From contig JAMXDE010000008.1 in the NCBI GenBank assembly GCA_026770025.1, forward strand, positions 2,914,001 through 2,978,000: DNA of 64,000 bases. The letters run 5' to 3'. The notes below the pieces were generated by a model. That model searched no databases, was not told the origin of the DNA, and worked only from the letters and a program-made list of their open reading frames with translations. The translations under genes and the position numbers were made by a program. Positions 1 to 64,000 of this stretch are shown piece by piece; the stretch's first letter is position 1, and the number at the start of each line of letters is the position of its first letter. The DNA is from Craspedostauros australis. Its lineage: Eukaryota; Bacillariophyta; Bacillariophyceae; Mastogloiales; Achnanthaceae.

Positions 1-3000
1 AGTGGGAGAACCATTGACAAGGCCAAGCAGAAAGGAGGAGTGACAAGACTCACGCGCGACATGTCGGTGACAGAAATGCAGCACCACAGGAATGCAGCAT
101 GGAAGAAGTACAAACAAGAGAAGAAACACGCAGACACCCACCGACGAACGTTCCTGGCGGAAGACGAGGCGGACGAGAAGGAGTCAGGACGAGACACGGC
201 CAAGTACAGAACGCAGATCTTGCAACGGGAAGAAACAAAGGCGACGTACCGACGCATCAAGTGGTCGCTGCAGGCCGAGGGATCCGACGCACAAGTCTCC
301 ATTGTGGTGGACGATGGACCCGGTGGAAGTGGCCGTCTGCTCACATCGGGAGAAGACGTTGCCAAGGCATGCTGCAACAACAACGTTGATAAGTACAGCC
401 AAGCATGGCAAGCAGAGGTGTGCCAACGACCACTCAAACACACACTTGGACGGTACGGTACCAGCACGGCAGCCACTGCTGTACTGCGCGGAATCGTCCC
501 GACGCAAGTCAAAGCCAACACCAGAGACATTCTACAGGCGCTCAGCAATCCGCCAAACAGGACAGCATGGAAACCCCAACAACTACAGATCAGCACTGCC
601 GACCACTCCCAGGGATGGGCAAGGATAAAGGAAAGCACATCCTCAGGACCATCCGGAGTGCACTTCGGTTGCTGGAAGGTCAACTCAACCGACGACGAGC
701 TGGCCACCATCGACGCCATCATGCGCGAGATCCCCTACCGCACCGGATACAGCTACAAGCGATGGCAGCAGTGCGTGGACATACAGCTCCGCAAAAAGCC
801 TGGCGATCTCTCCGTAACCAAAACGAGGACCATCGGACTGATGGAAGGAGACTACAACATGAACAACCGGCTCCTGGGCAAGCAAGCACGCGCCCATGCT
901 GAAGCCAACGGCACGATAGCATCTGAACAGTACGGCAGCCGGAAGTCGCACACGGCCCCAGAGGTACTGCTCAACACAACGCTCATCGACGATATCCACA
1001 GGATCACCGGCAATCACTACGCGGTGTGCTCGAACGATGCGAAAGGGTGCTACGACAGGATCGCACACCCCGTCTTCAGTCTTGCTCTTCAACGACAGGG
1101 AGTGCCAGCCCCGCCCATTGTGAGTACACTCAGTACGATCCAGTCGATGACCCACAGAATTCGCACATCGGCAGGGACGTCGACATCATCATACTCCGGC
1201 AGGCAACGCCGCAACTACCTGCAGGGATTAGTTCAAGGACTGGGATCTGCCCCAACCGGATGGCTTCTTATCAGCTCCGCCATCATAGACAGTATGAGAT
1301 CCCAAGGACATGGACTGCAAGTGCACAACCCGATCACGAACGAGCAGCACACGGTGGTGGGCACGGCCTATGTCGACGACGCCAACATCATGCACAGCCT
1401 ACCTCCCGTGCACCCCAACGAACAAGTTGCCATATTCCAAGCAGCAGTGCGCAGCTGGGACGAACTCCTCACAGCCACCGGAGGTGCGTTGGAGCCGTCC
1501 AAAAGCTTCTGGCAACTGATGCGATTCAAATGGAGCCGCACCAAATGGGTCTATGATCTCACTACGCCCAGCCGGGGCATCAACATGAGCACGCCCACAG
1601 GCGGCAGGGCAGAACTAACCATCACCAGCCCGAGATCTGCATCTAAGTATCTAGGGATGGTGTCGAGGCGCGATGGCAGGCAAACAGAGCATGCGGAATA
1701 CCTGATGCAGAAGTCGAGGGCCTGGGCGGAACGGATCCGAACGTCACGAATCCAACGACAGGATGTCGAAATCGCTGCCAAGGCAGTCCTATGGCCGGCG
1801 CTCTCGTACTCTGCCCCTGCCACGACAATGTCCCGGTCGCAATGGGAGCGTGTGATGAGTGCGGCTCTCACAACAGCGCTGCCGTCAATGGGCATCGCCC
1901 GAACCATCGCTAGGGACTACGTCTTTGGGCATGTGGATGTCATGGGGTTCGGAATGCAACACTTGTACTACGGCCAAGTGGTAGCGCACCTGTCCATGAT
2001 CATGAAGCACTTCGAACAGCCAACGGCGACAGGACGACTGCTCCGCGCGTCTTTACGTCACCTCGAACTATGGACCGGTCTCCCAGGCGCACTCCAGCAA
2101 ACGGAGCATGAATGGAGGACGTGGACCAGCCCAACGTGGTGGCAGAACACATTCCAGTCTGCAGCCGACATCGGCATCACCATGACCAACCTCGACCATC
2201 CCAATTCGCTGCCGCGAGAAGGAGACGACACAGTCATGAATCTGGCGATCAGCGCCGGTGTGCACAGAAACACTCTCGCCTTGGCCAATGTGGCTAGACT
2301 GCATCTGAGAGTGATGTGGCTGTCCGACATCGCAACGGCTCAGGGCGACCGAATCCGGTCTCAGATCCTGCAGCGCATCCAACTACCAGCTGGCCCGATC
2401 TGCTGGCCGAAGGTAGGGACAGTCTCCAAGAAGGCGTGGGAAGCGTGGGACCAAGTGTTGACGGCGCTTGCGGCGACCGACCGCCCCGGGTGGCACATAC
2501 GACGACGGCTTGGACCATGGCGAATCATCCCGCAAAGACGCGAGTCAATGCGACCCGACGGATCGGTGCTCACGCCAGGCCTGCCAGCGATGCCCAACAG
2601 CTCTCCAGCAGCTCCGGTCGAGGTGATTGACCGAGCGCTCCGGCGATCTGGAATGGCCATCACGTCCCGAGGGCACATCCAGAAGCAGCCACTTCCCACC
2701 ACGCTGAGAGCATGGATGCACCAGAAGGGGCCGGCCGCAGTGCGCATTCTTGCAGACGTGCACGTCCTCGGAGAGATACACTCGATCGTGCGATCCATAG
2801 CAGAGGGTACCTGCTCTGCATGCAGCGATGCTTCAGCCAAGCATAACCACGGATCGGCAGCTGCGATCATCCAGCGTGACCCCGCCGACGATCGACACCA
2901 GATGCTTGCGATGTCAGCCGTGCCAGAGGGATCACACCCCACCGACTCCAACCGTGCTGAGCTCGCCGGAGTGCTAATGTCAGTGTGGATGATCACGTCG

Positions 3001-4332
3001 GTGGCCGAATGGGCAAGCATACGCGGGCAAGCCACCATCGCCTGCGACAACAACCGGGCGCTGCGAGCTGTGGACCCAACGCAATGGCCAGACCCCAACA
3101 AGCCGGACTATGATCTATGGTCTGAGCTGGTCAGGTGCCTGCGTAGGTCGCCTGTCACGTTCCGACAGCAGGAGGTTCAAGGCCACGCCGACGGCGATGG
3201 ACGCCAGCTCACCAACTGGGAGGTCATGAACGTGCAGGCTGATGATCTCGCAGGGCAGTGCTGGAACAGCATATCCTTGGGACCCGGATGGAACACAACA
3301 CGAATGGTGGTGCTAACTGCAGGCTGGAGCCTCCACACAGTATGCGGGCCGGTGACAGACCTGGGCTATTGGACAGTATCGCAGGCAACCAACCCAGCTT
3401 GCGTCAAGACAAAGTGGTGCGCACGATGGGGCAAGGCCGAGTCCGCTGAAGTGAGCTGGGAACCTATGAAAACCACCTCCAGGAAATGGAGAGGCGGCAA
3501 ACGCCGGACCATACAGAAACTTATGACGGGCACCAGTGCCAGTGGCAAGAACATGGCGCGGCGGCAGCAAGAACGCACAGACAGGTGCCCCCGGTGCGGC
3601 CAGCCTGAGGACAACCAGCATATCCTCATGTGCCCCAGTGCCGCCAGCCAAGCCATATGGGCCAAGGCGATCCAAAAGGTACGGTCAATCGTGCGACCGC
3701 CCACGACGCCGCCGGCAGTCGCCCAACTCGTGTGCACAGCCATCCGACGCATCACCACAGGGGGCCTTCCACCATCTGGCATACGAGACTCTCCAACCAA
3801 ATCCATACAGCTCCAGCAGTCCAAGGTTGGATGGATGGCCATGCTCTGGGGAGGATGGGCGCGACAATGGCGGGAGCAAGCGCCCCCCATGGCGCCGCAC
3901 CGCCGCCGACGCAGCCCACGTCTGCTGCACGACTGGCAGGCCAGCGTCACCAACCTGATGTGGCACACTGCCCTTGCACAATGGCAGGACCGGAATGACG
4001 CCAAGGCATCCCTAACATCAGCTGACATGGTGCCTGAGCTCTGTCAATACTTCCAAGCGATGACGGCGCGGCCAGCCGCCTCCATCCCTGCAGTCCTCCG
4101 CCCGCTCTGGGAACAACCCCCGCAGCAAGCACGCACCACGCAGCTCATTCAGTGGGTCCAGGCGATGCGTCAGGGGCTTGGCACCGACGCACCGCCAGCA
4201 GACCCAGTGCTGGTGAACTGGATGCGAAACCACAGCCGCAACAACCGCCCCGGTGACGCTCCCACTGACAACGCACTGCCCGCCGGCCCCACCGGCAACC
4301 CAGCACGGCAAGCTCTGATCACACCACACTGA
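1..4332 (+). CDS. LINE ORF2-type polyprotein: reverse transcriptase + RNase H + CCHC knuckle (5' partial)
   Basis: The frame is open from base 1, so the N-terminus, including any AP-endonuclease domain, lies outside. The reverse transcriptase core spans roughly 780-1900. It has the first catalytic Asp in SNDAKGCYDRI (Asp codon at 1036) and the YVDD box at 1369-1380. An RNase H domain follows at about 2815-3260: Asp in CSACSDAS, Glu in NRAELAG, Asp in ACDNNRAL and a late Asp in VQADDLA. Near 3580-3640 is a CCHC knuckle of the form CPRCGQPEDNQHILMC. The C-terminal 230 residues are Trp- and Pro-rich with no recognised domain. RT followed by RNase H is known from several non-LTR clades; I do not assign the clade. 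More than 1,430 uninterrupted codons suggest recent activity. Confidence 0.9.
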   Translation, partial: SGRTIDKAKQKGGVTRLTRDMSVTEMQHHRNAAWKKYKQEKKHADTHRRTFLAEDEADEKESGRDTAKYRTQILQREETKATYRRIKWSLQAEGSDAQVSIVVDDGPGGSGRLLTSGEDVAKACCNNNVDKYSQAWQAEVCQRPLKHTLGRYGTSTAATAVLRGIVPTQVKANTRDILQALSNPPNRTAWKPQQLQISTADHSQGWARIKESTSSGPSGVHFGCWKVNSTDDELATIDAIMREIPYRTGYSYKRWQQCVDIQLRKKPGDLSVTKTRTIGLMEGDYNMNNRLLGKQARAHAEANGTIASEQYGSRKSHTAPEVLLNTTLIDDIHRITGNHYAVCSNDAKGCYDRIAHPVFSLALQRQGVPAPPIVSTLSTIQSMTHRIRTSAGTSTSSYSGRQRRNYLQGLVQGLGSAPTGWLLISSAIIDSMRSQGHGLQVHNPITNEQHTVVGTAYVDDANIMHSLPPVHPNEQVAIFQAAVRSWDELLTATGGALEPSKSFWQLMRFKWSRTKWVYDLTTPSRGINMSTPTGGRAELTITSPRSASKYLGMVSRRDGRQTEHAEYLMQKSRAWAERIRTSRIQRQDVEIAAKAVLWPALSYSAPATTMSRSQWERVMSAALTTALPSMGIARTIARDYVFGHVDVMGFGMQHLYYGQVVAHLSMIMKHFEQPTATGRLLRASLRHLELWTGLPGALQQTEHEWRTWTSPTWWQNTFQSAADIGITMTNLDHPNSLPREGDDTVMNLAISAGVHRNTLALANVARLHLRVMWLSDIATAQGDRIRSQILQRIQLPAGPICWPKVGTVSKKAWEAWDQVLTALAATDRPGWHIRRRLGPWRIIPQRRESMRPDGSVLTPGLPAMPNSSPAAPVEVIDRALRRSGMAITSRGHIQKQPLPTTLRAWMHQKGPAAVRILADVHVLGEIHSIVRSIAEGTCSACSDASAKHNHGSAAAIIQRDPADDRHQMLAMSAVPEGSHPTDSNRAELAGVLMSVWMITSVAEWASIRGQATIACDNNRALRAVDPTQWPDPNKPDYDLWSELVRCLRRSPVTFRQQEVQGHADGDGRQLTNWEVMNVQADDLAGQCWNSISLGPGWNTTRMVVLTAGWSLHTVCGPVTDLGYWTVSQATNPACVKTKWCARWGKAESAEVSWEPMKTTSRKWRGGKRRTIQKLMTGTSASGKNMARRQQERTDRCPRCGQPEDNQHILMCPSAASQAIWAKAIQKVRSIVRPPTTPPAVAQLVCTAIRRITTGGLPPSGIRDSPTKSIQLQQSKVGWMAMLWGGWARQWREQAPPMAPHRRRRSPRLLHDWQASVTNLMWHTALAQWQDRNDAKASLTSADMVPELCQYFQAMTARPAASIPAVLRPLWEQPPQQARTTQLIQWVQAMRQGLGTDAPPADPVLVNWMRNHSRNNRPGDAPTDNALPAGPTGNPARQALITPH

Positions 4333-4410
4333 GACCACCCATACATCCGTTCCCGCTGCGTGCCCACATGTAGAATAAACGAGGCGGAATCAAAGCGCCC
4401 CCGGCGCATG
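1..4410 (+). mobile_element. Non-LTR retrotransposon (LINE), 5' part beyond window
   Basis: A plus-strand non-LTR element runs from beyond the left edge to about 4410. It has one very long open frame and a short 3' untranslated tail of about 75 bp with no poly(A) run. Beyond about 4410 the sequence becomes the integrase region of a minus-strand Copia element, so the LINE most likely inserted into that element. The other flank is outside the window, so no target-site duplication can be checked. The exact 3' end is uncertain by roughly 10 bp. Confidence 0.85.
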
Positions 4411-7400
4411 ACCTAACAGTTATAGTCCGTGTGATATATATGTACATGTTGTAGACCCCTGATGCGTGTTGGTGTGCATATCCAATGAACACCATCTCTT
4501 CTCTGTTCTTGAGTTTGGCGGTGATCCCGCCGTAGGTAGTCTTCACGACACCCACCTCTCCGAATGTGCGGAGTGCATCCGCGTATGGTGGATCGCTGCC
4601 GAAGAATTGTCGATGTGGTGACTCTTTCTGATTTTTCGCTATGGTGATGTTGGCGATGGCGGTGGCAGTGCTCGCAGCTGCTGCCCACAGGCCATGCCTA
4701 TACTCTTCGTCAAGCTGTGCTCCGTTGAGCATGGAGCGGATCTTGGTGTAGAGGTACGCGAACTTGCGTTCTACTCTACCATTCTGTTGCGGCGTGTTCG
4801 ATGCCGTGAATTCGAATTTCACGTTGAGTCCTGCATCGATGAGAATATCCTGCGTGGATTTGTTCTCTCCGCTGTTGTCTCCTCAGAAGATGATTTGTTG
4901 ATCACCAGTCTGTGACTTGATCGTCTGGACGAATCGTTTGATGTATCCTGGTTGGTCACTTTTGTTCTTGAGAAAGAAACTCCAGCAGTGATCTGTGCAG
5001 TCGTCCACGATCAGGGTCCAGTAGCGTTTATCTCCAAAGCTTATGTGTTTAGTGTAACTAATGTCAATGAAGAGATGTTCCCCGCAGCGAGTTGCTCTCG
5101 GGATCGTCGCCTTCAAGATGTTCTTCACTCTAGCGTTCGCGACCGCGCAGTCGCGACATACTGGCATCTCGCCGATGATCTTCCATCCGTATTGGGCGGC
5201 TCTCCGCTTCATGGTCACGAGTGGCGCGTGGCCGAGCATTCGATGCAAGTTCACCGCGCTGATCTCCTTCGATGGATTCTTGATGATGGCTGTGCAAGCC
5301 TTGTCGTCGTCCGTTGGCATGATGGGATGCATCTGCACTCCCGTGATGAATCTGTTGGATGTGGGGAAGACTCTGTACAGAGCCTTGTTCGTAGAGAAAA
5401 GGTTCACCGCCATTTTTGGTGTGTACTTCACATCATCGAGTCGGATGATGTGGCCAGTGTTGTTTCGTTGCTTGACCTTCAAGCGAATGGATCTCATTTT
5501 GGGAGAGTCCAGCTTCGTGCTGTCTCCCACTTGGACGAAGGACTTGATGTGCTGCACGTTGAAGAGAGCGGCGTCCAAATTGACGATGTGACACGAAGCT
5601 CCGCTGTCGGCGAGCCAGGTGTCCTTGTTGACCTTGTCCTTGTGCTTGGTGCTCAGTTCGTGGAGCTGTTCTATGGCTGCTGCAGCTATCTCGTCGTCAA
5701 AGCTGCCGTCATCGTCATCTTCGTGAACTCCGTCTTCGTTGTATGGATGATGGTGATCTTCATCATCCATGTCGTTGGGTAGTTGCGTGTAGTCCGATGG
5801 AATCGTACTGTTCCGATGTGATCCTGTGGCTGGATCATATGGGTTCACGCGTGGTCGTTCGCGTAAGAGTACGCGCATACATCCTCCAAGGATGTAATGC
5901 AGGTCCATTTCGGAGAGTTGGTCTTCTCCTGCTGCCTGCAATAGTCGGTTGAGGATGGCTGCGTTGGAAAGGATCTCTTCAATTGACTTGAAGTTGTCGG
6001 ACAGGATAGTGCTCACCATGTTCACCCATATGTATCACAATGGTTCGTTCACGAATCCTGGGAACATCAGCATTGCAGCTGTTAGAACTGCGTCATAGAT
6101 GAGCTGCTTCTGCATTCGTCTTGCAGTAACCGTTGGTTCTGGGAACATCTCGAGTCGGTAGATGTCGTCGACTCTTCTGGGGTTTGGCCCCGGTGGAAAT
6201 TGGACTCTGATTGGGTAGACGACATGTTCGTGGGGATTGAAGGTGTCGCTCGGACGACCTTCGGCTTTGCTGCTATCATCTTCGTCAAAGATGTCCGTTC
6301 TCTCATTTCCTGCTGCTGGAGGAGGCAGCGCTTCGCCGCGATTTGCCTCGTCTCCGGAGGCGTCGTCGTCGTCGTCGTCTTCGTCTGCACCGTCCTCGTC
6401 GGCGTCGTTGTCGTCTTCGCTCATGGCCTCCTCGACATCGATGTCGATGGCCTCGTTGCCCATCTCAGCTCTGTTGCCGTATGGACCAATCAGGTTGTTC
6501 GCGTTGAAGCAGCACTCGTAGCTCACCTCACGTCTTGGATCCACCTCGTGGATGATGGGCTCCTCGCTGAGCCACTCTGGGACGATCTCATCGTCCTGTA
6601 CTTCGTCGTCACTTCCGACGCACGCGAAGTTATCGAAGAAGGAATCTTCGATGTAGTCGTCGGACACCAACATGCAGAGCGGCATGTCCTTTGCTGAGAG
6701 TACCATCTCGTGCCCGCTCTTGTTGTGTCCTTGTGTTGCTGTGTTGGCCTGCTCGTCGGCCTTCTTCTTCTCGTTGAACTTCTTCTTTCGGCACTCCGCC
6801 TCGCGATGTCCGAAGATGCCGCAGTAGTTGCACTTCCCGTTGAAGCCGCTTCCCTTGTTGCGATTGTTGTTGCGCTTTCCATTCATTTTGTTGTTGTTGT
6901 TTTTCTTGTTGTTCGATTTCTTACGCTCAGGGCAATCCGCAGATCTGTGACCATACACACCACAGTTGTGGCAGGTCCCCTTGAAGTTACCGGTGCTCGT
7001 GAAGCCAGTATCGTTGCTCTTCGTGTTACTGTCTTGAAAGTTGTCGATGTACGCCTTTCCTCCTTGATGAGTGGCATGTGCTGTGCGGAGTACTCCTCTG
7101 ATCGCGTTGATGGTGACTACGTCTGGATTGAACGTGAGTTGGTGATGGAAGTTCACGATGTGAGTTTTGTACTCTTTGCTCACCGTGCTGAGGATCTGTA
7201 TGATCATGTCTTCTTCAGTGATCGTGTAACCGACATTGTGGAGACGCGAGCGTAGTATCTCGAGTCGCGTGATGTATACGTCGGGGTCTGAGGCTCTCTT
7301 CATCCTTTCGTTGTTGAATTGACGCTTGAGTTTGATCTTTGTCACCGCATCGGATGGGCGGAACTTCTCCGCGAGAATGTTCCACGCCGTGTGTGGATTC

Positions 7401-7657
7401 CCCTCAGGGTAATCATCGGAGATGCATTGATTGATGTATTGGATGGCTTGCTTGCCTTTTCCCTTCTCTGCATCCATCATAAGGATCAGATCGCTGAAGC
7501 AGTCAGCTGCCAGCTTGTGGGTTTCCTCCATCGCTTCCTTGGCATCTTCAGTGGCTGCTGCGATCTTGCTCACTGTTGGGATCTTCGTCTTGCCCAACAT
7601 CACGTCTCTTGTCTTCTGTGTGCGCGCGTACGCCTTCGCCTGGGACTCCCATGCGTT

Positions 7658-9085
7658 TGTCGAGATGTATATGTGATTATACGTCAAGATGTACGTGTAT
7701 ATGTGCATCGTTCACCCGCTATTCTCTCATACGCACTTGGACGGTATAACTACACTCGTGTCAATAGTATGCTGTGATTCGTCAGAATTACAGCGGAAAT
7801 GGAACACACGAAAAGGGGCAAGATTTCTGGAGGAAATTTGCAAATAACGATTTCTGGGAGAATCAGAAGATCGTCCGTCCATCCATCAATGGTACCAAGA
7901 GAATCTCGAGGTACTTCCCAACTAAACCTCAGATGACAATATCATCTGACAGGCTGCTGCATCACCAATGGAACATGACATCTGGAGAGCAGAAGGACGC
8001 CTACTGACGTCGACAGGATGTCAACATGTCACCACGTCGACAGCTGTCTCCAAGTCAGAGCAGGAGGCGAAGATGCGATGACCCATGAAGATCATGGATA
8101 CTGAAGGTGAACTTCAAATGGTAAGTACTCATGGAGTAGGAACCAGTACTGAATGAACAGAGTGTCGAATACGGAGTATATTAGCGCACGCTAAATCTCT
8201 AACAATAGCGACACCCGTCGACCAATCAGAAATCTTCACTTTTCTTACCTTTTCCGTTCCGAACGGAAATTTTGGTCGAAAATCCGTTGTGTCAGATTTG
8301 TGTCGCATTTCGCGTCGCAAGAATCGTTTTCCCTCAATCACAGATCCAAAAATGTCGTGGAAATTGATTTCTTGCCAAGATGAGCCAATCTGCCCAATCA
8401 GGACAGACTTGGATCTTGGGTGTGACACGTGCGAATCTTGCCCTGACCTTCTCAAGTGAATACAATCAATCGTGTGATCGTACTACTAGCAACATCGTGA
8501 GAAGACGTAATTTACAACACGGGCTATCGCGGTGTTTTTTGTTCATTGACTTTTGCACCTCATCTTCACGCAGTAACACGCACATTTGTCGTGTTGTCTC
8601 CGTGTTATTTTTACTTGCAATTGCATGAGATCATGTCATGCCTCTCTCATGCTCACAGTTCTCAAGAATCCATCTTGTGAGCTCGCCTGCATTCATACTA
8701 CCATACGAATAATACTCAATAACAACACTCATCCTCACCCCAACAACGATCTGATCACTCTACGTTTCGGTGCGGAATCCCATCCTTGATTTCGTTCTAA
8801 CAGAGTACGCATCGAACACAGAGTATCGTGTAGCACGAGCACACAATGTTGAGAGAGAGAGAGAGAGAGAGAGAATACAGAGAGGAGCGAGAGAGGATCT
8901 TGCATACCAACTCATAGTTGGAGACTGAATCTACAAAACAGATTGAAGCGCTGAGAGCATCGGGCAAGACAACTGGTGTACACCGAGAGGATCGGAGTAA
9001 CCAAGTAATGAAATAGCAAACAGACAACTATCAACCAACACCATCTTCCACGATCGTAGGTTACCGTGAGCGGAACTTGCCAACA
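7658..9085 (-). repeat. Copia-type LTR (copy A), inserted in gag of the older element
   Basis: The block reads TGTTGGCAAG...TCTCGACA on the minus strand and is flanked by a TGCGTT direct repeat (7652-7657 and 9086-9091), consistent with a 5-bp target duplication plus one chance base. Without its nested insert it is about 799 bp, matching copy B at 9650-10451 in inverted orientation over its full length. It contains a (GA)n microsatellite near 8850-8872 that copy B also carries as (CT)n. No internal region lies beside it, so it behaves as a solo LTR. Orientation relative to transcription is uncertain because both ends start TG and finish CA. Confidence 0.8.
8179..8802 (-). repeat. Solo LTR of a second Copia family, nested inside LTR copy A
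   Basis: A 624-bp block interrupts LTR copy A relative to copy B. It is bounded by a perfect 5-bp duplication, GAGTA at 8174-8178 and 8803-8807. On the minus strand it starts TGTTAG and ends CTAATA, close to the TGTTAG...CTAACA ends usual for Copia LTRs. Copy B lacks it entirely and keeps one copy of the target site. No coding sequence of note is inside. Confidence 0.82.
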
Positions 9086-9649
9086 TGCGTTGAAATCCTC
9101 TTGTTCACCGCTGAACATTGGCGCCTTGATGCGTCGCTTGTTCATGTTGGCTGATGTAGCCATGTTGACTCGTTGTTTTGTTGATGGCGCGCGCACGCTC
9201 CTGATTTCCGTTTGTTTCTGTGTTGTCGTTTCTTCGATTTTCGCTTGTTGTTGCGCGGAGATTGATTTGCTCACAAATTCTCCTCCTGATGGTGTCTCAC
9301 TTTTCTCACCCTGGTTGGTTGTGTGAATGCTCTCCGTCACACCAGTCTCCTCTTGTCTGACCGCCTTGAGAATGCTCTTCTCCTCGCGGTGTAGTCTTGC
9401 AGACCGTTCTTCCTTGGGCTCGTTGATTGCGCTTGCCTCTGCGCCTGATAGGACAGTAGCTGCAGCTGCTTCCTTCTGTTGTTGAAGTCAAGTCTCACTT
9501 GCACCTTCTTATTGCTTGATAGCCGGATTGGACAGAGGGATGTCTTTCAATCCCTCTTCCTCGCTCATTCAGCCTGCTGCTCTTGAATGGTGTTGCCTTC
9601 CTCATACAATCCGATCCACGGGCTTGCCCTGATCTATCGTTTATAAACG

Positions 9650-10451
9650 TGTTGGCAAGTTCCGCTCACGGTAACCTACGATCGTGGAAGATGGTGGTGG
9701 CTGATAGTCGTCTGTTTGCTATTTCATTCCGTTGGCACTCTGATCCTCTTGGTGTCCGTTCTCTTGCCCGATGCTCTCGGCGCTTCAATCTGTTTTGTAG
9801 ATTCAGTCTCCGACTATGAGTCAGTGTGCGAGATGCTCTCTCGCTGCTCTTCTTATGCTCTCTCTCTCTCTCTCTCTCAATATCGTGTACTCGTACTACA
9901 CGATACTTTGCGTTCGATGCGTGCTCCACATTCAACACTCCATTTGTTCCTTACTGGTTCCTACTCCATGAGTGCTTACCATTTGAACTTCACCTCTCGT
10001 ATCCATGATCTTGATGTCCTTGGGTCATCGGATCTTTGCCTCCTGCTCTGACATAGAGACAGATGTCGACGTGGTGACATGATGACATCCTGTCGACGTC
10101 AGTAGGCGTCCTTCTGCTCTCCAGATGTCACGTTTCATTGGTGATGCAGCAGTCTGTCAGATGATATCGTCATCTGAGGTTTAGTTGGGAAGTACCTCGA
10201 GATTCTCTCGGTACCATTGATGGATGGACGGACGATCTTCTAATTCTCTCAGAAATCGTCGATTGCAAATTTCCTCCAGAAATTCTGCTCATTTTCGTGT
10301 GTTCCATTTCTGCTGTAATTCTGACGAATCACAGCATACTATTGACACGAATGTAGTTATACCGTCCAAGTGCGTATGAGAGAATAACGGGTGAACGATG
10401 CACATATACACGTATATCTCGACATATACTCACATGTACATCTTGCCAACA
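9650..10451 (+). repeat. Copia-type LTR (copy B), inverted relative to copy A
   Basis: This is an 802-bp block starting TGTTGGCAAG and ending CTTGCCAACA, a perfect 10-bp terminal inverted match. Its interior is the reverse complement of copy A with scattered differences. The flanks (AAACG and GTTCA) are not a duplication. It is therefore either an independent insertion whose flanks have decayed, or the outer LTR of the old element that starts just left of it. A (CT)n microsatellite lies near 9856-9878. Confidence 0.75.
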
Positions 10452-11999
10452 GTTCAGAGAAGTAGATTCAAACAAGCAATTAGCTTTCTACTATCATCAC
10501 CACCCCGGCTTTCCAACAGCCTTTCATCAGGCATCTTCATCATGCATATCCTCATATTCGTTCTTGTCTACATTCATGTGGTACGTTCTGCAGGCAGGCA
10601 TTCATATTGTCACAGCTTTCTAATAGAGCCCAAACATAATGGCTGTGGTCTTTGTTGGCTTTGTTGTTAACTTTGGGCAGAGGCTTGATTGGCAAGCAGT
10701 CCGAATGTGAGTCTTCTGTTCCACAAGTACTCAATTGAGAATACTGATAGATGGTGAAGAAACGTGCAGAATATGAGTATTTGTGCTAATGTTCTTCCCT
10801 TCAGGGAGGATCTCCGGTTGTCCTGGCTGACTGTGTGTACAGGTCACGTAGCCTGAGTGCCATGGAATGAGATCCCTTGGTTGATTGCCATGAGAGACAG
10901 CAGGTGTTGGTGCGAGCTTTTGGGGCGCTGTCCCCACAGTTCCGGTCTTGTCCATGCATCGGTAATTCAGCGGGGATGGGTTTCGGTGACCTGGCTATCG
11001 GAACCCTCTGATTTCCTTGACACGGGTTCCAAAGATCTGCTTCAATGATCTGGTTGTGTCCCCAAACATGGTTCCCGATGAGGTGTGGATTCGATCTACT
11101 GGACTGCCGTTGAGTCTGATGGTTCTTTGTGCCTCTTACTAAGGTAGTTACTATTTTAGCTCTATTACGCTGACCAGCACACCACCCGATGCAGAATGAA
11201 GTGACGAATACAGCCATGCCATTCACTTGAGCAATACACGAAACAGAATTGGATGCGGGTCTTTGGAAGGCCGTCGGTCGAGGTTGGACGAAAAAGCAAC
11301 AAATTTCTGTACCAGAACGTCGTAGACTCTACGCAGTCACCAATGGTTACCAACGAAAAAAGTCCGTATGTCGTCCGTATGAAAAGGCCCGATATAGGGT
11401 CAAAAGAGGCATCGAGATGAACAGCAAGCGGAGATCGTTTGCCGACAATGAACACATCAACAGAGAGCTCTCACTCTCCTCTTCCTAATGATGCAAAGAT
11501 GTCAAGCAACGGCCATCAGCTCATCGAATGGTTGCTTGTGCCGTCGGCGATACGCCAATGGTTACCAATAATTACCAAAAAGTGCCAAAAAACCGGAAAT
11601 TAGCCAATAGCCACTAGAGTAACCGGGTCTTAGCCTGACAGTGTTCGGCTGATGCTGCACTTTGACTTATATAATATTATGTCCGTATGTTAGTTTTACG
11701 AGTGTAAGAGTGTGTGTGATGTGAATTGTTTCACAGTGCGCCGCGTGTTGGGGCTGTCAGGCACTGGTCAAATTGAGCGCTACATCGCTTTCTTGTCCCA
11801 GCAACGCTCTCGCCCAAGTCCGTGGATACTGTATGCCGATGGACGGCGAGATCCTTTTCATACTTTGGTTGCGCTGAAGACCCAATGAAGAGGGTGATTT
11901 GGTATTATCCATAAGGCGGCCCGCCCAAACCCTTCAAGATCTGGATTTGGTGTGGAACCGAAGGAGGAATGTGCTCGTACCTCTGCTTCCACAGGCCGC
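10452..11999. other. Intergenic, no gene recognised
   Basis: Only short open frames occur, none with a recognisable domain. The AT-rich patch near 11670-11685 (TATATAATATTATG) has no clear role. The stretch next to the LTR may be decayed element sequence, but I see no diagnostic motif. Confidence 0.5.
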
Positions 12000-14567
12000 T
12001 TACTTGCAGCTGGCTGGGCAATAGCTGCCGAAGGCAATCTCGAACTTGGCACCGAGAGGCGTGCAGGTGGAAGACGATGTTCCGCCGTATTGGCATTTGT
12101 TGCATTTCATGCTATCCGTGACGGGAGTATCGTTGCACGCGAAGGAGAAGAGGATGAGGTTCGCGTTAAAGTTGGAGCTGAAGCCGATGTAATAACAGGA
12201 GTTCTGCGGCATGCAAGTGCTATCACCGACAGTTGTGTCCCCCCCGAACTGGTTGAAGCTCTCGACACCGTCGTTGAAGTAAGAGTTGATTTTCGTGCAC
12301 GATCTGTCGTTGACACAGGACCCGGCTCCCACAATAGTGTTGGACACACGCTTGTTCTTGTCACCGCCGGTGTCCTGGGTGGGTGTTAGGTTCGCATAAC
12401 CTTCTGGTCCTGCACCCATGGCAGCGCAGGCTCGATCTGCGGCGCATGATCCTGCACCAATAATGGCGTAGCCGTCCGACTGCTGCGCGAAGGAGTGGCA
12501 TGCCTGGTTTCCAGTGCATGATCCTGGCCCAATGATGGAGGCCTTGTCACTTCCAGAGTTGAAGTTGAAGTAGGAGCATGCGTCAGTACCGGAAGAAGTG
12601 CCAGAGAGGCAGGATCCCTGGAAGATCATGGACTGAGTCTCGATGCTTTTGCAGGCCTTGTCCCCAATGCAACTGTTGGATGCGATAGACGCGATGCCGG
12701 TCCAGGAGCAGGCCTCGGTTCCGACGCAGCATGTGCGTCCTGCCATACCACACCAATCAATAGCCTCAGGAGCGGTTCCAGTGAACATCTCACCAGTGGC
12801 GGCGGCGTTTTCGCTGAAGATCCTGAGGACCCCGGCGTTTTCGCTGATGGTATTGAAGAGAGCAACGCCGTCAGCAATGGTTGCCTGGTTTTCAAAGATC
12901 CCAAGAAGATCTACTTCGTTTTGGATAGTGGAGAGAAGGGACATTCCCGCGGATGTGCCTGGTGTTCCGAGGGCAGACAGGAATGTCAGGGGAGTTGGAG
13001 CCGATGTCGGTGCTGAAGTCGGAGCTGTGGGGGCCGATGAAGCAGTGGGGGGAGAGGTCGGTGCCGAAGTCGGTGCCGAAGTCGGCGAAGCAGTTGGAGC
13101 AGTGGGGGCTGATGTGGGAGGTGACGTGAGAGGCGTGGGGAAAGGAGTGGGGGAAAAGGTCGGAGAGTCTGTGGGCAAGGTGTCCTTGCCAATGCAATAC
13201 TCATCCACTTTGTCACCAGTGGGATTATTGTTGGTGTCGCTGCCTCCCTTTGGACAGGCCCCATCAACATCGCTGATGATGTAGACTTCGTCGGAGTCGC
13301 ACTCCGTCTTCGTCATGCATCCCCTGCAGCCTTTGACACTGCCGCATCCACCAGGAGGGACGACGAGGTCGGTTGTCATCTTGTCATTGAAGCCCATCTT
13401 CTCGCATGACCCATCGGCAGCACAGCCACCAGCACCAATGGTCAGGCTGCCTGCACGCTTGCCAGCAGTACCATAGTTGACAGTGGAATGGGCATCCTTG
13501 CAGGCATTGCTGCCGACGCACGCATTCTCACCGATGTCGATGTGGCTGCGGTTGTTGGAGAGGGCCTTCTGTACAACACGGCGTCCAGCTGCCTTGCATG
13601 CGTCTGGTCCAACGCATGCACCAGTCTGGATGGTGACATCACCATGAGAACGACGTCCCACTCCCTCACAAGATTGAGGAGTGGTGCATGCTATCTCACC
13701 GACGAAGGTGACTCCTGTGATGGACGGGTTGATTTCATTTTCGTTCACCAACTCGCATGCACTCGCGCCAGTGCAGGAGGAATCGAGAATGAGCGGGTTG
13801 GGTCCCATATCCTTGCAGGCGCTGTCGCCGGTGCAGGCAGTGATAGCGACGGTCATGAATGGAGGAGAGTTGGAGGCGGAACCGGTGACTGAAGTGCATC
13901 CCGAGGATCCTTGGCAGCATGGATCTGCGACGGCAGGCGATTGCATCGCAGCGATGTCCGTGCATGCTGCGCTCATTTCATCTGGTCGTTCGGTGACGAG
14001 GACTGGCTTGGTGGTAGCGACCAGGGCCAATTGGCCAGAAAGGATATCGCTGGATGCGTACTTGTTGAAGAGCTTGCGTGCAGCTCCTTCGCCGAGGTCT
14101 CCTGCGCATCCGAAGAAGTTCTGCAGCTGCTCGGATTCCTTGACGGCGGTGATGGCTTCGCGGCAGGATGGCTTGGCAGAGTTACAGATGATGGTCTTGG
14201 CACTAATCTCTTCTGTTGTGAGGGCGGTATTGCCATCCGGCTTGCAAGCGACTTCGATGGTGGAATCGAAGATGGCTGGGGCAGCTGATGGTTTGGCAGT
14301 TGGTAGGAGAGTGGGCTGGGAGGTCGGCGACGCGGTTGGCGGGGTCGTTTCTGGATCAGTTGGGTTTTCAGTGGGTGGCACTTGGTTGTTCTTGTTGCTC
14401 TTGTTGGTGTCACCGCCGGCGCCCTTGAGGATGCGGGTCTTCATCATCATCATGTGAAGTTCCTCGGTTGGATCCACGGGAATCCTGTTGCCGCGGAGCA
14501 CGGCGTCGACTGTTGCCGTGTCGGCGAGAGCGAGAAAGGTCGCGAAGGCTGTCTTGGTGTAGATCAT
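12000..14567 (-). CDS. Secreted Cys-rich repeat protein with PT-rich linkers (855 aa)
   Basis: The ATG at 14567 is followed by a plausible signal peptide (TAFATFLALADTATVDA), so the product is probably secreted or on the cell surface. Two blocks of Cys repeats of the form GSCxGxxACxxxG are visible. The first, around residues 230-430, has about seven units; the second, around 610-800, has about six (for example GSCTGNQACHSF and GSCAADRACAAM). They are separated and preceded by low-complexity linkers built from PTxSPT and SAPT units (about residues 70-95 and 475-560), typical of predicted extracellular diatom proteins. The C-terminus keeps paired cysteines. There is no catalytic motif. The repeats may form a disulfide-stabilised solenoid, and a cell-wall or adhesive role is possible but only inferred. 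It is a single exon on the minus strand between two long intergenic regions. Confidence 0.85.
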   Translation of the reverse strand: MIYTKTAFATFLALADTATVDAVLRGNRIPVDPTEELHMMMMKTRILKGAGGDTNKSNKNNQVPPTENPTDPETTPPTASPTSQPTLLPTAKPSAAPAIFDSTIEVACKPDGNTALTTEEISAKTIICNSAKPSCREAITAVKESEQLQNFFGCAGDLGEGAARKLFNKYASSDILSGQLALVATTKPVLVTERPDEMSAACTDIAAMQSPAVADPCCQGSSGCTSVTGSASNSPPFMTVAITACTGDSACKDMGPNPLILDSSCTGASACELVNENEINPSITGVTFVGEIACTTPQSCEGVGRRSHGDVTIQTGACVGPDACKAAGRRVVQKALSNNRSHIDIGENACVGSNACKDAHSTVNYGTAGKRAGSLTIGAGGCAADGSCEKMGFNDKMTTDLVVPPGGCGSVKGCRGCMTKTECDSDEVYIISDVDGACPKGGSDTNNNPTGDKVDEYCIGKDTLPTDSPTFSPTPFPTPLTSPPTSAPTAPTASPTSAPTSAPTSPPTASSAPTAPTSAPTSAPTPLTFLSALGTPGTSAGMSLLSTIQNEVDLLGIFENQATIADGVALFNTISENAGVLRIFSENAAATGEMFTGTAPEAIDWCGMAGRTCCVGTEACSWTGIASIASNSCIGDKACKSIETQSMIFQGSCLSGTSSGTDACSYFNFNSGSDKASIIGPGSCTGNQACHSFAQQSDGYAIIGAGSCAADRACAAMGAGPEGYANLTPTQDTGGDKNKRVSNTIVGAGSCVNDRSCTKINSYFNDGVESFNQFGGDTTVGDSTCMPQNSCYYIGFSSNFNANLILFSFACNDTPVTDSMKCNKCQYGGTSSSTCTPLGAKFEIAFGSYCPASCK

Positions 14568-16729
14568 GGTTGCTCGGTACTTGGTGGTTGGTGATTGATC
14601 GTTCAGGGTCGATTGTTGTTTGTTTCGTGTTGTCAGTTGACAACTTGGATGGATTTATGAGATGAAGAGTTTGATTTGTTGTTTGTTTGGACCATTTTGC
14701 TTGCATCTTCGATGTTGTGGATGAGACAACATGATACGAGGACGGCATGATGTCCAGGGAGGCCAAAGCTCCTTCACAACCTGGAACCTTCACAACTAGT
14801 GGGATCACTGTTGGATAGAAAAGACTCTGCGGATCGATGCCCATGTCCAGCATTTATGGTGCAGCATGACCCTCCCTGATGTACATCATCCATTGGGCCT
14901 GAACTATATTGCGTCCGAGCAAAGCGCATGCGAGTATGATACGACTAGGACAAACAGACAGGGAACCTTCACAACCTGGAACCTTCACATGTCATCATCT
15001 GTCATTCTTCTTGATCCGCTGTTCTCGTCTGTACCAGGACAGGACTTTGTCGCGGTCTGATTTCCACAAGCGCACACTATGTGTTTTGGCACGCAACACG
15101 CAACACACAACATGTAACCACCACAACTCATTCGGTAAAACAACACTCTTGGAGTAGAGCAGCGGAAAATACATCAACATCTTGATCGCTTCAACGCAAT
15201 AACGCAAGCGATGAATCGGTATCTGGGTTTGCACCTTCCCAATGCAAAAGGAGAGAGAAAAAGCCTCACCAACTACTGGGGCGGAAGGGTCTTCAGTGAT
15301 CGTCGCCTCCGTGATGCAAACACAATCAGGTCACAGAAGCTCGGACAGAACGAGAGTTGAATGCGCTTTGCAGGATCAAACACGTTTCCGAATTCTGGCT
15401 GGGGCCTGCGTGGGTGGGAATGCGGTTTGGTCTTTAAATATGTATCCTGGAGTAGAGTATCGCTTCTTGTTTACGACTTGATATCCCTATTGAGTTTTGT
15501 TTCATGGTGTTCTTCGTACAAGTGTCATCAAAGCAAGTCGTGGGGCCAGGGAGGGCCAATTCTTCTTCCCGGAGAAGACCTTCCGAACAAGGAAGGTTTC
15601 GGCCTCTCAGAGGGTGGTCCAAAGCAGTAAAGACACATCCAAACACAAAGCGGAGACCACACTGCGTGCAAACAACACGGTGCTTTCGATACGCCAAAAT
15701 TGGAGCATGTGCACTCCACATGTGCACCTCCCTCGGCTAATCTCATGTCTCTCCTTCCACACTACCAACTGCTGTGTTATGCAACCAATACGGTTGAGCA
15801 ATTGCCATTGCCACCTCTCCGTGGTTTCTTCTTGCGTCGACACAAAATTCCACCAAGTTAACACACATGTGTGGCTCAGCGTGTCGCCGATAGTTCCTGG
15901 CTAAATGACTGTTGAGAGGAAATGTGCGATCGACGGGTTGTCATACTGTACTACTATCACATGCGACAGTCCGAACCTCAGGAGTTGTCTCTTGAGTGTC
16001 ACAACGACGACACGCAGTCTTGAGAAAGGAATCAACACGCGGATGTGTCGCAACTGTTCTCCAGAGGCATCCGTTGGAGTTCGATGTCGATGGCCAGAAC
16101 GGCAACACAAGAGCAACGGCACGCTGAGGTGCGCACCAATGTGAGCATCACTCATACGATTGCGCGACCGAACCACATCTTACAACCTGACAACAATTTT
16201 TGCATAGAAGGCTCAACATCCGATCACAATTGTATGGGGTTTGAATCCCCACTGTTTGCGATGGTGATGCCGCCACTTCATCAACCGCGGCTCCGACAGT
16301 CGTAATGTTGCACTGTCCCAAAGAGAATCATCCTGTATTGTTCCACATCAATCATGATCGCAAACTCCTTTCCACCAAGAAGAGCAGAGCGATCTCCAGA
16401 GAGTGGAAGCGGAAGCCTCGAGTTGGATCAGAGGACCCAAACTGTCCTCCGAATGCGGATAGATACGAGCAGAGAAAGGGAGAGACTGGTTTGTGTCACG
16501 TCAAAGCACCATGTTGTACAGTCCCGAGCAAGCTCCCTTGTTTCGGTTGCGTGATGAACCGCAACTTGGATTGTTGCGAAAATGTGGCCTGGCACAGCGT
16601 CGTATCGTACTTGTACGTGGCACATGTCGCTGCGACACGAATACGTCGCAGTTCGTTGAGTGCGAAAAAAGCGTTCGAGCGGATGTGCCAACAACGTCGG
16701 TTTGAACCGACGAAACAGGAAACCTCATC
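14568..16729. other. Intergenic 2.2 kb with a short duplicated motif
   Basis: No coding region is convincing: the small frames overlap one another on both strands and lack domains. A roughly 22-bp motif (CTTCACAACCTGGAACCTTCAC) occurs near 14770-14792 and again near 14963-14988, a short dispersed direct repeat. I found no tRNA-type B box here. Confidence 0.5.
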
Positions 16730-16864
16730 ATGACGTTCTGCGATGTCTCCTCCACACCACACCAAAATTCAAACTGGTTGCCTCACAAAACAAATCCACA
16801 ACAGCGAACCACCAAGGCCCAGAAGCGGTATCAGCAATACGCACTCCACCAATACCATACACTG

Positions 16865-17815
16865 ATGAAGATGAGCACGACAACGGCGACGCAAACGAAC
16901 AGAAACTGCACTCAACACGATGTCCGCATCTCCACGACGACATCCCGCAGCATCCGAAGTCCGTATCTGCGCTCGTTCGCGTCCTTTGCAAACCGCGGCG
17001 GTGCCAACTTGTGGATCGTCGCTGTGGCCGTCGTGATGAGCATCATCGGTGCCATGCTCACATCGAGCACGGTCGAGTCCGCGCAACACGTCATACCGAA
17101 TTCGATGTGCATTCCGGGTGGTGGATTCGCGGCCATGTTCCACGTGCTGGGACAGCTGACGCACGTGCCACGCGACCAGCTGCTGCAGCAGACGAACGTG
17201 TGCCGATCGGCCGGGTGCCTGACATTGGCGGCAACCTTGCAGGGTTGGACAGGCGACGACATGGTGCGGGCGTCCATTTACATTCAGGAACGGGTATTCA
17301 CAGGTGAATTCACCGTCTACGACTATCTGTCGCAGATGGTGAACTTCATCATGGAAGATATTGAGAAGAGCGACAATGACGACGACGATCTGCCCGAATG
17401 GGTGTCCAAGATGGCCATCTTGAGCACTTCCAGCGAAGAGTCGTCGCCCGAATACCTGCATCTCTTCGAAAGCAACACTACGTCGCCTGGCGTCCTGACG
17501 GAGTTGCTGCAGCGCCATGCTCCAACCTGGATATCGTCGGCGTGGACGAGCAAGGCGACCATTACGACGCCAAAGACCAGGCAGGAGCTGCGCGATCGGT
17601 TAATGCAAAGCGCATGGATTCCAGGCCTCACGGGTGGTGGATTGCATTACAAGAATCACGCGGATGGATTCTTCTCGTTGGGATCCGCACCGCAGTGTTC
17701 GAGCGAAGTGCCTTACGCTTTCACGTGGCCGATGGTGCGGTATGCAGCCGACCATACCTTCAGTGAGGCGACAGCCTACGACCTGTTCGAAGCGGGCAAG
17801 AAATTCGGACTGTAG
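16865..17815 (+). CDS. Patatin-like membrane-anchored serine hydrolase
   Basis: This is a predicted acyl hydrolase of the patatin fold. The frame opens at ATG 16730, but ATG 16865 or 16871 is preferred because the residues before are Gln/His-rich without structure. Counting from 16730, residues 92-112 form a hydrophobic anchor (LWIVAVAVVMSIIGAML). Then come the oxyanion-type GGG (130-132, in IPGGGFAAMF), the nucleophile Ser160 in CRSAGC where patatins have GxSxG, and near the C-terminus the IPGL...HADGFF segment with the dyad Asp312-Gly313. The order and spacing match patatins (Ser-Asp dyad, phospholipase A/lipid acyl hydrolase). The first Gly of GxSxG is replaced by Cys. An acidic loop lies at 212-221. 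The family call is likely; the substrate is unknown. Confidence 0.7.
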   Translation: MKMSTTTATQTNRNCTQHDVRISTTTSRSIRSPYLRSFASFANRGGANLWIVAVAVVMSIIGAMLTSSTVESAQHVIPNSMCIPGGGFAAMFHVLGQLTHVPRDQLLQQTNVCRSAGCLTLAATLQGWTGDDMVRASIYIQERVFTGEFTVYDYLSQMVNFIMEDIEKSDNDDDDLPEWVSKMAILSTSSEESSPEYLHLFESNTTSPGVLTELLQRHAPTWISSAWTSKATITTPKTRQELRDRLMQSAWIPGLTGGGLHYKNHADGFFSLGSAPQCSSEVPYAFTWPMVRYAADHTFSEATAYDLFEAGKKFGL

Positions 17816-18353
17816 CGTGGTGGAAAGCGTTGTACGATGGCTGCTTGTGCTGCGCAGGGAATGCCACGCTGGCATTGGCCCGAGCGCTATGGGATGAACG
17901 GGACCTTGGGAGGTGTATTGGTACCATAGGCGAACAGCTGAGGCTACTCTCCAAGGTGTACTCGAAACCTCTTCAAGAATAGAAGGATAGACACATGGAG
18001 TGGACAGATAGAACACTACTCTACTTTATTCGTCTGCTTGAATTCGTTGTCCATGATAGCTTCAGGGTTGATCTCTTGGATGGATGGATGGATGGTGCTA
18101 GTACGATCTATGATCGGAACCCCAGATTTGATCATCAACGCGGTACGGAGTTGTGGGAGATCTCGTCCGAATCTTGTTGCCGGTTGCGATTTGGACGTTC
18201 ACCGCGAGCGACAGAATCACCACAAAAATGCGAAGAGAGCAACGAGAACGAGAACGAAACCCAAAGTGTTGACCCGCTATCGACCATTCCACTGCAGTCG
18301 TCACAATAGTCTCCAAGACGACCACAGGCAGCAGCGACAATACCGATAGCGGC
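17816..18353. other. Intergenic spacer upstream of ALG2
   Basis: About 540 bp between two genes on the same strand. It contains a short (ATGG)n run near 18077-18092. No gene was seen. Confidence 0.45.
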
Positions 18354-19739
18354 ATGACGAAACGACGACCGCTCAACATCGTGTTCATCCACCTCGATCT
18401 CGGGATCGGCGGAGCGGAGCAGCTGGTGTTGCAGCTCGCCACCGCCTCGCAGGAATGCAAGCACGATGTGACCATCGTCACAACCAGATGCGATCAGGAC
18501 CATTGCTTCGACGCCGTCAAGCTTGCCTGCCGCGGCCGCCTCGCCGACAACGTTCGCATTTACGGCAACTGGATTGCACCGACGATCGCGGGCAAGTTCA
18601 CGGCACTGTGCAGCGCATTGCGCATGCTCTATTTGGGAGGCATGGTGTGTCGCAAACATGCGCATGCCGATGTCATTGTGATTGACGTCCTGCCGACGCC
18701 CATACCGCTGCTGTTGCGATGGTTGCCGACGGCCGGGATTCTATTTTACTGCCATTTCCCCGACAAACTGCTGCTGCAAACGGCGGGCGGCAGCTCCGCC
18801 AAACAGTACTACCGGCGATGGCTGGATTCGATGGAGGAAGCCACCATGTCCATGGCCGATACGCTGGTTGTCAATTCGGAATTCACGCGGCAGGAAGTCA
18901 CGAGAGTCTTTCCTTCCACGACGCTGAATCGAGAGATCCGCATCTTGTATCCGGCTTTCGACAGTACCAACGCCACCAACGCCAACCACCAAGCCAAGTC
19001 GTCACCACAATCGCCCATCGTCTCGTTGAACCGCTTCGAACGCAAGAAGAACATCGGACTGTTGATCCGGGCCTACGCGCTGCTGAAAGAGCGCATGACA
19101 ACGCGTCTGCCGAAGGTCATCATTGCCGGCGGGTACGATACCAGCAACGTGGAGAATGTGGAACACTACGCCGAACTGCAGCACCTCGCGAAACAATTGA
19201 ATGTCACAGAGATCGAATTCCGATTCGACATTTCGGATGCGATGCGATCGCAGCTGTTCCAAACGGCGCTGTGCGTGGTGTACACGCCCGACAAGGAGCA
19301 CTTTGGCATCGTGCCGTTGGAGGCCATGTACGCGGGCACGCCGGTGTTGGCGGTCAATTCGGGCGGGCCGACCGAAACCGTCGTGGATTCGCGGACGGGG
19401 TTCTTGCGCGAACCGACGCCGCAAGCCTTTGCGGGGGCCTTGGAGATTCTGATCCGGGATCCGCAGCGTGCGACCGTCATGGGGAAGCAAGCCAGGATTC
19501 ATGTCGAGAAGTCATTTGGTGCGGATCGGTTTCATGAACAGTGGGGTGAGTTGGTGCTGTCGACGCAGGAACGCAAGAGCAAGCGCAAGGTGATGCCATC
19601 GGGTGCGCTACTTGTCCCGTTGGTGGCTATGCTATTCCTCGTTGTGTCGATCATCTTTATCCTGTGGATCATCACAGGATTCGTGCTGAGAAGCGTGGCT
19701 GAATACAGTTCCGGGCGTGTACTGGCACAAGAGCTGTGA
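18354..19739 (+). CDS. ALG2: ALG2-type alpha-1,3/1,6-mannosyltransferase (GT4)
   Basis: 461 residues, one exon, ATG at 18354. ALG2 adds the second and third mannoses to the dolichol-linked Man1GlcNAc2 core on the cytosolic face of the ER. The N-terminal half starts with the GT4/ALG2 signature IVFIHLDLGIGGAEQLV. It also has the ALG2-typical segments VIDVLPTPIPLL and FYCHFPDKLL, followed by VVNSEFTRQEV. The C-terminal half has the SLNRFERKKNIGLLIRAY nucleotide-sugar start and the E-x7-E region EHFGIVPLEAMYAGTPVLAV. The last 45 residues hold one strong transmembrane helix (VAMLFLVVSIIFILWIITGFVL), in the place where eukaryotic ALG2 proteins keep a membrane segment. The length is normal for the family. 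Confidence 0.95.
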   Translation: MTKRRPLNIVFIHLDLGIGGAEQLVLQLATASQECKHDVTIVTTRCDQDHCFDAVKLACRGRLADNVRIYGNWIAPTIAGKFTALCSALRMLYLGGMVCRKHAHADVIVIDVLPTPIPLLLRWLPTAGILFYCHFPDKLLLQTAGGSSAKQYYRRWLDSMEEATMSMADTLVVNSEFTRQEVTRVFPSTTLNREIRILYPAFDSTNATNANHQAKSSPQSPIVSLNRFERKKNIGLLIRAYALLKERMTTRLPKVIIAGGYDTSNVENVEHYAELQHLAKQLNVTEIEFRFDISDAMRSQLFQTALCVVYTPDKEHFGIVPLEAMYAGTPVLAVNSGGPTETVVDSRTGFLREPTPQAFAGALEILIRDPQRATVMGKQARIHVEKSFGADRFHEQWGELVLSTQERKSKRKVMPSGALLVPLVAMLFLVVSIIFILWIITGFVLRSVAEYSSGRVLAQEL

Positions 19740-20420
19740 AGCGTGGCGTTCACGGAAGTAGTACGATGGACATTGCGAAGAGGAGACTTCTGTTCTCATT
19801 CAACATGCGACGACACTGTTCAGGAATAGACGGAGCAAGGTGACAGGCGGTGCTACCATGTGGAGAGGTCCTTGCAACAGGCTCACACTCTCTGGAGAAG
19901 CAACACGCGTGCTACTATGAGTGCTCTATGTAGACGTGGCATTTGACGAACACAGCTCGGAGTTGGAAATGCGCTGCCCTCGCAACAGTTTCATCTTGCC
20001 CAAACATAGTATTCTATAATAGTACCCACGCTCTCCACGATCCAGATGAACGAACGTGACTTTGAATTAGAATGAGATGGTCTATATGATTAGTTCTGTA
20101 CAGCAGAGTTGCGTATGAAGAGTTGTCCTTGTCCCCAGGCTTCTTGACGATGAACAGTGGTGATGCTCGGCATGGACCAGCGTATCTCGCATCCTCCGCG
20201 CCAATCCGTGACTCGCTTGCTTCCTTGTGGACGTCCGACATAGACGTCAGCAACGACTGTAACGGACCATCCCGACTTGCTATCCATATTTACAAGCCGT
20301 CGCTTCCATGACGACGACCAAGAAAAGAAGAGAACGACCGTCCATGTTCACGATGGCAATCCCCGATGGAACCCGTCCATGGACACGTGCGTGTGTGCGT
20401 CGATACCGTCGTGCTCCCGT
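19740..20420. other. Intergenic, no gene recognised
   Basis: About 680 bp between the 3' end of ALG2 and the 3' end of the minus-strand gene at 20421. Only short frames are present. One minus-strand frame near 20014-20253 has a faintly retroelement-like phrase, but it is too short to call. Confidence 0.45.
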
Positions 20421-20819
20421 TCATCTCCTGCCCGCCGCAACGTGGATGGATTCTTGCTTCTGGTACTGGCGGATGCGATTGAATCCCTTGCCGCCCGCGT
20501 TGCGTTTCTTGTTGCCGTCCTGCCTCAAGGCCGCCAATGGCTGCGCCGTGGAACCAGGCCGCGCCAATCGGTAGCAGGGATACCCATGCTTGAAGCCGTT
20601 CTTGATCTTGACGAGGATGCCTTGCTCCGTGCCCTTCTTCAGCGTGTCCTTCACGGAACCCTTCGGGATGACGCAGTTGCGCAGATGCGTTGCGATCCAT
20701 TCCTCGATCTCGTTGACGGAGGGTTCCTTCAATGCCTGCATGGCCTTCACGATGTGCTGCAGCACGGGATCGTTCTCCTTGTTCTCGTTGGCGGGGGTGG
20801 TCTGCTTGCGTCGCGGCAT
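20421..20819 (-). CDS. Small basic protein with a winged-helix/H15-like domain (132 aa)
   Basis: ATG at 20819. The N-terminus is basic (MPRRKQTTPANENKEN). Residues 18-86 look like a small winged-helix fold: a first helix (VLQHIVKAMQALKE), a second (NEIEEWIATHL), a third (KGSVKDTLKKGTEQG), then a beta hairpin and a closing YRLA strand. That order resembles linker-histone H15 and related DNA-binding domains, in which a basic tail follows. Here the tail is Gly/Lys/Arg-rich (DGNKKRNAGGKGFNRIRQYQ) and short for a histone H1. A chromatin or DNA-binding role is inferred from fold pattern and charge only. The neighbouring ASPM gene is transcribed in the same direction from the right. Confidence 0.65.
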   Translation of the reverse strand: MPRRKQTTPANENKENDPVLQHIVKAMQALKEPSVNEIEEWIATHLRNCVIPKGSVKDTLKKGTEQGILVKIKNGFKHGYPCYRLARPGSTAQPLAALRQDGNKKRNAGGKGFNRIRQYQKQESIHVAAGRR

Positions 20820-21290
20820 CTTGGTGCTTGTTTCTTCTTGTTCTGAGTGATGTCGTTGTGAATCTCACGATGGAACGTCGTTCTTGGTCGCTTCTTTCGA
20901 TTTTATGACAAGAAGATGAGGCATTCCCACACGCTTCCTTGTTTGCGTGGTGTCTGTGCGGAGCAATGTGTGGATACGTGTACGTGCGAGCATGGTTGCT
21001 TTCTCGATCCATCGTGGTGATTTCCAAAATAACGGTTGGTATCTTGTTCGCAGGACCGCGAAAACACAACGACAACAAACATGTGGCAAACGAACTTCGA
21101 AGAACTAGGGACTAAACATTCATGAATCACGCACATTCGTTTCAACTTAGACTGCTATCTAGAGACCAGAACATGGACTCTGTTGCATCCATACGGGCGC
21201 TCCACTTTGCTCAAATCTATTATCCACACCATTGTACAACTACATCTACTGTACATGTGTCCAATACAACCTACTATCCACGCCATCTCC
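20820..21290. other. Intergenic between small basic gene and ASPM 3' end
   Basis: About 470 bp. It should hold the promoter of the minus-strand gene at 20421-20819 and the terminator of the ASPM-like gene. No distinct box or RNA gene was recognised. Confidence 0.4.
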
Positions 21291-24200
21291 TCAGAAGTGA
21301 AAGTGACGAGGACGGCTCGTCGATCGTCTCGTGGTCGAGTTGGGCTCCCTGTTCTCCTTCTGCACACTGGCGATGCGTGGAGATCTTCTGGAGGAAGGTC
21401 TGTACTCATCGTGGGAGCCGCTGCGTTGGAGGACGATCGTCTTGTCCACGTACTTTATCATCGCACACATCTTCTTCAGGTATCTTCCCATGTCCACCTC
21501 ATGCGCGGCGCCCTTGCTTTTGCCGTTGTGCTTGCTCTTCAACCGCGCTGACGATCTGCGATCGCTGCCGACATGATCGCTCACGCTGGCGCGAAACTTG
21601 CGCATGCTGATGTTGTAAACGGACTTCATGCGCTTGTTGTTCTCACGTGAGGCGCACAGCGCTGCAATGTCTGGCGAGCACCGCAGCATGGGATCCAGCA
21701 GGTCGATCGAGATACTGAAGATGCTGTCCTTGTCGCGGAACGTCTGAATGAGGTCCAGCAGCACCTCGCCGCAGTCCAAGGTCGCCATGTGCGGGAGCAA
21801 ATCGTCGTGGCTCGCCACCGTCAGGAGGGTCCGCAGGATGCAGTGGACGAGTTCCAGGTGCGGAAGACTGCGGTTGCACTTCCTGATCACTTCCAGCAGT
21901 ATGGAAGTTGTGTTCGTGGTCACGAAAGATTGGCAGCACGGGTACGACAGTCTAGTGGTCGTCTCCAACGTCATCACAGCTGCCATGATGTCCGACAGGC
22001 GATTCTTGTACTTCAGATCAAACAGAGCCTCCTGCGTCCGCACGCCAATCTTCAGCTGCGGATGAGCCTGGGCCTTGCGATTGGCCTTGTCGATTCGATG
22101 GACCATGTGCACGCACTTTCGCGAGCAGTGCTGACGCACGCGTCGGGCTCGCGCAATCGCCTGCACCCGCTTGATTCCACGGGCCACACGGCATGTGATC
22201 TTGCGATATAGAAAGGTGCTCACAGCTCGCTGGATGATGTAGGCCGCGTCGTGCTTCCGCATCTCGAACTGGTACTCCCTGAATTGCCGCTGGATGATCG
22301 TCGCCTTGTGATGAAGGAAGAGCTCGTCGGCCAGTGTTTGCAGTCTCAAATCTTGAACCCTGCTTTTTGCTTGAATACGACGCACTGTTGCCTGGATCTT
22401 CATGGTCGCCAAGATATTCATCATGTACTCTGTTTCACACTTGTATCCTCTCCACACGCGCTGAATTTCGCGTGCTGCCAGGTTGTAGTAGACCGTCGAC
22501 AGTCTGATCTGAAATCCTCTCGCATGACGTTGGATGCACGTGGCAGCCTGGCGCTTCATCAGCAGCCGTTTGCGAATGATGTATCCTCGACCCAAGCTCT
22601 GAATTGCAGTACATGCGCTCGCTCTGAAGTGCATCTCATTCCTCCACAACGCACCTCGTACCAACGCTTGGAGTTTGGTGATACCATCTTGCGCACGTTG
22701 CAGCCGAGTACGAACGATGTGAGCACGGACGTGAGACTGAAACTTGATGATCCCAATGACGCTCATGATGTAATCAACGTGCGCAACGTAGCATCGCCAC
22801 GTCTTCTGTATCGCTCGCGCACCGGCATGGCGTCGTGCAATCTGTCTTGCCTTGCGCCCTCTCCAGATCCGTTGGATGTCGGTGCTAGAGGCCTCTCGCA
22901 TATTATCTTCCAATCTTTGCTGTTGTCGATGGTGCAGTTCACTTCGTGCGAAGCGCGTCCTGACGATGGACTGGATTGCTGTTGCTGCTTCGTGCATGGC
23001 CCCAACTTGACGGCGGGCCAACCACGAGCGCACGACGCATTGTGCCATGATCACGTCCTCCGTCAACATTCGAAAGCAATTGTGAATCAGGAATCCGCGG
23101 AACCGTGCTTGAATGATGCTTGCCGCAATGTCCATCTCGATGAGTTCCTCGCGGACCTGATGCCCACGGATGAAGGACTGAATCGTCACGGCTGCGCTGT
23201 ACTCGATCATGAAGATGTCCCTTTGCATCTTGAGGATGGTTAAATCTCGGTGTGCTCTCCAGGACCGCGCTGCACGCTGAATGCACGCGATGGCATTGGA
23301 TTTCTGAACTGCATGGCATCGTGCAATGTAGCTTCTGGCGAATGATTGCATTCGAATGATCCTTGTGACAGATTGGCCGTAGGTCTCAATCGCCTTTCTC
23401 GATCTCCATGCGCTCTGGATCGTGACAGCGGCATCATGTTCCAACATAGCAAGCTGATTACCGTACATCAGCATATCTTGAATTCGTTGTTGATGTACCA
23501 CGTCCAAAGCAAAAGCCTGCAGCTTCAACACCGCCACCCGTCGGGTCTGCGCTTGCTGCCGTGAACACCGGAGTCGGGCGATGCTTTGAACCACGATGAC
23601 ATCCTTGATGGACTTGTGGAAGCTCTTGCTTGTGTGATATCGCCTCCAGACAGCTTGAATTCTGACGGATGCCTTAGTCAATCCATCTCTCTTTGCTTTC
23701 TTCTGTTTCAGATCTTGCAATGCCACCCTCGATAATAGCAGCCGAGCAAAGCACTGGAGGCGCACAACCATGTCCAATCTACGTTGGCATTCGTTGCGCT
23801 GTGTCCATCGACGGTAGATACTTTGGCAAAGGATGATCCGCCATCTGACGACCAAGTACTTGCGGGAGGCTCGATGGCATCGCCAGATCTTCTGAACATC
23901 GATCGCAGCCGCTTCTTTCATTCTGAGGACACAGCGAATCATTCGTCCACGCCAAATTGCTTGGATCGTGATGGAGGCAAGGTTGCGTCGCAGGAAGGTC
24001 TGATGAGCATGATGGCGTCGATAGGCGTTCTGGAGCATGGTTGCCGCAGCAGTACAACGGTCAACATGCCGGTGGTGTCGCCATGCCTGTTGAATCGAGG
24101 CGGCCGCCAAGTTGTAAGCGTGCCGCTTTGTGGTGACCAACGATCGAGCAAGGTGGAGTCGAACATGCGACTGGATCATCAGAACAGCTTGTCGGCGCGT

Positions 24201-27200
24201 CGACGCCTCCCTGCGAGCTTTCCATCTTCGGAACGCACCCTGGCATGTGGTGGTGGCAAGCACATCCGCCTTGAATTCGGAAGCAGTGACACATCGTCTC
24301 CATGCAGCTTGGATCGTTGTTGCTGCAAAGACTGCCGACTCCAGCATGCGACGGTACTTGATGCATCTCCATGCAGCTTGGATGGTTGTCGCTGCGGCTC
24401 GATGATTCCTGAAAATCTTGGATTGAAAAAACCGCCGGAAGGCTGCCTGAATTAGTGTTGCCGCCGCTTGCGATCGTGACTTTTCATAGCTGTAGCATCG
24501 CCACCCTCTTTGGATCATCACCGCCGATGCGATATCCCTGAGGAAGTCTGCACGTGCATGAAACCTTCGGATCGAAGACTGTAGCACGGTTGCGGCATGT
24601 AGCGTCTCGGTGAACGTCTTGGAGGCAAGAAAGGCACGGAGGGATGCCTGGATTCGAACTGCTGCGAGGTTGGTCAGTTGTTGGTGGTGGAGTTGATTCA
24701 GCTGGTTCCGGGCAAGAGCAGATCGGAACGCACACTGTAATGTACTTACGGCAGCTCGCCGTTCCGATGCAACTCTGCGGGCCAGATATTGTCGCGCGGC
24801 GCTCTGGATGGTGATGGCATCAAATCGCTTCAGATGTGCCGCAACTAGCCCTGAGAATCCGCGCCATGCAGCCTGGATCTTGGTAGCTGCGTTGGTCCAC
24901 CGCATGAATTCGAAATCTTGTTGTGCACGGTGTCCGCGCCAGATCCTTTGAATTGCTTTCGCGCATTCAATCTTCATTTGAAAGGAGAGATTGTCCTGCC
25001 ATCCGCGAAAGGTTGCTTGGATCAGCGTCGCAGCGTCGTACTCCAACACCGCCAGCCTCTCCATCTTTCGTCGGCGCCATCTTCTGAATGCAGCTTGGAT
25101 GAGGATGGCGGATTCGTCGTCTAGGACCTTGTTCAGATATGCCAACCATACTTCTTGGATGATGATCGCCGCCTGCTGTTGTTGAATCACCTTCTTCCTC
25201 GCCAAGGACCCTCTGGCCATGCGCTGCGCTTGGATGATGCACTGCCTTGAATACTGAAAGCGGGCCCATGCTATGTATCCTCGCCAGACGGATTGGATGG
25301 CGGTGGCGGAATGAACTTGGATGCATCGTTGATCAGCGACGCGCCGAGCAACCCTGCCTCGCCAAATGGACTGAATGATGACGGCAGCGTCTCGCTCCTC
25401 TCGTGCATCGGAAGCTTCCCAGCGTCCCAGCATGCCTCTAAACATTCGCTGGATCTGAACCGCCGCCATGGTGCGATATTCATTGATCAACCGACTGTGC
25501 TTCATTTGAACCAGAGAGCGGCGGTGGGTCCACACGAAGTTTTCGATGATAGCGACTTGCCGGTGGTATTTCAGCCGTTGATTGCACAGGTATCGACCCT
25601 TGTTTGCCTGCCAGTACTGGAAGATAGTGAATGCGGCTGCCTTCTTGCGCTCGAGCATGATCTTCTGAAAATGTTTGCGGTAGCTCTTCTGGATCAAGAT
25701 GCAAGACAGAACCTCGCGGCTGGATTCCATCAATCGTGAACAGAGGTAGGAGAGACAAAGTAGGATAGACTGTTCATTGGGTGGGCTGTTGGTGTCGGAG
25801 GTAGGCAGCATGCATGGAATGCCGCCGAGGTCCGTCGCTCGAGAGGATGCCAGGCGGCAGTTGACTCGTTCGTTGGATAACGCCAGGTCTTGAGAGATGG
25901 CACCTTCCTCGAAAGCTGGAGATCGGGTTGTTGGTTTGATCTCATGGCGGCGCAGCGAGCTTGGGTGGTAGTAGTGAATGAGCAGACAGAACACCGTGCC
26001 ATCAGCGAAGGACTGCGAGAAATTGGTCACCTCGATTCCGTAGCAGGCGCACACGACTTGGCACCATCGCAGAAGCAGATGCTTCATGGTCTCCTCAGGT
26101 GATGCATCCAGAGGTGCGAATTTGCGTAGCATCTCCTGTTGCGCGGCCAGATGATGCAGCGAACGACCTTCGATCTTGAATCTGACCCGATTTGACGAAT
26201 GCACACGTCGAATCTCCTCCTCGACGCAATCCTCCCTCAGCAGCTTCTCCATGCAGCAGTGCGCGATGATGGACCACATCAGCTTGAGCACCATCTCACG
26301 ATGGCCATCGACGATCTGATGTGGAATGACGTCTTGTGGAATTGAGATTCCGAAGGAGCGCAAGTTCTTCAGTGCGATGCCTACGTTGTGCAGCTTCTGC
26401 AACCGAGAACCAGCGGGGAGGCGCAACGCTGTCATGAATTGCTTTGGTTTGCAACCCGCCACGATTTCGGCCAAGCGTGTCAGGCACGAGCCATCGCGGA
26501 GATCAGTTGCGAGATTGTCCACATGCAGATTGACCTCATCCGCCGGCTGTTGTCGGTAGTGCACCTTGAGACCGAGCCGGTTGAGATGCTTCAGAAAATC
26601 ACCCTCTCCAGTCAAGCATTCGCGGCATAGAGACTGGAGGACATCCTTGGATGACTTCACCTTTGAGGTTTTGATGAAGAGCCGCGGTACCTTGTCCAGT
26701 ACATTCTCCATCTTGGCCATATCGAGGAAGATCACGAGCACGATGAGACGGTGGAGGACGATGGATCGCATTTCTGCCTTGTACAATTTTTCGAACTTCC
26801 CGGATGGTACCTTGCACTTGCCTCTTGTATAGTGTGCGAGAACCGTGCTGTCGGAGAGGACACGGTCAGCGAGAAATGCCTTGATGGTCTGCCGCATGCG
26901 TTGAAATCCGGTGATGGCAGCTGCAGTTGTACTCGTAGGTGCCTGCTTCTTGCTCTTCGAAGGCCTTGCCATTCTAGTTGCCGTTGATTGGTGTGGTTCG
27001 TCAATAGTGCTGACGGGCTCGAGGATCTCTCCGAACACGACCTCGAGCGCAATTCGCAGCCATGGCTGGGAATAGGACGACAAGAGGTTGATGATACTCC
27101 TCCGCAACGTCAGGTCAGCATGGATATCGCGATCCGTTCTGATGGCCAAGCGCCCCTTCTTGATCTCTTGATCAACGATCGTCTTGACGCGCTCCATTTC

Positions 27201-29084
27201 ATCGCTTTGGAAGATTTCCGCAGCTCTTGATCTGCACTGAGCCAGGTGCTGATGGATGAAGAGTGTTCGAAGTCCTGTATTGCGCCCGCTGGATTGCGGT
27301 TCGCTTGACTCCTCCGCACTTTCGATGGGATTGAGAGTGTAGTTGAGCCAGCTCGTAAAGGTGATTGATTGCTTGTCGGCCCATGATGCCTCACGTCGTT
27401 TCGGGGACTTCTGCACAGACGTCGCTTTTGATGGGGCGTGGGTGCGGCCAAGTTTACTGTATCTTGATGTTGACTGTGATGATTGAAGTTGGCGTTGGGG
27501 TTTAGACTTGGGAGTGGATCTCTGCATTCGAGGCTTCGAAGTTGCGGTGGATGGTCGATCTACGGACACGGTGAATGCAACACCCTTGCGTGTAGTTGCG
27601 GGGGTGGAGATGGCAGTCGACGCGGCGCCTCTGGGCTTATGCACTGTCGCGGTTCGAGCAGAAGCCACTGCAGAAGTAGAAACACTTTCTGTTATCGTTC
27701 GCAGGGCAAGAGATTGATTCGGCGTGTCCGTACTTGTATGCAACACTCTTGGCTTCAATGGAGTGATCGACGACAATGGTGTTGCATGGCTGACTGTTGA
27801 TGTATGTCTGCCCTTGTTGGTTGCACTGGGTGCCGATGACGGATTGACGGAGTTTGGTGCGTGTTTGTGCTGGTTCTGCAGATGCTTCTGAACTTCGTGG
27901 ACCTGTTGTGCCGCCTGGGGCGAGAGGATGAGCAGGGATGCTTTGTCAATATCAACAGTGGGGCTTTTCTTGCCGGGAGCATCCCTTGCATTTGCGTTGC
28001 TGTATCGTGCCTTTGCAGCTGTCGGAGAGGTTGTCGAAGTCTGCCAAACAGCACCAGTCGGACTAACGAGAAGGCTTTCTTCCAGCAAGCTGACATCAGG
28101 GTTCGATGGATCGTCATCCCCCAGCTCTGTTCGGAGCAATGAGTTGGGCGTCTTGGGAAGCACGATGGAGATCTTCGAAAGAGTTGACTGAGGCGTAGAG
28201 CTACGAGCCTTGTTGATCGATGATGCTGCAGATGCCATTGTTGGTTTTGTGGCGTTGGCGTTGGCGTTGCCGCTGCTGCTGGTGGTGTTGGTATTACTCT
28301 TGCTTTTGGGCGCGGTGTTTTCAGGGATGGTGTGGGATTTGGTTGACGGTGGTACAGAGCTGAATGGAGACCAAGTGTAGTCTCTTTGAGTCGATGTGAA
28401 TTGCAATGGGGTGAATGATGATGCCTTACCGCTCCTGCTACTGCTGTTTTTGCTTTTGGTGTCCTCGTCGTTGTTCTGTTTTCCGCTGATGGCAGTGTTG
28501 ATGGAGACTGCGGACTGGAACGTGGGTGATATCGTTGCGCGGAGGTTACGACGAAGATTCACTGCGCTGTTTGGAGTCTTCTCGCCCAGCACAGCAACCG
28601 ATGCTGCAGGCGCATTCGCCACCGTGGAAGATGTGGAGTCATGCACAGGAGATCGGTACGGCGTCCGAGTGCTGGGAGCCATCGTGTTTTCCTTACCACG
28701 GTGTGTCGCAGTTGGTCCAAGCGTCTTTGCGGATTTGCTGATTGCATTCCTTTGTTTGGTCGAATTGGATGGCTTCAATCTATTCTTGCCTGTCCAGGAC
28801 ATGTCTGCGCTTCTGTTCCCGGCGTTGGTGCTCGCAGAGGATCGGATCGACGATCTACCAAGCTTGGAGGTAGCTGGGGTTGACCCCTTCAGCTGGCGAC
28901 GCAACGATTGCATTGGCGAGACGTTGCTGCTGTTGTTGTTGTTGTTGTGTGGCGTCAGCACTTTTCGGTCCACGATTCTGTTCTTCGTTGACGGCGTCTT
29001 GGCTGGTGGCGTGCCGATGGAATCATCGAACCCGACCATGCGACCCACGGGCGTCTTTGGCAGCGTGTCATGGTAGATCCGCAT
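21291..29084 (-). CDS. ASPM: ASPM-like spindle-pole protein: two CH domains, about 46 IQ motifs, C-terminal armadillo-like region
   Basis: 2,597 residues in one exon, starting at ATG 29084 (MRIYHDTLPKTPVGRM). ASPM/Asp binds microtubule minus ends and calmodulin at spindle poles. About 550 residues of Ser/Thr-rich disorder come first. Then comes the conserved segment ITFTSWLNYTLNP and two calponin-homology regions: the first ends near LRDGSCLTRLAEIV...KLMWSIIAHC, the second is LLLRWCQVVCACYGIEV...DGTVFCLLIHYYHP. The middle 1,150 residues are IQ repeats at roughly 23-residue spacing, with cores such as AATKIQAAWRG and AAVTIQSFIRG; I count about 46. After the IQ array there is a helical, armadillo-like stretch (HLELVHCILRTLLTVASHDDLLPHM), as in animal ASPM. 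The tail is basic and Ser/Arg-rich. Head-to-head with the CPAP-like gene. Confidence 0.93.
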   Translation of the reverse strand: MRIYHDTLPKTPVGRMVGFDDSIGTPPAKTPSTKNRIVDRKVLTPHNNNNNSSNVSPMQSLRRQLKGSTPATSKLGRSSIRSSASTNAGNRSADMSWTGKNRLKPSNSTKQRNAISKSAKTLGPTATHRGKENTMAPSTRTPYRSPVHDSTSSTVANAPAASVAVLGEKTPNSAVNLRRNLRATISPTFQSAVSINTAISGKQNNDEDTKSKNSSSRSGKASSFTPLQFTSTQRDYTWSPFSSVPPSTKSHTIPENTAPKSKSNTNTTSSSGNANANATKPTMASAASSINKARSSTPQSTLSKISIVLPKTPNSLLRTELGDDDPSNPDVSLLEESLLVSPTGAVWQTSTTSPTAAKARYSNANARDAPGKKSPTVDIDKASLLILSPQAAQQVHEVQKHLQNQHKHAPNSVNPSSAPSATNKGRHTSTVSHATPLSSITPLKPRVLHTSTDTPNQSLALRTITESVSTSAVASARTATVHKPRGAASTAISTPATTRKGVAFTVSVDRPSTATSKPRMQRSTPKSKPQRQLQSSQSTSRYSKLGRTHAPSKATSVQKSPKRREASWADKQSITFTSWLNYTLNPIESAEESSEPQSSGRNTGLRTLFIHQHLAQCRSRAAEIFQSDEMERVKTIVDQEIKKGRLAIRTDRDIHADLTLRRSIINLLSSYSQPWLRIALEVVFGEILEPVSTIDEPHQSTATRMARPSKSKKQAPTSTTAAAITGFQRMRQTIKAFLADRVLSDSTVLAHYTRGKCKVPSGKFEKLYKAEMRSIVLHRLIVLVIFLDMAKMENVLDKVPRLFIKTSKVKSSKDVLQSLCRECLTGEGDFLKHLNRLGLKVHYRQQPADEVNLHVDNLATDLRDGSCLTRLAEIVAGCKPKQFMTALRLPAGSRLQKLHNVGIALKNLRSFGISIPQDVIPHQIVDGHREMVLKLMWSIIAHCCMEKLLREDCVEEEIRRVHSSNRVRFKIEGRSLHHLAAQQEMLRKFAPLDASPEETMKHLLLRWCQVVCACYGIEVTNFSQSFADGTVFCLLIHYYHPSSLRRHEIKPTTRSPAFEEGAISQDLALSNERVNCRLASSRATDLGGIPCMLPTSDTNSPPNEQSILLCLSYLCSRLMESSREVLSCILIQKSYRKHFQKIMLERKKAAAFTIFQYWQANKGRYLCNQRLKYHRQVAIIENFVWTHRRSLVQMKHSRLINEYRTMAAVQIQRMFRGMLGRWEASDAREERDAAVIIQSIWRGRVARRVADQRCIQVHSATAIQSVWRGYIAWARFQYSRQCIIQAQRMARGSLARKKVIQQQQAAIIIQEVWLAYLNKVLDDESAILIQAAFRRWRRRKMERLAVLEYDAATLIQATFRGWQDNLSFQMKIECAKAIQRIWRGHRAQQDFEFMRWTNAATKIQAAWRGFSGLVAAHLKRFDAITIQSAARQYLARRVASERRAAVSTLQCAFRSALARNQLNQLHHQQLTNLAAVRIQASLRAFLASKTFTETLHAATVLQSSIRRFHARADFLRDIASAVMIQRGWRCYSYEKSRSQAAATLIQAAFRRFFQSKIFRNHRAAATTIQAAWRCIKYRRMLESAVFAATTIQAAWRRCVTASEFKADVLATTTCQGAFRRWKARREASTRRQAVLMIQSHVRLHLARSLVTTKRHAYNLAAASIQQAWRHHRHVDRCTAAATMLQNAYRRHHAHQTFLRRNLASITIQAIWRGRMIRCVLRMKEAAAIDVQKIWRCHRASRKYLVVRWRIILCQSIYRRWTQRNECQRRLDMVVRLQCFARLLLSRVALQDLKQKKAKRDGLTKASVRIQAVWRRYHTSKSFHKSIKDVIVVQSIARLRCSRQQAQTRRVAVLKLQAFALDVVHQQRIQDMLMYGNQLAMLEHDAAVTIQSAWRSRKAIETYGQSVTRIIRMQSFARSYIARCHAVQKSNAIACIQRAARSWRAHRDLTILKMQRDIFMIEYSAAVTIQSFIRGHQVREELIEMDIAASIIQARFRGFLIHNCFRMLTEDVIMAQCVVRSWLARRQVGAMHEAATAIQSIVRTRFARSELHHRQQQRLEDNMREASSTDIQRIWRGRKARQIARRHAGARAIQKTWRCYVAHVDYIMSVIGIIKFQSHVRAHIVRTRLQRAQDGITKLQALVRGALWRNEMHFRASACTAIQSLGRGYIIRKRLLMKRQAATCIQRHARGFQIRLSTVYYNLAAREIQRVWRGYKCETEYMMNILATMKIQATVRRIQAKSRVQDLRLQTLADELFLHHKATIIQRQFREYQFEMRKHDAAYIIQRAVSTFLYRKITCRVARGIKRVQAIARARRVRQHCSRKCVHMVHRIDKANRKAQAHPQLKIGVRTQEALFDLKYKNRLSDIMAAVMTLETTTRLSYPCCQSFVTTNTTSILLEVIRKCNRSLPHLELVHCILRTLLTVASHDDLLPHMATLDCGEVLLDLIQTFRDKDSIFSISIDLLDPMLRCSPDIAALCASRENNKRMKSVYNISMRKFRASVSDHVGSDRRSSARLKSKHNGKSKGAAHEVDMGRYLKKMCAMIKYVDKTIVLQRSGSHDEYRPSSRRSPRIASVQKENREPNSTTRRSTSRPRHFHF

Positions 29085-29717
29085 CGTGTCGTGATTGCAC
29101 AACACAAAACAATCCACAAATCAGGTTCGACCGGCGGCAACCAGCAAGGAGATGCTATCTTGTTGTGGATTCTGGTGTTGCCGTTCTCTTCGTCGTTGTC
29201 GTTGTCGCCACCCGCTCGACACTTTCGTCTTTCTTCTGTGGTGTTCTCGATCAACTTGTGTCCTCCTGTGCCGTTGGCTACTCTTTCTGTGTACCGTTGA
29301 CCTGCGTCCACCATGGCGGAAGCTACCAACCATCTCGCCGCGTTGTGTTTGCGTTGGTTTTGTCGCGACGGCATTGAATTGTGACGAAAGTGTTGTTCAA
29401 CATGTTTAATTATGGCCATGATTTGAATTTGAATGGTTAACGCTCAACAAGCGTTATTTCACCATACTAAAACAATCAAGATGATGCCAATGGCGTGGCA
29501 GGCGCGACGTGTCAAATCTGTTCTCACCCGGGTTTGGTTTGATTCCTCTCTCTGGCGCTTTCACATCTCTCTGTTCGTGGTTGCATCGCGTTGGCGAGAT
29601 CGCAACACATTGAGGAGGGATCGTTCGTCTTTGGTGCCTGCTGCACCTCTGCCATTCACCTTCATCATCTTCATCCCACACAAGGCTCACAGATTTGAGC
29701 TGAGCATCAAAGTGACC
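29085..29717. promoter_or_regulatory. Shared divergent promoter interval of ASPM-like and CPAP-like genes
   Basis: About 630 bp separate the two most likely start codons (29084 minus, 29718 plus). A bidirectional promoter is inferred from the layout; I saw no convincing core element. An in-frame ATG at 29433 would extend the plus-strand protein by 95 unstructured residues. Confidence 0.5.
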
Positions 29718-32543
29718 ATGATTCTCAGCAGAGGACCTCCGCAGCAGGTGCAGTATCAAGCTGCTGTTTCGGGACATCAGGCCATGACTCCAACCATGAA
29801 CATGAACACGAACATGAATCCGAATACGAGCGCAGGTGCAGATGTAGGCACGCAAATGATGATGAATGAAGTTCGTCGCAGAGATGATGACCGATACGCA
29901 CCCGCACCGAGGAGAACGCCGCCGGCGACGGCAACCAACGTCATCCCCAACGAGTTCTTCTCGCCGCTCAGTTACTCCCTCTCTGTCGATTCATCGAAGC
30001 ATTTCATCGAGCCTCCGAGCGTGCCAAGGCCACCACCTCCGACCCAGCAGCTTCATGAGGAACCAAACGTGCAGCAACCTCTGAACCATCACACAGCACC
30101 ACATACGAGTACTACCAAAAGCATGGCAGAAAATCTATCTCCCGTGTTCGATTACCATCATCATCCGCAACCACATACGCAGCCAGTCACTCATCGCAAG
30201 ATCAAGCAACCGCAATCGCAAGCCCATGATGCCCCCACACCAGCAGATGCCAACTCGCGGGGATCTGCCTGGTCGGCGGATTGGAAGCGATTGATCATGC
30301 TCTCCCCAGATGGCAAGCCGGTCGTCCAGATGCCGCAAGTTGCGGAAAAGCAACCAGCTGCATCTGTGTCAGCACGGCGAACTTCGACAGCCGCACAAGG
30401 CACGGCAGGCACAGCATTGCAACAAAACAAGCCAGTTCTGGAGTCACAGGACGTGCACGAATTGCTGTCCTACATAGATGGCCTTGGTTTCGCATCACCA
30501 CGATTGCATCAGGAGCTTCGCCGGCTTGCATCAACCGATGCGAACGAAGACGAGGAGGTTACAAATGGCGTTGGCGTTGGCGTTGGCGCTGGGTCCATGA
30601 CTGTGGATGCATCGCAATTGTCCAACCGAAACGCACTCATGACTCCCTCCAGGGGCCGTCGTCACATCAACTCGAAGATCCGTGTGCCTCCCATGACATC
30701 TGTTAAGTTTCCGCGTGAGCTCCATCAATCACCATCGAGATCAGCGTTGTCTGATAGAACGAATGCCATCTCCAACGTTGCGGGAGCGTCATCACTGAAT
30801 CAGTCGCAAGGAATGCATCATAAGCAGCCCTACAAACAAGCTTCTTCCCAGGAGCAGGCGTATCCACAAGCTGTCAAGATGGGAGCACAGCACTCCGCAG
30901 TTAAAGTACAAGGCAATCTAGCTGCCTTTGAATCCAGCACGGCTCATCGCCCTGATCCTCCGATTGTTGATATGTCGACAGAATATCAGGGATCTGTGGG
31001 TGTTTCTCGGAGCAATCACGACGCAGTTGCAGATGAAAGTGGTGGAAACGTCGCCGACCGCAGTTCCTCGCTGCTGGGCACTTCGTACATCTCGATGGCG
31101 TCCAGAACCATGTCATCACAGCCAACAGTTCCAACACCACAGCAGCAACACCAACAGAAGGATGTACACACGCATGAAACTGCATTGCAAGCCAACTATC
31201 CAACGTGGGAGAGCCCGCAACACTTTGCTGACATGTCACGAGACAGATACGAGCCGATGGCACCGCCGAACACGAACAGGACGAATCGGACGAACAGATC
31301 TCAGAAGACCCAAAAGTCCACGTCCTATGCGGCTAGTCCTTCACCAGCCCAACTGCTCCCACCAACATCCACACCGGCGGCTGCATCTTTTGCAGCCCAA
31401 ATCGAACAATCACAAGGCACACCTGCACCAAACGGCACGCCAGTACATGGAAAAGACTCGAGAATTGTGAAGCAACTGTTGGAAAAGGCCGTCGCAACCT
31501 TGAATGATGCTCAGAGAGAACGGGACTCTGCCAGGGAATGGGCCGAATCTGTGAAGACGTCTGTCGGCCAATGGGCAGCTGAACAGCGCAATCTACTTGA
31601 CTTCGAAAAGCATCAACAGCAACAGCAGAAGGAACAAAAGAAGCACCAGGAGGATAGTGAACTTCATCGAAAGGATCAGCTGGATAGGGAGGCTCTCTCG
31701 CAACAGCACTTGCAGCAGCAGACCCATCTCATCCAGTCACTGGAGGGAGCGGTGCTTGAGCTTCAGAAGCAAGTCACGCATGAACATCAGAAACGCCAGA
31801 GCACTGAAGCATCCCTCCAAGACTTGCTTGTTAATCAGCAATCCAAGATGCAGCAGCTCGGTAATCAACTGAGCTCGGTGGAGCAGCTAGTTGTCAGCGC
31901 AACCAGCACCAGCGGCAGAACTTTGGGATCGTCGCTCAAATCTGACAGCCCGCAAGATCGCTTCTCAAATCAGCGCTACGGGAACGTGGCCTCCGATGAA
32001 ATCCCGCGTCACGTTGCTCAAACTCCCGCGAATCAGCCCATCCGACATGCCGACGATCCAACGACCACTGTGATGGCGCACAAGCGCGCAGCCAACCATT
32101 TCATCGACGCTCCGCACCAATCGCAAGGAGGCAGGCTGTTCCAGGCCGCAGGTGCAGTTGTTGCTGATGGCCCCCAACTGACACATCAGCAAACCGCCAC
32201 CAATGGCCCAGAGCAAGCAACAGAACGCAGGCGCCGACGAACCAAAGAGGTCACCGATCGTGGGTACATGATCCGGTACAGCAATGGAGTCCAGAAGGAA
32301 GTCCATCACGATGGCACCACAGTAACTCGGTTTGTGAATGGCGACGTCGAGACCAAGCTTCCCCATTCCGGCAGCGTCGCCTACTTCCACGCCGGTGATC
32401 AAGTGCTGCAAATCACATTGCCAGATCAATCTGTCCTGTACGAGTACTCCAACCAGCAAATGGAACGACATCTGCCGAATGGAGACAAGGTCATCATGTT
32501 CCCCAACGGAATGAAGCAGGTGTTGAGGTGTGGAGCGGTGTGA
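29718..32543 (+). CDS. CPAP/SAS-4-like centriole protein with C-terminal TCP10 (G-box) domain
   Basis: 941 residues from ATG 29718 (MILSRGPPQQ); an upstream in-frame ATG at 29433 adds residues that look like untranslated sequence. The first 600 residues are disordered and rich in Gln, Ser, Pro and His. Residues roughly 620-760 form a coiled coil (KIVKQLLEKA-type start, then long Gln/Glu/Leu heptads with KQVTHEHQKRQSTEASLQDL). The last about 95 residues are a clear T-complex-protein-10 domain with repeated short beta units: GYMIRYSNGVQKEVHHDG, VTRFVNGDVETKLPHSG, ITLPDQSVLYEYSN and RHLPNGDKVIMFPNGMKQV. That domain is the G-box of CPAP/CENPJ/SAS-4, which binds STIL/SAS-5 and sets centriole length. 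Its presence suggests that the organism builds basal bodies. Other TCP10-domain proteins are the main alternative. Confidence 0.85.
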   Translation: MILSRGPPQQVQYQAAVSGHQAMTPTMNMNTNMNPNTSAGADVGTQMMMNEVRRRDDDRYAPAPRRTPPATATNVIPNEFFSPLSYSLSVDSSKHFIEPPSVPRPPPPTQQLHEEPNVQQPLNHHTAPHTSTTKSMAENLSPVFDYHHHPQPHTQPVTHRKIKQPQSQAHDAPTPADANSRGSAWSADWKRLIMLSPDGKPVVQMPQVAEKQPAASVSARRTSTAAQGTAGTALQQNKPVLESQDVHELLSYIDGLGFASPRLHQELRRLASTDANEDEEVTNGVGVGVGAGSMTVDASQLSNRNALMTPSRGRRHINSKIRVPPMTSVKFPRELHQSPSRSALSDRTNAISNVAGASSLNQSQGMHHKQPYKQASSQEQAYPQAVKMGAQHSAVKVQGNLAAFESSTAHRPDPPIVDMSTEYQGSVGVSRSNHDAVADESGGNVADRSSSLLGTSYISMASRTMSSQPTVPTPQQQHQQKDVHTHETALQANYPTWESPQHFADMSRDRYEPMAPPNTNRTNRTNRSQKTQKSTSYAASPSPAQLLPPTSTPAAASFAAQIEQSQGTPAPNGTPVHGKDSRIVKQLLEKAVATLNDAQRERDSAREWAESVKTSVGQWAAEQRNLLDFEKHQQQQQKEQKKHQEDSELHRKDQLDREALSQQHLQQQTHLIQSLEGAVLELQKQVTHEHQKRQSTEASLQDLLVNQQSKMQQLGNQLSSVEQLVVSATSTSGRTLGSSLKSDSPQDRFSNQRYGNVASDEIPRHVAQTPANQPIRHADDPTTTVMAHKRAANHFIDAPHQSQGGRLFQAAGAVVADGPQLTHQQTATNGPEQATERRRRRTKEVTDRGYMIRYSNGVQKEVHHDGTTVTRFVNGDVETKLPHSGSVAYFHAGDQVLQITLPDQSVLYEYSNQQMERHLPNGDKVIMFPNGMKQVLRCGAV

Positions 32544-33085
32544 CGCAATTTCGGCCTGCATGTTCGTACGCAACGGTAGACACGGGATCATTGCGGATAC
32601 GACCATGATTTATCATGCTCGCCGAGCGAGTTGACCAACTGTTGAAATCAACATTCTCACTTTTTTCGCTGATTTTCAAACTAATCACATATTCATAATC
32701 TCCGTAGTCTCTTTCGGTATGGTTAACCTTTTCAGTTCGTAGCTATTTCCAGTTTAAGTTTTATGAACCGATCAATGTGTTCATTCTCGTCACATGGGTC
32801 CATCAGCACAAAACTCGTTGTTGTTGGCCGAAGGTTCTATGTTCTCGTGGATTTATCGGCAGTGCCGAAGTACATGGATGCCAAGTTTCGCCTTGATCGG
32901 AGGTCCAAAATCAAAGTATCACGCGTGGATCACATCGCTCTTCGCTCGCAAGAGTAGATTCAAATCTACTGCTCGCCAGTTTTCGATGTTTGACCACAGC
33001 CACAACCGCAAAGTCAGTTAATAGATCGTACAGGTACAGGAAGCTACATTCCGCTTTACGTACAGTACAGACTCGGATGCGCAAC
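32544..33085. other. Convergent intergenic spacer
   Basis: About 540 bp between the 3' ends of the CPAP-like and sulfotransferase-like genes. No gene or structured RNA was recognised. Confidence 0.4.
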
Positions 33086-34930
33086 TCAATCCTCCATCAC
33101 ATACTCCCAACTGGCCATATATTTCCAGTCGTCTCGGATCGACCAATCTCTCTTTTCCGTTTCGTCACCCTCCCACGTCTGGTTGAGACTTTGTAGAAAT
33201 CCCTCCCAAGATTCCTCATGGGCAAAAAGTCGCTTTATGTCGACACTGCACACCTCGCGTTTCGTGATAGTGACTTTACGGAAGGCTGCACGGTGCTCCA
33301 GTTCGCCCTGTGGCGACGCATACAGCTCCGGGAACATCCTCTTTTCGACGCCGAGTGAGAAATTCAGCATCTTTTCCAATTCCGTTTCCTTCGGACATGC
33401 CAAGGGGAGGTCTGCCATGGTCTTGTTGATGACTCGGCTGTGGTACTTTGCCAGGTCATCTGTCATCTCGATTCTGGTCTTGTTGGCCTGCATGCCCTTC
33501 GTGATCAACCCGCGATGGGCGGCAGCGTAGACGATCGCATTGTAATTGTACCATGCCATGCTGCGAGCATTCGTGACTGTGCCCTCTGACTTGCCTCGCA
33601 AGAACTGGCACGATGCTGGCGCATCTGTAATGATGCTACACATCAGCTGCTGGCTGATGTGCTCCTTCCCATGCACATTGAGAAACTCAAAGTTGAACCC
33701 AGCTTTCTCCAGCAGGTAGTGGGAAGCGTCGGAGTAAATGTATTTGTTGGTTTGAGTTGTGCAAAATTCCTCAGTTCTACAGGAGGAGATGCTAGTCCGG
33801 ACCCACGATGTCAGTAGTGCCCACGTCTGACTAGCCTTCACGCCACCCTCAGCAGCCCATTTGCCATTCTTACCTGTTCCCGTCAGGTCTTTCGAGTTGG
33901 ATTCCTTGATGCTACTGAGCATCCATTCAACGGCCCTGCGGTATGTGGCGAGGATGGTAATATCCCAATCCTTCAGGATGTGTTGGATGTTGGCAAGGTA
34001 TTCCCGATTTCTATAAATCCCCGATGATCCAAAACGCACTCTGTAGGAGTTTGCTTCATCACTCAAAATCAATGAGATCCCATCCTCATGCATGGTGTCC
34101 AGCAGATGCTGGATACGTTGGATGCATGGCGGAATCTCAATGGATGGCTCCACCGTCAGCTGAGACGATGCCTTCAACGAGCCATCCTCCTGCGGCGTTT
34201 CGCGAGTCTGATTGCGATAATCTGCGTAGCTCCGCATGCAGTCCTCCTCCCACAAACCTTTTAGCACCTTCAATTTTGTGCCTTTGTGCAGATTTCCTGA
34301 GTGGCCACGTCCCCAGAACATGTACTTGTCTTGGATCAGCATCCCATTTTCGCTCAAATCCTTTAGATCGCCCTGGACGGTGGTCGTTGCGGTCTTGGAT
34401 GGGCCAATGTGATAGATGAACCTCGTCTTGTTTTTCTTGCCTACAGTTGTTGACTGCGGCTGTTGTTCTTGGGGTTGTTGTTGTGGTTGTTGTTGTTGTG
34501 GTTGTTGTTGTTGTTGTTGTTGGTCTAGTTGTTGGTCTAGTTGTTGGTCTAGTTGTTCTTGCGGTTGTTGCTGGTCTAGTTGCTCTTGCGATTGCTGCTC
34601 TTGCGATTGTTGCTCTTGCAACTGCTGCTCTTGCAACTGTTGCTCTTGCAACTGTTGCTGCCCTGGTTGTTCTTGCGGTTGTTGTTCCTGTGACTGTTCT
34701 TGCTGCTCTTCGGGTGGCTGTTCTGGCCGCGCTTCCGCGTCAGAACTGTATGACTCGACCTCGGCGTCGGCGTGGATGACTTCAGCGTCCTTCAACTTCG
34801 GTGCCAAAAACTTCCGCAAATCCGTCTTGGAGAGGGTCATTGATTGCACCAGCAGACAGATGACGACGACAATCATGAGCCGAGCCATCCGTCGGCAGTG
34901 CTGTTTTTTCTTTGGCTGCGCGTCTTCCAT
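33086..34930 (-). CDS. Type II membrane sulfotransferase-like protein with Gln-rich stem
   Basis: 614 residues from ATG 34930. A short basic cytosolic tail (KKKQHCRRMAR) is followed by one transmembrane helix (LMIVVVICLLVQSM, about residues 17-32), the topology of Golgi sulfotransferases. Next comes an acidic stem and a long Gln/Pro/Glu-rich repeat (about residues 70-165). The lumenal domain starts with RFIYHIGPSKTATTTVQ, the 5'-phosphosulfate loop that binds PAPS. The region around YRNREYLANIQHILKDWDITILATYRRAVEWMLSS fits the 3'-phosphate-binding segment (Arg/Ser) of this superfamily. PAPS-dependent transfer of sulfate to a glycan in the Golgi is the likely role; the acceptor is unknown. The 5' end faces the FPG-UNG gene across an interval now occupied by a Copia element. 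Confidence 0.8.
   Translation of the reverse strand: MEDAQPKKKQHCRRMARLMIVVVICLLVQSMTLSKTDLRKFLAPKLKDAEVIHADAEVESYSSDAEARPEQPPEEQQEQSQEQQPQEQPGQQQLQEQQLQEQQLQEQQSQEQQSQEQLDQQQPQEQLDQQLDQQLDQQQQQQQPQQQQPQQQPQEQQPQSTTVGKKNKTRFIYHIGPSKTATTTVQGDLKDLSENGMLIQDKYMFWGRGHSGNLHKGTKLKVLKGLWEEDCMRSYADYRNQTRETPQEDGSLKASSQLTVEPSIEIPPCIQRIQHLLDTMHEDGISLILSDEANSYRVRFGSSGIYRNREYLANIQHILKDWDITILATYRRAVEWMLSSIKESNSKDLTGTGKNGKWAAEGGVKASQTWALLTSWVRTSISSCRTEEFCTTQTNKYIYSDASHYLLEKAGFNFEFLNVHGKEHISQQLMCSIITDAPASCQFLRGKSEGTVTNARSMAWYNYNAIVYAAAHRGLITKGMQANKTRIEMTDDLAKYHSRVINKTMADLPLACPKETELEKMLNFSLGVEKRMFPELYASPQGELEHRAAFRKVTITKREVCSVDIKRLFAHEESWEGFLQSLNQTWEGDETEKRDWSIRDDWKYMASWEYVMED
34441..34720. repeat. (GTT)n-type low-complexity tract encoding a Gln-rich stem
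   Basis: A run of GTTGTT, GTTGTTCTT and GTTGGTCTA units on the plus strand encodes QQ, QEQ and QLDQ repeats of the sulfotransferase on the minus strand. Several sub-units are near-perfect tandem copies, so allelic length variation is likely. Confidence 0.85.
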
Positions 34931-35185
34931 CGTTGTGCGGTTCAAGTTTGGATTCGAGCCTGATGGCTACCCGAAGCTGCGATGATGCCCCGGCACCGGA
35001 GAGAATGCTCTTCCACTTGACCTCAGTGCTGTTCTCCTCGACTGGAATTGTTCCTGGTGGTGATGGCGATGGCACCGGTGGTGGTGTGGCGGTGATAGAA
35101 GTGAAGCGGCCGATGGTGATTGGTGATGATGCCATGGGCACGGGACTGTGCCCTGTGAGTGCCCAAGCAAATCCAGAGATGTTTG
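34931..35185. promoter_or_regulatory. Left remainder of a divergent promoter split by a Copia insertion
   Basis: About 255 bp between the sulfotransferase start and the target-site duplication GTTTG (35181-35185). Together with 41583-41938 it formed the interval between two divergent genes before the element arrived. No core promoter motif was identified with confidence. Confidence 0.5.
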
Positions 35186-35284
35186 TGTGAGAGGAGACTG
35201 TGAATTGGGGAAACACAGAATTTATGAGGTGTTCCTGTGGTGAGAGGAAGACGAGCACAGTCGGACATAGGCCAGACTGTGACA
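35186..35284 (-). repeat. 3' LTR of the young Copia element (99 bp)
   Basis: Identical by eye to 41479-41577. It is the downstream LTR on the minus strand and carries the target duplication GTTTG immediately outside. Confidence 0.93.
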
Positions 35285-35355
35285 CCCCCCCACGATCGCG
35301 AGGTCCAGAGGACCGCGTGATCGGAACGCTAATTAACTAAGGTAATGAATATATA

Positions 35356-38300
35356 TCAAACATGCGCATGTGTAAGAGCCGCCGCCCAGGGAGGAACATT
35401 GCGCCCAGATAGGCAGTCCCAATGGCGAACGAACAGGGGAGGCGTAGTCTGTTTGGTGCCGATGTCACCAGCATTGACCGCTGAATCGATGTCGCGGAAC
35501 AACACCATGTCGTTCTCAACCCACTGTTGTATGGCAAAGTGCCGAATCTCAACATGCCGAGTGCGCCTGGAAGGTTGACCGGCATTGGCGATCATGAGCG
35601 CCCCTCGATTGTCCTCGTAGAGCACCGTAGCACGCGATTGAGGTACTCCGAGCTCATCGAGCGTGCTTCGAAGGCATAGCGCCATGCGGCCCGCATCAGA
35701 AGCGCACAGAAGCTCCGCTTCAGTGCTGGACAGCGCGACGGTGGGCTGAACCCGTGCCTTCCAAGCCACGGCGCCACCAGCAAGCTTGAACGCCATGCTG
35801 GACACGGAGCGACGATGTCGTGAGTCAGACGCCCAGTCGCTGTCAGCGTACCCGTAGACCACAGATGGATCGTCATCGGGATGGACGTGACGCACATCAT
35901 GTGGCTCCGAGACACGCAACGGAACATCCACTTGTGGGAGAGCCGGCACCACCTTGGTGCGATGAAACGTGATGCCCTGCGTGCAAGTGGCGAACAGATA
36001 CCGGAAGACTCGTTTGACGGCAGTGAAGTGTGCCAGTCCTGGAGCTGCGGAGAATTGCGCAAGCTTTATCACAGGAAACGCGATGTCAGGTCGGCACGTC
36101 ACCATGGGCCAGATCAGCTCACCGATGGCGGCACGATAGGACCCAAAAGTAAGTTGAGCATGCTGTAGCCCAGCACCATCCAGAGGCGGCTCATCGTCCA
36201 GCATGCGGACATGACTGTTGTCAACCGCCATGGGCGTGCGAACCCCATGCATATCAGTCCATGCATGTCGCTCAAAGACCTTGTCCAGATACATGCCATT
36301 GTGCATCGAGATGTGCGTGCTGGTTTGAATGAGGTCCGTGCCATTGAAGTGCTTCAGTACGCCAAACCGCTTCATGGGAACGAAGAGGAATGCATCCAGC
36401 TCGTCGCAGATCCGTGCGTATGTACTCTCCGTCGCACACGCGATGGCGAAGTCATCGACCTGTCTCAGAAACAGTACGTCGTGACCATAGTAACGCGCAC
36501 GGTATAGGCATGGAGCATGTGTCGTAGGTACGAACCCCATGCGCTGCAGTTGTGCGTCAATGTGCCGCGCCCACTGGCGTGGCGCCTCGGGATGCCCTTG
36601 CAGGTTCTTCTGGATGGGTATGACGTGCCCATAAGGTATGGGAGAGCGACCTTGTGATGCCCACCAGTCCGCGAACGGTTGATCCACGTGCATGTAGTAC
36701 TTCTGAGCCCCGCATGGCGCCTCTGCAAATGCGTTGGAGACGTCGGCACCATAGATACATTTGTTCTCCATAGCCGCAACGGCAAGAAACAACCTGAAAT
36801 CTGTGGCATCCGGAGTGGCTGTGAAAGTATGCCCAGTATTCACTGCCTTGCCAGCACGCGGTGAACCATCGCAGACTGCTCTGGCCTTGCGCCTCGTTTC
36901 GGTGGGGTTCTGTTTGAGGACATACACCCACACCCAATGGAACACTTGGTCGCCCGGTCGCATCGCGACAGGCTTGCCAAACATGCCTTGGTCTGCATAT
37001 TGCTGCAGCTGCTTGTGCTCGGATTGTTGCCAAAGCTCCCAGTCGTCTTGCTTGCGGAGCGCTCGTCTTGTGAGCTTCATGACGGTGCGCGTGGCAGACG
37101 CATCATCACACGCCAGTGCTTGCTTCGCCCGTTGGCATAGACCGCGTATGTCGCGCCATTGATCGAAGTAGAGTTGTATGAGACCCTTCTCGGACAGCGT
37201 GTTACGGACGGCGTCAAACGCAAAGGTCATGACGACATGCGGATTGCCATCCTCGCGAGCTGCCGACACCGCCTGTTCGAGTTCATGGACGTTGTGTATC
37301 TCCACTCCGTCCACAGCAAGAAGATATGCGTGTCGTAGCCGATACCGCCACTGAGGAATCCTCCGGGCGCGATGCCCAGACGGGATGTCCAGTAGTCGAA
37401 GACGACCGCGCGTGTTATTGTCGTTCCAGACAATCCCGAGCTGCGGATGTTGCCCGAATAGTGGAATGTCCACGTCGAACGCCGTGTCGAATGGATGACT
37501 CGAGAAGTCAAGGAGCATCACGCCGCGTACCGAAACGTCCGTGGATACAGCAGCAGCCGAGGCCCCAGTGGGCATGACCATGCCTTCTCGAAGTGGCAGC
37601 GGCACGAGTGTAGCATCCCCACATGCACGAGGAACCTTGTGAAGTACCACTGAGGGTTGACACGCCAGTGGTATGGCCTTGGAGGCGGTGCCGTCGCTGA
37701 CATCGTCGCCGTCGTCTGGACATTCCACGCCAAGGTCGAACAGGAGCTGTGCGGAGGGAGGTCGCTTGTTGCTCATGAAGTGTGCCTCATCAAATACCAC
37801 AGACCCGCCAATCTTGACAGTGCCGGACGTCATGTCGTAGTACCGGATGTTGACGCCATCCCCAAGGAATCCAAGGAAGATCCCGCGGTACGTATGGACG
37901 TCAAGCTTGCGCGCCGGCTTATCAGGCTTGCGCACGGTGACCAGGGCACCAAACACGCGTAGATGTGCAATGTCTGGCTTCACGCCATTAAGCGCCTCGT
38001 ACGGCGTGCGCCCAATCGCAGAGCTCCACATGCGGTTGCGTAGGTATGCGGAGTGAACGATGGCCGCGGACCAGAATTTGGGTTCCAGTCCTGCTCCATA
38101 CAGCATGGACCTGACCATGACTGCAAGCACGCGATTGAGTCGCTCGACTTTGCCATTGCGATGGTGCACCCCGGAACCTGTGGGCTCCAGAACGTACCCC
38201 ATGCCGCGAACCATGCCGGAAAACTCTTTGGAAGTGAAGAGCTCGCCGCCATGGTCGACGCGAAGCGCGCGGTACCCCGTTTGAAGGCCGAATCTTTGGA

Positions 38301-39354
38301 GATGCTCTCGCACAAGCTCGATGGGAGCACGTTTGCCGTCCGTAGGGAATACCCATGTGTATCGAGACACTGCATCCACAATGATGAGGTACGCGGTGCA
38401 CCCATCAAAGGACGCCACCACAGGAGGCATGCCCTTCACCTTGTAATATCGGGCTGAACTGGCGCGCATGTACCCGAAGTCCAGGTGAAAGCGAGATCCA
38501 TTCATCATATGACCCACTTGGGAGACGCCACCCCGTGGCTGTCGCTGTGCGTGTGCGTCCAGACACGCGTCACACGAGCGCAACGGATGCCTGTCTAGAG
38601 CCACAGAAGACGGTAGCCCAATGGAGTGCTTGGGGAGCTGTACCATCTGCTGGTGACCTGGATGACCAAGGCGTTGATGCCAAATTTCATACGACAGTGC
38701 ACCACTGACGGCGTGGGCGACGTGCTTGTGTGCAGAGTATATGGTGGAGAAGAAGAAGAGATCGTTCGTCCTCACCATGGAGGCACGCTTGAACGTCGCA
38801 GCATCCTTTGTGTAGAACCGGACATGCGGATCATTGCGGTCACGACACACAACGTCGAATGTGTGAAAGACCTGCGAGTGCTCACATATGAGCTGGGGCG
38901 ACAGCAGGGTGGCTGAGACATGTTCGCAGAAGAACATGGGAATGGGAATGACGTCGCCATCGTCCAGTCGGAAGGGGAACACTCCCTTGTGTGAGCACAT
39001 CATGGCCTTGGACCGCGCATCCGCACCAGAAAGGTTGAGTGGATGTTCGAGCATACGACAGTCGATGAGCATGGCCTTGATACTGGTCACCAATATGTTG
39101 GCGCCCAAGTCACACTGCTGTCCCACCATGTGATTGAATTGTCCGATGGGGACCACTTGGTGCAGCATCGGTACCGTCGACTCGTCCGCAGATAGCGAAT
39201 GTGCGTGACACACATCGACTATGCAAGACTGATCCACCATTGCCCAGCCACGGACGCGGCGTTGGACTGTACTGCTCTTGTGCGCAGGTTTGGCATCGAG
39301 CGCCGGCAGAGTGTCACCAACAGTGACAGATCCTGCGCCTGCCGCGCTACCCAT
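35356..39354 (-). CDS. Copia pol: protease, integrase, reverse transcriptase, RNase H (1,332 aa)
   Basis: The domain order is that of Ty1/Copia. A protease-like motif (CDLGANILVT) lies near residue 85. The integrase zinc site (WHQRLGHPGHQQM ... SCDACLDAH) sits near 230-275, followed by the integrase core (FDGCTAYLIIVDAVSRYTWVF, DHGGELFTSKEF). The reverse transcriptase near 820-1060 has the VDD box in FLRQVDDFAIA. RNase H near 1190-1300 shows YGYADSDWASD, SSTEAELLCASD and YEDNRGALMIAN. Integrase before reverse transcriptase separates it from Gypsy elements. The frame is open throughout. Confidence 0.93.
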   Translation of the reverse strand: MGSAAGAGSVTVGDTLPALDAKPAHKSSTVQRRVRGWAMVDQSCIVDVCHAHSLSADESTVPMLHQVVPIGQFNHMVGQQCDLGANILVTSIKAMLIDCRMLEHPLNLSGADARSKAMMCSHKGVFPFRLDDGDVIPIPMFFCEHVSATLLSPQLICEHSQVFHTFDVVCRDRNDPHVRFYTKDAATFKRASMVRTNDLFFFSTIYSAHKHVAHAVSGALSYEIWHQRLGHPGHQQMVQLPKHSIGLPSSVALDRHPLRSCDACLDAHAQRQPRGGVSQVGHMMNGSRFHLDFGYMRASSARYYKVKGMPPVVASFDGCTAYLIIVDAVSRYTWVFPTDGKRAPIELVREHLQRFGLQTGYRALRVDHGGELFTSKEFSGMVRGMGYVLEPTGSGVHHRNGKVERLNRVLAVMVRSMLYGAGLEPKFWSAAIVHSAYLRNRMWSSAIGRTPYEALNGVKPDIAHLRVFGALVTVRKPDKPARKLDVHTYRGIFLGFLGDGVNIRYYDMTSGTVKIGGSVVFDEAHFMSNKRPPSAQLLFDLGVECPDDGDDVSDGTASKAIPLACQPSVVLHKVPRACGDATLVPLPLREGMVMPTGASAAAVSTDVSVRGVMLLDFSSHPFDTAFDVDIPLFGQHPQLGIVWNDNNTRGRLRLLDIPSGHRARRIPQWRYRLRHAYLLAVDGVEIHNVHELEQAVSAAREDGNPHVVMTFAFDAVRNTLSEKGLIQLYFDQWRDIRGLCQRAKQALACDDASATRTVMKLTRRALRKQDDWELWQQSEHKQLQQYADQGMFGKPVAMRPGDQVFHWVWVYVLKQNPTETRRKARAVCDGSPRAGKAVNTGHTFTATPDATDFRLFLAVAAMENKCIYGADVSNAFAEAPCGAQKYYMHVDQPFADWWASQGRSPIPYGHVIPIQKNLQGHPEAPRQWARHIDAQLQRMGFVPTTHAPCLYRARYYGHDVLFLRQVDDFAIACATESTYARICDELDAFLFVPMKRFGVLKHFNGTDLIQTSTHISMHNGMYLDKVFERHAWTDMHGVRTPMAVDNSHVRMLDDEPPLDGAGLQHAQLTFGSYRAAIGELIWPMVTCRPDIAFPVIKLAQFSAAPGLAHFTAVKRVFRYLFATCTQGITFHRTKVVPALPQVDVPLRVSEPHDVRHVHPDDDPSVVYGYADSDWASDSRHRRSVSSMAFKLAGGAVAWKARVQPTVALSSTEAELLCASDAGRMALCLRSTLDELGVPQSRATVLYEDNRGALMIANAGQPSRRTRHVEIRHFAIQQWVENDMVLFRDIDSAVNAGDIGTKQTTPPLFVRHWDCLSGRNVPPWAAALTHAHV

Positions 39355-39395
39355 GAGAGCAAGCCGTTCACGAGGAGGTGCCTCTCCTCGCCGGC

Positions 39396-41297
39396 TTAGG
39401 GAAAATCCTGCTCCAAGTGCATCACAGCCGTGAGGAGCTCCTCATCGGAGGGCTTCACGGAGGTGCCGGCGTCGTTGCCATCGACCTTGAGGAGCCGTGC
39501 GATCGCACGTCGAGTATCTGTCTTGCTGATGCGTCGCAGAGCAGTGCTGAGCTTGTCAGCCAGCTCCGTGTGCTTGTCACAATATTGTGCAAGGTGACGG
39601 TGACGTGCGAGGAAGATGCAGCTCTCGGCATGGTGGCCGCGTCGGCCACAAGCATCGCAGACTGCACCTGGTGCCGGCTGTCGAAAGACATTGCGACCCT
39701 CATCGTCATCGCCACGTCGGCCACGGGATCGGTCAGGGCTGCGAGATTTGCGGCCATCGGACCTATCATCATCGAACCGCACACCGCGGCGTTGCGACCG
39801 GGTGACAGCATGGGCGGTGTGTCCCGAGTCTGCCATGGCAGCCAACTTGACGGCCAGCTCGCCCACATGTAACCCGGCAGGGAGCGCCTCTTGGTCAGGA
39901 ACAGCCAAGACCATTTCACGGAACTGCCGAACGTTGTGACCGGCCCGCCCAACTTCATCAAGGAAGTGAATAGCCGCTCGACGCGGACTGTACTGATGAG
40001 CAGTTCCATGTTGGTTGAGGAACGCCATCAACGCGGTGGCAAACCCAATGATGCCGTTGGCAGCAACGTAGTTGGGCAGTACGGGGAGACCGGCAGCCGC
40101 TGGGGCCGTGACCATGTACTGAAGCACACGATGGAGAAAGTTGAATGCACTCAGCATTTCATGTCCGCGCTCTTGGAGGAACGCCTGGCTATGTAGAGCC
40201 AATGGCGTGTCGGGCAAAACCTCAAGAGTACCTGGAGTGGTTAGCTTGAGGAAGTGAGCATTGTTGATCGCCGCGACCGTCGCACTGGGTAGCGATGACG
40301 GAAACACGACACAGTCCATGCGATACATGAAAAGCGGAATGACATGCACACCAAACTGCGAGGCCACCTGTTGGTAGTGGTTGTACCACGTGCAGATGGC
40401 ATGTGGCTCGAGTGAGGACAGCTTGGGGATGAACGCATCGGAGAAGCCGCGCAAATCAATGCTGACGCGAGAGCTTGCCCACACCTTCCAAGTTGGGTGT
40501 GGGCCAAGATCCGCGCCATACAGCATGGCGTGCTTGTACTTGGCGCGGTTTGCCGCCTCGTCGCGCCGAATGTCCTCGTAAAAGTCAGGACACTCGCTGG
40601 CGCGGGTGGGCACAACCGCGCTGGGAGCAAAGCGCGCTGGGGGCACACGTGGTGTGCGTGTGTCAGGAGTGTCGACACCAGCATTGAACATGGCAGCAAG
40701 ATCTGGGTCCGCCACAAAGCTGTGGGCGTCGCCATCGGCATTGCCCGAGTTATCACGAGGGTGATCGTCGTCACGGGCACGGTCTTCATGCAAGTTGGAA
40801 GCCGTGCGCGTGGTGTCTTGGGGAGCAGAGGCTGCCGCAGCCATGGACGCTTCCAGAGGAGTGCCACCACGGTACATGGTAGAGTTGAAGTCGCCCCATT
40901 GGAAGGCAGTAGGAAGTGTGGATTTTTGAAACCAACCGCGAAGTGTCTTGAGCTCGTTGAGGTCAGCGGGATCAATGTCGCCGAAGCGCTGGAGCGCCGT
41001 AGACGTGCGACGATCGTCCTCGACTGAGAGAAGATGTTGCAGGCGCCCCCAGACAGCATCCTCGTCCTCGCAGTACTGGAAGTACTTCGCAACGACCGCA
41101 ATGCCGCTCGGAGAGAAGAACGCGGTGCGTAGGACGGGTCGAATCAGAGCGCCAGGTGCGAATGCAACCGCTGCCGGTGGCAGCGTTGCGCCATCAGCAG
41201 GAGCACCATTTCGCACGTTGCCGGCAGGAGGCGCGGCATGAGCAGGGTTGTCATTGCCGGACCCGCCGGTGCTGGGAGAGCTGCTGTTGCGCGTCAT
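39396..41297 (-). CDS. Copia gag with CCHC zinc knuckle (633 aa)
   Basis: The ATG at 41297 begins a Pro/Ala-rich head. The middle 250 residues resemble a retrotransposon capsid region (VSIDLRGFSDAFIPKLSSLEPHAICTW as landmarks), and a basic Ser/Arg/Asp segment precedes the zinc knuckle CDACGRRGHHAESC (C-x2-C-x4-H-x4-C). Gag and pol occupy separate frames, an arrangement for which Copia-like elements are known to use read-through or alternative RNAs. Confidence 0.85.
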   Translation of the reverse strand: MTRNSSSPSTGGSGNDNPAHAAPPAGNVRNGAPADGATLPPAAVAFAPGALIRPVLRTAFFSPSGIAVVAKYFQYCEDEDAVWGRLQHLLSVEDDRRTSTALQRFGDIDPADLNELKTLRGWFQKSTLPTAFQWGDFNSTMYRGGTPLEASMAAAASAPQDTTRTASNLHEDRARDDDHPRDNSGNADGDAHSFVADPDLAAMFNAGVDTPDTRTPRVPPARFAPSAVVPTRASECPDFYEDIRRDEAANRAKYKHAMLYGADLGPHPTWKVWASSRVSIDLRGFSDAFIPKLSSLEPHAICTWYNHYQQVASQFGVHVIPLFMYRMDCVVFPSSLPSATVAAINNAHFLKLTTPGTLEVLPDTPLALHSQAFLQERGHEMLSAFNFLHRVLQYMVTAPAAAGLPVLPNYVAANGIIGFATALMAFLNQHGTAHQYSPRRAAIHFLDEVGRAGHNVRQFREMVLAVPDQEALPAGLHVGELAVKLAAMADSGHTAHAVTRSQRRGVRFDDDRSDGRKSRSPDRSRGRRGDDDEGRNVFRQPAPGAVCDACGRRGHHAESCIFLARHRHLAQYCDKHTELADKLSTALRRISKTDTRRAIARLLKVDGNDAGTSVKPSDEELLTAVMHLEQDFP

Positions 41298-41478
41298 GGT
41301 GATGATGGCGAAAGAGCCGGAGGTGTTTGTTGTGTGTGTTCGTTTTTTTTTGAATTGTGGAGTATGCGAAAAACAGCCAGAACACCAACGATCAGACCAA
41401 TGACGGCGCTGGGTTGGGTGGAACGGCAGTGAAAACGCGTGTGTAAGACCGTGAGGTCAGAAAGAAGGCTCGAAAACC

Positions 41479-41577
41479 TGTGAGAGGAGACTGTGAATTG
41501 GGGAAACACAGAATTTATGAGGTGTTCCTGTGGTGAGAGGAAGACGAGCACAGTCGGACATAGGCCAGACTGTGACA
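41479..41577 (-). repeat. 5' LTR of the young Copia element (99 bp)
   Basis: Starts TGTGAGAGG and ends ACTGTGACA in plus-strand reading. It is identical by eye to the left copy and followed by GTTTG (41578-41582). Confidence 0.93.
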
Positions 41578-41938
41578 GTTTGGGTGATTGGTGAGGAGAG
41601 TGTGAGCTCAACAACCTGGGAAGGAGATGTCGCCAATGACATGTAACTGCCCCCTCGGCCAGAGTCGACGGGGATGACACTACCTGCGGCTCCCAAAAAA
41701 TGCGAAGCGCGAACACTTGTTGCGTGGATTTGGTCCCTTTTGGACGCTGGTTTGGTCCTGTTGGGAGAAACGGCGATTGCGTATTTAGAGCTATTTTGTG
41801 TTTTCTCTCTCCGATCCGTCTTCCACGTCACATGAAACGAATGCCACGCCATGCAAAACCATTCACAACACAACACGATTGTTGGTTTCGCCGCAAACCA
41901 CAACAACACAATCCCAAAAAACGCCCACAACGACGAGG
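41578..41938. promoter_or_regulatory. Right remainder of the split divergent promoter, upstream of FPG-UNG
   Basis: About 360 bp from the target duplication to the first plausible ATG of the glycosylase fusion. No clear TATA element was seen. The nearby LTR now places retrotransposon promoter sequence about 360 bp from a host start codon. Confidence 0.5.
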
Positions 41939-44265
41939 ATGGTGATGAGATCGTTGCTCTCCATCGTGGCATTGCACATTGTCGCTGTCCGGAGAGCTGC
42001 CGCATTGCACGCAACGGCACGCATGCGGTTCAACAATCAATTCTTACGTCAAAGCCGAAGATGCTACTGGCACAGCATCCGTCGGAGCAGCCATGATCGA
42101 TCAATGTTCCATGCTTCGACGTTTCGGATGATGCCCGAAGGCCCGGAGGTCCGCAATCTGGCGGATCAGTTCCAGCATGGTGTTGGGAAGCGACTGATTG
42201 ACATTCAGTTCCTTTCAGGTCGTTACGTTCGCCATGATAAGCCCGTGGGATTTTACGGTTTTGCTAAGACCATGACGAAGGCCGTCAGCGCGCCGGCGAA
42301 TAGCAACACCGCTGGCGGCAGCGTTCGCCACAAAGATGGCGACCATGTTGGAGGTGAGGATCCAGCTGAGAACAATCCACTGCTCCCAACCATCGACACC
42401 GTCGTGAAGTGGAGTTGCAAAGGCAAATTCATGTACATCATCTTGGATGACGGTGGCAGGAGTCGTACCGAACCTTCGCACGATGAAGATGACTTCCAAC
42501 GAAGCATCTGGATCACGCTCGGTATGACTGGTTGGTTTGTGGGAGAGGCGAAGCATCACGAGGATCCAACCCACGGTAGGTGGTACCTGGATTTGGTGGA
42601 CACGGAGACGGGGAACAAGTTGCGCACGTACTACCACGACCGTCGCAATTTTGGAACGCTCAAGTTTTCTCTTTCCAAGAAGGAGCTCGATGACAAGCTG
42701 TCGTCATTGGGGTATGATCTCATGGACGCGTCCACCTCTGAGGATTTGTTCTTGACCACAATGGCGAATCAGAATCAGGACATGAACATTTGCAAGTTCC
42801 TCATGAATCAATCGGTAAGTGATTGTTGACTCCGTTGTGCTGGTGTCATGGCCTGCTGCAGTGCTTTCGGAACCTGCTTCATGTATTGAGTGTGGGAAAA
42901 TCTTTGCTTTCCACCAGCGATATCAATGGTGATGGTAAGATCATTGCGTCTACCAATCGTAGCAGGCAACTGTAATGTTGGCCGTGCAACGGCATACGAA
43001 AGCAAAGCATCTGACGAGCGATGTTTCGAACATGCTTATTTTCACGCGTTGATGTGGTACATGTGACACGACATGCCATGGTATTCAACTTGCAGAAGAT
43101 CGCTGGCGTTGGAAACTACATCCTTGCGGAGGGTCTCCATAGAAGCCTGATCGATCCTTTCGCATCCCTCGACGAACTTCACGAAAGGCAACGGCGCACT
43201 CTCTTCAATGAATTGCGGTTGGTCATGATGCAGTCGTATGCAAAGCAACAGCGCAGGTGGCTGAAGGATAGTATCAAAACGCCAGGCACAAAAAGCGGAA
43301 ACGGTGAGGCAGATGCTGATGCAAATTCATCAGGCTTGGCAGAGTTCGAGTTGCAATGCTACAACCGAGCAAGGTGTCCACAGGGAGAGGAAGTTATTCG
43401 AGATACCGCAGGACCCCACGGGAGAACGATATGGTACACGAAGAAGCAACTCTTCAAACCGTTGGATGAACGGTTCGTGTCCCTTTCACACCACCAAGCA
43501 CAAACTGAGCACCGCAATGGATCAGATGATGCTGAAGCAGCTCGATCTCAGAACGCCAACGATTGGAAACACGTTGATCTCGTCCAGCAGCTGTCGGACG
43601 AAGGCTGGAAGGGAGCACTGCAACACATTCTGGAATCCGAACGCTTTCAAAATCTTCAAGCATTCTTGCAAGATGAGGCTGCCTCGGGCGCCACGATATT
43701 TCCCCCGCCTCAGCAAGTCTTCGCTTCGTTGAATCAATGCCGGTTTGACGACGTGAAGATTGTTATTGTCGGTCAGGATCCGTACCACGGCGCTGGTCAA
43801 GGTCATGGCTTGGCATTCTCGGTGCAAAAGGATGTGCCGCCACCTCCATCATTGAAGAATATCATTCAAGAATTGAAAGATGATGTTGGCATCAAACAGC
43901 CGGTGCATGGGAATTTGGAAAGCTGGTCACGGCAAGGAGTGTTGTTGCTGAACAGCGTGCTGACGGTGCGGCAGGGCGAGGCAAACAGCCACGCAAAGAA
44001 AGGGTGGGAGGAAGTTACCGATGCCATCATTGAAGCGTTGAATCAGAGGGAGGACGGGTTGGTGTTTCTCCTTTGGGGCAACCCAGCTCAAAAGAAAGCA
44101 TCGGGCGTGAACACAGAAAAACACGTGGTGATCAAGACTTCGCATCCATCTCCGCTGGGGGCAAGACGGACGGCATCGCCCTTCCTTGGATCACGATGCT
44201 TCAGTGATGCCAACCGTTCTCTTGCTCTCGTGGACAAAGCTGCTGTCGACTGGAATATCGTCTGA
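41939..44265 (+). CDS. Fused formamidopyrimidine/Nei-type DNA glycosylase and uracil-DNA glycosylase (two exons)
   Basis: Exons 41939-42814 and 43096-44265, phase-0 junction. Translation from ATG 42131 gives MPEGPEV, the exact N-terminus of Fpg/Nei enzymes, whose exposed Pro2 is the nucleophile and Glu3 the acid. ATG 41939 or 41945 would add a hydrophobic, Arg-rich leader without early acidic residues, possibly for an organelle. In short-form numbering Lys99 (CKGKFMY) matches the conserved Fpg lysine, then come ITLGMTG and YHDRRNFGTL. The splice joins into the helix-two-turn-helix segment KIAGVGNYILAEGL, and a zincless-type hairpin follows (CPQGEEVIRD, GPHGRTIWY). After a short linker comes complete family-1 UNG: VGQDPYHGAGQGHG with catalytic Asp, VLLLNSVLTV, FLLWGNPAQ and HPSPLGA with catalytic His. 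It should remove both oxidised/ring-opened purines and uracil. An insertion of about 45 residues interrupts the Fpg N-domain. Confidence 0.92.
42815..43095 (+). other. Intron of the FPG-UNG gene (281 bp)
   Basis: GTAAGT donor at 42815 and an acceptor ending TTGCAG at 43095. Removing it joins Ser to Lys in phase 0 and restores the conserved NQ...AGVGN helix-two-turn-helix motif of Fpg enzymes. The upstream frame meets a stop shortly after the donor. Confidence 0.9.
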
Positions 44266-44760
44266 CGCTGAATTATCGCTGGCAGAACAGCCTTGGGAAG
44301 AAAAGGCAAACTCGGAGCCTCTGTAGAAGATCATCGCACGCACCAAATCAACCAACCGGCCCTCCAACCAGCCACCGAGCAAATTGAAGCATCCTCGGCC
44401 GCATGCGCTTCATGGTATTCTCCCACTTCCTCTTATCTTTGGAGCCGACACATGAAACAGAAAAAAAACACTCGTATGTAGTATAAGAATTGAGGGTAGA
44501 CTAACATCATCAATCAAAGACGCGTGGCAGCGAGTTTTCCAGACTCTGTGGGTGTCCATGGAATGGAAGCGAAATGTCAGTGACTTTCAAGAACAGAAGA
44601 GAACTCAATCCAGGCTGGGAGATCTTTCGCAACGCCACGACATCACAACCGGCTGCCTGTTCCGTGCTTCTCCTTCGCTGCTAGCACCACAGCATTGCAA
44701 CCAAGCACCGATCATCAACACAATACAAACAAAACCCCAACGCGTTGCAACTGTACGAAA
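44266..44760. other. Intergenic upstream of the PHYHD1-like gene
   Basis: About 495 bp between two plus-strand genes. It contains an A-run near 44461-44468. No gene was seen. Confidence 0.4.
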
Positions 44761-45906
44761 ATGACGGAGGAGGCACAGCTGACGTCCGATCAGATAGATG
44801 ATCTTCGGATCAAGACGGAGGACGCGTTTAAGGAACTGAAAGAAAAGAGCGAGGCCGCAACGCCATCGACGTCTTGGATACGATCGGGAGACGATGCTGC
44901 ATCTGATGCCGCGACCACCCGCGAGAGCACCCAAAACGGAGCGACGGCAACAGCATGGGACAAGGATCGTTCACCGCGATGCCAATTCTTTGATCATTTC
45001 GGATTCACTCACGTCGGCAACTTTTGCGACGAGGATGAAGTGCGCAGGCTGAAGGAGCAGATGGCGGAGCTGGCCAACAATGATTGGCAATGCAACGACA
45101 AGGTGGCCTCGTTTGGCACGGACGCGAAAGCCAACAAGGCCAGGGGCGACTACTTCTTGGATTCCAGCAATCAGATTCACTACTTTGCGGAACCGACCGC
45201 GCTCGATGAGGATGGCAACCTGAAGTCTGACTTTGCAAACGACAAGCTGGCGGCCCTCAACAAGTCTGGCCATGCCATGCACATTCGGGATGGTGCATTC
45301 CGGGACTACACATTGTCGCAGAAGGTGCGGGACTTGGTGACGGATTTGGGTTGGGAGGATCCCGTGGTGCCGCAGTCGATGTACATCTTCAAGCAGCCGC
45401 GCATCGGCGGAACCGTGCACTCGCATCAGGATTCCACGTTCCTGCACACCACCCCGAAGCAATCCTGCTTAGGTCTGTGGCTGGCGCTGGATGATGCGAC
45501 GTTGGAGAACGGGTGCCTCTGGGTGCGGCCAGGATCGCACAAGGAGCCGTTGCGACGGCAATTCATTCGCAATCCGGAGTACTTTGAAGAAGGCAAGATG
45601 GATGCCTCCAAGCTGACCTTCCTTCAGCATCACGAGAATGATTCCGTCACCTGGGAGGGTGGTCTCCCCAAGGATCAATCACTGTGGGAGGCCGGATTCA
45701 TCCCTGTCGAATGCAAGGCCGGAGATCTGCTCGCCTTCTGCGGCACGTTGGATCATCTGAGCCTGCCGAACTTTTCCGATCGGCAACGCCACACATTCCA
45801 GCTACATCTCATTGAAGGTCCCAGGGCGGGCGTCACGTGGTCACCGCAGAACTGGCTCCAGTACCCGTTGCAGCAACCGTTCATCAGCTTGTTGAGAGAT
45901 ACGTGA
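44761..45906 (+). CDS. PHYHD1: Phytanoyl-CoA dioxygenase family protein, PHYHD1-like
   Basis: 381 residues from ATG 44761. This is an Fe(II)/2-oxoglutarate oxygenase. The first 80 residues are variable, then FFDHFGFTHVGNFCDEDEV begins the conserved fold. The iron-binding pair His222 and Asp224 lies in VHSHQDSTFLH. The distal His is likely that of LDHLSLPNFSDR, and the 2-oxoglutarate Arg follows in the same strand. Long stretches are diagnostic of PHYHD1 rather than peroxisomal PHYH: GHAMHIRDGAFRDYTLSQKV, VPQSMYIFKQPRIGG, LALDDATLENGCLWVRPGSH and TWSPQNWLQYP. The physiological substrate of PHYHD1 is not settled. No peroxisomal signal is visible at the C-terminus (SLLRDT). Confidence 0.93.
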   Translation: MTEEAQLTSDQIDDLRIKTEDAFKELKEKSEAATPSTSWIRSGDDAASDAATTRESTQNGATATAWDKDRSPRCQFFDHFGFTHVGNFCDEDEVRRLKEQMAELANNDWQCNDKVASFGTDAKANKARGDYFLDSSNQIHYFAEPTALDEDGNLKSDFANDKLAALNKSGHAMHIRDGAFRDYTLSQKVRDLVTDLGWEDPVVPQSMYIFKQPRIGGTVHSHQDSTFLHTTPKQSCLGLWLALDDATLENGCLWVRPGSHKEPLRRQFIRNPEYFEEGKMDASKLTFLQHHENDSVTWEGGLPKDQSLWEAGFIPVECKAGDLLAFCGTLDHLSLPNFSDRQRHTFQLHLIEGPRAGVTWSPQNWLQYPLQQPFISLLRDT

Positions 45907-46794
45907 GCGTCTTGGTGAAGGAGGAGCACATTGATTCTCTCTTCCATATCTCTCCAGAGACATAGAACTGCATTACTACAGTATGGTGGCATGGTGTGAG
46001 TGGAACAATAGCGTGCTCGTAGAGTAGAATACCATTGTGAAGTATAATATTATATAATATAATAGAATATGCTCCTTTGGTTGCATTGGCCCAGCATCTC
46101 ATGGACGCCTTCCGATGTCGCCGATGGTGGCTCACTGCGAATTCCACGTCTGAATCATATGGTCTAGCTTAGTCTAACGGGACACCTTCGAAATCGTGAC
46201 GCACACGCGAGTTGTCGCGTTCCGGTCATTTGTGATGGAGCGCAACACGATTGCGACAACGAGGAGAAGCGCAGACCATGATGACCTTTTTTGCCGCCTT
46301 CACGAGCGACGCGAAACTTCATCGGTTGAGGCGGAAGCTGCGCGCCTTACGAGCTCCTCGACTCTCTTTCATCACCAACCTCATCGTCGTTGTCGTGGTT
46401 GTCGACAGCGGCATCAACATCAACATCAACATCAACGCAATCACGCACATCATCAGCGTGGGCTGGGAACTGCAAGAAGGCAATCCACCAACCAATCACT
46501 GCGTCCATCACTCAAGCGATCGATCGAACCATCAATCAGTGTGGCATCAATCGGCTCACACGGCCAAACCGAGTCAAACCAAGTCGAGTGCATAGCTCGT
46601 GCGCATAGTGGGACGAAAGGAGGAATCGGAAGACCGCATTGGCGCCGCATCGCAAGGGAAAACGGAGAAACAGAACCAACGGCGCCAACGCCTGTTCTCG
46701 ACGATACACCCACACGCGCACCCACACGGACACGCACATCCAGCCATTGGAGAGACACGATCGCCTTCAGCAATAAAAGCAGAAGGGAGGACCC
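45907..46794. other. Intergenic 0.9 kb with a strongly AT-rich patch
   Basis: Around 46040-46070 is a run of TATAATATTATATAATATAAT, the most AT-rich spot between genes here. It could be a 3' processing region of the upstream gene. Around 46410-46435 a short ATCAACATCAACATCAAC repeat occurs. No gene is convincing. Confidence 0.45.
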
Positions 46795-47893
46795 ATGATT
46801 CCGTTCAAAAAGAAGGCGTCGATCGCCTCGAGCGATCTGAGCCAGGCCATCACTCAGGATCAATGGGACGCAGTGCTTGGACTCTGCCAATCCAAGCCGG
46901 ATTCTGCCAAGGTCTGGACCTTGCGCCAGGGTCTCTTTGAGGGCATCAAGGACAGCAGCGTGCTGCCGCTGCACGAGGCCTTGGTCGGCGGTGCACCGTT
47001 CGCCATCGTCGCGGCCATCCTCAACGCCTACCCGGATGCCATCAACGCCAAGGAATCTTCTTACAAGCGCCTTCCGCTGCACTGCGCCTGCAGGAAGAAT
47101 GCCATCCTGCAGGTCGTCGATATCCTCCTCAAATCCGACAGCGATGCCGCGCTCATTGCGGACAATTTGGGTCGATTACCGAGTAAGTGCATGTCTTGAG
47201 GACATCAGGGCCTTGCTCTGCTCTATTCTGCTCTACTCTACTTTGTGTGATTCTCATTTGGGAGCAATGCCTTTGTGCTTGCATTCGTGTACGCGTGTTG
47301 TGTTTCGCATTGTGCTACGAGTATGCCATCATTGAATGCATTCCCTTCATGTCGCTGTGCGTAACTTCGGCCGCTTGTGCCACACATGCAAGTTGACCTA
47401 CTACTGGAGAACTATTTCTCCATCGGCTCTTGCATTCATCTCAAACCACTCTGCCATGCTACGAGTATGCTGTACTTTGCGAGTGCGCTGATATTCTCAC
47501 ACCACCACAATTCCATCACTTAATTCTTGCCTTCCAACCAATGACACTGCAGTACATTACGCACTGTCCAACGGTGCCAACGACCAAGTGATAGACGCAC
47601 TGCTCAAGGCGCAACCCAACAGCGCGAGAGGATTCGACAAGCGAGGCTGGACGCCATTGCATGTGGCATGCGGCGTGGGTGCGTCCACGCATGTCATCCG
47701 ATCCATCCTGTCGTGCTACCCGGAGGCCGTCATCATGAGGACGCAGAAGGGATCCACCGCCATGCAATGTCTCAACCTCACAAAGGCGGCCAACAAGAAG
47801 GAGGTCCAATCCATTTTGAAAAAGTACCACAAACGGGTCGACGCACAATTCAAGCCGGCAGCCAAGCCAGATTCGGAGCGTGTCATGGTGTGA
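46795..47893 (+). CDS. Ankyrin-repeat protein (two exons, 242 aa)
   Basis: Exons 46795-47182 and 47553-47893, split in phase 1. The product is almost entirely ankyrin repeats of the LPLHxA...YPDAI type common in diatoms. A short N-terminal helix (MIPFKKKASIASSDLSQAI) comes first, then about five repeats with cores LPLHEALVGG, LPLHCACRKN, IHYALSNGAN and TPLHVACGVG and a final degenerate one around STAMQCLNL. The C-terminus is basic. The exon junction falls inside the third repeat and restores its LPIHYAL core, which supports the splice sites. There is no catalytic domain; a scaffold role is inferred from family. Confidence 0.82.
47183..47552 (+). other. Intron of the ankyrin gene (370 bp)
   Basis: Donor GTAAGT at 47183, acceptor CTGCAG ending at 47552. 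Without splicing the first frame stops after five codons, and the junction rebuilds an ankyrin core. Confidence 0.85.
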
Positions 47894-48503
47894 GCCATGT
47901 CATCCATATGCGTGTGTGCATTTGTGCGTGCCTGCGTGTTCGACGTATGGTATCATGGCAACAGACTTTCGGTGTCGATGACAGCATTGTGCGATCCCTT
48001 CAATTTAATGAAACATCCTGATCACAGATCAAACGACCTTTGGCAGAGCATTGCGTTATGGTCCTACTCTGGACAGTATCCGGAGAGTTTGGCTGATTGT
48101 GGTGTGCAATGACATGCGCCACGCGCCGAGAATGGGAGCGCATGCACAAGAACACAGTGCATAGAGTGGAGCATGCACTACAATACCTCTCTACCGATAG
48201 AAATACTTCAGCACTCCATCATCGTGTCCCATTATCGTGGACTGCCCCATCCTGTCCTGTTCCATCATGTTTCTCCTTGCTCCTCCTTGTTCTTGGTCGA
48301 GCCATGCTTGGTGTGCAATCCTAGTTTGTAGTTTGGGATCAAGTCGTGGATCCATGAATTTATTCACGAGTCACATCACCAATGGCGCGTCTCTCTCACC
48401 ACTCGTCCTTTCGCAAAGATCGAGCATAGTCGTACCAGCGCTCGCACTCACGCTCACATTCACACTCATAGTCATACCCCACATATAGCACTAACCGAAT
48501 GAG
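47894..48503. other. Intergenic spacer
   Basis: About 610 bp between the ankyrin and GT14 genes. Short non-coding frames only; no RNA gene was recognised. Confidence 0.4.
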
Positions 48504-50138
48504 ATGAACCCAATCCTGCGTTTCATCCTGGCAATCCTCATCCCTTCGTTGCTGACCAGCAAGCTCCGGGCGTTGGGAAGGGTCAGTGGCACGAAAGATG
48601 CCGCGCCAACGTCGCAGAATGTGACGCAAACCAATGGGACGAGGACGACATCGGATGCAAACGATGGAATGCAGCATCACGATGATGAACACTCACGCAT
48701 CCTCTACCTGGTCGGAATCCACGACGAACGAACGATGGAGGATGCCGAGCAGTTGCTGCCTGCGATTCATCATCCAAGGAACATCATCTTGGTGCATATC
48801 GATGCCAAATTCGGGATCGACGACCGCTACCTCGATTCTTCGTTGCATCGCACCATTCAGCAATACAACAACGACGACGAGAGCGACGGCAGCGGACCAT
48901 CGCAAATCGAAGTGCACTCCATCTTTGATTGCGAATGGGGACAATGGTCGATGCTCGATCCGACGCTCTGGGCGATGGAGGTGGGCGTCACGCGATGGAA
49001 GGATCGATGGGATATCTTCATCAATTTGAGCGGTGATACGTATCCCGTCTACAACGTCGATGCTATGGCCACCATCTTATCATCACCGCCGATTGTCCAC
49101 ACCAACTTCGTCACATCTTCGTCGTGCGAAACTGGATTGCAGCCCACGCCCGTCGATCTGTTCCCGCCGAGTTGGCACAAGCGTGCTCATTACGATACGA
49201 ATCCGCCAGTTTTGACATGGGTCGACGACGATGGCACGGAGCATGAAGATGAGCATGTCACAATCCACTTTGGTTCACAATGGATGATCCTGCAACCTGA
49301 ACTTTGTCAGTACGTGTGGGATTCATTGCAGCGGTCCGACAGCTTTGCATGTCAGCTGCAAGCGTGGTTGGTGGGCACGCAAAAGCTGATGTCCGATGAA
49401 ACGTTTCTGCCCACCTTGTTGGTGTACAGCCCATACGCTGACACGTTGCCGAGAGTGGCCGAGACTACGCAGCACAGCAACGCCAATGACGATGATGAAG
49501 GTGTGGAGACATTGGCTGATCCAACCAACAGTTTGCCTACACCCGTGACTGCTGTACGATACGAACGAATGGACGAGCATACTCCATCCGCATTCGGAGT
49601 ATTACCCACTATGCAACGGTACGACGTCCCGCAATCCTTCGTCACATCCAACTTCGTTGCGCAAGTCAAACCATGGGGCCCGTACTTTCTGGGTGTCTAC
49701 GACCTCTCTCGCATCAAGTCATCAGGCGCATTGTTCGTGCGCAAGGTGTCGGCGCGCATGGATCACAATCTGTTGAATTTGCTGCCAGTTGCATCGCATC
49801 ATGAAATACCGGACATCTCGTGGCCGACAGAAGTGCAGATCATCGAAAAGCCGGATTGGGAGACCAAGTTGCGGCAGTGGAGAGAGCGTCTGCGACAGCA
49901 GCGACAACAGCAGCAACAACAGCAACAACAGCAACAACAGCGACAGAAAACACAAGAAGGAGAGGGTCAGAACAATGGACACGAGGATACGGCGCAAGAG
50001 GAAAGCAGTGACGATTCCAGCAGCGGTGATCACCGTACGTCTGTTGGAGATCCAGTTGATCATGAGAGTACGCCAGAAGCGGCGACGGTCATCACAACAG
50101 ATGAGATCGAAATAAATTCGGAAGACGAAGATTTGTAG
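48504..50138 (+). CDS. GT14-family glycosyltransferase (xylosyltransferase / core-2 branching type)
   Basis: 544 residues. A short hydrophobic N-terminus (MNPILRFILAILIPSLLTS) serves as signal peptide or anchor, placing the enzyme in the ER/Golgi lumen. The GT14 fold is visible in ILYLVGIHDE, the NIILVHIDAKFGIDDRY strand, VHSIFDCEWGQWSMLDPTLWAMEVG, and WDIFINLSGDTYPVYN, the segment that in family members reads as INLSGxDxP near the active site. Next comes IHFGSQWMILQPELCQYV, as in xylosyltransferases (hGSxWxxL). LMSDETFLPTLL carries the conserved S/P-D-E-x-F. The last 80 residues are Gln-rich (twelve or more consecutive Q) then acidic, unlike classical members. Donor and acceptor cannot be told from sequence; UDP-xylose or UDP-GlcNAc are the family options. 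Confidence 0.87.
   Translation: MNPILRFILAILIPSLLTSKLRALGRVSGTKDAAPTSQNVTQTNGTRTTSDANDGMQHHDDEHSRILYLVGIHDERTMEDAEQLLPAIHHPRNIILVHIDAKFGIDDRYLDSSLHRTIQQYNNDDESDGSGPSQIEVHSIFDCEWGQWSMLDPTLWAMEVGVTRWKDRWDIFINLSGDTYPVYNVDAMATILSSPPIVHTNFVTSSSCETGLQPTPVDLFPPSWHKRAHYDTNPPVLTWVDDDGTEHEDEHVTIHFGSQWMILQPELCQYVWDSLQRSDSFACQLQAWLVGTQKLMSDETFLPTLLVYSPYADTLPRVAETTQHSNANDDDEGVETLADPTNSLPTPVTAVRYERMDEHTPSAFGVLPTMQRYDVPQSFVTSNFVAQVKPWGPYFLGVYDLSRIKSSGALFVRKVSARMDHNLLNLLPVASHHEIPDISWPTEVQIIEKPDWETKLRQWRERLRQQRQQQQQQQQQQQQRQKTQEGEGQNNGHEDTAQEESSDDSSSGDHRTSVGDPVDHESTPEAATVITTDEIEINSEDEDL
49893..49950. repeat. (CAG/CAA)n tract encoding polyglutamine
   Basis: Mixed CAG and CAA codons give about 17 glutamines in two runs broken by an Arg, near the C-terminus of the GT14 protein. 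Confidence 0.85.
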
Positions 50139-50268
50139 ACGCATGTTCTTATCACTGGCACTCGAGGAAGTGTTCCAAAGCGTCAAGCCATGGTAAGACC
50201 CTGCGCAATCAGAATGGACGACTACTGCACCACACTCTGCTCTATTCGGTAACTTCTTCCATAACGCT

Positions 50269-53200
50269 TCATCCGTCGAACTCATACTCCTCATCGCTGC
50301 TTTCCACGTCACCATCATCATCGTTACCGTCACTGCCAGCTACGCTCTTCTCACTTTCCTCCTCGTCGCTTTCACGCAGCGAACCAACCGTCTCTTCGTC
50401 CGTGGATGCTGTGCCTTCGCCTGCTGCGACGCCATCTGATGAATGCCCATCGTCATCTTTTGCCATCCGTGATCCTGCTCTTGCTCCTACTTTTGTGTCT
50501 GCCTCTTTCTCTGCCATTGTTGACGTTAAGGACGATGGCGTTGGTAGATTCGCCACCTTGTGCACAAATGTCAACGGCAAATCTGGATTCTTGGCAACCG
50601 CCAACAGCGGAGCGTCGTTGAGCTGTTGCTCCAGCAACGACCCCGCACCGGAATAGTCCGGCCACCGATTGCCCACCTTGCGTTTCGTGTCGCAGGCGCA
50701 ATCTTCCTTCAGCGTGAAGCAATCCTGCAGTTCTTCACGCGTGAACAGCCGGGACGATGCCTTGGACGACGAATTCTTGCGCTTCGTCTTCTGATCGACA
50801 GTCAACTCCACGAGCTGGCCCTTCTGGACTTGACGTTGGTAGATGACTTCTTCTACCGTTCCCGCCGTGAAAAGGCGGTAGATGTAGCACTGCTTGGTCT
50901 GACCAGGACGGAAGATTCGCGCCATGGCCTGCTTGTCGGAGGATGGATTCCAGTCGGGATCCAGCATGATCAATCGGTTGGCGCGGATCAGATTGAGTCC
51001 GCACCCACCGGCCTTGCTGCTGAGCAAGAGCATGAAACTCGTCTTGGGGCTGGTCTTGGAGAACGTCGAGAGGATCTGGCTGCGCTTCACCATCTCTGTG
51101 CTACCATCCAGCCGCAATGTCTTCCAATCTGGATGCCTGATGCGGCAGACCTTGTCCTCGACGTAGGACAGTGCCATCGTGAAGTTCGACACCAGGACGA
51201 CCTTGTCATCAGGAGAAGTGGTTCGGATCTCGTCCAAGAGACGTTCCAGGATTTGCAGCTTCCCCGATTGACGCAACGCCTCCATGGCATCTTGTACCGC
51301 CTTCGTTTGTTCGATAGATGCGGCATCATCGTTGGGCATGTATTCGAAATTGCAGTCCTCGCTGGTGACGCGGCTTGATTTGCGTCGCTTTGCTTTGGCG
51401 CGTGATTTTGCGGTGTTGCTATCCACTTGATCTTCCTGAGACTGCTTGGACTGCACGAGGGATGGATGAAGGCAAATCTTGCGCAAGTTCATCAACGTCG
51501 TCAATGCGTCTGCTGTCACTCCTTTGGTGGATTCCGACGACTGCGACATGCCGGCAGCCAGCTGTTTGTACACATCGCACTGTGCTTTGGTCGGTTTGCA
51601 AAACAGCAGCAGCTCGTGGCGCGGTGGTAGAAGATCGTACAGGATGTCTTTCTGCAACCGACGCAGCACGAAGGTGGAGAGGATGCGTTCCAGCAGCTTC
51701 GCTTGCTGCGCGCCGTATTGACGCTCGGCGGGAGTTGCATTCTTCGTTGCAGCGATGGCAATGGGGCGTTCCACGTACTTGCGGAAAGTCGATGTGTAGG
51801 CGTTCCCCAAGATGCCAGGGCAGACGAAGTTGGACAGAGTGTAAAGATCGCACAGAACGTTCTGGATGGGTGTTGCCGTCACGAGAAGCCGGCGCTGGGT
51901 TGGTATGGACTCCAACGCCTTGAACGTCGCCGTTCCCGACTTTTTCTTGAGGACGTGGCCTTCGTCTAGCACCAGCAGGGACAGCGGGAGCTTGGCAAGC
52001 GGTTCGAGGAAGGTGCTGATACCGCGACGCACCATTTCGTACGATATGATCATGATCTGCACGTTGCGCTGGTTGGAGGCTTGGACGAAGGACTTCATCT
52101 GCTGCTGCACCATCTGCGTGCTGCCTGGCGTGATGGTACATCGCTTGGGAAAAGAAGCCTTGCCGATCCACTTGTCAAACTCGTCCGACCAATTGTGCAC
52201 CAGGGCGGAGGGGCAGATGATCATGAACCTCGAGGTCTTGCGATCCTGACGGAACAATGCGCAGATGAGCGTGATCGTCATGAGGGTCTTGCCAAGGCCC
52301 ATCTCGTCGGCAAGGATGGCGCCCTGTATCTGCTTTGGTATGCTCGTTGAATGATCATTCCTTCCATGGCCATTGCCATTGTCGTCGTTGTCTTCTTCGG
52401 CATCGAAGAGCCAGGATGTGCTCATCGACGCGCCGGCATCCATGGAGGCCAGAAGTTGCCGAGGAGTCAATCTCGGCTGAGTGAGGCAGTTCCAGAGAAA
52501 GTTGACGCCTTGAATCTGGTACGGACGTAGCGCGCTGTTGATGGACGCTGGAATACTCATGGCGGCGTCCGTAGCTGTATGGGAGACCTTGGATAGTGGC
52601 GACATTGGCGACCCTATGACACGTGATGGACGCGTTCGTGTTGGCGTGGACATGCCTGATGATGCCATGGCGACAGATTTTGTTGTTGCTGTTGCTGTAG
52701 TTGCTGCTGAAGATGATGACGATCTTGCCAGAATGCCTCGTGGTTTCTTGCGCGGTGGTGTGGAAAGCACGACACTGTCCGTATCCTGCGGCGTGCATGT
52801 AGGCGTAACAGTCGGAACGGCACTGGATTTGGATGTAGCCGTTGGTGTGAATGTTGCTCCACTCCTGCTCGTGCTTGTCGCTGCGCCCGTTTTCGTGATG
52901 ATTTGATTGCGCTTGATGGGTGGCACGAACTTACGGATGGGGGCGCCAGAGAGCGACCGTCTGTTGATCAATCCTTTCGGAACGAAGGAGCTGCTGCTGG
53001 ATCCCATGAACTTCGGTGTTGGCTGCGTGACAGTACCATCTTCGTTTTGTTCGTCGCCGTCTTCGCTATCGTCACACCCGTCATCGCCGTTGGGGCTGCC
53101 GTCAGAGATGCCTCTCTTACCAGTATTGATGCTTGTGGTTGCTGTAGGTTTTGGACCGGGTGGTGTGAGCTTGTTGGTGGATATACGAAGAGAGTTGGAT

Positions 53201-53709
53201 GCAAGTTTCCCAACCACCAACTTGCCGCCATTTCGGTGACGCAACACCGTGTTCGTTTTCTTCCCCGATGTTGGCTTGAGGCTGCCACCGACGCCGCGCT
53301 TCCCTAACACCATCTTCCTCCCCACGATGATCCGTTGCTGATGCGTGGTTGGTGTCTTGCTCGCAACGGCCGCAGCTGGCTCTTTCTGGCAAGATGCACT
53401 CGCCCTCGATGGCATGCATGACACGATCTCCACCTCGTATGGTCCGACCTGAACGATGTCATCATCGCTCAGGGCACCCTGTTTGCACAGCTCCACGGCG
53501 CGGCCATGGAACGCGGCGCCATTGGACAGGGCCTTGACGGAAGTTCCGCTTGCACCGTTGCCGTCGTCATTGTCGTCCTCGTTGATGATGGCAGTGCTGG
53601 TCTTGGGGATGATGAAGAGGTAGCCATCCAGCTTGTGCACGCCCTTGGACTTGTGCTTCTTGTTCTTGCGCTTGTAGTACAGAACCTCATACTTTTGGAA
53701 TGAGCTCAT
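50269..53709 (-). CDS. RAD54B: RAD54B/Rdh54-type SNF2 DNA translocase
   Basis: 1,146 residues, one exon, ATG at 53709. RAD54-family motors remodel Rad51/Dmc1 filaments and drive strand exchange in homologous recombination. The N-terminal 100 residues (YEVLYYKRKNKKHKSKGVHKLDGYLF ... DDDIVQVGPYEVEIVSC) match the small beta domain (DUF2439/ZGRF1-like) found at the start of RAD54B and Rdh54 but not RAD54. A disordered Ser/Thr-rich region runs to about 380. The SNF2 motor follows: IQGAILADEMGLGKTLMT (Walker A near residue 470), FMIICPSALVHNW, LLVLDEGHVLKKK (DEGH near 583) and LLVTATPIQN. The C-terminal helicase half has LRLDGSTEMVKRSQIL, SSKAGGCGLNLIRANRLIMLDPDWNP and QAMARIFRPGQTKQCYIYRL. The last 90 residues are acidic. 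Convergent with GT14 (130 bp gap), divergent from UBE3C. Confidence 0.92.
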   Translation of the reverse strand: MSSFQKYEVLYYKRKNKKHKSKGVHKLDGYLFIIPKTSTAIINEDDNDDGNGASGTSVKALSNGAAFHGRAVELCKQGALSDDDIVQVGPYEVEIVSCMPSRASASCQKEPAAAVASKTPTTHQQRIIVGRKMVLGKRGVGGSLKPTSGKKTNTVLRHRNGGKLVVGKLASNSLRISTNKLTPPGPKPTATTSINTGKRGISDGSPNGDDGCDDSEDGDEQNEDGTVTQPTPKFMGSSSSSFVPKGLINRRSLSGAPIRKFVPPIKRNQIITKTGAATSTSRSGATFTPTATSKSSAVPTVTPTCTPQDTDSVVLSTPPRKKPRGILARSSSSSAATTATATTKSVAMASSGMSTPTRTRPSRVIGSPMSPLSKVSHTATDAAMSIPASINSALRPYQIQGVNFLWNCLTQPRLTPRQLLASMDAGASMSTSWLFDAEEDNDDNGNGHGRNDHSTSIPKQIQGAILADEMGLGKTLMTITLICALFRQDRKTSRFMIICPSALVHNWSDEFDKWIGKASFPKRCTITPGSTQMVQQQMKSFVQASNQRNVQIMIISYEMVRRGISTFLEPLAKLPLSLLVLDEGHVLKKKSGTATFKALESIPTQRRLLVTATPIQNVLCDLYTLSNFVCPGILGNAYTSTFRKYVERPIAIAATKNATPAERQYGAQQAKLLERILSTFVLRRLQKDILYDLLPPRHELLLFCKPTKAQCDVYKQLAAGMSQSSESTKGVTADALTTLMNLRKICLHPSLVQSKQSQEDQVDSNTAKSRAKAKRRKSSRVTSEDCNFEYMPNDDAASIEQTKAVQDAMEALRQSGKLQILERLLDEIRTTSPDDKVVLVSNFTMALSYVEDKVCRIRHPDWKTLRLDGSTEMVKRSQILSTFSKTSPKTSFMLLLSSKAGGCGLNLIRANRLIMLDPDWNPSSDKQAMARIFRPGQTKQCYIYRLFTAGTVEEVIYQRQVQKGQLVELTVDQKTKRKNSSSKASSRLFTREELQDCFTLKEDCACDTKRKVGNRWPDYSGAGSLLEQQLNDAPLLAVAKNPDLPLTFVHKVANLPTPSSLTSTMAEKEADTKVGARAGSRMAKDDDGHSSDGVAAGEGTASTDEETVGSLRESDEEESEKSVAGSDGNDDDGDVESSDEEYEFDG

Positions 53710-54601
53710 GATAGTGTTGTGTCAAAGAGAAGAGTATAGTGTTGTTAGCATGCTACTCGTCGCACGAGTTCTCGCACGAATCTGGCGTCTGGTCTCAAGA
53801 GGAGAACAAGGACAAGGAGACGTGTTGTGATTGCTGCGTGTTTCTTGTTTGCTTCTTTGTTTGGTATGCTCTTGGTCCATGCACTCCAGGCAACCTCCTC
53901 GTGATTTGTGTGGTGGGTGCACATTGCGCGCCAAGTGTTGCCAGGGGATCATGTCTTTGTTGGTTGTTTTGCCTGTGATCACCACAGTTTGTTGGTAGTT
54001 GTCTCGGAGTGAAGTTTTCGAAATCCGCCAACAACATCAACACCAGCTGTTTCGTACGATACCAATCTAAGCAATATGTGGTACTTCGATAGACCTCATG
54101 TTGAGACAAGATTGTCAAAGAACGGCGAAGACACGAAAGAGGGAGAAAGATCACGAAAGAAGACAGCGACAACATCAACAACAACAACAACGTTGCCATC
54201 AACGCACAAGCCCCGCGAAAAATCATGGGAGAAGGCGTCCTCCATGTCTCGTGGTTGTTTCTCCTCTCTTTGCCGCACAACACGACCTCGTCTGGCGCCT
54301 CCCTCTCCTTCGTCACCTGAGAGAATCATAAAACAACACAACAAGTGACGAACAGTGTCGACGATCGACAACAGAGTATTGGTACTCCGTGGACATCAAG
54401 CAACCCGCTCCAACCGCAAATCTATCGCAATCATATTGTTGAGCACCCATTCGGCGAGCCCCGAGGACAGAAACGCTGGAGAAGCAGGTGGGGAAACCGC
54501 TCAGCTCTAGTCGTTCACCTCAACTCAGCTTCACTCAGCTTCACTCAACTTCACTCGACCCAACAACAATCCACGTAACATTACGAGCCTTCGCAGACAG
54601 G
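53710..54601. promoter_or_regulatory. Divergent promoter interval RAD54B / UBE3C-like
   Basis: About 890 bp between opposite start codons. Near 54500-54565 a CAACTCAGCTTCACTCAGCTTCACTCAACTTCACTC tandem of roughly 11-bp units sits just before the HECT start, probably in its 5' leader. No other element is certain. Confidence 0.45.
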
Positions 54602-57600
54602 ATGTTCGACGGCAACTTCCGTTCACGTCGTGAGGTCAACTTCAGCGGCGGGACGAGGCGCAACCGCAATGGCAACAACAGCAGGAATCGAAATGGCCGG
54701 CAGGCATCGTCGTCGTCCTCTTCTGCGGCGACGTCAACTTCCGCAACATCGCGGGGTAACACGCGTGAGAGCACCCTGCGCAATGCAACGGTGCAGCGCA
54801 AGCAGCGTCAGGAGCAGCAGCGCAAGGAACGCGCCTGCAGGCTTATTCAGAAGTCCTTTCGTGGGATGATGGCGCGCAGGAAGCTACTCCAAGCGCTGCA
54901 GGATCAGATTGGAACGCAATGCCAGAACAACGACGTTCTTGCTGCAACGACCAACATTTCCATTCAGCTAGTGTTGCTGCCTGCGCACCGCAGGCCGAGT
55001 GAGCGCACTACAGCTGAGATCGACCAGAAAAGGAAGGATCTCTTGCTACTGTTTGCGATGCTGGTGGCAAACACCATACCTCCAGCATCAGCTCCCACCG
55101 CAGCGGCAATGATGACTGCGACTATTGCTGCTTCCGCTACTGCCCTATCACCATCAGCCCAGCAATCCCAATGGTTCTCGCAAAAACGCATCGTGCACAC
55201 CGCCTTGCAGGAATTGCAATCCATGGCCAGTCCCAACACCTGCAACGCGGCCGGTCAGATCATCGATTCCACCGCACTGGAAAGTGTGCGCCGCGCGCTG
55301 TTCACCATCCCGAACTCCTTCTTCCAACGATGGTTGGCGGACGGTGCATCAGATATTCCTTCGCAACGAAGCGTCGATGTGCGGCTGTTCGTGGATGTGC
55401 TGGAATGCGCAAAGCGTCATTGGGACCAGGTCATCATTGCCCTGCAAACGGCCAAGAAATCGACTCTGCCCTCGTCGCAGCAACGGCAGATCACCGCGAT
55501 GTCCAAGCAGCTCTTTCAATGGTGCAATAGCATTCGTTGCCGTCTGCAACGAGGCCCGGGTGCCCACGCAACCACAGGCATGGACATATCTCCATCTTCG
55601 GTGTCATCGCACACGAACCTCTCAGCGATGCTCAGCGCGTGCATCGCCATCGTCTTCCTCACGACGACGTCAGAGGCAGCGTCGTCACCCAAAAGCAAGA
55701 CCGTCTGGATCAAACCTCTCTTGCTCAAGACGCTACTGCCGCAGTGTTTGCAGTCGGAGAACTACTACGAGGCCTTCGTGGAGGCCCTCGTCCCCGTCTT
55801 GACGCAAGTTGCAGCAGATGCATCCGGGCAACCAGCATCGTCACTAACACCGTCAACATTAGCAGCAACAAGCACCCCAACTGCAACGACACCCGGGTCA
55901 GCGGAATCTCCGCCGGTGTCCAACGACCAGCGAGTGCTGCTCACATTCGTCAGCAACCAAATGAGAGGCAACGAATCCAACATGCTCAACTACGCGCTTC
56001 ATCTCCTTCAATTACAAGGCGATGCGGTATCAAAGGTGAGCGCCAACGTAAGCGCCAACCCCAATTCCAGCGCAGCAGGTGACAATCAATCGAACATCAT
56101 GCCAGACGCAGGTATGCTGAAGCCGCATGCTCTGATCTACCTCCTCAACCATACCTTTCAGAAGGATCCGCAACTCGCATTCCTCACCTCGTTGGTGGTC
56201 CGCGGTCAGGATATTCGCAAGATCCTCAACATCCCCTCATTGAACGGCTCGTCTTCATCGATGTCCTCCAAGACAGGAGGTGACGCAATGGACACCATGG
56301 CAGACCATGACTTTTCGGACTCGGATGATGAAGACGATGACGAGGATCACATGAAGGACAGCACGGCGACTCAAGCCAAGAAGACGCGACGCTCGTCGTC
56401 TCGATATTCACGAAAGGACCTGTCGACTCTTCCCAAACTGGATCGCATGTATCAGAATGAAATCATCCAACTCCGGAATGCCATCAAGGCGGCTGCGGCG
56501 TCGAGTGCCATCAATCAACAGTTGCAAAACACTGTGGACATGGCCTGCGCCATCGGTCAAAACAGCAAGCAGTGGTTGAATTGGGGATTGCTGCTTTTGT
56601 CACCGTCATCGCCATCGTCAGTCGCACAGTCCATGGGCACAATCGCAAACACAAACGCGAATATGGATGCAAACACAGCGATTCAGGATGCGTACCTCGA
56701 TCTGATGGCCAAGCTGCTCCAAACCTGTACGGGTATACGCACCAACTCAAAGATGGCGGTTTCGTCCGCCTTCATGACACAGATAGGATTCTCGCGTCCG
56801 TACCTTCATCTTCTCTGGCAGAACGTGGCATTGCGATTGCAACACGTCGAACATCACGCCACTACCGCCAATCGGGAGCGGCGCGATGATGCGACAGACA
56901 AGGCATTTTCGGTGTTCAACGTGTTCTGCGATCTCTTCACGCATCATTTGATCGGCATCAGCGACGATGAATTCCTGAAGCTCTACACCGACGTCAAGGA
57001 GCAGAATGATGCATCAACGACGATCATGGCAAAGGACGTCGTCGTCCGACTGCGGGATGCCTTGCACCAGCTCTACTGGACGAAGCCGGTCCTGGTGACG
57101 GACGCCAAACTTGCGTGTCCCAACAACACGCGTTTCCGGCTCCTGCTGGCCGGAACCAAATTGTGGAATGCTCTGTACGAACGGTGGAATCGGCTGGTAC
57201 GCAATTCCTCCTTCTGCGAAGAATCCATGTGGTACTTTCCGTATCTGTCATCTCGAGACGGGCATGGCGCGCTGATGGCTTTGGGCATGCCCCCGGCCCC
57301 TGGCAGTGGCAACAATGGCGACGACGATGATGATGATGGCATGGATGGAATCGTTGGTGGTGGTCGTGGAGGAGGCAGAAACCAAAGTATCGGCAATCAT
57401 TATGATGATGGCTTCGACGACGCCGACGACGACGACGATGATGATGACAGCGACGCCATGGAGGTCGACGAGGATGGTGCACAAATCGAAGCAGCGACTG
57501 AGCAGGCAATGGACATTGCTGACAGCCAAGCGGATGCACTCGCAGGATCCTTCCGCGACCCAAAGATGGCACGCATCCTCACTTTCATCCCGCAGGCTAT

Positions 57601-59134
57601 TCCATTCGATCGACGCGTCAGGCTATTCCATTCCCTGCTCACGGCCGACAAGATCCGCACGCAGGATGACTCCGCAGAAGTTCGCGAGGTGATGATGGCC
57701 ATGATGAGAGGCGAGGAGAACGACGCGCTTGACGAATTGCGACATCAGGTGGCGATCCATCGCAGCGACCTGTACAAGGATTCGATGGACCAGCTGAATG
57801 AGCTTGGTCCCAAATTGAAGCGCAAGATCAAGGTGTCCTTCTACAACCAGCACGATCAGCTAGAGGCCGGGATTGACGGTGGCGGAGTGTTCAAGGAATT
57901 CCTTGATGATCTGATCAACGAGGCGTTTTTGGGCCATACTGGCAGCAAGGATCATGGTGAGAGCGCCGCCACGAGCGATCATGGCCAAGCAACAACCATG
58001 GATACGAATAGCAAAGATAGAGGATCGCGCTCGGGAGCATCAACGCGGTTGAGCCCACTCCGGAGACTGTTTTCGAGAGGCAATCGAAGATCAAGCCGTT
58101 CCGCGCCGGCCGCAGCTGCCGTAACCGCGGAGCAGCCCAAAAGCAAGGCACCGAAGCTGTTTGAGGTCACGCCGCTCCAGACGCTGTCCGTCAAGTCGAA
58201 CACAACGGGCAACCTCCTCGTGCTGCAGCACTACGAGTTCCTGGGCCGTGTGCTGGGCAAGGCGGTGTACGAATCCATCCTGGTGGAACCGCAGTTCTGT
58301 CTGCCGTTCCTAAACCAGCTGCTCGGCAAGACGAATTCGGTGGAAGATCTGAAGAATTTTGATCCGGAGTACTACGAGAACCTCACGTCCTTGCGGAAGC
58401 TATCTGCTGCAGACATCGAGAGTGCAGGCCTGACCTTCGAACTGACTATTGGTGACAGTGGCGACAACAACATGCCGTCCTCGGGACAAGCTGCGGGTGG
58501 ATCATCGGGCAGCACTGACCCGTACGCTTCCCTCACCTCCAAGATGCAGACCATCGAACTGGTGCCCGGCGGGCGTGACAAGGCTGTGACGAAGCAGAAT
58601 GTCATCCAGTACATCCATCTGGTGGCACACTACCGACTGAACATCCAGGCGTACCACCAAACGCGCGCATTCCTGCGAGGATTCCGCGACCTCATCCCCG
58701 CCTCCTGGGTTCGATTGTTTTCCGCCAACGAGTTGCAAAAGCTGATCGGCGGCGACGATTCCATCCGCGGCATTGACGTTGCCGCGTTGAAACGATCGAT
58801 GCAGTATGCCGGGGGGTACCATCCATCTCAACCAGTCGTGCACGACTTTTGGGACCTGCTGCAAAACGACTTCACGCCAGATCAGCAAAAGAAGTTCTTG
58901 AAGTTCATGACCTCGTGCTCGCGTCAGCCTTTGCTTGGATTCGGGTCACTGGAACCGGCACCGTGCATCCAACAGATTCGATTACCGGAAGGGGCGGACA
59001 AAGAGCAAAGCCGGTTGCCGACCAGCGCCACATGTTTCAACCTGCTGAAGTTGCCTAACTATGGGAGCAAGAACCTCCTCCGCAAGAAGTTGCTTGCGGC
59101 CATCGAATCGGGAGCGGGCTTTGAGCTCACGTGA
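54602..59134 (+). CDS. UBE3C: UBE3C/Hul5-type HECT E3 ubiquitin ligase with IQ motif
   Basis: 1,510 residues from ATG 54602; this start gives MFDGNFRSRREVNFSGGTRR, matching the conserved UBE3C beginning. Hul5/UBE3C extends ubiquitin chains on proteasome-bound and misfolded substrates. An IQ motif follows near residues 75-100 (CRLIQKSFRGMMARRKLL), as in animal UBE3C. The middle 900 residues are helical with Ala/Thr-rich inserts and two acidic tracts (DSDDEDDDEDH and a long Asp run near 57310-57475). The HECT domain occupies roughly the last 440 residues: IKVSFYNQHDQLEAGIDGGG, then an insert of about 90 Ser/Arg-rich residues, LGRVLGKAVYESILVEPQFC, LVPGGRDKAVTKQNVIQYI and the catalytic Cys1478 in TSATCFNLLKLPNYG. 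It ends AGFELT, the usual UBE3C tail. Confidence 0.95.
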   Translation: MFDGNFRSRREVNFSGGTRRNRNGNNSRNRNGRQASSSSSSAATSTSATSRGNTRESTLRNATVQRKQRQEQQRKERACRLIQKSFRGMMARRKLLQALQDQIGTQCQNNDVLAATTNISIQLVLLPAHRRPSERTTAEIDQKRKDLLLLFAMLVANTIPPASAPTAAAMMTATIAASATALSPSAQQSQWFSQKRIVHTALQELQSMASPNTCNAAGQIIDSTALESVRRALFTIPNSFFQRWLADGASDIPSQRSVDVRLFVDVLECAKRHWDQVIIALQTAKKSTLPSSQQRQITAMSKQLFQWCNSIRCRLQRGPGAHATTGMDISPSSVSSHTNLSAMLSACIAIVFLTTTSEAASSPKSKTVWIKPLLLKTLLPQCLQSENYYEAFVEALVPVLTQVAADASGQPASSLTPSTLAATSTPTATTPGSAESPPVSNDQRVLLTFVSNQMRGNESNMLNYALHLLQLQGDAVSKVSANVSANPNSSAAGDNQSNIMPDAGMLKPHALIYLLNHTFQKDPQLAFLTSLVVRGQDIRKILNIPSLNGSSSSMSSKTGGDAMDTMADHDFSDSDDEDDDEDHMKDSTATQAKKTRRSSSRYSRKDLSTLPKLDRMYQNEIIQLRNAIKAAAASSAINQQLQNTVDMACAIGQNSKQWLNWGLLLLSPSSPSSVAQSMGTIANTNANMDANTAIQDAYLDLMAKLLQTCTGIRTNSKMAVSSAFMTQIGFSRPYLHLLWQNVALRLQHVEHHATTANRERRDDATDKAFSVFNVFCDLFTHHLIGISDDEFLKLYTDVKEQNDASTTIMAKDVVVRLRDALHQLYWTKPVLVTDAKLACPNNTRFRLLLAGTKLWNALYERWNRLVRNSSFCEESMWYFPYLSSRDGHGALMALGMPPAPGSGNNGDDDDDDGMDGIVGGGRGGGRNQSIGNHYDDGFDDADDDDDDDDSDAMEVDEDGAQIEAATEQAMDIADSQADALAGSFRDPKMARILTFIPQAIPFDRRVRLFHSLLTADKIRTQDDSAEVREVMMAMMRGEENDALDELRHQVAIHRSDLYKDSMDQLNELGPKLKRKIKVSFYNQHDQLEAGIDGGGVFKEFLDDLINEAFLGHTGSKDHGESAATSDHGQATTMDTNSKDRGSRSGASTRLSPLRRLFSRGNRRSSRSAPAAAAVTAEQPKSKAPKLFEVTPLQTLSVKSNTTGNLLVLQHYEFLGRVLGKAVYESILVEPQFCLPFLNQLLGKTNSVEDLKNFDPEYYENLTSLRKLSAADIESAGLTFELTIGDSGDNNMPSSGQAAGGSSGSTDPYASLTSKMQTIELVPGGRDKAVTKQNVIQYIHLVAHYRLNIQAYHQTRAFLRGFRDLIPASWVRLFSANELQKLIGGDDSIRGIDVAALKRSMQYAGGYHPSQPVVHDFWDLLQNDFTPDQQKKFLKFMTSCSRQPLLGFGSLEPAPCIQQIRLPEGADKEQSRLPTSATCFNLLKLPNYGSKNLLRKKLLAAIESGAGFELT

Positions 59135-59546
59135 GGTAGCAAGCATGTGGTGTGTGGTAGGTGGGTGCGTCCTCGTACCCTCTAGGTTCGAACAACGACA
59201 CTCGTGCGAAGAACGAACCCCAATCTATTAGAACAGAGTTTATCGAGCATCCTCGCACAAGTACGTCTGGTATGGCACATTAGACGAGCGAGAGAGAGGA
59301 AATATATCTATCAGAACAGTGGACCTCATGACACGTCGAAGATCGTGGAGTGTCTCTTTGCTCACACGAAAAAGAACAGCAAGCAAAGTGCTACGTTGGG
59401 GTATTTGTATCCTCCAGACAGGTATGCGAGAGCCATCCTAACTATTATATATTACTTCGCGGTATGTACAAATGTAAATTCCTTTTTAATATCAGTCATG
59501 GCACATCATTACCATGAAAGAGTTACTCTATGCTATATCGCCGTGC
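59135..59546. other. Convergent intergenic spacer
   Basis: About 410 bp between the 3' ends of the HECT ligase and the membrane protein gene. It includes an AT-rich stretch near 59440-59490 likely to serve 3' processing. No gene. Confidence 0.4.
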
Positions 59547-60422
59547 TCAATCGTAATGCGGCCGTTGATGCATCCGATTATTCCGACGCTGCTGCTCCAG
59601 CCTCGCCCCACGCGCATTCGTTTCTGCCACCTTGAGCACCCCGTACACACCGCCCGCCGCGGCACCATAAATGCCCAGAAGGTACGTAGCGACGAATGCA
59701 AATGCTGCACATGCGGCACACACGAAGAAGAAGATGGCAACCAAGATGTTGGCCTGGTAGGATCGGATGATGCTCCACAATCCCAACACGAACATGACGA
59801 GAGCCATGCATAGACCGGCGCTGAAATTCATGAGGACGTTCATGAGGACGCGCATTGCGTACTCCATGTAGCTCTCGTTGCGTCCCATGGCCCGGATCCC
59901 CATGAACATGGCATCCCACATGGATTGGCGCTTGGCGAATCGTTTGCCATTGTTGAAGTATCCCCAGAACGAATCCTGGGCTTCGCCGACGCCGACCTCG
60001 CTGAACAATCCGGCGACGCTCTTGGCATCGCTCATGCGGGCCTCTCCTTCCTTGCGGATGACGTCGAGTCTGTATTTGGCATCTTCCATGCGGCGCTTGT
60101 TGCGCTGGCAGATTCCGTCGCAGGTGAACCATCCCTTGGTGGCGCGGTAGGCCTGATTGGCGTTCCAGTACTGCTGCGAGGCGGTGTATTCGGCCTCGAT
60201 GTCGATCGTGTTCATGATGTGATTGTACTGCCGCCGTTGATCCATCGTGAGCTTCGTGCCGGAGCCGACAAAGAGGATGACGAGCAGACCAAAGAGGTAG
60301 CTTCCCGTCACGACCTTGTTGCGTCGTGCAAAGCCTGTGGCACCGCGCACGATGAGCTGTCCCAGATCGGCCGGTTCTGGCAGGACGATCTGCGTTGGAT
60401 CACCACGGAAATGTCGGTTCAT
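59547..60422 (-). CDS. Conserved-looking four-helix membrane protein of unknown function (291 aa)
   Basis: ATG at 60422. I do not recognise the family. One hydrophobic helix lies near residues 38-57 (VVTGSYLFGLLVILFVGSG). A large hydrophilic, mostly helical loop follows (60-185) with CDGICQRNKRR and many charged residues. Three helices then cluster in the C-terminal third: VLMNVLMNFSAGLCMALVMFVLGLW, ANILVAIFFFVCAACAAFAF and VATYLLGIYGAAAGGVYGVL. The basic C-terminal tail is probably cytosolic. There is no signal peptide and no catalytic motif. The even amino-acid composition and the lack of low complexity suggest a real, constrained gene. Divergent from the DCN1-like gene. Confidence 0.8.
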   Translation of the reverse strand: MNRHFRGDPTQIVLPEPADLGQLIVRGATGFARRNKVVTGSYLFGLLVILFVGSGTKLTMDQRRQYNHIMNTIDIEAEYTASQQYWNANQAYRATKGWFTCDGICQRNKRRMEDAKYRLDVIRKEGEARMSDAKSVAGLFSEVGVGEAQDSFWGYFNNGKRFAKRQSMWDAMFMGIRAMGRNESYMEYAMRVLMNVLMNFSAGLCMALVMFVLGLWSIIRSYQANILVAIFFFVCAACAAFAFVATYLLGIYGAAAGGVYGVLKVAETNARGARLEQQRRNNRMHQRPHYD

Positions 60423-61483
60423 TTTACTGTCGAATGTGAGTGAGTGTGCGACAGAGAGTGTGAGTGAATGTTGCGCGTGTGCGTGTGTGTGTGAACGTGG
60501 TTGCTTTTAGCCTTGCGGTTAGAGTTGTGAGAATATGTTTGAATGAATGAATGAATGTGTGCGTGTGAGTGAGTGGGTGGGTGCAATAGTGGACGAGGAG
60601 GTGCCTTGGACAAATGATGAAGTTGTGTGTCGCCGTTGTTGGTGATGGTCGTTGTGGTGGCGACGATGGTGTTCGATGTGTCTCTCCTTTGTGTCGTGCG
60701 TTGTTGCGTTGGTTCGAGGTGTGCGTGACTCAACTCAACGCATCTTCGTTGCGATTCGAACTCGTTCTGTGGCGCCATTTTGCCAACAACAGCAACGTGT
60801 CATTTCATGCGCAACTTTGGTGTTGTCGAGGGTGGGAAGGACAGACGGAAATCCTGTTCCGTGATCAACAACACGGGATTGAAGTTGGTCGAATGGATCG
60901 ATCGGAGAAAACAACATCTTCGCTTTCTGCCCACACTCGCAACAGCGAAACAAGCACCACGATCTCCCACCACTGTGCACACGACACGCCAAACAACAAA
61001 GAAGACAGAAACAAGACGGAGATGGAGCAAAGGCCGACGACGACAAGAGAGCGAGAGACATCCAACACGTCCTCGTGAAGCGTTCGGCTCGTCGCGTCTT
61101 TCGGGCACTTGCCTCCACCTCTCATCCCATCCGCACATTGCAACCATTTGGTTTGATCTGTTGGTACCACAGGTCGTACATAAACTTGCCTGAATGAAAG
61201 TCTGAAGAGCAACCCAGCATAATCCACCCGCATTTGCATCTCCGACAATTGAAAAGCAAAGCAAATCCAAGCAAAACGAATCGAATCGAAACGAAACGAA
61301 ACCAAAAGATCCAAACATCAGCCGAAGCGGAAGCACACAAACACACAAATACAACTTCCCCTTCCTCTCCCTTCTCCTCACCTTGTGCCTTTGCGTGTCG
61401 TGAGCAACAGTCGCATCCCCCTTTTGCAGAGGCCCAAAACAACGTTCACCATTCCCAAGGACGCCAAGAAAAAACGCAAAAAC
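60423..61483. promoter_or_regulatory. Divergent promoter interval of membrane-protein and DCN1-like genes
   Basis: About 1.06 kb. Simple repeats lie near 60430-60600: GAATGAATGAATGAATG, GTGTGTGTGTGAA and GTGAGTGAGTGGGTGGGTG. The interval also includes AATCGAATCGAAACGAAACGAAACC near 61279-61303, just upstream of the DCN1 start. No core element is certain. Confidence 0.45.
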
Positions 61484-62451
61484 ATGTGGAGCTCTTCCGG
61501 CCGCAAATCCAAGAAGAAGGGATCCGCCAGCGATCTGGACACGGACACCATCCGTTCCATGTTCCAGGAGCTGGCCGAAGAGGACGATCCCAGCGTGGCT
61601 GGCATGGAGGGGATCTGCAAGCTGTGCGAAAAGCTCGACCTGGATCCCGTCGACGACATCCGCGTTCTGGTGTTGCTTTGGAAGCTGGGTTCGGAAGAGA
61701 AGCCAGGACAGATCACCAGCCAGGAATGGGAGGACGGCTGCGAGAAGCTCCGAACGGATTCCATCGAGAAATTCAAGGAGGTTCTGCCGTCGTTGGATCC
61801 TGGTTTCATGGATCGGGCCGAATTCAAGGACTTTTACAAGGTGCGATGCGATGTTTCGAAAGTTCCAAGTGATGCAACTGCAGTTGTGGTTGTTGGCTTT
61901 GGATGTGGCTGTGGCTGTGGATCTTGTGCTTGTCTCCCCTTGCACGAAGACATGGATGATTGCTGGAACAGATTGATGGATGGAATGAAGATCAGTTGAT
62001 GACGGAATCTCTCCCACGCTGCATCTTGTTGGCGTCCACGCTCACCTTGCTTCGTTTGTCACAAAACCATTTCAAAACGATTACGACACCAACATTCCAC
62101 TCCACGATACTTTGGGTTTTGCTGCCCTACTCTTCGATACGCTATGACGCACAGTTCTGCTTCCAATTCAACCGCCAAGGCACCCACCGAACTCTGGACA
62201 AGTCGATGGTGACGGCATTGCTGGAGATGGCATTGAAGGACCGCATCCCCTCGGAGCGATTGGAGACGTTCTGCAAATTCTTGGAAGTGCAGAAGTCGTA
62301 CACCCTCATCACGTTGGATCAATGGACGTCGTTTTTGGACTTCTGCTACGAGTGCGAAGATCTCAGCACCTACGATGAATCGACGTCGGCATGGCCAGTC
62401 CTGCTGGATGAATACGTGGATTACATGGAGGAGCAGCAGAAGAAGAAGTAG
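61484..62451 (+). CDS. DCN1-like cullin neddylation factor (two exons, 217 aa)
   Basis: Exons 61484-61840 and 62155-62451, joined in phase 0. DCN1/DCUN1D proteins are co-E3s that help UBC12 load NEDD8 onto cullins. After a short basic N-terminus (MWSSSGRKSKKKGSASD) the potentiating-neddylation domain begins: MEGICKLCEKLDLDPVDDIRVLVLLWKL, then ITSQEWEDG and FKDFYK at the end of exon 1. Exon 2 continues FCFQFNRQGTHRTLDKSM, and the cullin-binding end reads ITLDQWTSFLDFCYECEDL ... YDESTSAWPVLLDEYVDYM, equivalent to the NYDExGAWPVLIDDFVE patch of the family. There is no N-terminal UBA domain and no myristoylation site, so it is closest to the short DCN1 types. Confidence 0.9.
61841..62154 (+). other. 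Intron of the DCN1-like gene (314 bp)
   Basis: Donor GTGCGA at 61841, acceptor CGCACAG ending at 62154. The junction restores FKDFYK-FCFQFN, aligning with FKDFYQFTFNF of DCN1 proteins. Read-through of the first frame gives Val/Gly-rich nonsense. Confidence 0.87.
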
Positions 62452-62942
62452 TGGTCGTGGTCGGGTTGTGCCAGCGGCACGGTTGTCTTGGTGGGAAGTT
62501 ACGGAAGGTTATACTGCACGATTGATGCAGCACGACCGTTCCAAGCCGAATCGGCAGCCATTATCACCGTCATCGTCAAGACGGCACTGGGAATGAAGAC
62601 TTGGGCTGCGCAATTGGCAGTGCAACTTTCTCACGCACTCGTAAACTCAGACGCATCCGGCAAACCGATCTTCCGCTTCAACTGCAGAACAGAGGAAGAC
62701 ACCAACTAAGCATGGAAAGCGGCAGTTGTAGAACATAGAATGAATGTTACCAACTTGAAGAACCAATTGGAGTTTATGGATGTGCTGTCGCTGTCGGGTT
62801 GTCGTTCTCTCTTTGTGTCTCGGCGTGCTTTCATTTGCGAATATACCAACATTGTACCACTCTGATCGGATGGCCAGCACTGTCATCACTGTCGTGACCA
62901 CATCAAATGCATGACGAATGACGAATGACGCCACACACCATC
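62452..62942. other. Convergent intergenic spacer
   Basis: About 490 bp between DCN1-like and thioredoxin 3' ends. It contains a GACGAATGACGAATGACG triplet repeat near 62911-62929. No gene. Confidence 0.4.
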
Positions 62943-63506
62943 TCACTGATCCAGCGGAATACCGGACTCCCGGAAGAACGTGCGCAACTGCGCTTCATCC
63001 GAACCTGCGTAGGTCGACTTGACTTGCTGATCGTGCAGAATGATGAAGGTCGGCATCATGGAGACCTTGTACTTGCTGGCCAGCTCGTCAAAGTCATCGA
63101 CGTCCACCGTGAAGAAGGTGCCCTTGTGCATGCCCGAGAGCTCCGCGTAGACTGGCTGAATTCTGTGGCAAGGTTTGCACCATGTCGCAGTGAACTTCGC
63201 CACGACGTACTGATCCGTACTTGTCGTAGCGGCTGTTGCCATTGTAAAATCGTCTTCGTCTTCCAACACGTGGATTTTGGACGTCTTCGTTGTGGTTGCG
63301 GTTCCTGCGGTTGCCGCTGTCGTTGCAGCAGCATCCGAGGATTCCACGCTCTTCTTCGAAGCTTTGGCCAGCTGCAGCTTGTCAGCAATCCATTGAGGCA
63401 ACATGTCGCGATCGGCCAGCTTCTGCGCCAACCAACGCAATGCCAATGCGGCAATCGCAATCACACCGGTGTACGGGACGCACACGCCTCCAACGCAGAT
63501 CATCAT
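62943..63506 (-). CDS. Membrane-anchored thioredoxin-domain protein (187 aa)
   Basis: ATG at 63506. The N-terminus has a hydrophobic segment (VPYTGVIAIAALALRWLAQ, residues 10-28) that can act as signal anchor, then an Ala/Thr-rich linker (about 50-75). A complete thioredoxin fold follows: YVVAKFTATWCKPCHRIQPVYAEL with redox Cys110 and Cys113, FFTVDVDDFDELASKYKV, and the cis-Pro segment VSMMPTFIILHD. WCKPC differs from the usual WCGPC but is common in eukaryotic thioredoxins. It probably acts as a disulfide reductase tethered to a membrane; which compartment is unclear. Confidence 0.9.
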   Translation of the reverse strand: MMICVGGVCVPYTGVIAIAALALRWLAQKLADRDMLPQWIADKLQLAKASKKSVESSDAAATTAATAGTATTTKTSKIHVLEDEDDFTMATAATTSTDQYVVAKFTATWCKPCHRIQPVYAELSGMHKGTFFTVDVDDFDELASKYKVSMMPTFIILHDQQVKSTYAGSDEAQLRTFFRESGIPLDQ

Positions 63507-63965
63507 CTTTGCAGGATGTTATTGTATGTTGTATGTTGTATGTTGTGTATTGGTGGTGTGGTATGATAGTATGGTGTTTGGGTTGATGCTGTTGCTTGGG
63601 TGCTGATTGAGTACTCGTCCTTATTATGCAATTGTTCGGTGCTTGATGACCAAATGGTCGTTTGATGTTCGTCGTTCGATGCGTTGTGGTCAAGTCGCAT
63701 CCATCTCGTTCCTCTTCTTTGCGCTTCTTCGCTTTGTTGCGCTTTTTCGCTTCCTCTTCTGTTGTGTTGGTTGGAAATCATGATGGTTTTACCGCATCTC
63801 CCACAAATGACTTGTGAGCGACCACTTCGACCGAGGTTGTATTTGATTCGAACGTGTCAATATAAATAGTTATATGTTATATATTACCGGTAGCCCCAAG
63901 GCTGAAACACACACCAGCAACAAGAACGGCAACAAGAACGCAGACAAACACCGAAGCAACGCAAA
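63507..63965. promoter_or_regulatory. Divergent upstream region at right edge
   Basis: Upstream of the thioredoxin gene lies a TGTATGTTGTATGTTGTATGTTGTG repeat (about 63522-63548). At 63859-63888 there is an AT-rich, TATA-like stretch (ATATAAATAGTTATATG), about 100 bp before a candidate start codon at 63966, a reasonable position for a core promoter reading rightward. Confidence 0.45.
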
Positions 63966-64000
63966 ATGGCGCGGCGCACACCACCGCCGGCCTTTTTTAG
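63966..64000 (+). CDS. Possible start of a further gene (partial)
   Basis: ATG at 63966 opens a frame of 11 codons (MARRTPPPAFF) to the window edge, following an A-rich leader (CACACCAGCAACAAGAACGG) of the style seen before other plus-strand starts here. It is too short to identify. Confidence 0.35.
   Translation, partial: MARRTPPPAFF

Follow-up and report, generated by a model that had tools for sequence, protein, structure and literature searches.

The analyzed window, a 64,000-nucleotide stretch of the Craspedostauros australis genome (contig JAMXDE010000008.1, positions 2,914,001 to 2,978,000), contains a two-exon gene whose product begins with a presequence and then joins a Nei/Fpg glycosylase, through a short linker, to a family-1 uracil-DNA glycosylase (Ung). 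The features of this gene, numbered within the window, are as follows.

41939-44265, + strand: fusion gene, 681 aa in two exons, ATG at 41939
41939..42814, + strand: exon 1, residues 1-292; the start codon has A at -3 and G at +4
41939..42127, + strand: presequence, residues 1-63, with a signal-peptide-like hydrophobic core (LLSIVALHIV), an ASA-type site (AAA/LHATA) and a tail with 11 basic residues and 1 acidic residue
42128..42133, + strand: Met64-Met65, immediately N-terminal to the catalytic proline
42134..42136, + strand: Pro66, the residue predicted to act as nucleophile in the Nei/Fpg half; Glu67 comes next
42134..43467, + strand: Nei/Fpg half, residues 66-416, split by the intron
42815..43095, + strand: intron, 281 nt, GT-AG (GTAAGT...TTGCAG), phase 0, with in-frame stops inside, within the helix-two-turn-helix region (NQS/KIAGVGN)
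43096..44265, + strand: exon 2, residues 293-681 and stop
43468..43581, + strand: linker, residues 417-454
43582..44262, + strand: Ung half, residues 455-681, family-1 uracil-DNA glycosylase
43771..43788, + strand: GQDPYH motif with catalytic Asp520
44143..44163, + strand: HPSPLGA motif with His642 and Leu646

The reading frame stays open across the splice junction and matches that of the homologs. An initial annotation of this DNA had proposed a one-chain fusion of the two glycosylases in a single spliced frame, and this was borne out: the coordinates are exact, the domains are recognized by Pfam and NCBIfam, and the motifs named for both halves are present in the 681-residue product. MPEGPEV, which had been taken as the start of the protein, is preceded by 64 residues, and neither the presequence nor the buried N-terminal proline had been described. 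Upstream of the gene lies a full-length Ty1/copia element (35186-41577, - strand) with identical 99-nt LTRs (35186-35284 and 41479-41577) and a 5-bp target duplication, GTTTG; it is a recent insertion and ends 361 bp upstream of the fusion ATG. A second pair of copia-type gag and Pol fragments was found at 4883-7708 (- strand). A PhyH (phytanoyl-CoA dioxygenase) gene follows immediately downstream of the fusion gene (44761-45906, + strand), and a gene for an SNF2-family helicase occupies 50269-53709 (- strand).

In Pfam searches the window protein matched UDG (64.7 bits) and Fapy_DNA_glyco (38.3 bits, cut-off 25.5) above the cut-offs and H2TH slightly below (34.0 bits, cut-off 34.7). In NCBIfam it scored 253.5 bits with TIGR00628 (ung), above the cut-off, and this equivalog score, together with GQDPYH, the uracil-binding Asn and HPSPL, places the C-terminal half in family 1 of uracil-DNA glycosylases. 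Its closest known relatives are the family-1 Ungs (human UNG, 1akz; B. subtilis, 3zoq), from which the diatom version differs in sitting in a fusion. The bacterial-type Fpg (MutM) model of NCBIfam, TIGR00577 (fpg), gave the window protein 70.2 bits, far short of its cut-off (203.3), and the C-terminal CxxC of the C4 zinc finger was absent from the consensus of 48 fusions. Conservation was counted at ungapped positions in an alignment of 120 homologs (the best 120 of 313). In the Nei half, Pro66 and Glu67 were present in 110/110 ungapped homologs, Lys163 in 118/119, Met196, Phe238 and Arg402 (the finger Arg) each in 119/120, and Arg236 and Asn299 each in 120/120; in the Ung half, Asp520, Tyr522, Phe533, Asn578 and His642 were each present in 120/120 and Leu646 in 118/119. 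We take these to be the active-site residues with the roles familiar from both enzyme families, and the two halves look to be under selection as enzymes. Across 121 aligned sequences the linker varied from 21 to 202 aa in length (median 43), consisted to 71% of disorder-promoting residues and had a median identity to the window protein of 13%, versus 54-65% in the domains. No PIP-like motif was found in the linkers with the two patterns tried.

A homology search with residues 60-681 as query yielded 313 proteins at E<=1e-3, and domain content was taken from the best 120, which were 42-53% identical to the window protein. H2TH and UDG occurred together in 120/120 and Fapy_DNA_glyco was also present in 113 (precomputed domains). 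Thus, the same fusion recurs in related species, where the initial annotation had suggested looking for it: the named fusion homologs among the best 120 of 313 were diatoms, three truncated names having been looked up in the taxonomy, in genera including Cylindrotheca, Fistulifera, Thalassiosira, Conticribra, Nitzschia, Mayamaea, Stephanodiscus, Chaetoceros, Leptocylindrus, Minutocellus and Dactyliosolen. That annotation had also named separate transcripts for the two domains as the finding that would undo a one-chain protein; on this point the evidence comes from the relatives, in which a single mRNA is supported because seven of the 120 homologs are transcript-derived fusions (P0014, P0034, P0038, P0048, P0051, P0083 and P0108). 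Where homolog records carried a functional name it was usually uracil-DNA glycosylase alone, a label that makes it easy to miss the second activity; a single record among the 120 (P0103) was named for both. Searches of the open-access literature (titles and abstract openings, with subscription journals mostly outside their scope) yielded no description of a Nei-Ung fusion, and we know of no other natural protein that unites two different DNA glycosylases and keeps both active sites. The fusion is real and conserved, a new arrangement of known enzyme families.

The solved structure nearest to the Nei half was MvNei1, which we take to be Nei1 of mimivirus, both by sequence, for the window protein, and by fold, for P0181 only. 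The latter is an unfused relative on which the Nei fold was tested; in whole-fusion fold searches, UDG entries took up the best 50 matches. MvNei1 (PDB 3a42, 3a45 and 4nrw, and 3vk7 with 5-hydroxyuracil DNA) and NEIL1-type enzymes are the closest known proteins, ~30% identical to the diatom Nei half, but they are single-domain proteins without a presequence. Identity reached 36% with relatives on viral contigs and was 22-32% with bacterial proteins. As judged from sequence comparisons, the closest kin of the Nei half are mimivirus Nei1/NEIL1-type enzymes and not bacterial Fpg. The initial annotation had proposed the removal of oxidised purines by the first half; given its affinity to NEIL1/MvNei1, and with a separate OGG-type gene in the host, oxidised pyrimidines, Fapy and hydantoins appear at least as likely as 8-oxoguanine to be substrates. 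In addition, a GGxYR stretch that precedes the finger in the consensus of 48 fusions is absent from the window protein, and the substrate preference of its Nei half may differ for this reason.

Phylogenetic analysis of the Nei half, in which the viral set comprised 26 of 46 dereplicated relatives (from 80), united 24 fusions and 6 unfused proteins in a clade (100/100) that left the viral-contig relatives outside. The unfused proteins, Triparma strigata P0168 together with P0169, P0176, P0181, P0185 and P0196, grouped together (99/93), adjacent to the Nei halves of the diatoms. T. strigata is assigned in its taxonomy record to Bolidophyceae, the sister group of diatoms. These six relatives are 309-356 aa long and lack the Ung half, and since four of them have, like the fusions, an extension that ends in MM before PEGPEV, the presequence probably arose before the fusion. 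When a very distant outgroup was included, the window protein belonged to a group of 13 (96/93) in which all the genera that could be named (Nitzschia, Fistulifera, Cylindrotheca and Mayamaea) are presumably raphid diatoms, and the fused Nei halves came out as a single group (86/34). Without an outgroup, no supported group contained the window protein, and the best topology needs two changes, while a single fused clade had a p-AU of 0.335. A single origin of the fusion is thus neither shown nor rejected by these trees.

A viral or bacterial source of the whole fusion was also considered and found no support. No Ung match (tblastn, E<=1e-3) was present in the flanks (<=5 kb, often shorter) of 80 viral-contig Nei loci, representing 80 of 128 relatives, or (tblastn) within up to 2.5 kb of 34 bacterial Nei loci, and a scan of the viral contigs with the diatom fusion P0028 gave no match.

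In the Ung tree, from which cyanobacterial and red-algal Ungs were left out, the fused Ung halves grouped with the standalone Ung of the host (L002) and a clade of diatom standalone Ungs (95/96), from which the fused copies were not separated; seven unnamed eukaryotic sequences came next (94/92), with oomycetes outside. Unlike the fusion, L002 has neither a presequence nor a Nei half and begins with MITSFFKPK, which we take to be a PIP-box-like motif. Seven sequences labelled as standalone (P0213, P0251, P0257, P0260, P0290, P0296 and P0298) fell among the fused Ungs; four of them are probably C-terminal pieces of fusions, with a linker motif common to the fusions P0099, P0110 and P0111.

The nucleophile of Nei/Fpg glycosylases is the free amine of their N-terminal proline, and their activity requires it. 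In the primary product of the fusion gene, the catalytic proline is residue 66, behind the presequence. We surveyed this junction in 318 proteins (the window protein and 317 others), of which 116 had PEGPEV behind at least 20 residues; the remainder, including 120 from the Ung search, start near PEGPEV or lack the motif. A Met-Met pair directly preceded the proline in all 116, which are related sequences (the window protein, 69 fusions and 46 mostly partial models including three unfused relatives), and directly preceded PEGPEV in 150/150 proteins with at least two upstream residues. Among 110 distinct 16-mers, likewise related and not independent, 103 had S/T at -6 and 99 had I, P or L at -4, and the positions between varied. 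The Met pair occurred in 0/80 viral-contig Nei relatives, a comparison in which only the missing first Met is informative since the selection pattern contained MPEGPEV; the residue before MPEGPEV was other than Met in 76/80 and absent in 4/80. AlphaFold models of P0028 (mean pLDDT 84.4, pTM 0.57) and of P0181 (mean pLDDT 79.3, pTM 0.75) had pLDDT<50 at residues 1-46 and 1-50, respectively, with low confidence up to the Met pair and order from about the proline onward; the mutual placing of the P0028 domains is left open by its pTM. In the alignment, Pro52 of P0181 fell at the position of residue 2 in both MvNei1 and MutM. We infer that the proline would become the N-terminus of the chain.

Targeting features were evaluated by home-made scoring of 105 dereplicated sequences with >=40 residues before PEGPEV, using 100 shuffles. 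A hydrophobic core (KD>=2.0) was detected in 73 of the 105 presequences (shuffles: mean 32.5, maximum 46) and an ASA-[FWYL] site in 89 (mean 32.2, maximum 43), and the tails contained 44 acidic versus 763 basic residues among 4809. In the comparison set, the N-termini of 14 standalone Ungs, there were no cores and one site. Chlorophyll-binding proteins, with 61 matches in the host genome, some of which had an ASAFAP-type presequence, provided a weak positive control: 9/16 loci were usable, with seven cores and six sites (shuffled maximum 6). According to the accessible text of two papers, a core, an ASA-type site and a basic, acid-poor transit peptide are marks of diatom plastid import (PMC4329603, PMC3774753). 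Phe occupied position +1 of the site in just 29/105 presequences and the window protein has Leu; Tyr, Trp or Leu are described as permitted there (PMC3774753, accessible text).

The junction itself nearly fits a published diatom pattern, in which transit-peptide cleavage is followed by Met removal. The accessible text of PMC3774753 reports that in T. pseudonana Met stands right before the mature N-terminus in 18/63 plastid proteins and is probably taken off once the transit peptide has been cleaved, and that the cut has Leu at -2, hydroxylated residues at -3 to -6 and acidic residues after it. Compared with the Leu -3/Met -1 arrangement given there, the hydrophobic residue of the diatom fusions is off by one, and because it lies at -4 from the proline and not at -3, either two Mets would have to be removed or the cut shifted. 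Pro is absent from the residues that the same text gives as following an excised Met.

On balance, we consider it fairly probable that the protein is a plastid-imported double glycosylase for uracil and oxidised bases, whose import processing makes its catalytic N-terminus. In this scheme, a nuclear diatom gene would encode a two-headed base-excision-repair glycosylase, composed of a NEIL1/mimivirus-Nei1-type enzyme, a flexible linker and a family-1 Ung. The presequence would carry the fusion protein into the plastid, where the stromal processing peptidase would cleave at or next to the Met pair; a Met aminopeptidase would then take off the remaining Met and free the proline, allowing the Nei half to form its Schiff base. 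On plastid DNA, the mature enzyme would excise oxidised bases with the Nei half and uracil with the Ung half, and other compartments would be served by the separate Ung, Fpg and OGG-type genes. More tentatively, at a little short of even chances, the first active site may be non-existent in the precursor, so that import would create the proline end and oxidised-base activity would be on only inside the organelle, with uracil removal riding along; the front enzyme would be shared with bolidophytes and nearest to giant-virus enzymes, and the back enzyme would be kin of the standalone Ung of the host. The most likely role would be repair of oxidation and cytosine deamination in plastid DNA by one imported chain. 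The initial annotation had thought of clustered light-induced or oxidative lesions, for or against which the present findings carry no weight; the anatomy is better accounted for by a single protein that would bring both repair activities to the plastid. These findings suggest that across diatoms the DNA of one compartment, most likely the plastid, is served for both oxidised bases and uracil by a single chain. The Met-Met-Pro junction predicts processing that ends exactly at the nucleophile, and the fusion offers one enzyme on which joint repair of oxidised bases and uracil could be tested.

The main rival reading is alternative initiation, which we consider unlikely. The Met pair would then be a second translation or transcription start: a long form would go to an organelle, its Nei half perhaps silent owing to the buried proline, and a short form starting at Met65 would lose this Met and act in the nucleus or cytosol with both activities. 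The internal Met pair is invariant, as a start site might be, and its first ATG puts an A at -3 of the second; however, initiation at the first Met would leave Met-Met-Pro, and the conserved S/T-x-I/P/L-x ahead of MM is unnecessary for a start site. No other in-frame Met occurs within 30 residues before the pair in 71/107 homologs, but at least one additional in-frame Met precedes the pair in 101/107. In the window gene, the first ATG is in strong context and is separated from the pair by three in-frame and three out-of-frame ATGs; these make leaky scanning less likely but do not count against a second promoter. The records of 35/120 homologs begin at M or MM before the proline, in favour of this reading, and the motif is missing in 12/120; these records, which include the transcript-derived Leptocylindrus P0034 and Dactyliosolen P0083 and the Nitzschia inconspicua gene model P0070, represent either true short forms or truncated models. 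Two other Ungs, P0278 and P0303, start with a hydrophobic segment, after which come an internal Met and a PIP-like SISSFF or IKNFF; this suggests dual targeting via two starts and would lend the idea a parallel. Human UNG1/UNG2 have a comparable two-form arrangement of the N-terminus. On the other hand, the N-terminus of the host's separate standalone Ung is already of nuclear type.

Mitochondrial or dual targeting in place of plastid import has, in our view, a small probability. The basic-rich, acid-poor presequences and the scarcity of Phe at +1 would suit it, but the frequencies of the core and of the ASA-type site are well above those in shuffles, and the accessible text of PMC4329603 and PMC3774753 describes such presequences for plastid import, the latter allowing Tyr, Trp or Leu at +1. 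It is quite improbable that the Ung half alone is active and that the Nei half is a DNA-binding module: the proline is indeed not N-terminal in the primary product, but a binding module would not need the Met pair or the nearly invariant Pro, Glu, Lys, Asn and finger Arg, all of which are kept. An assembly or gene-model artefact joining two adjacent genes can be rejected almost with certainty: the one feature that might suggest it is the intron, which is located within the first domain, and the fusion is present in each of the best 120 of 313 homologs, from genomes, metagenomes and transcriptomes.

We also searched the host genome (74.8 Mb, 90 contigs) for other glycosylases. Pfam searches of the genome score each exon separately and missed the Nei half of the fusion itself (both Fapy_DNA_glyco and H2TH), so gene counts are lower bounds. 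In addition to the standalone Ung, separate genes for Fpg (L008) and an OGG-type enzyme (L105) were detected. There were also four copies of another Nei-like gene (L003, L004, L005 and L006), three of which had a stop inside the H2TH match, and a zinc-finger-like C-terminus was seen in L003 and L005.
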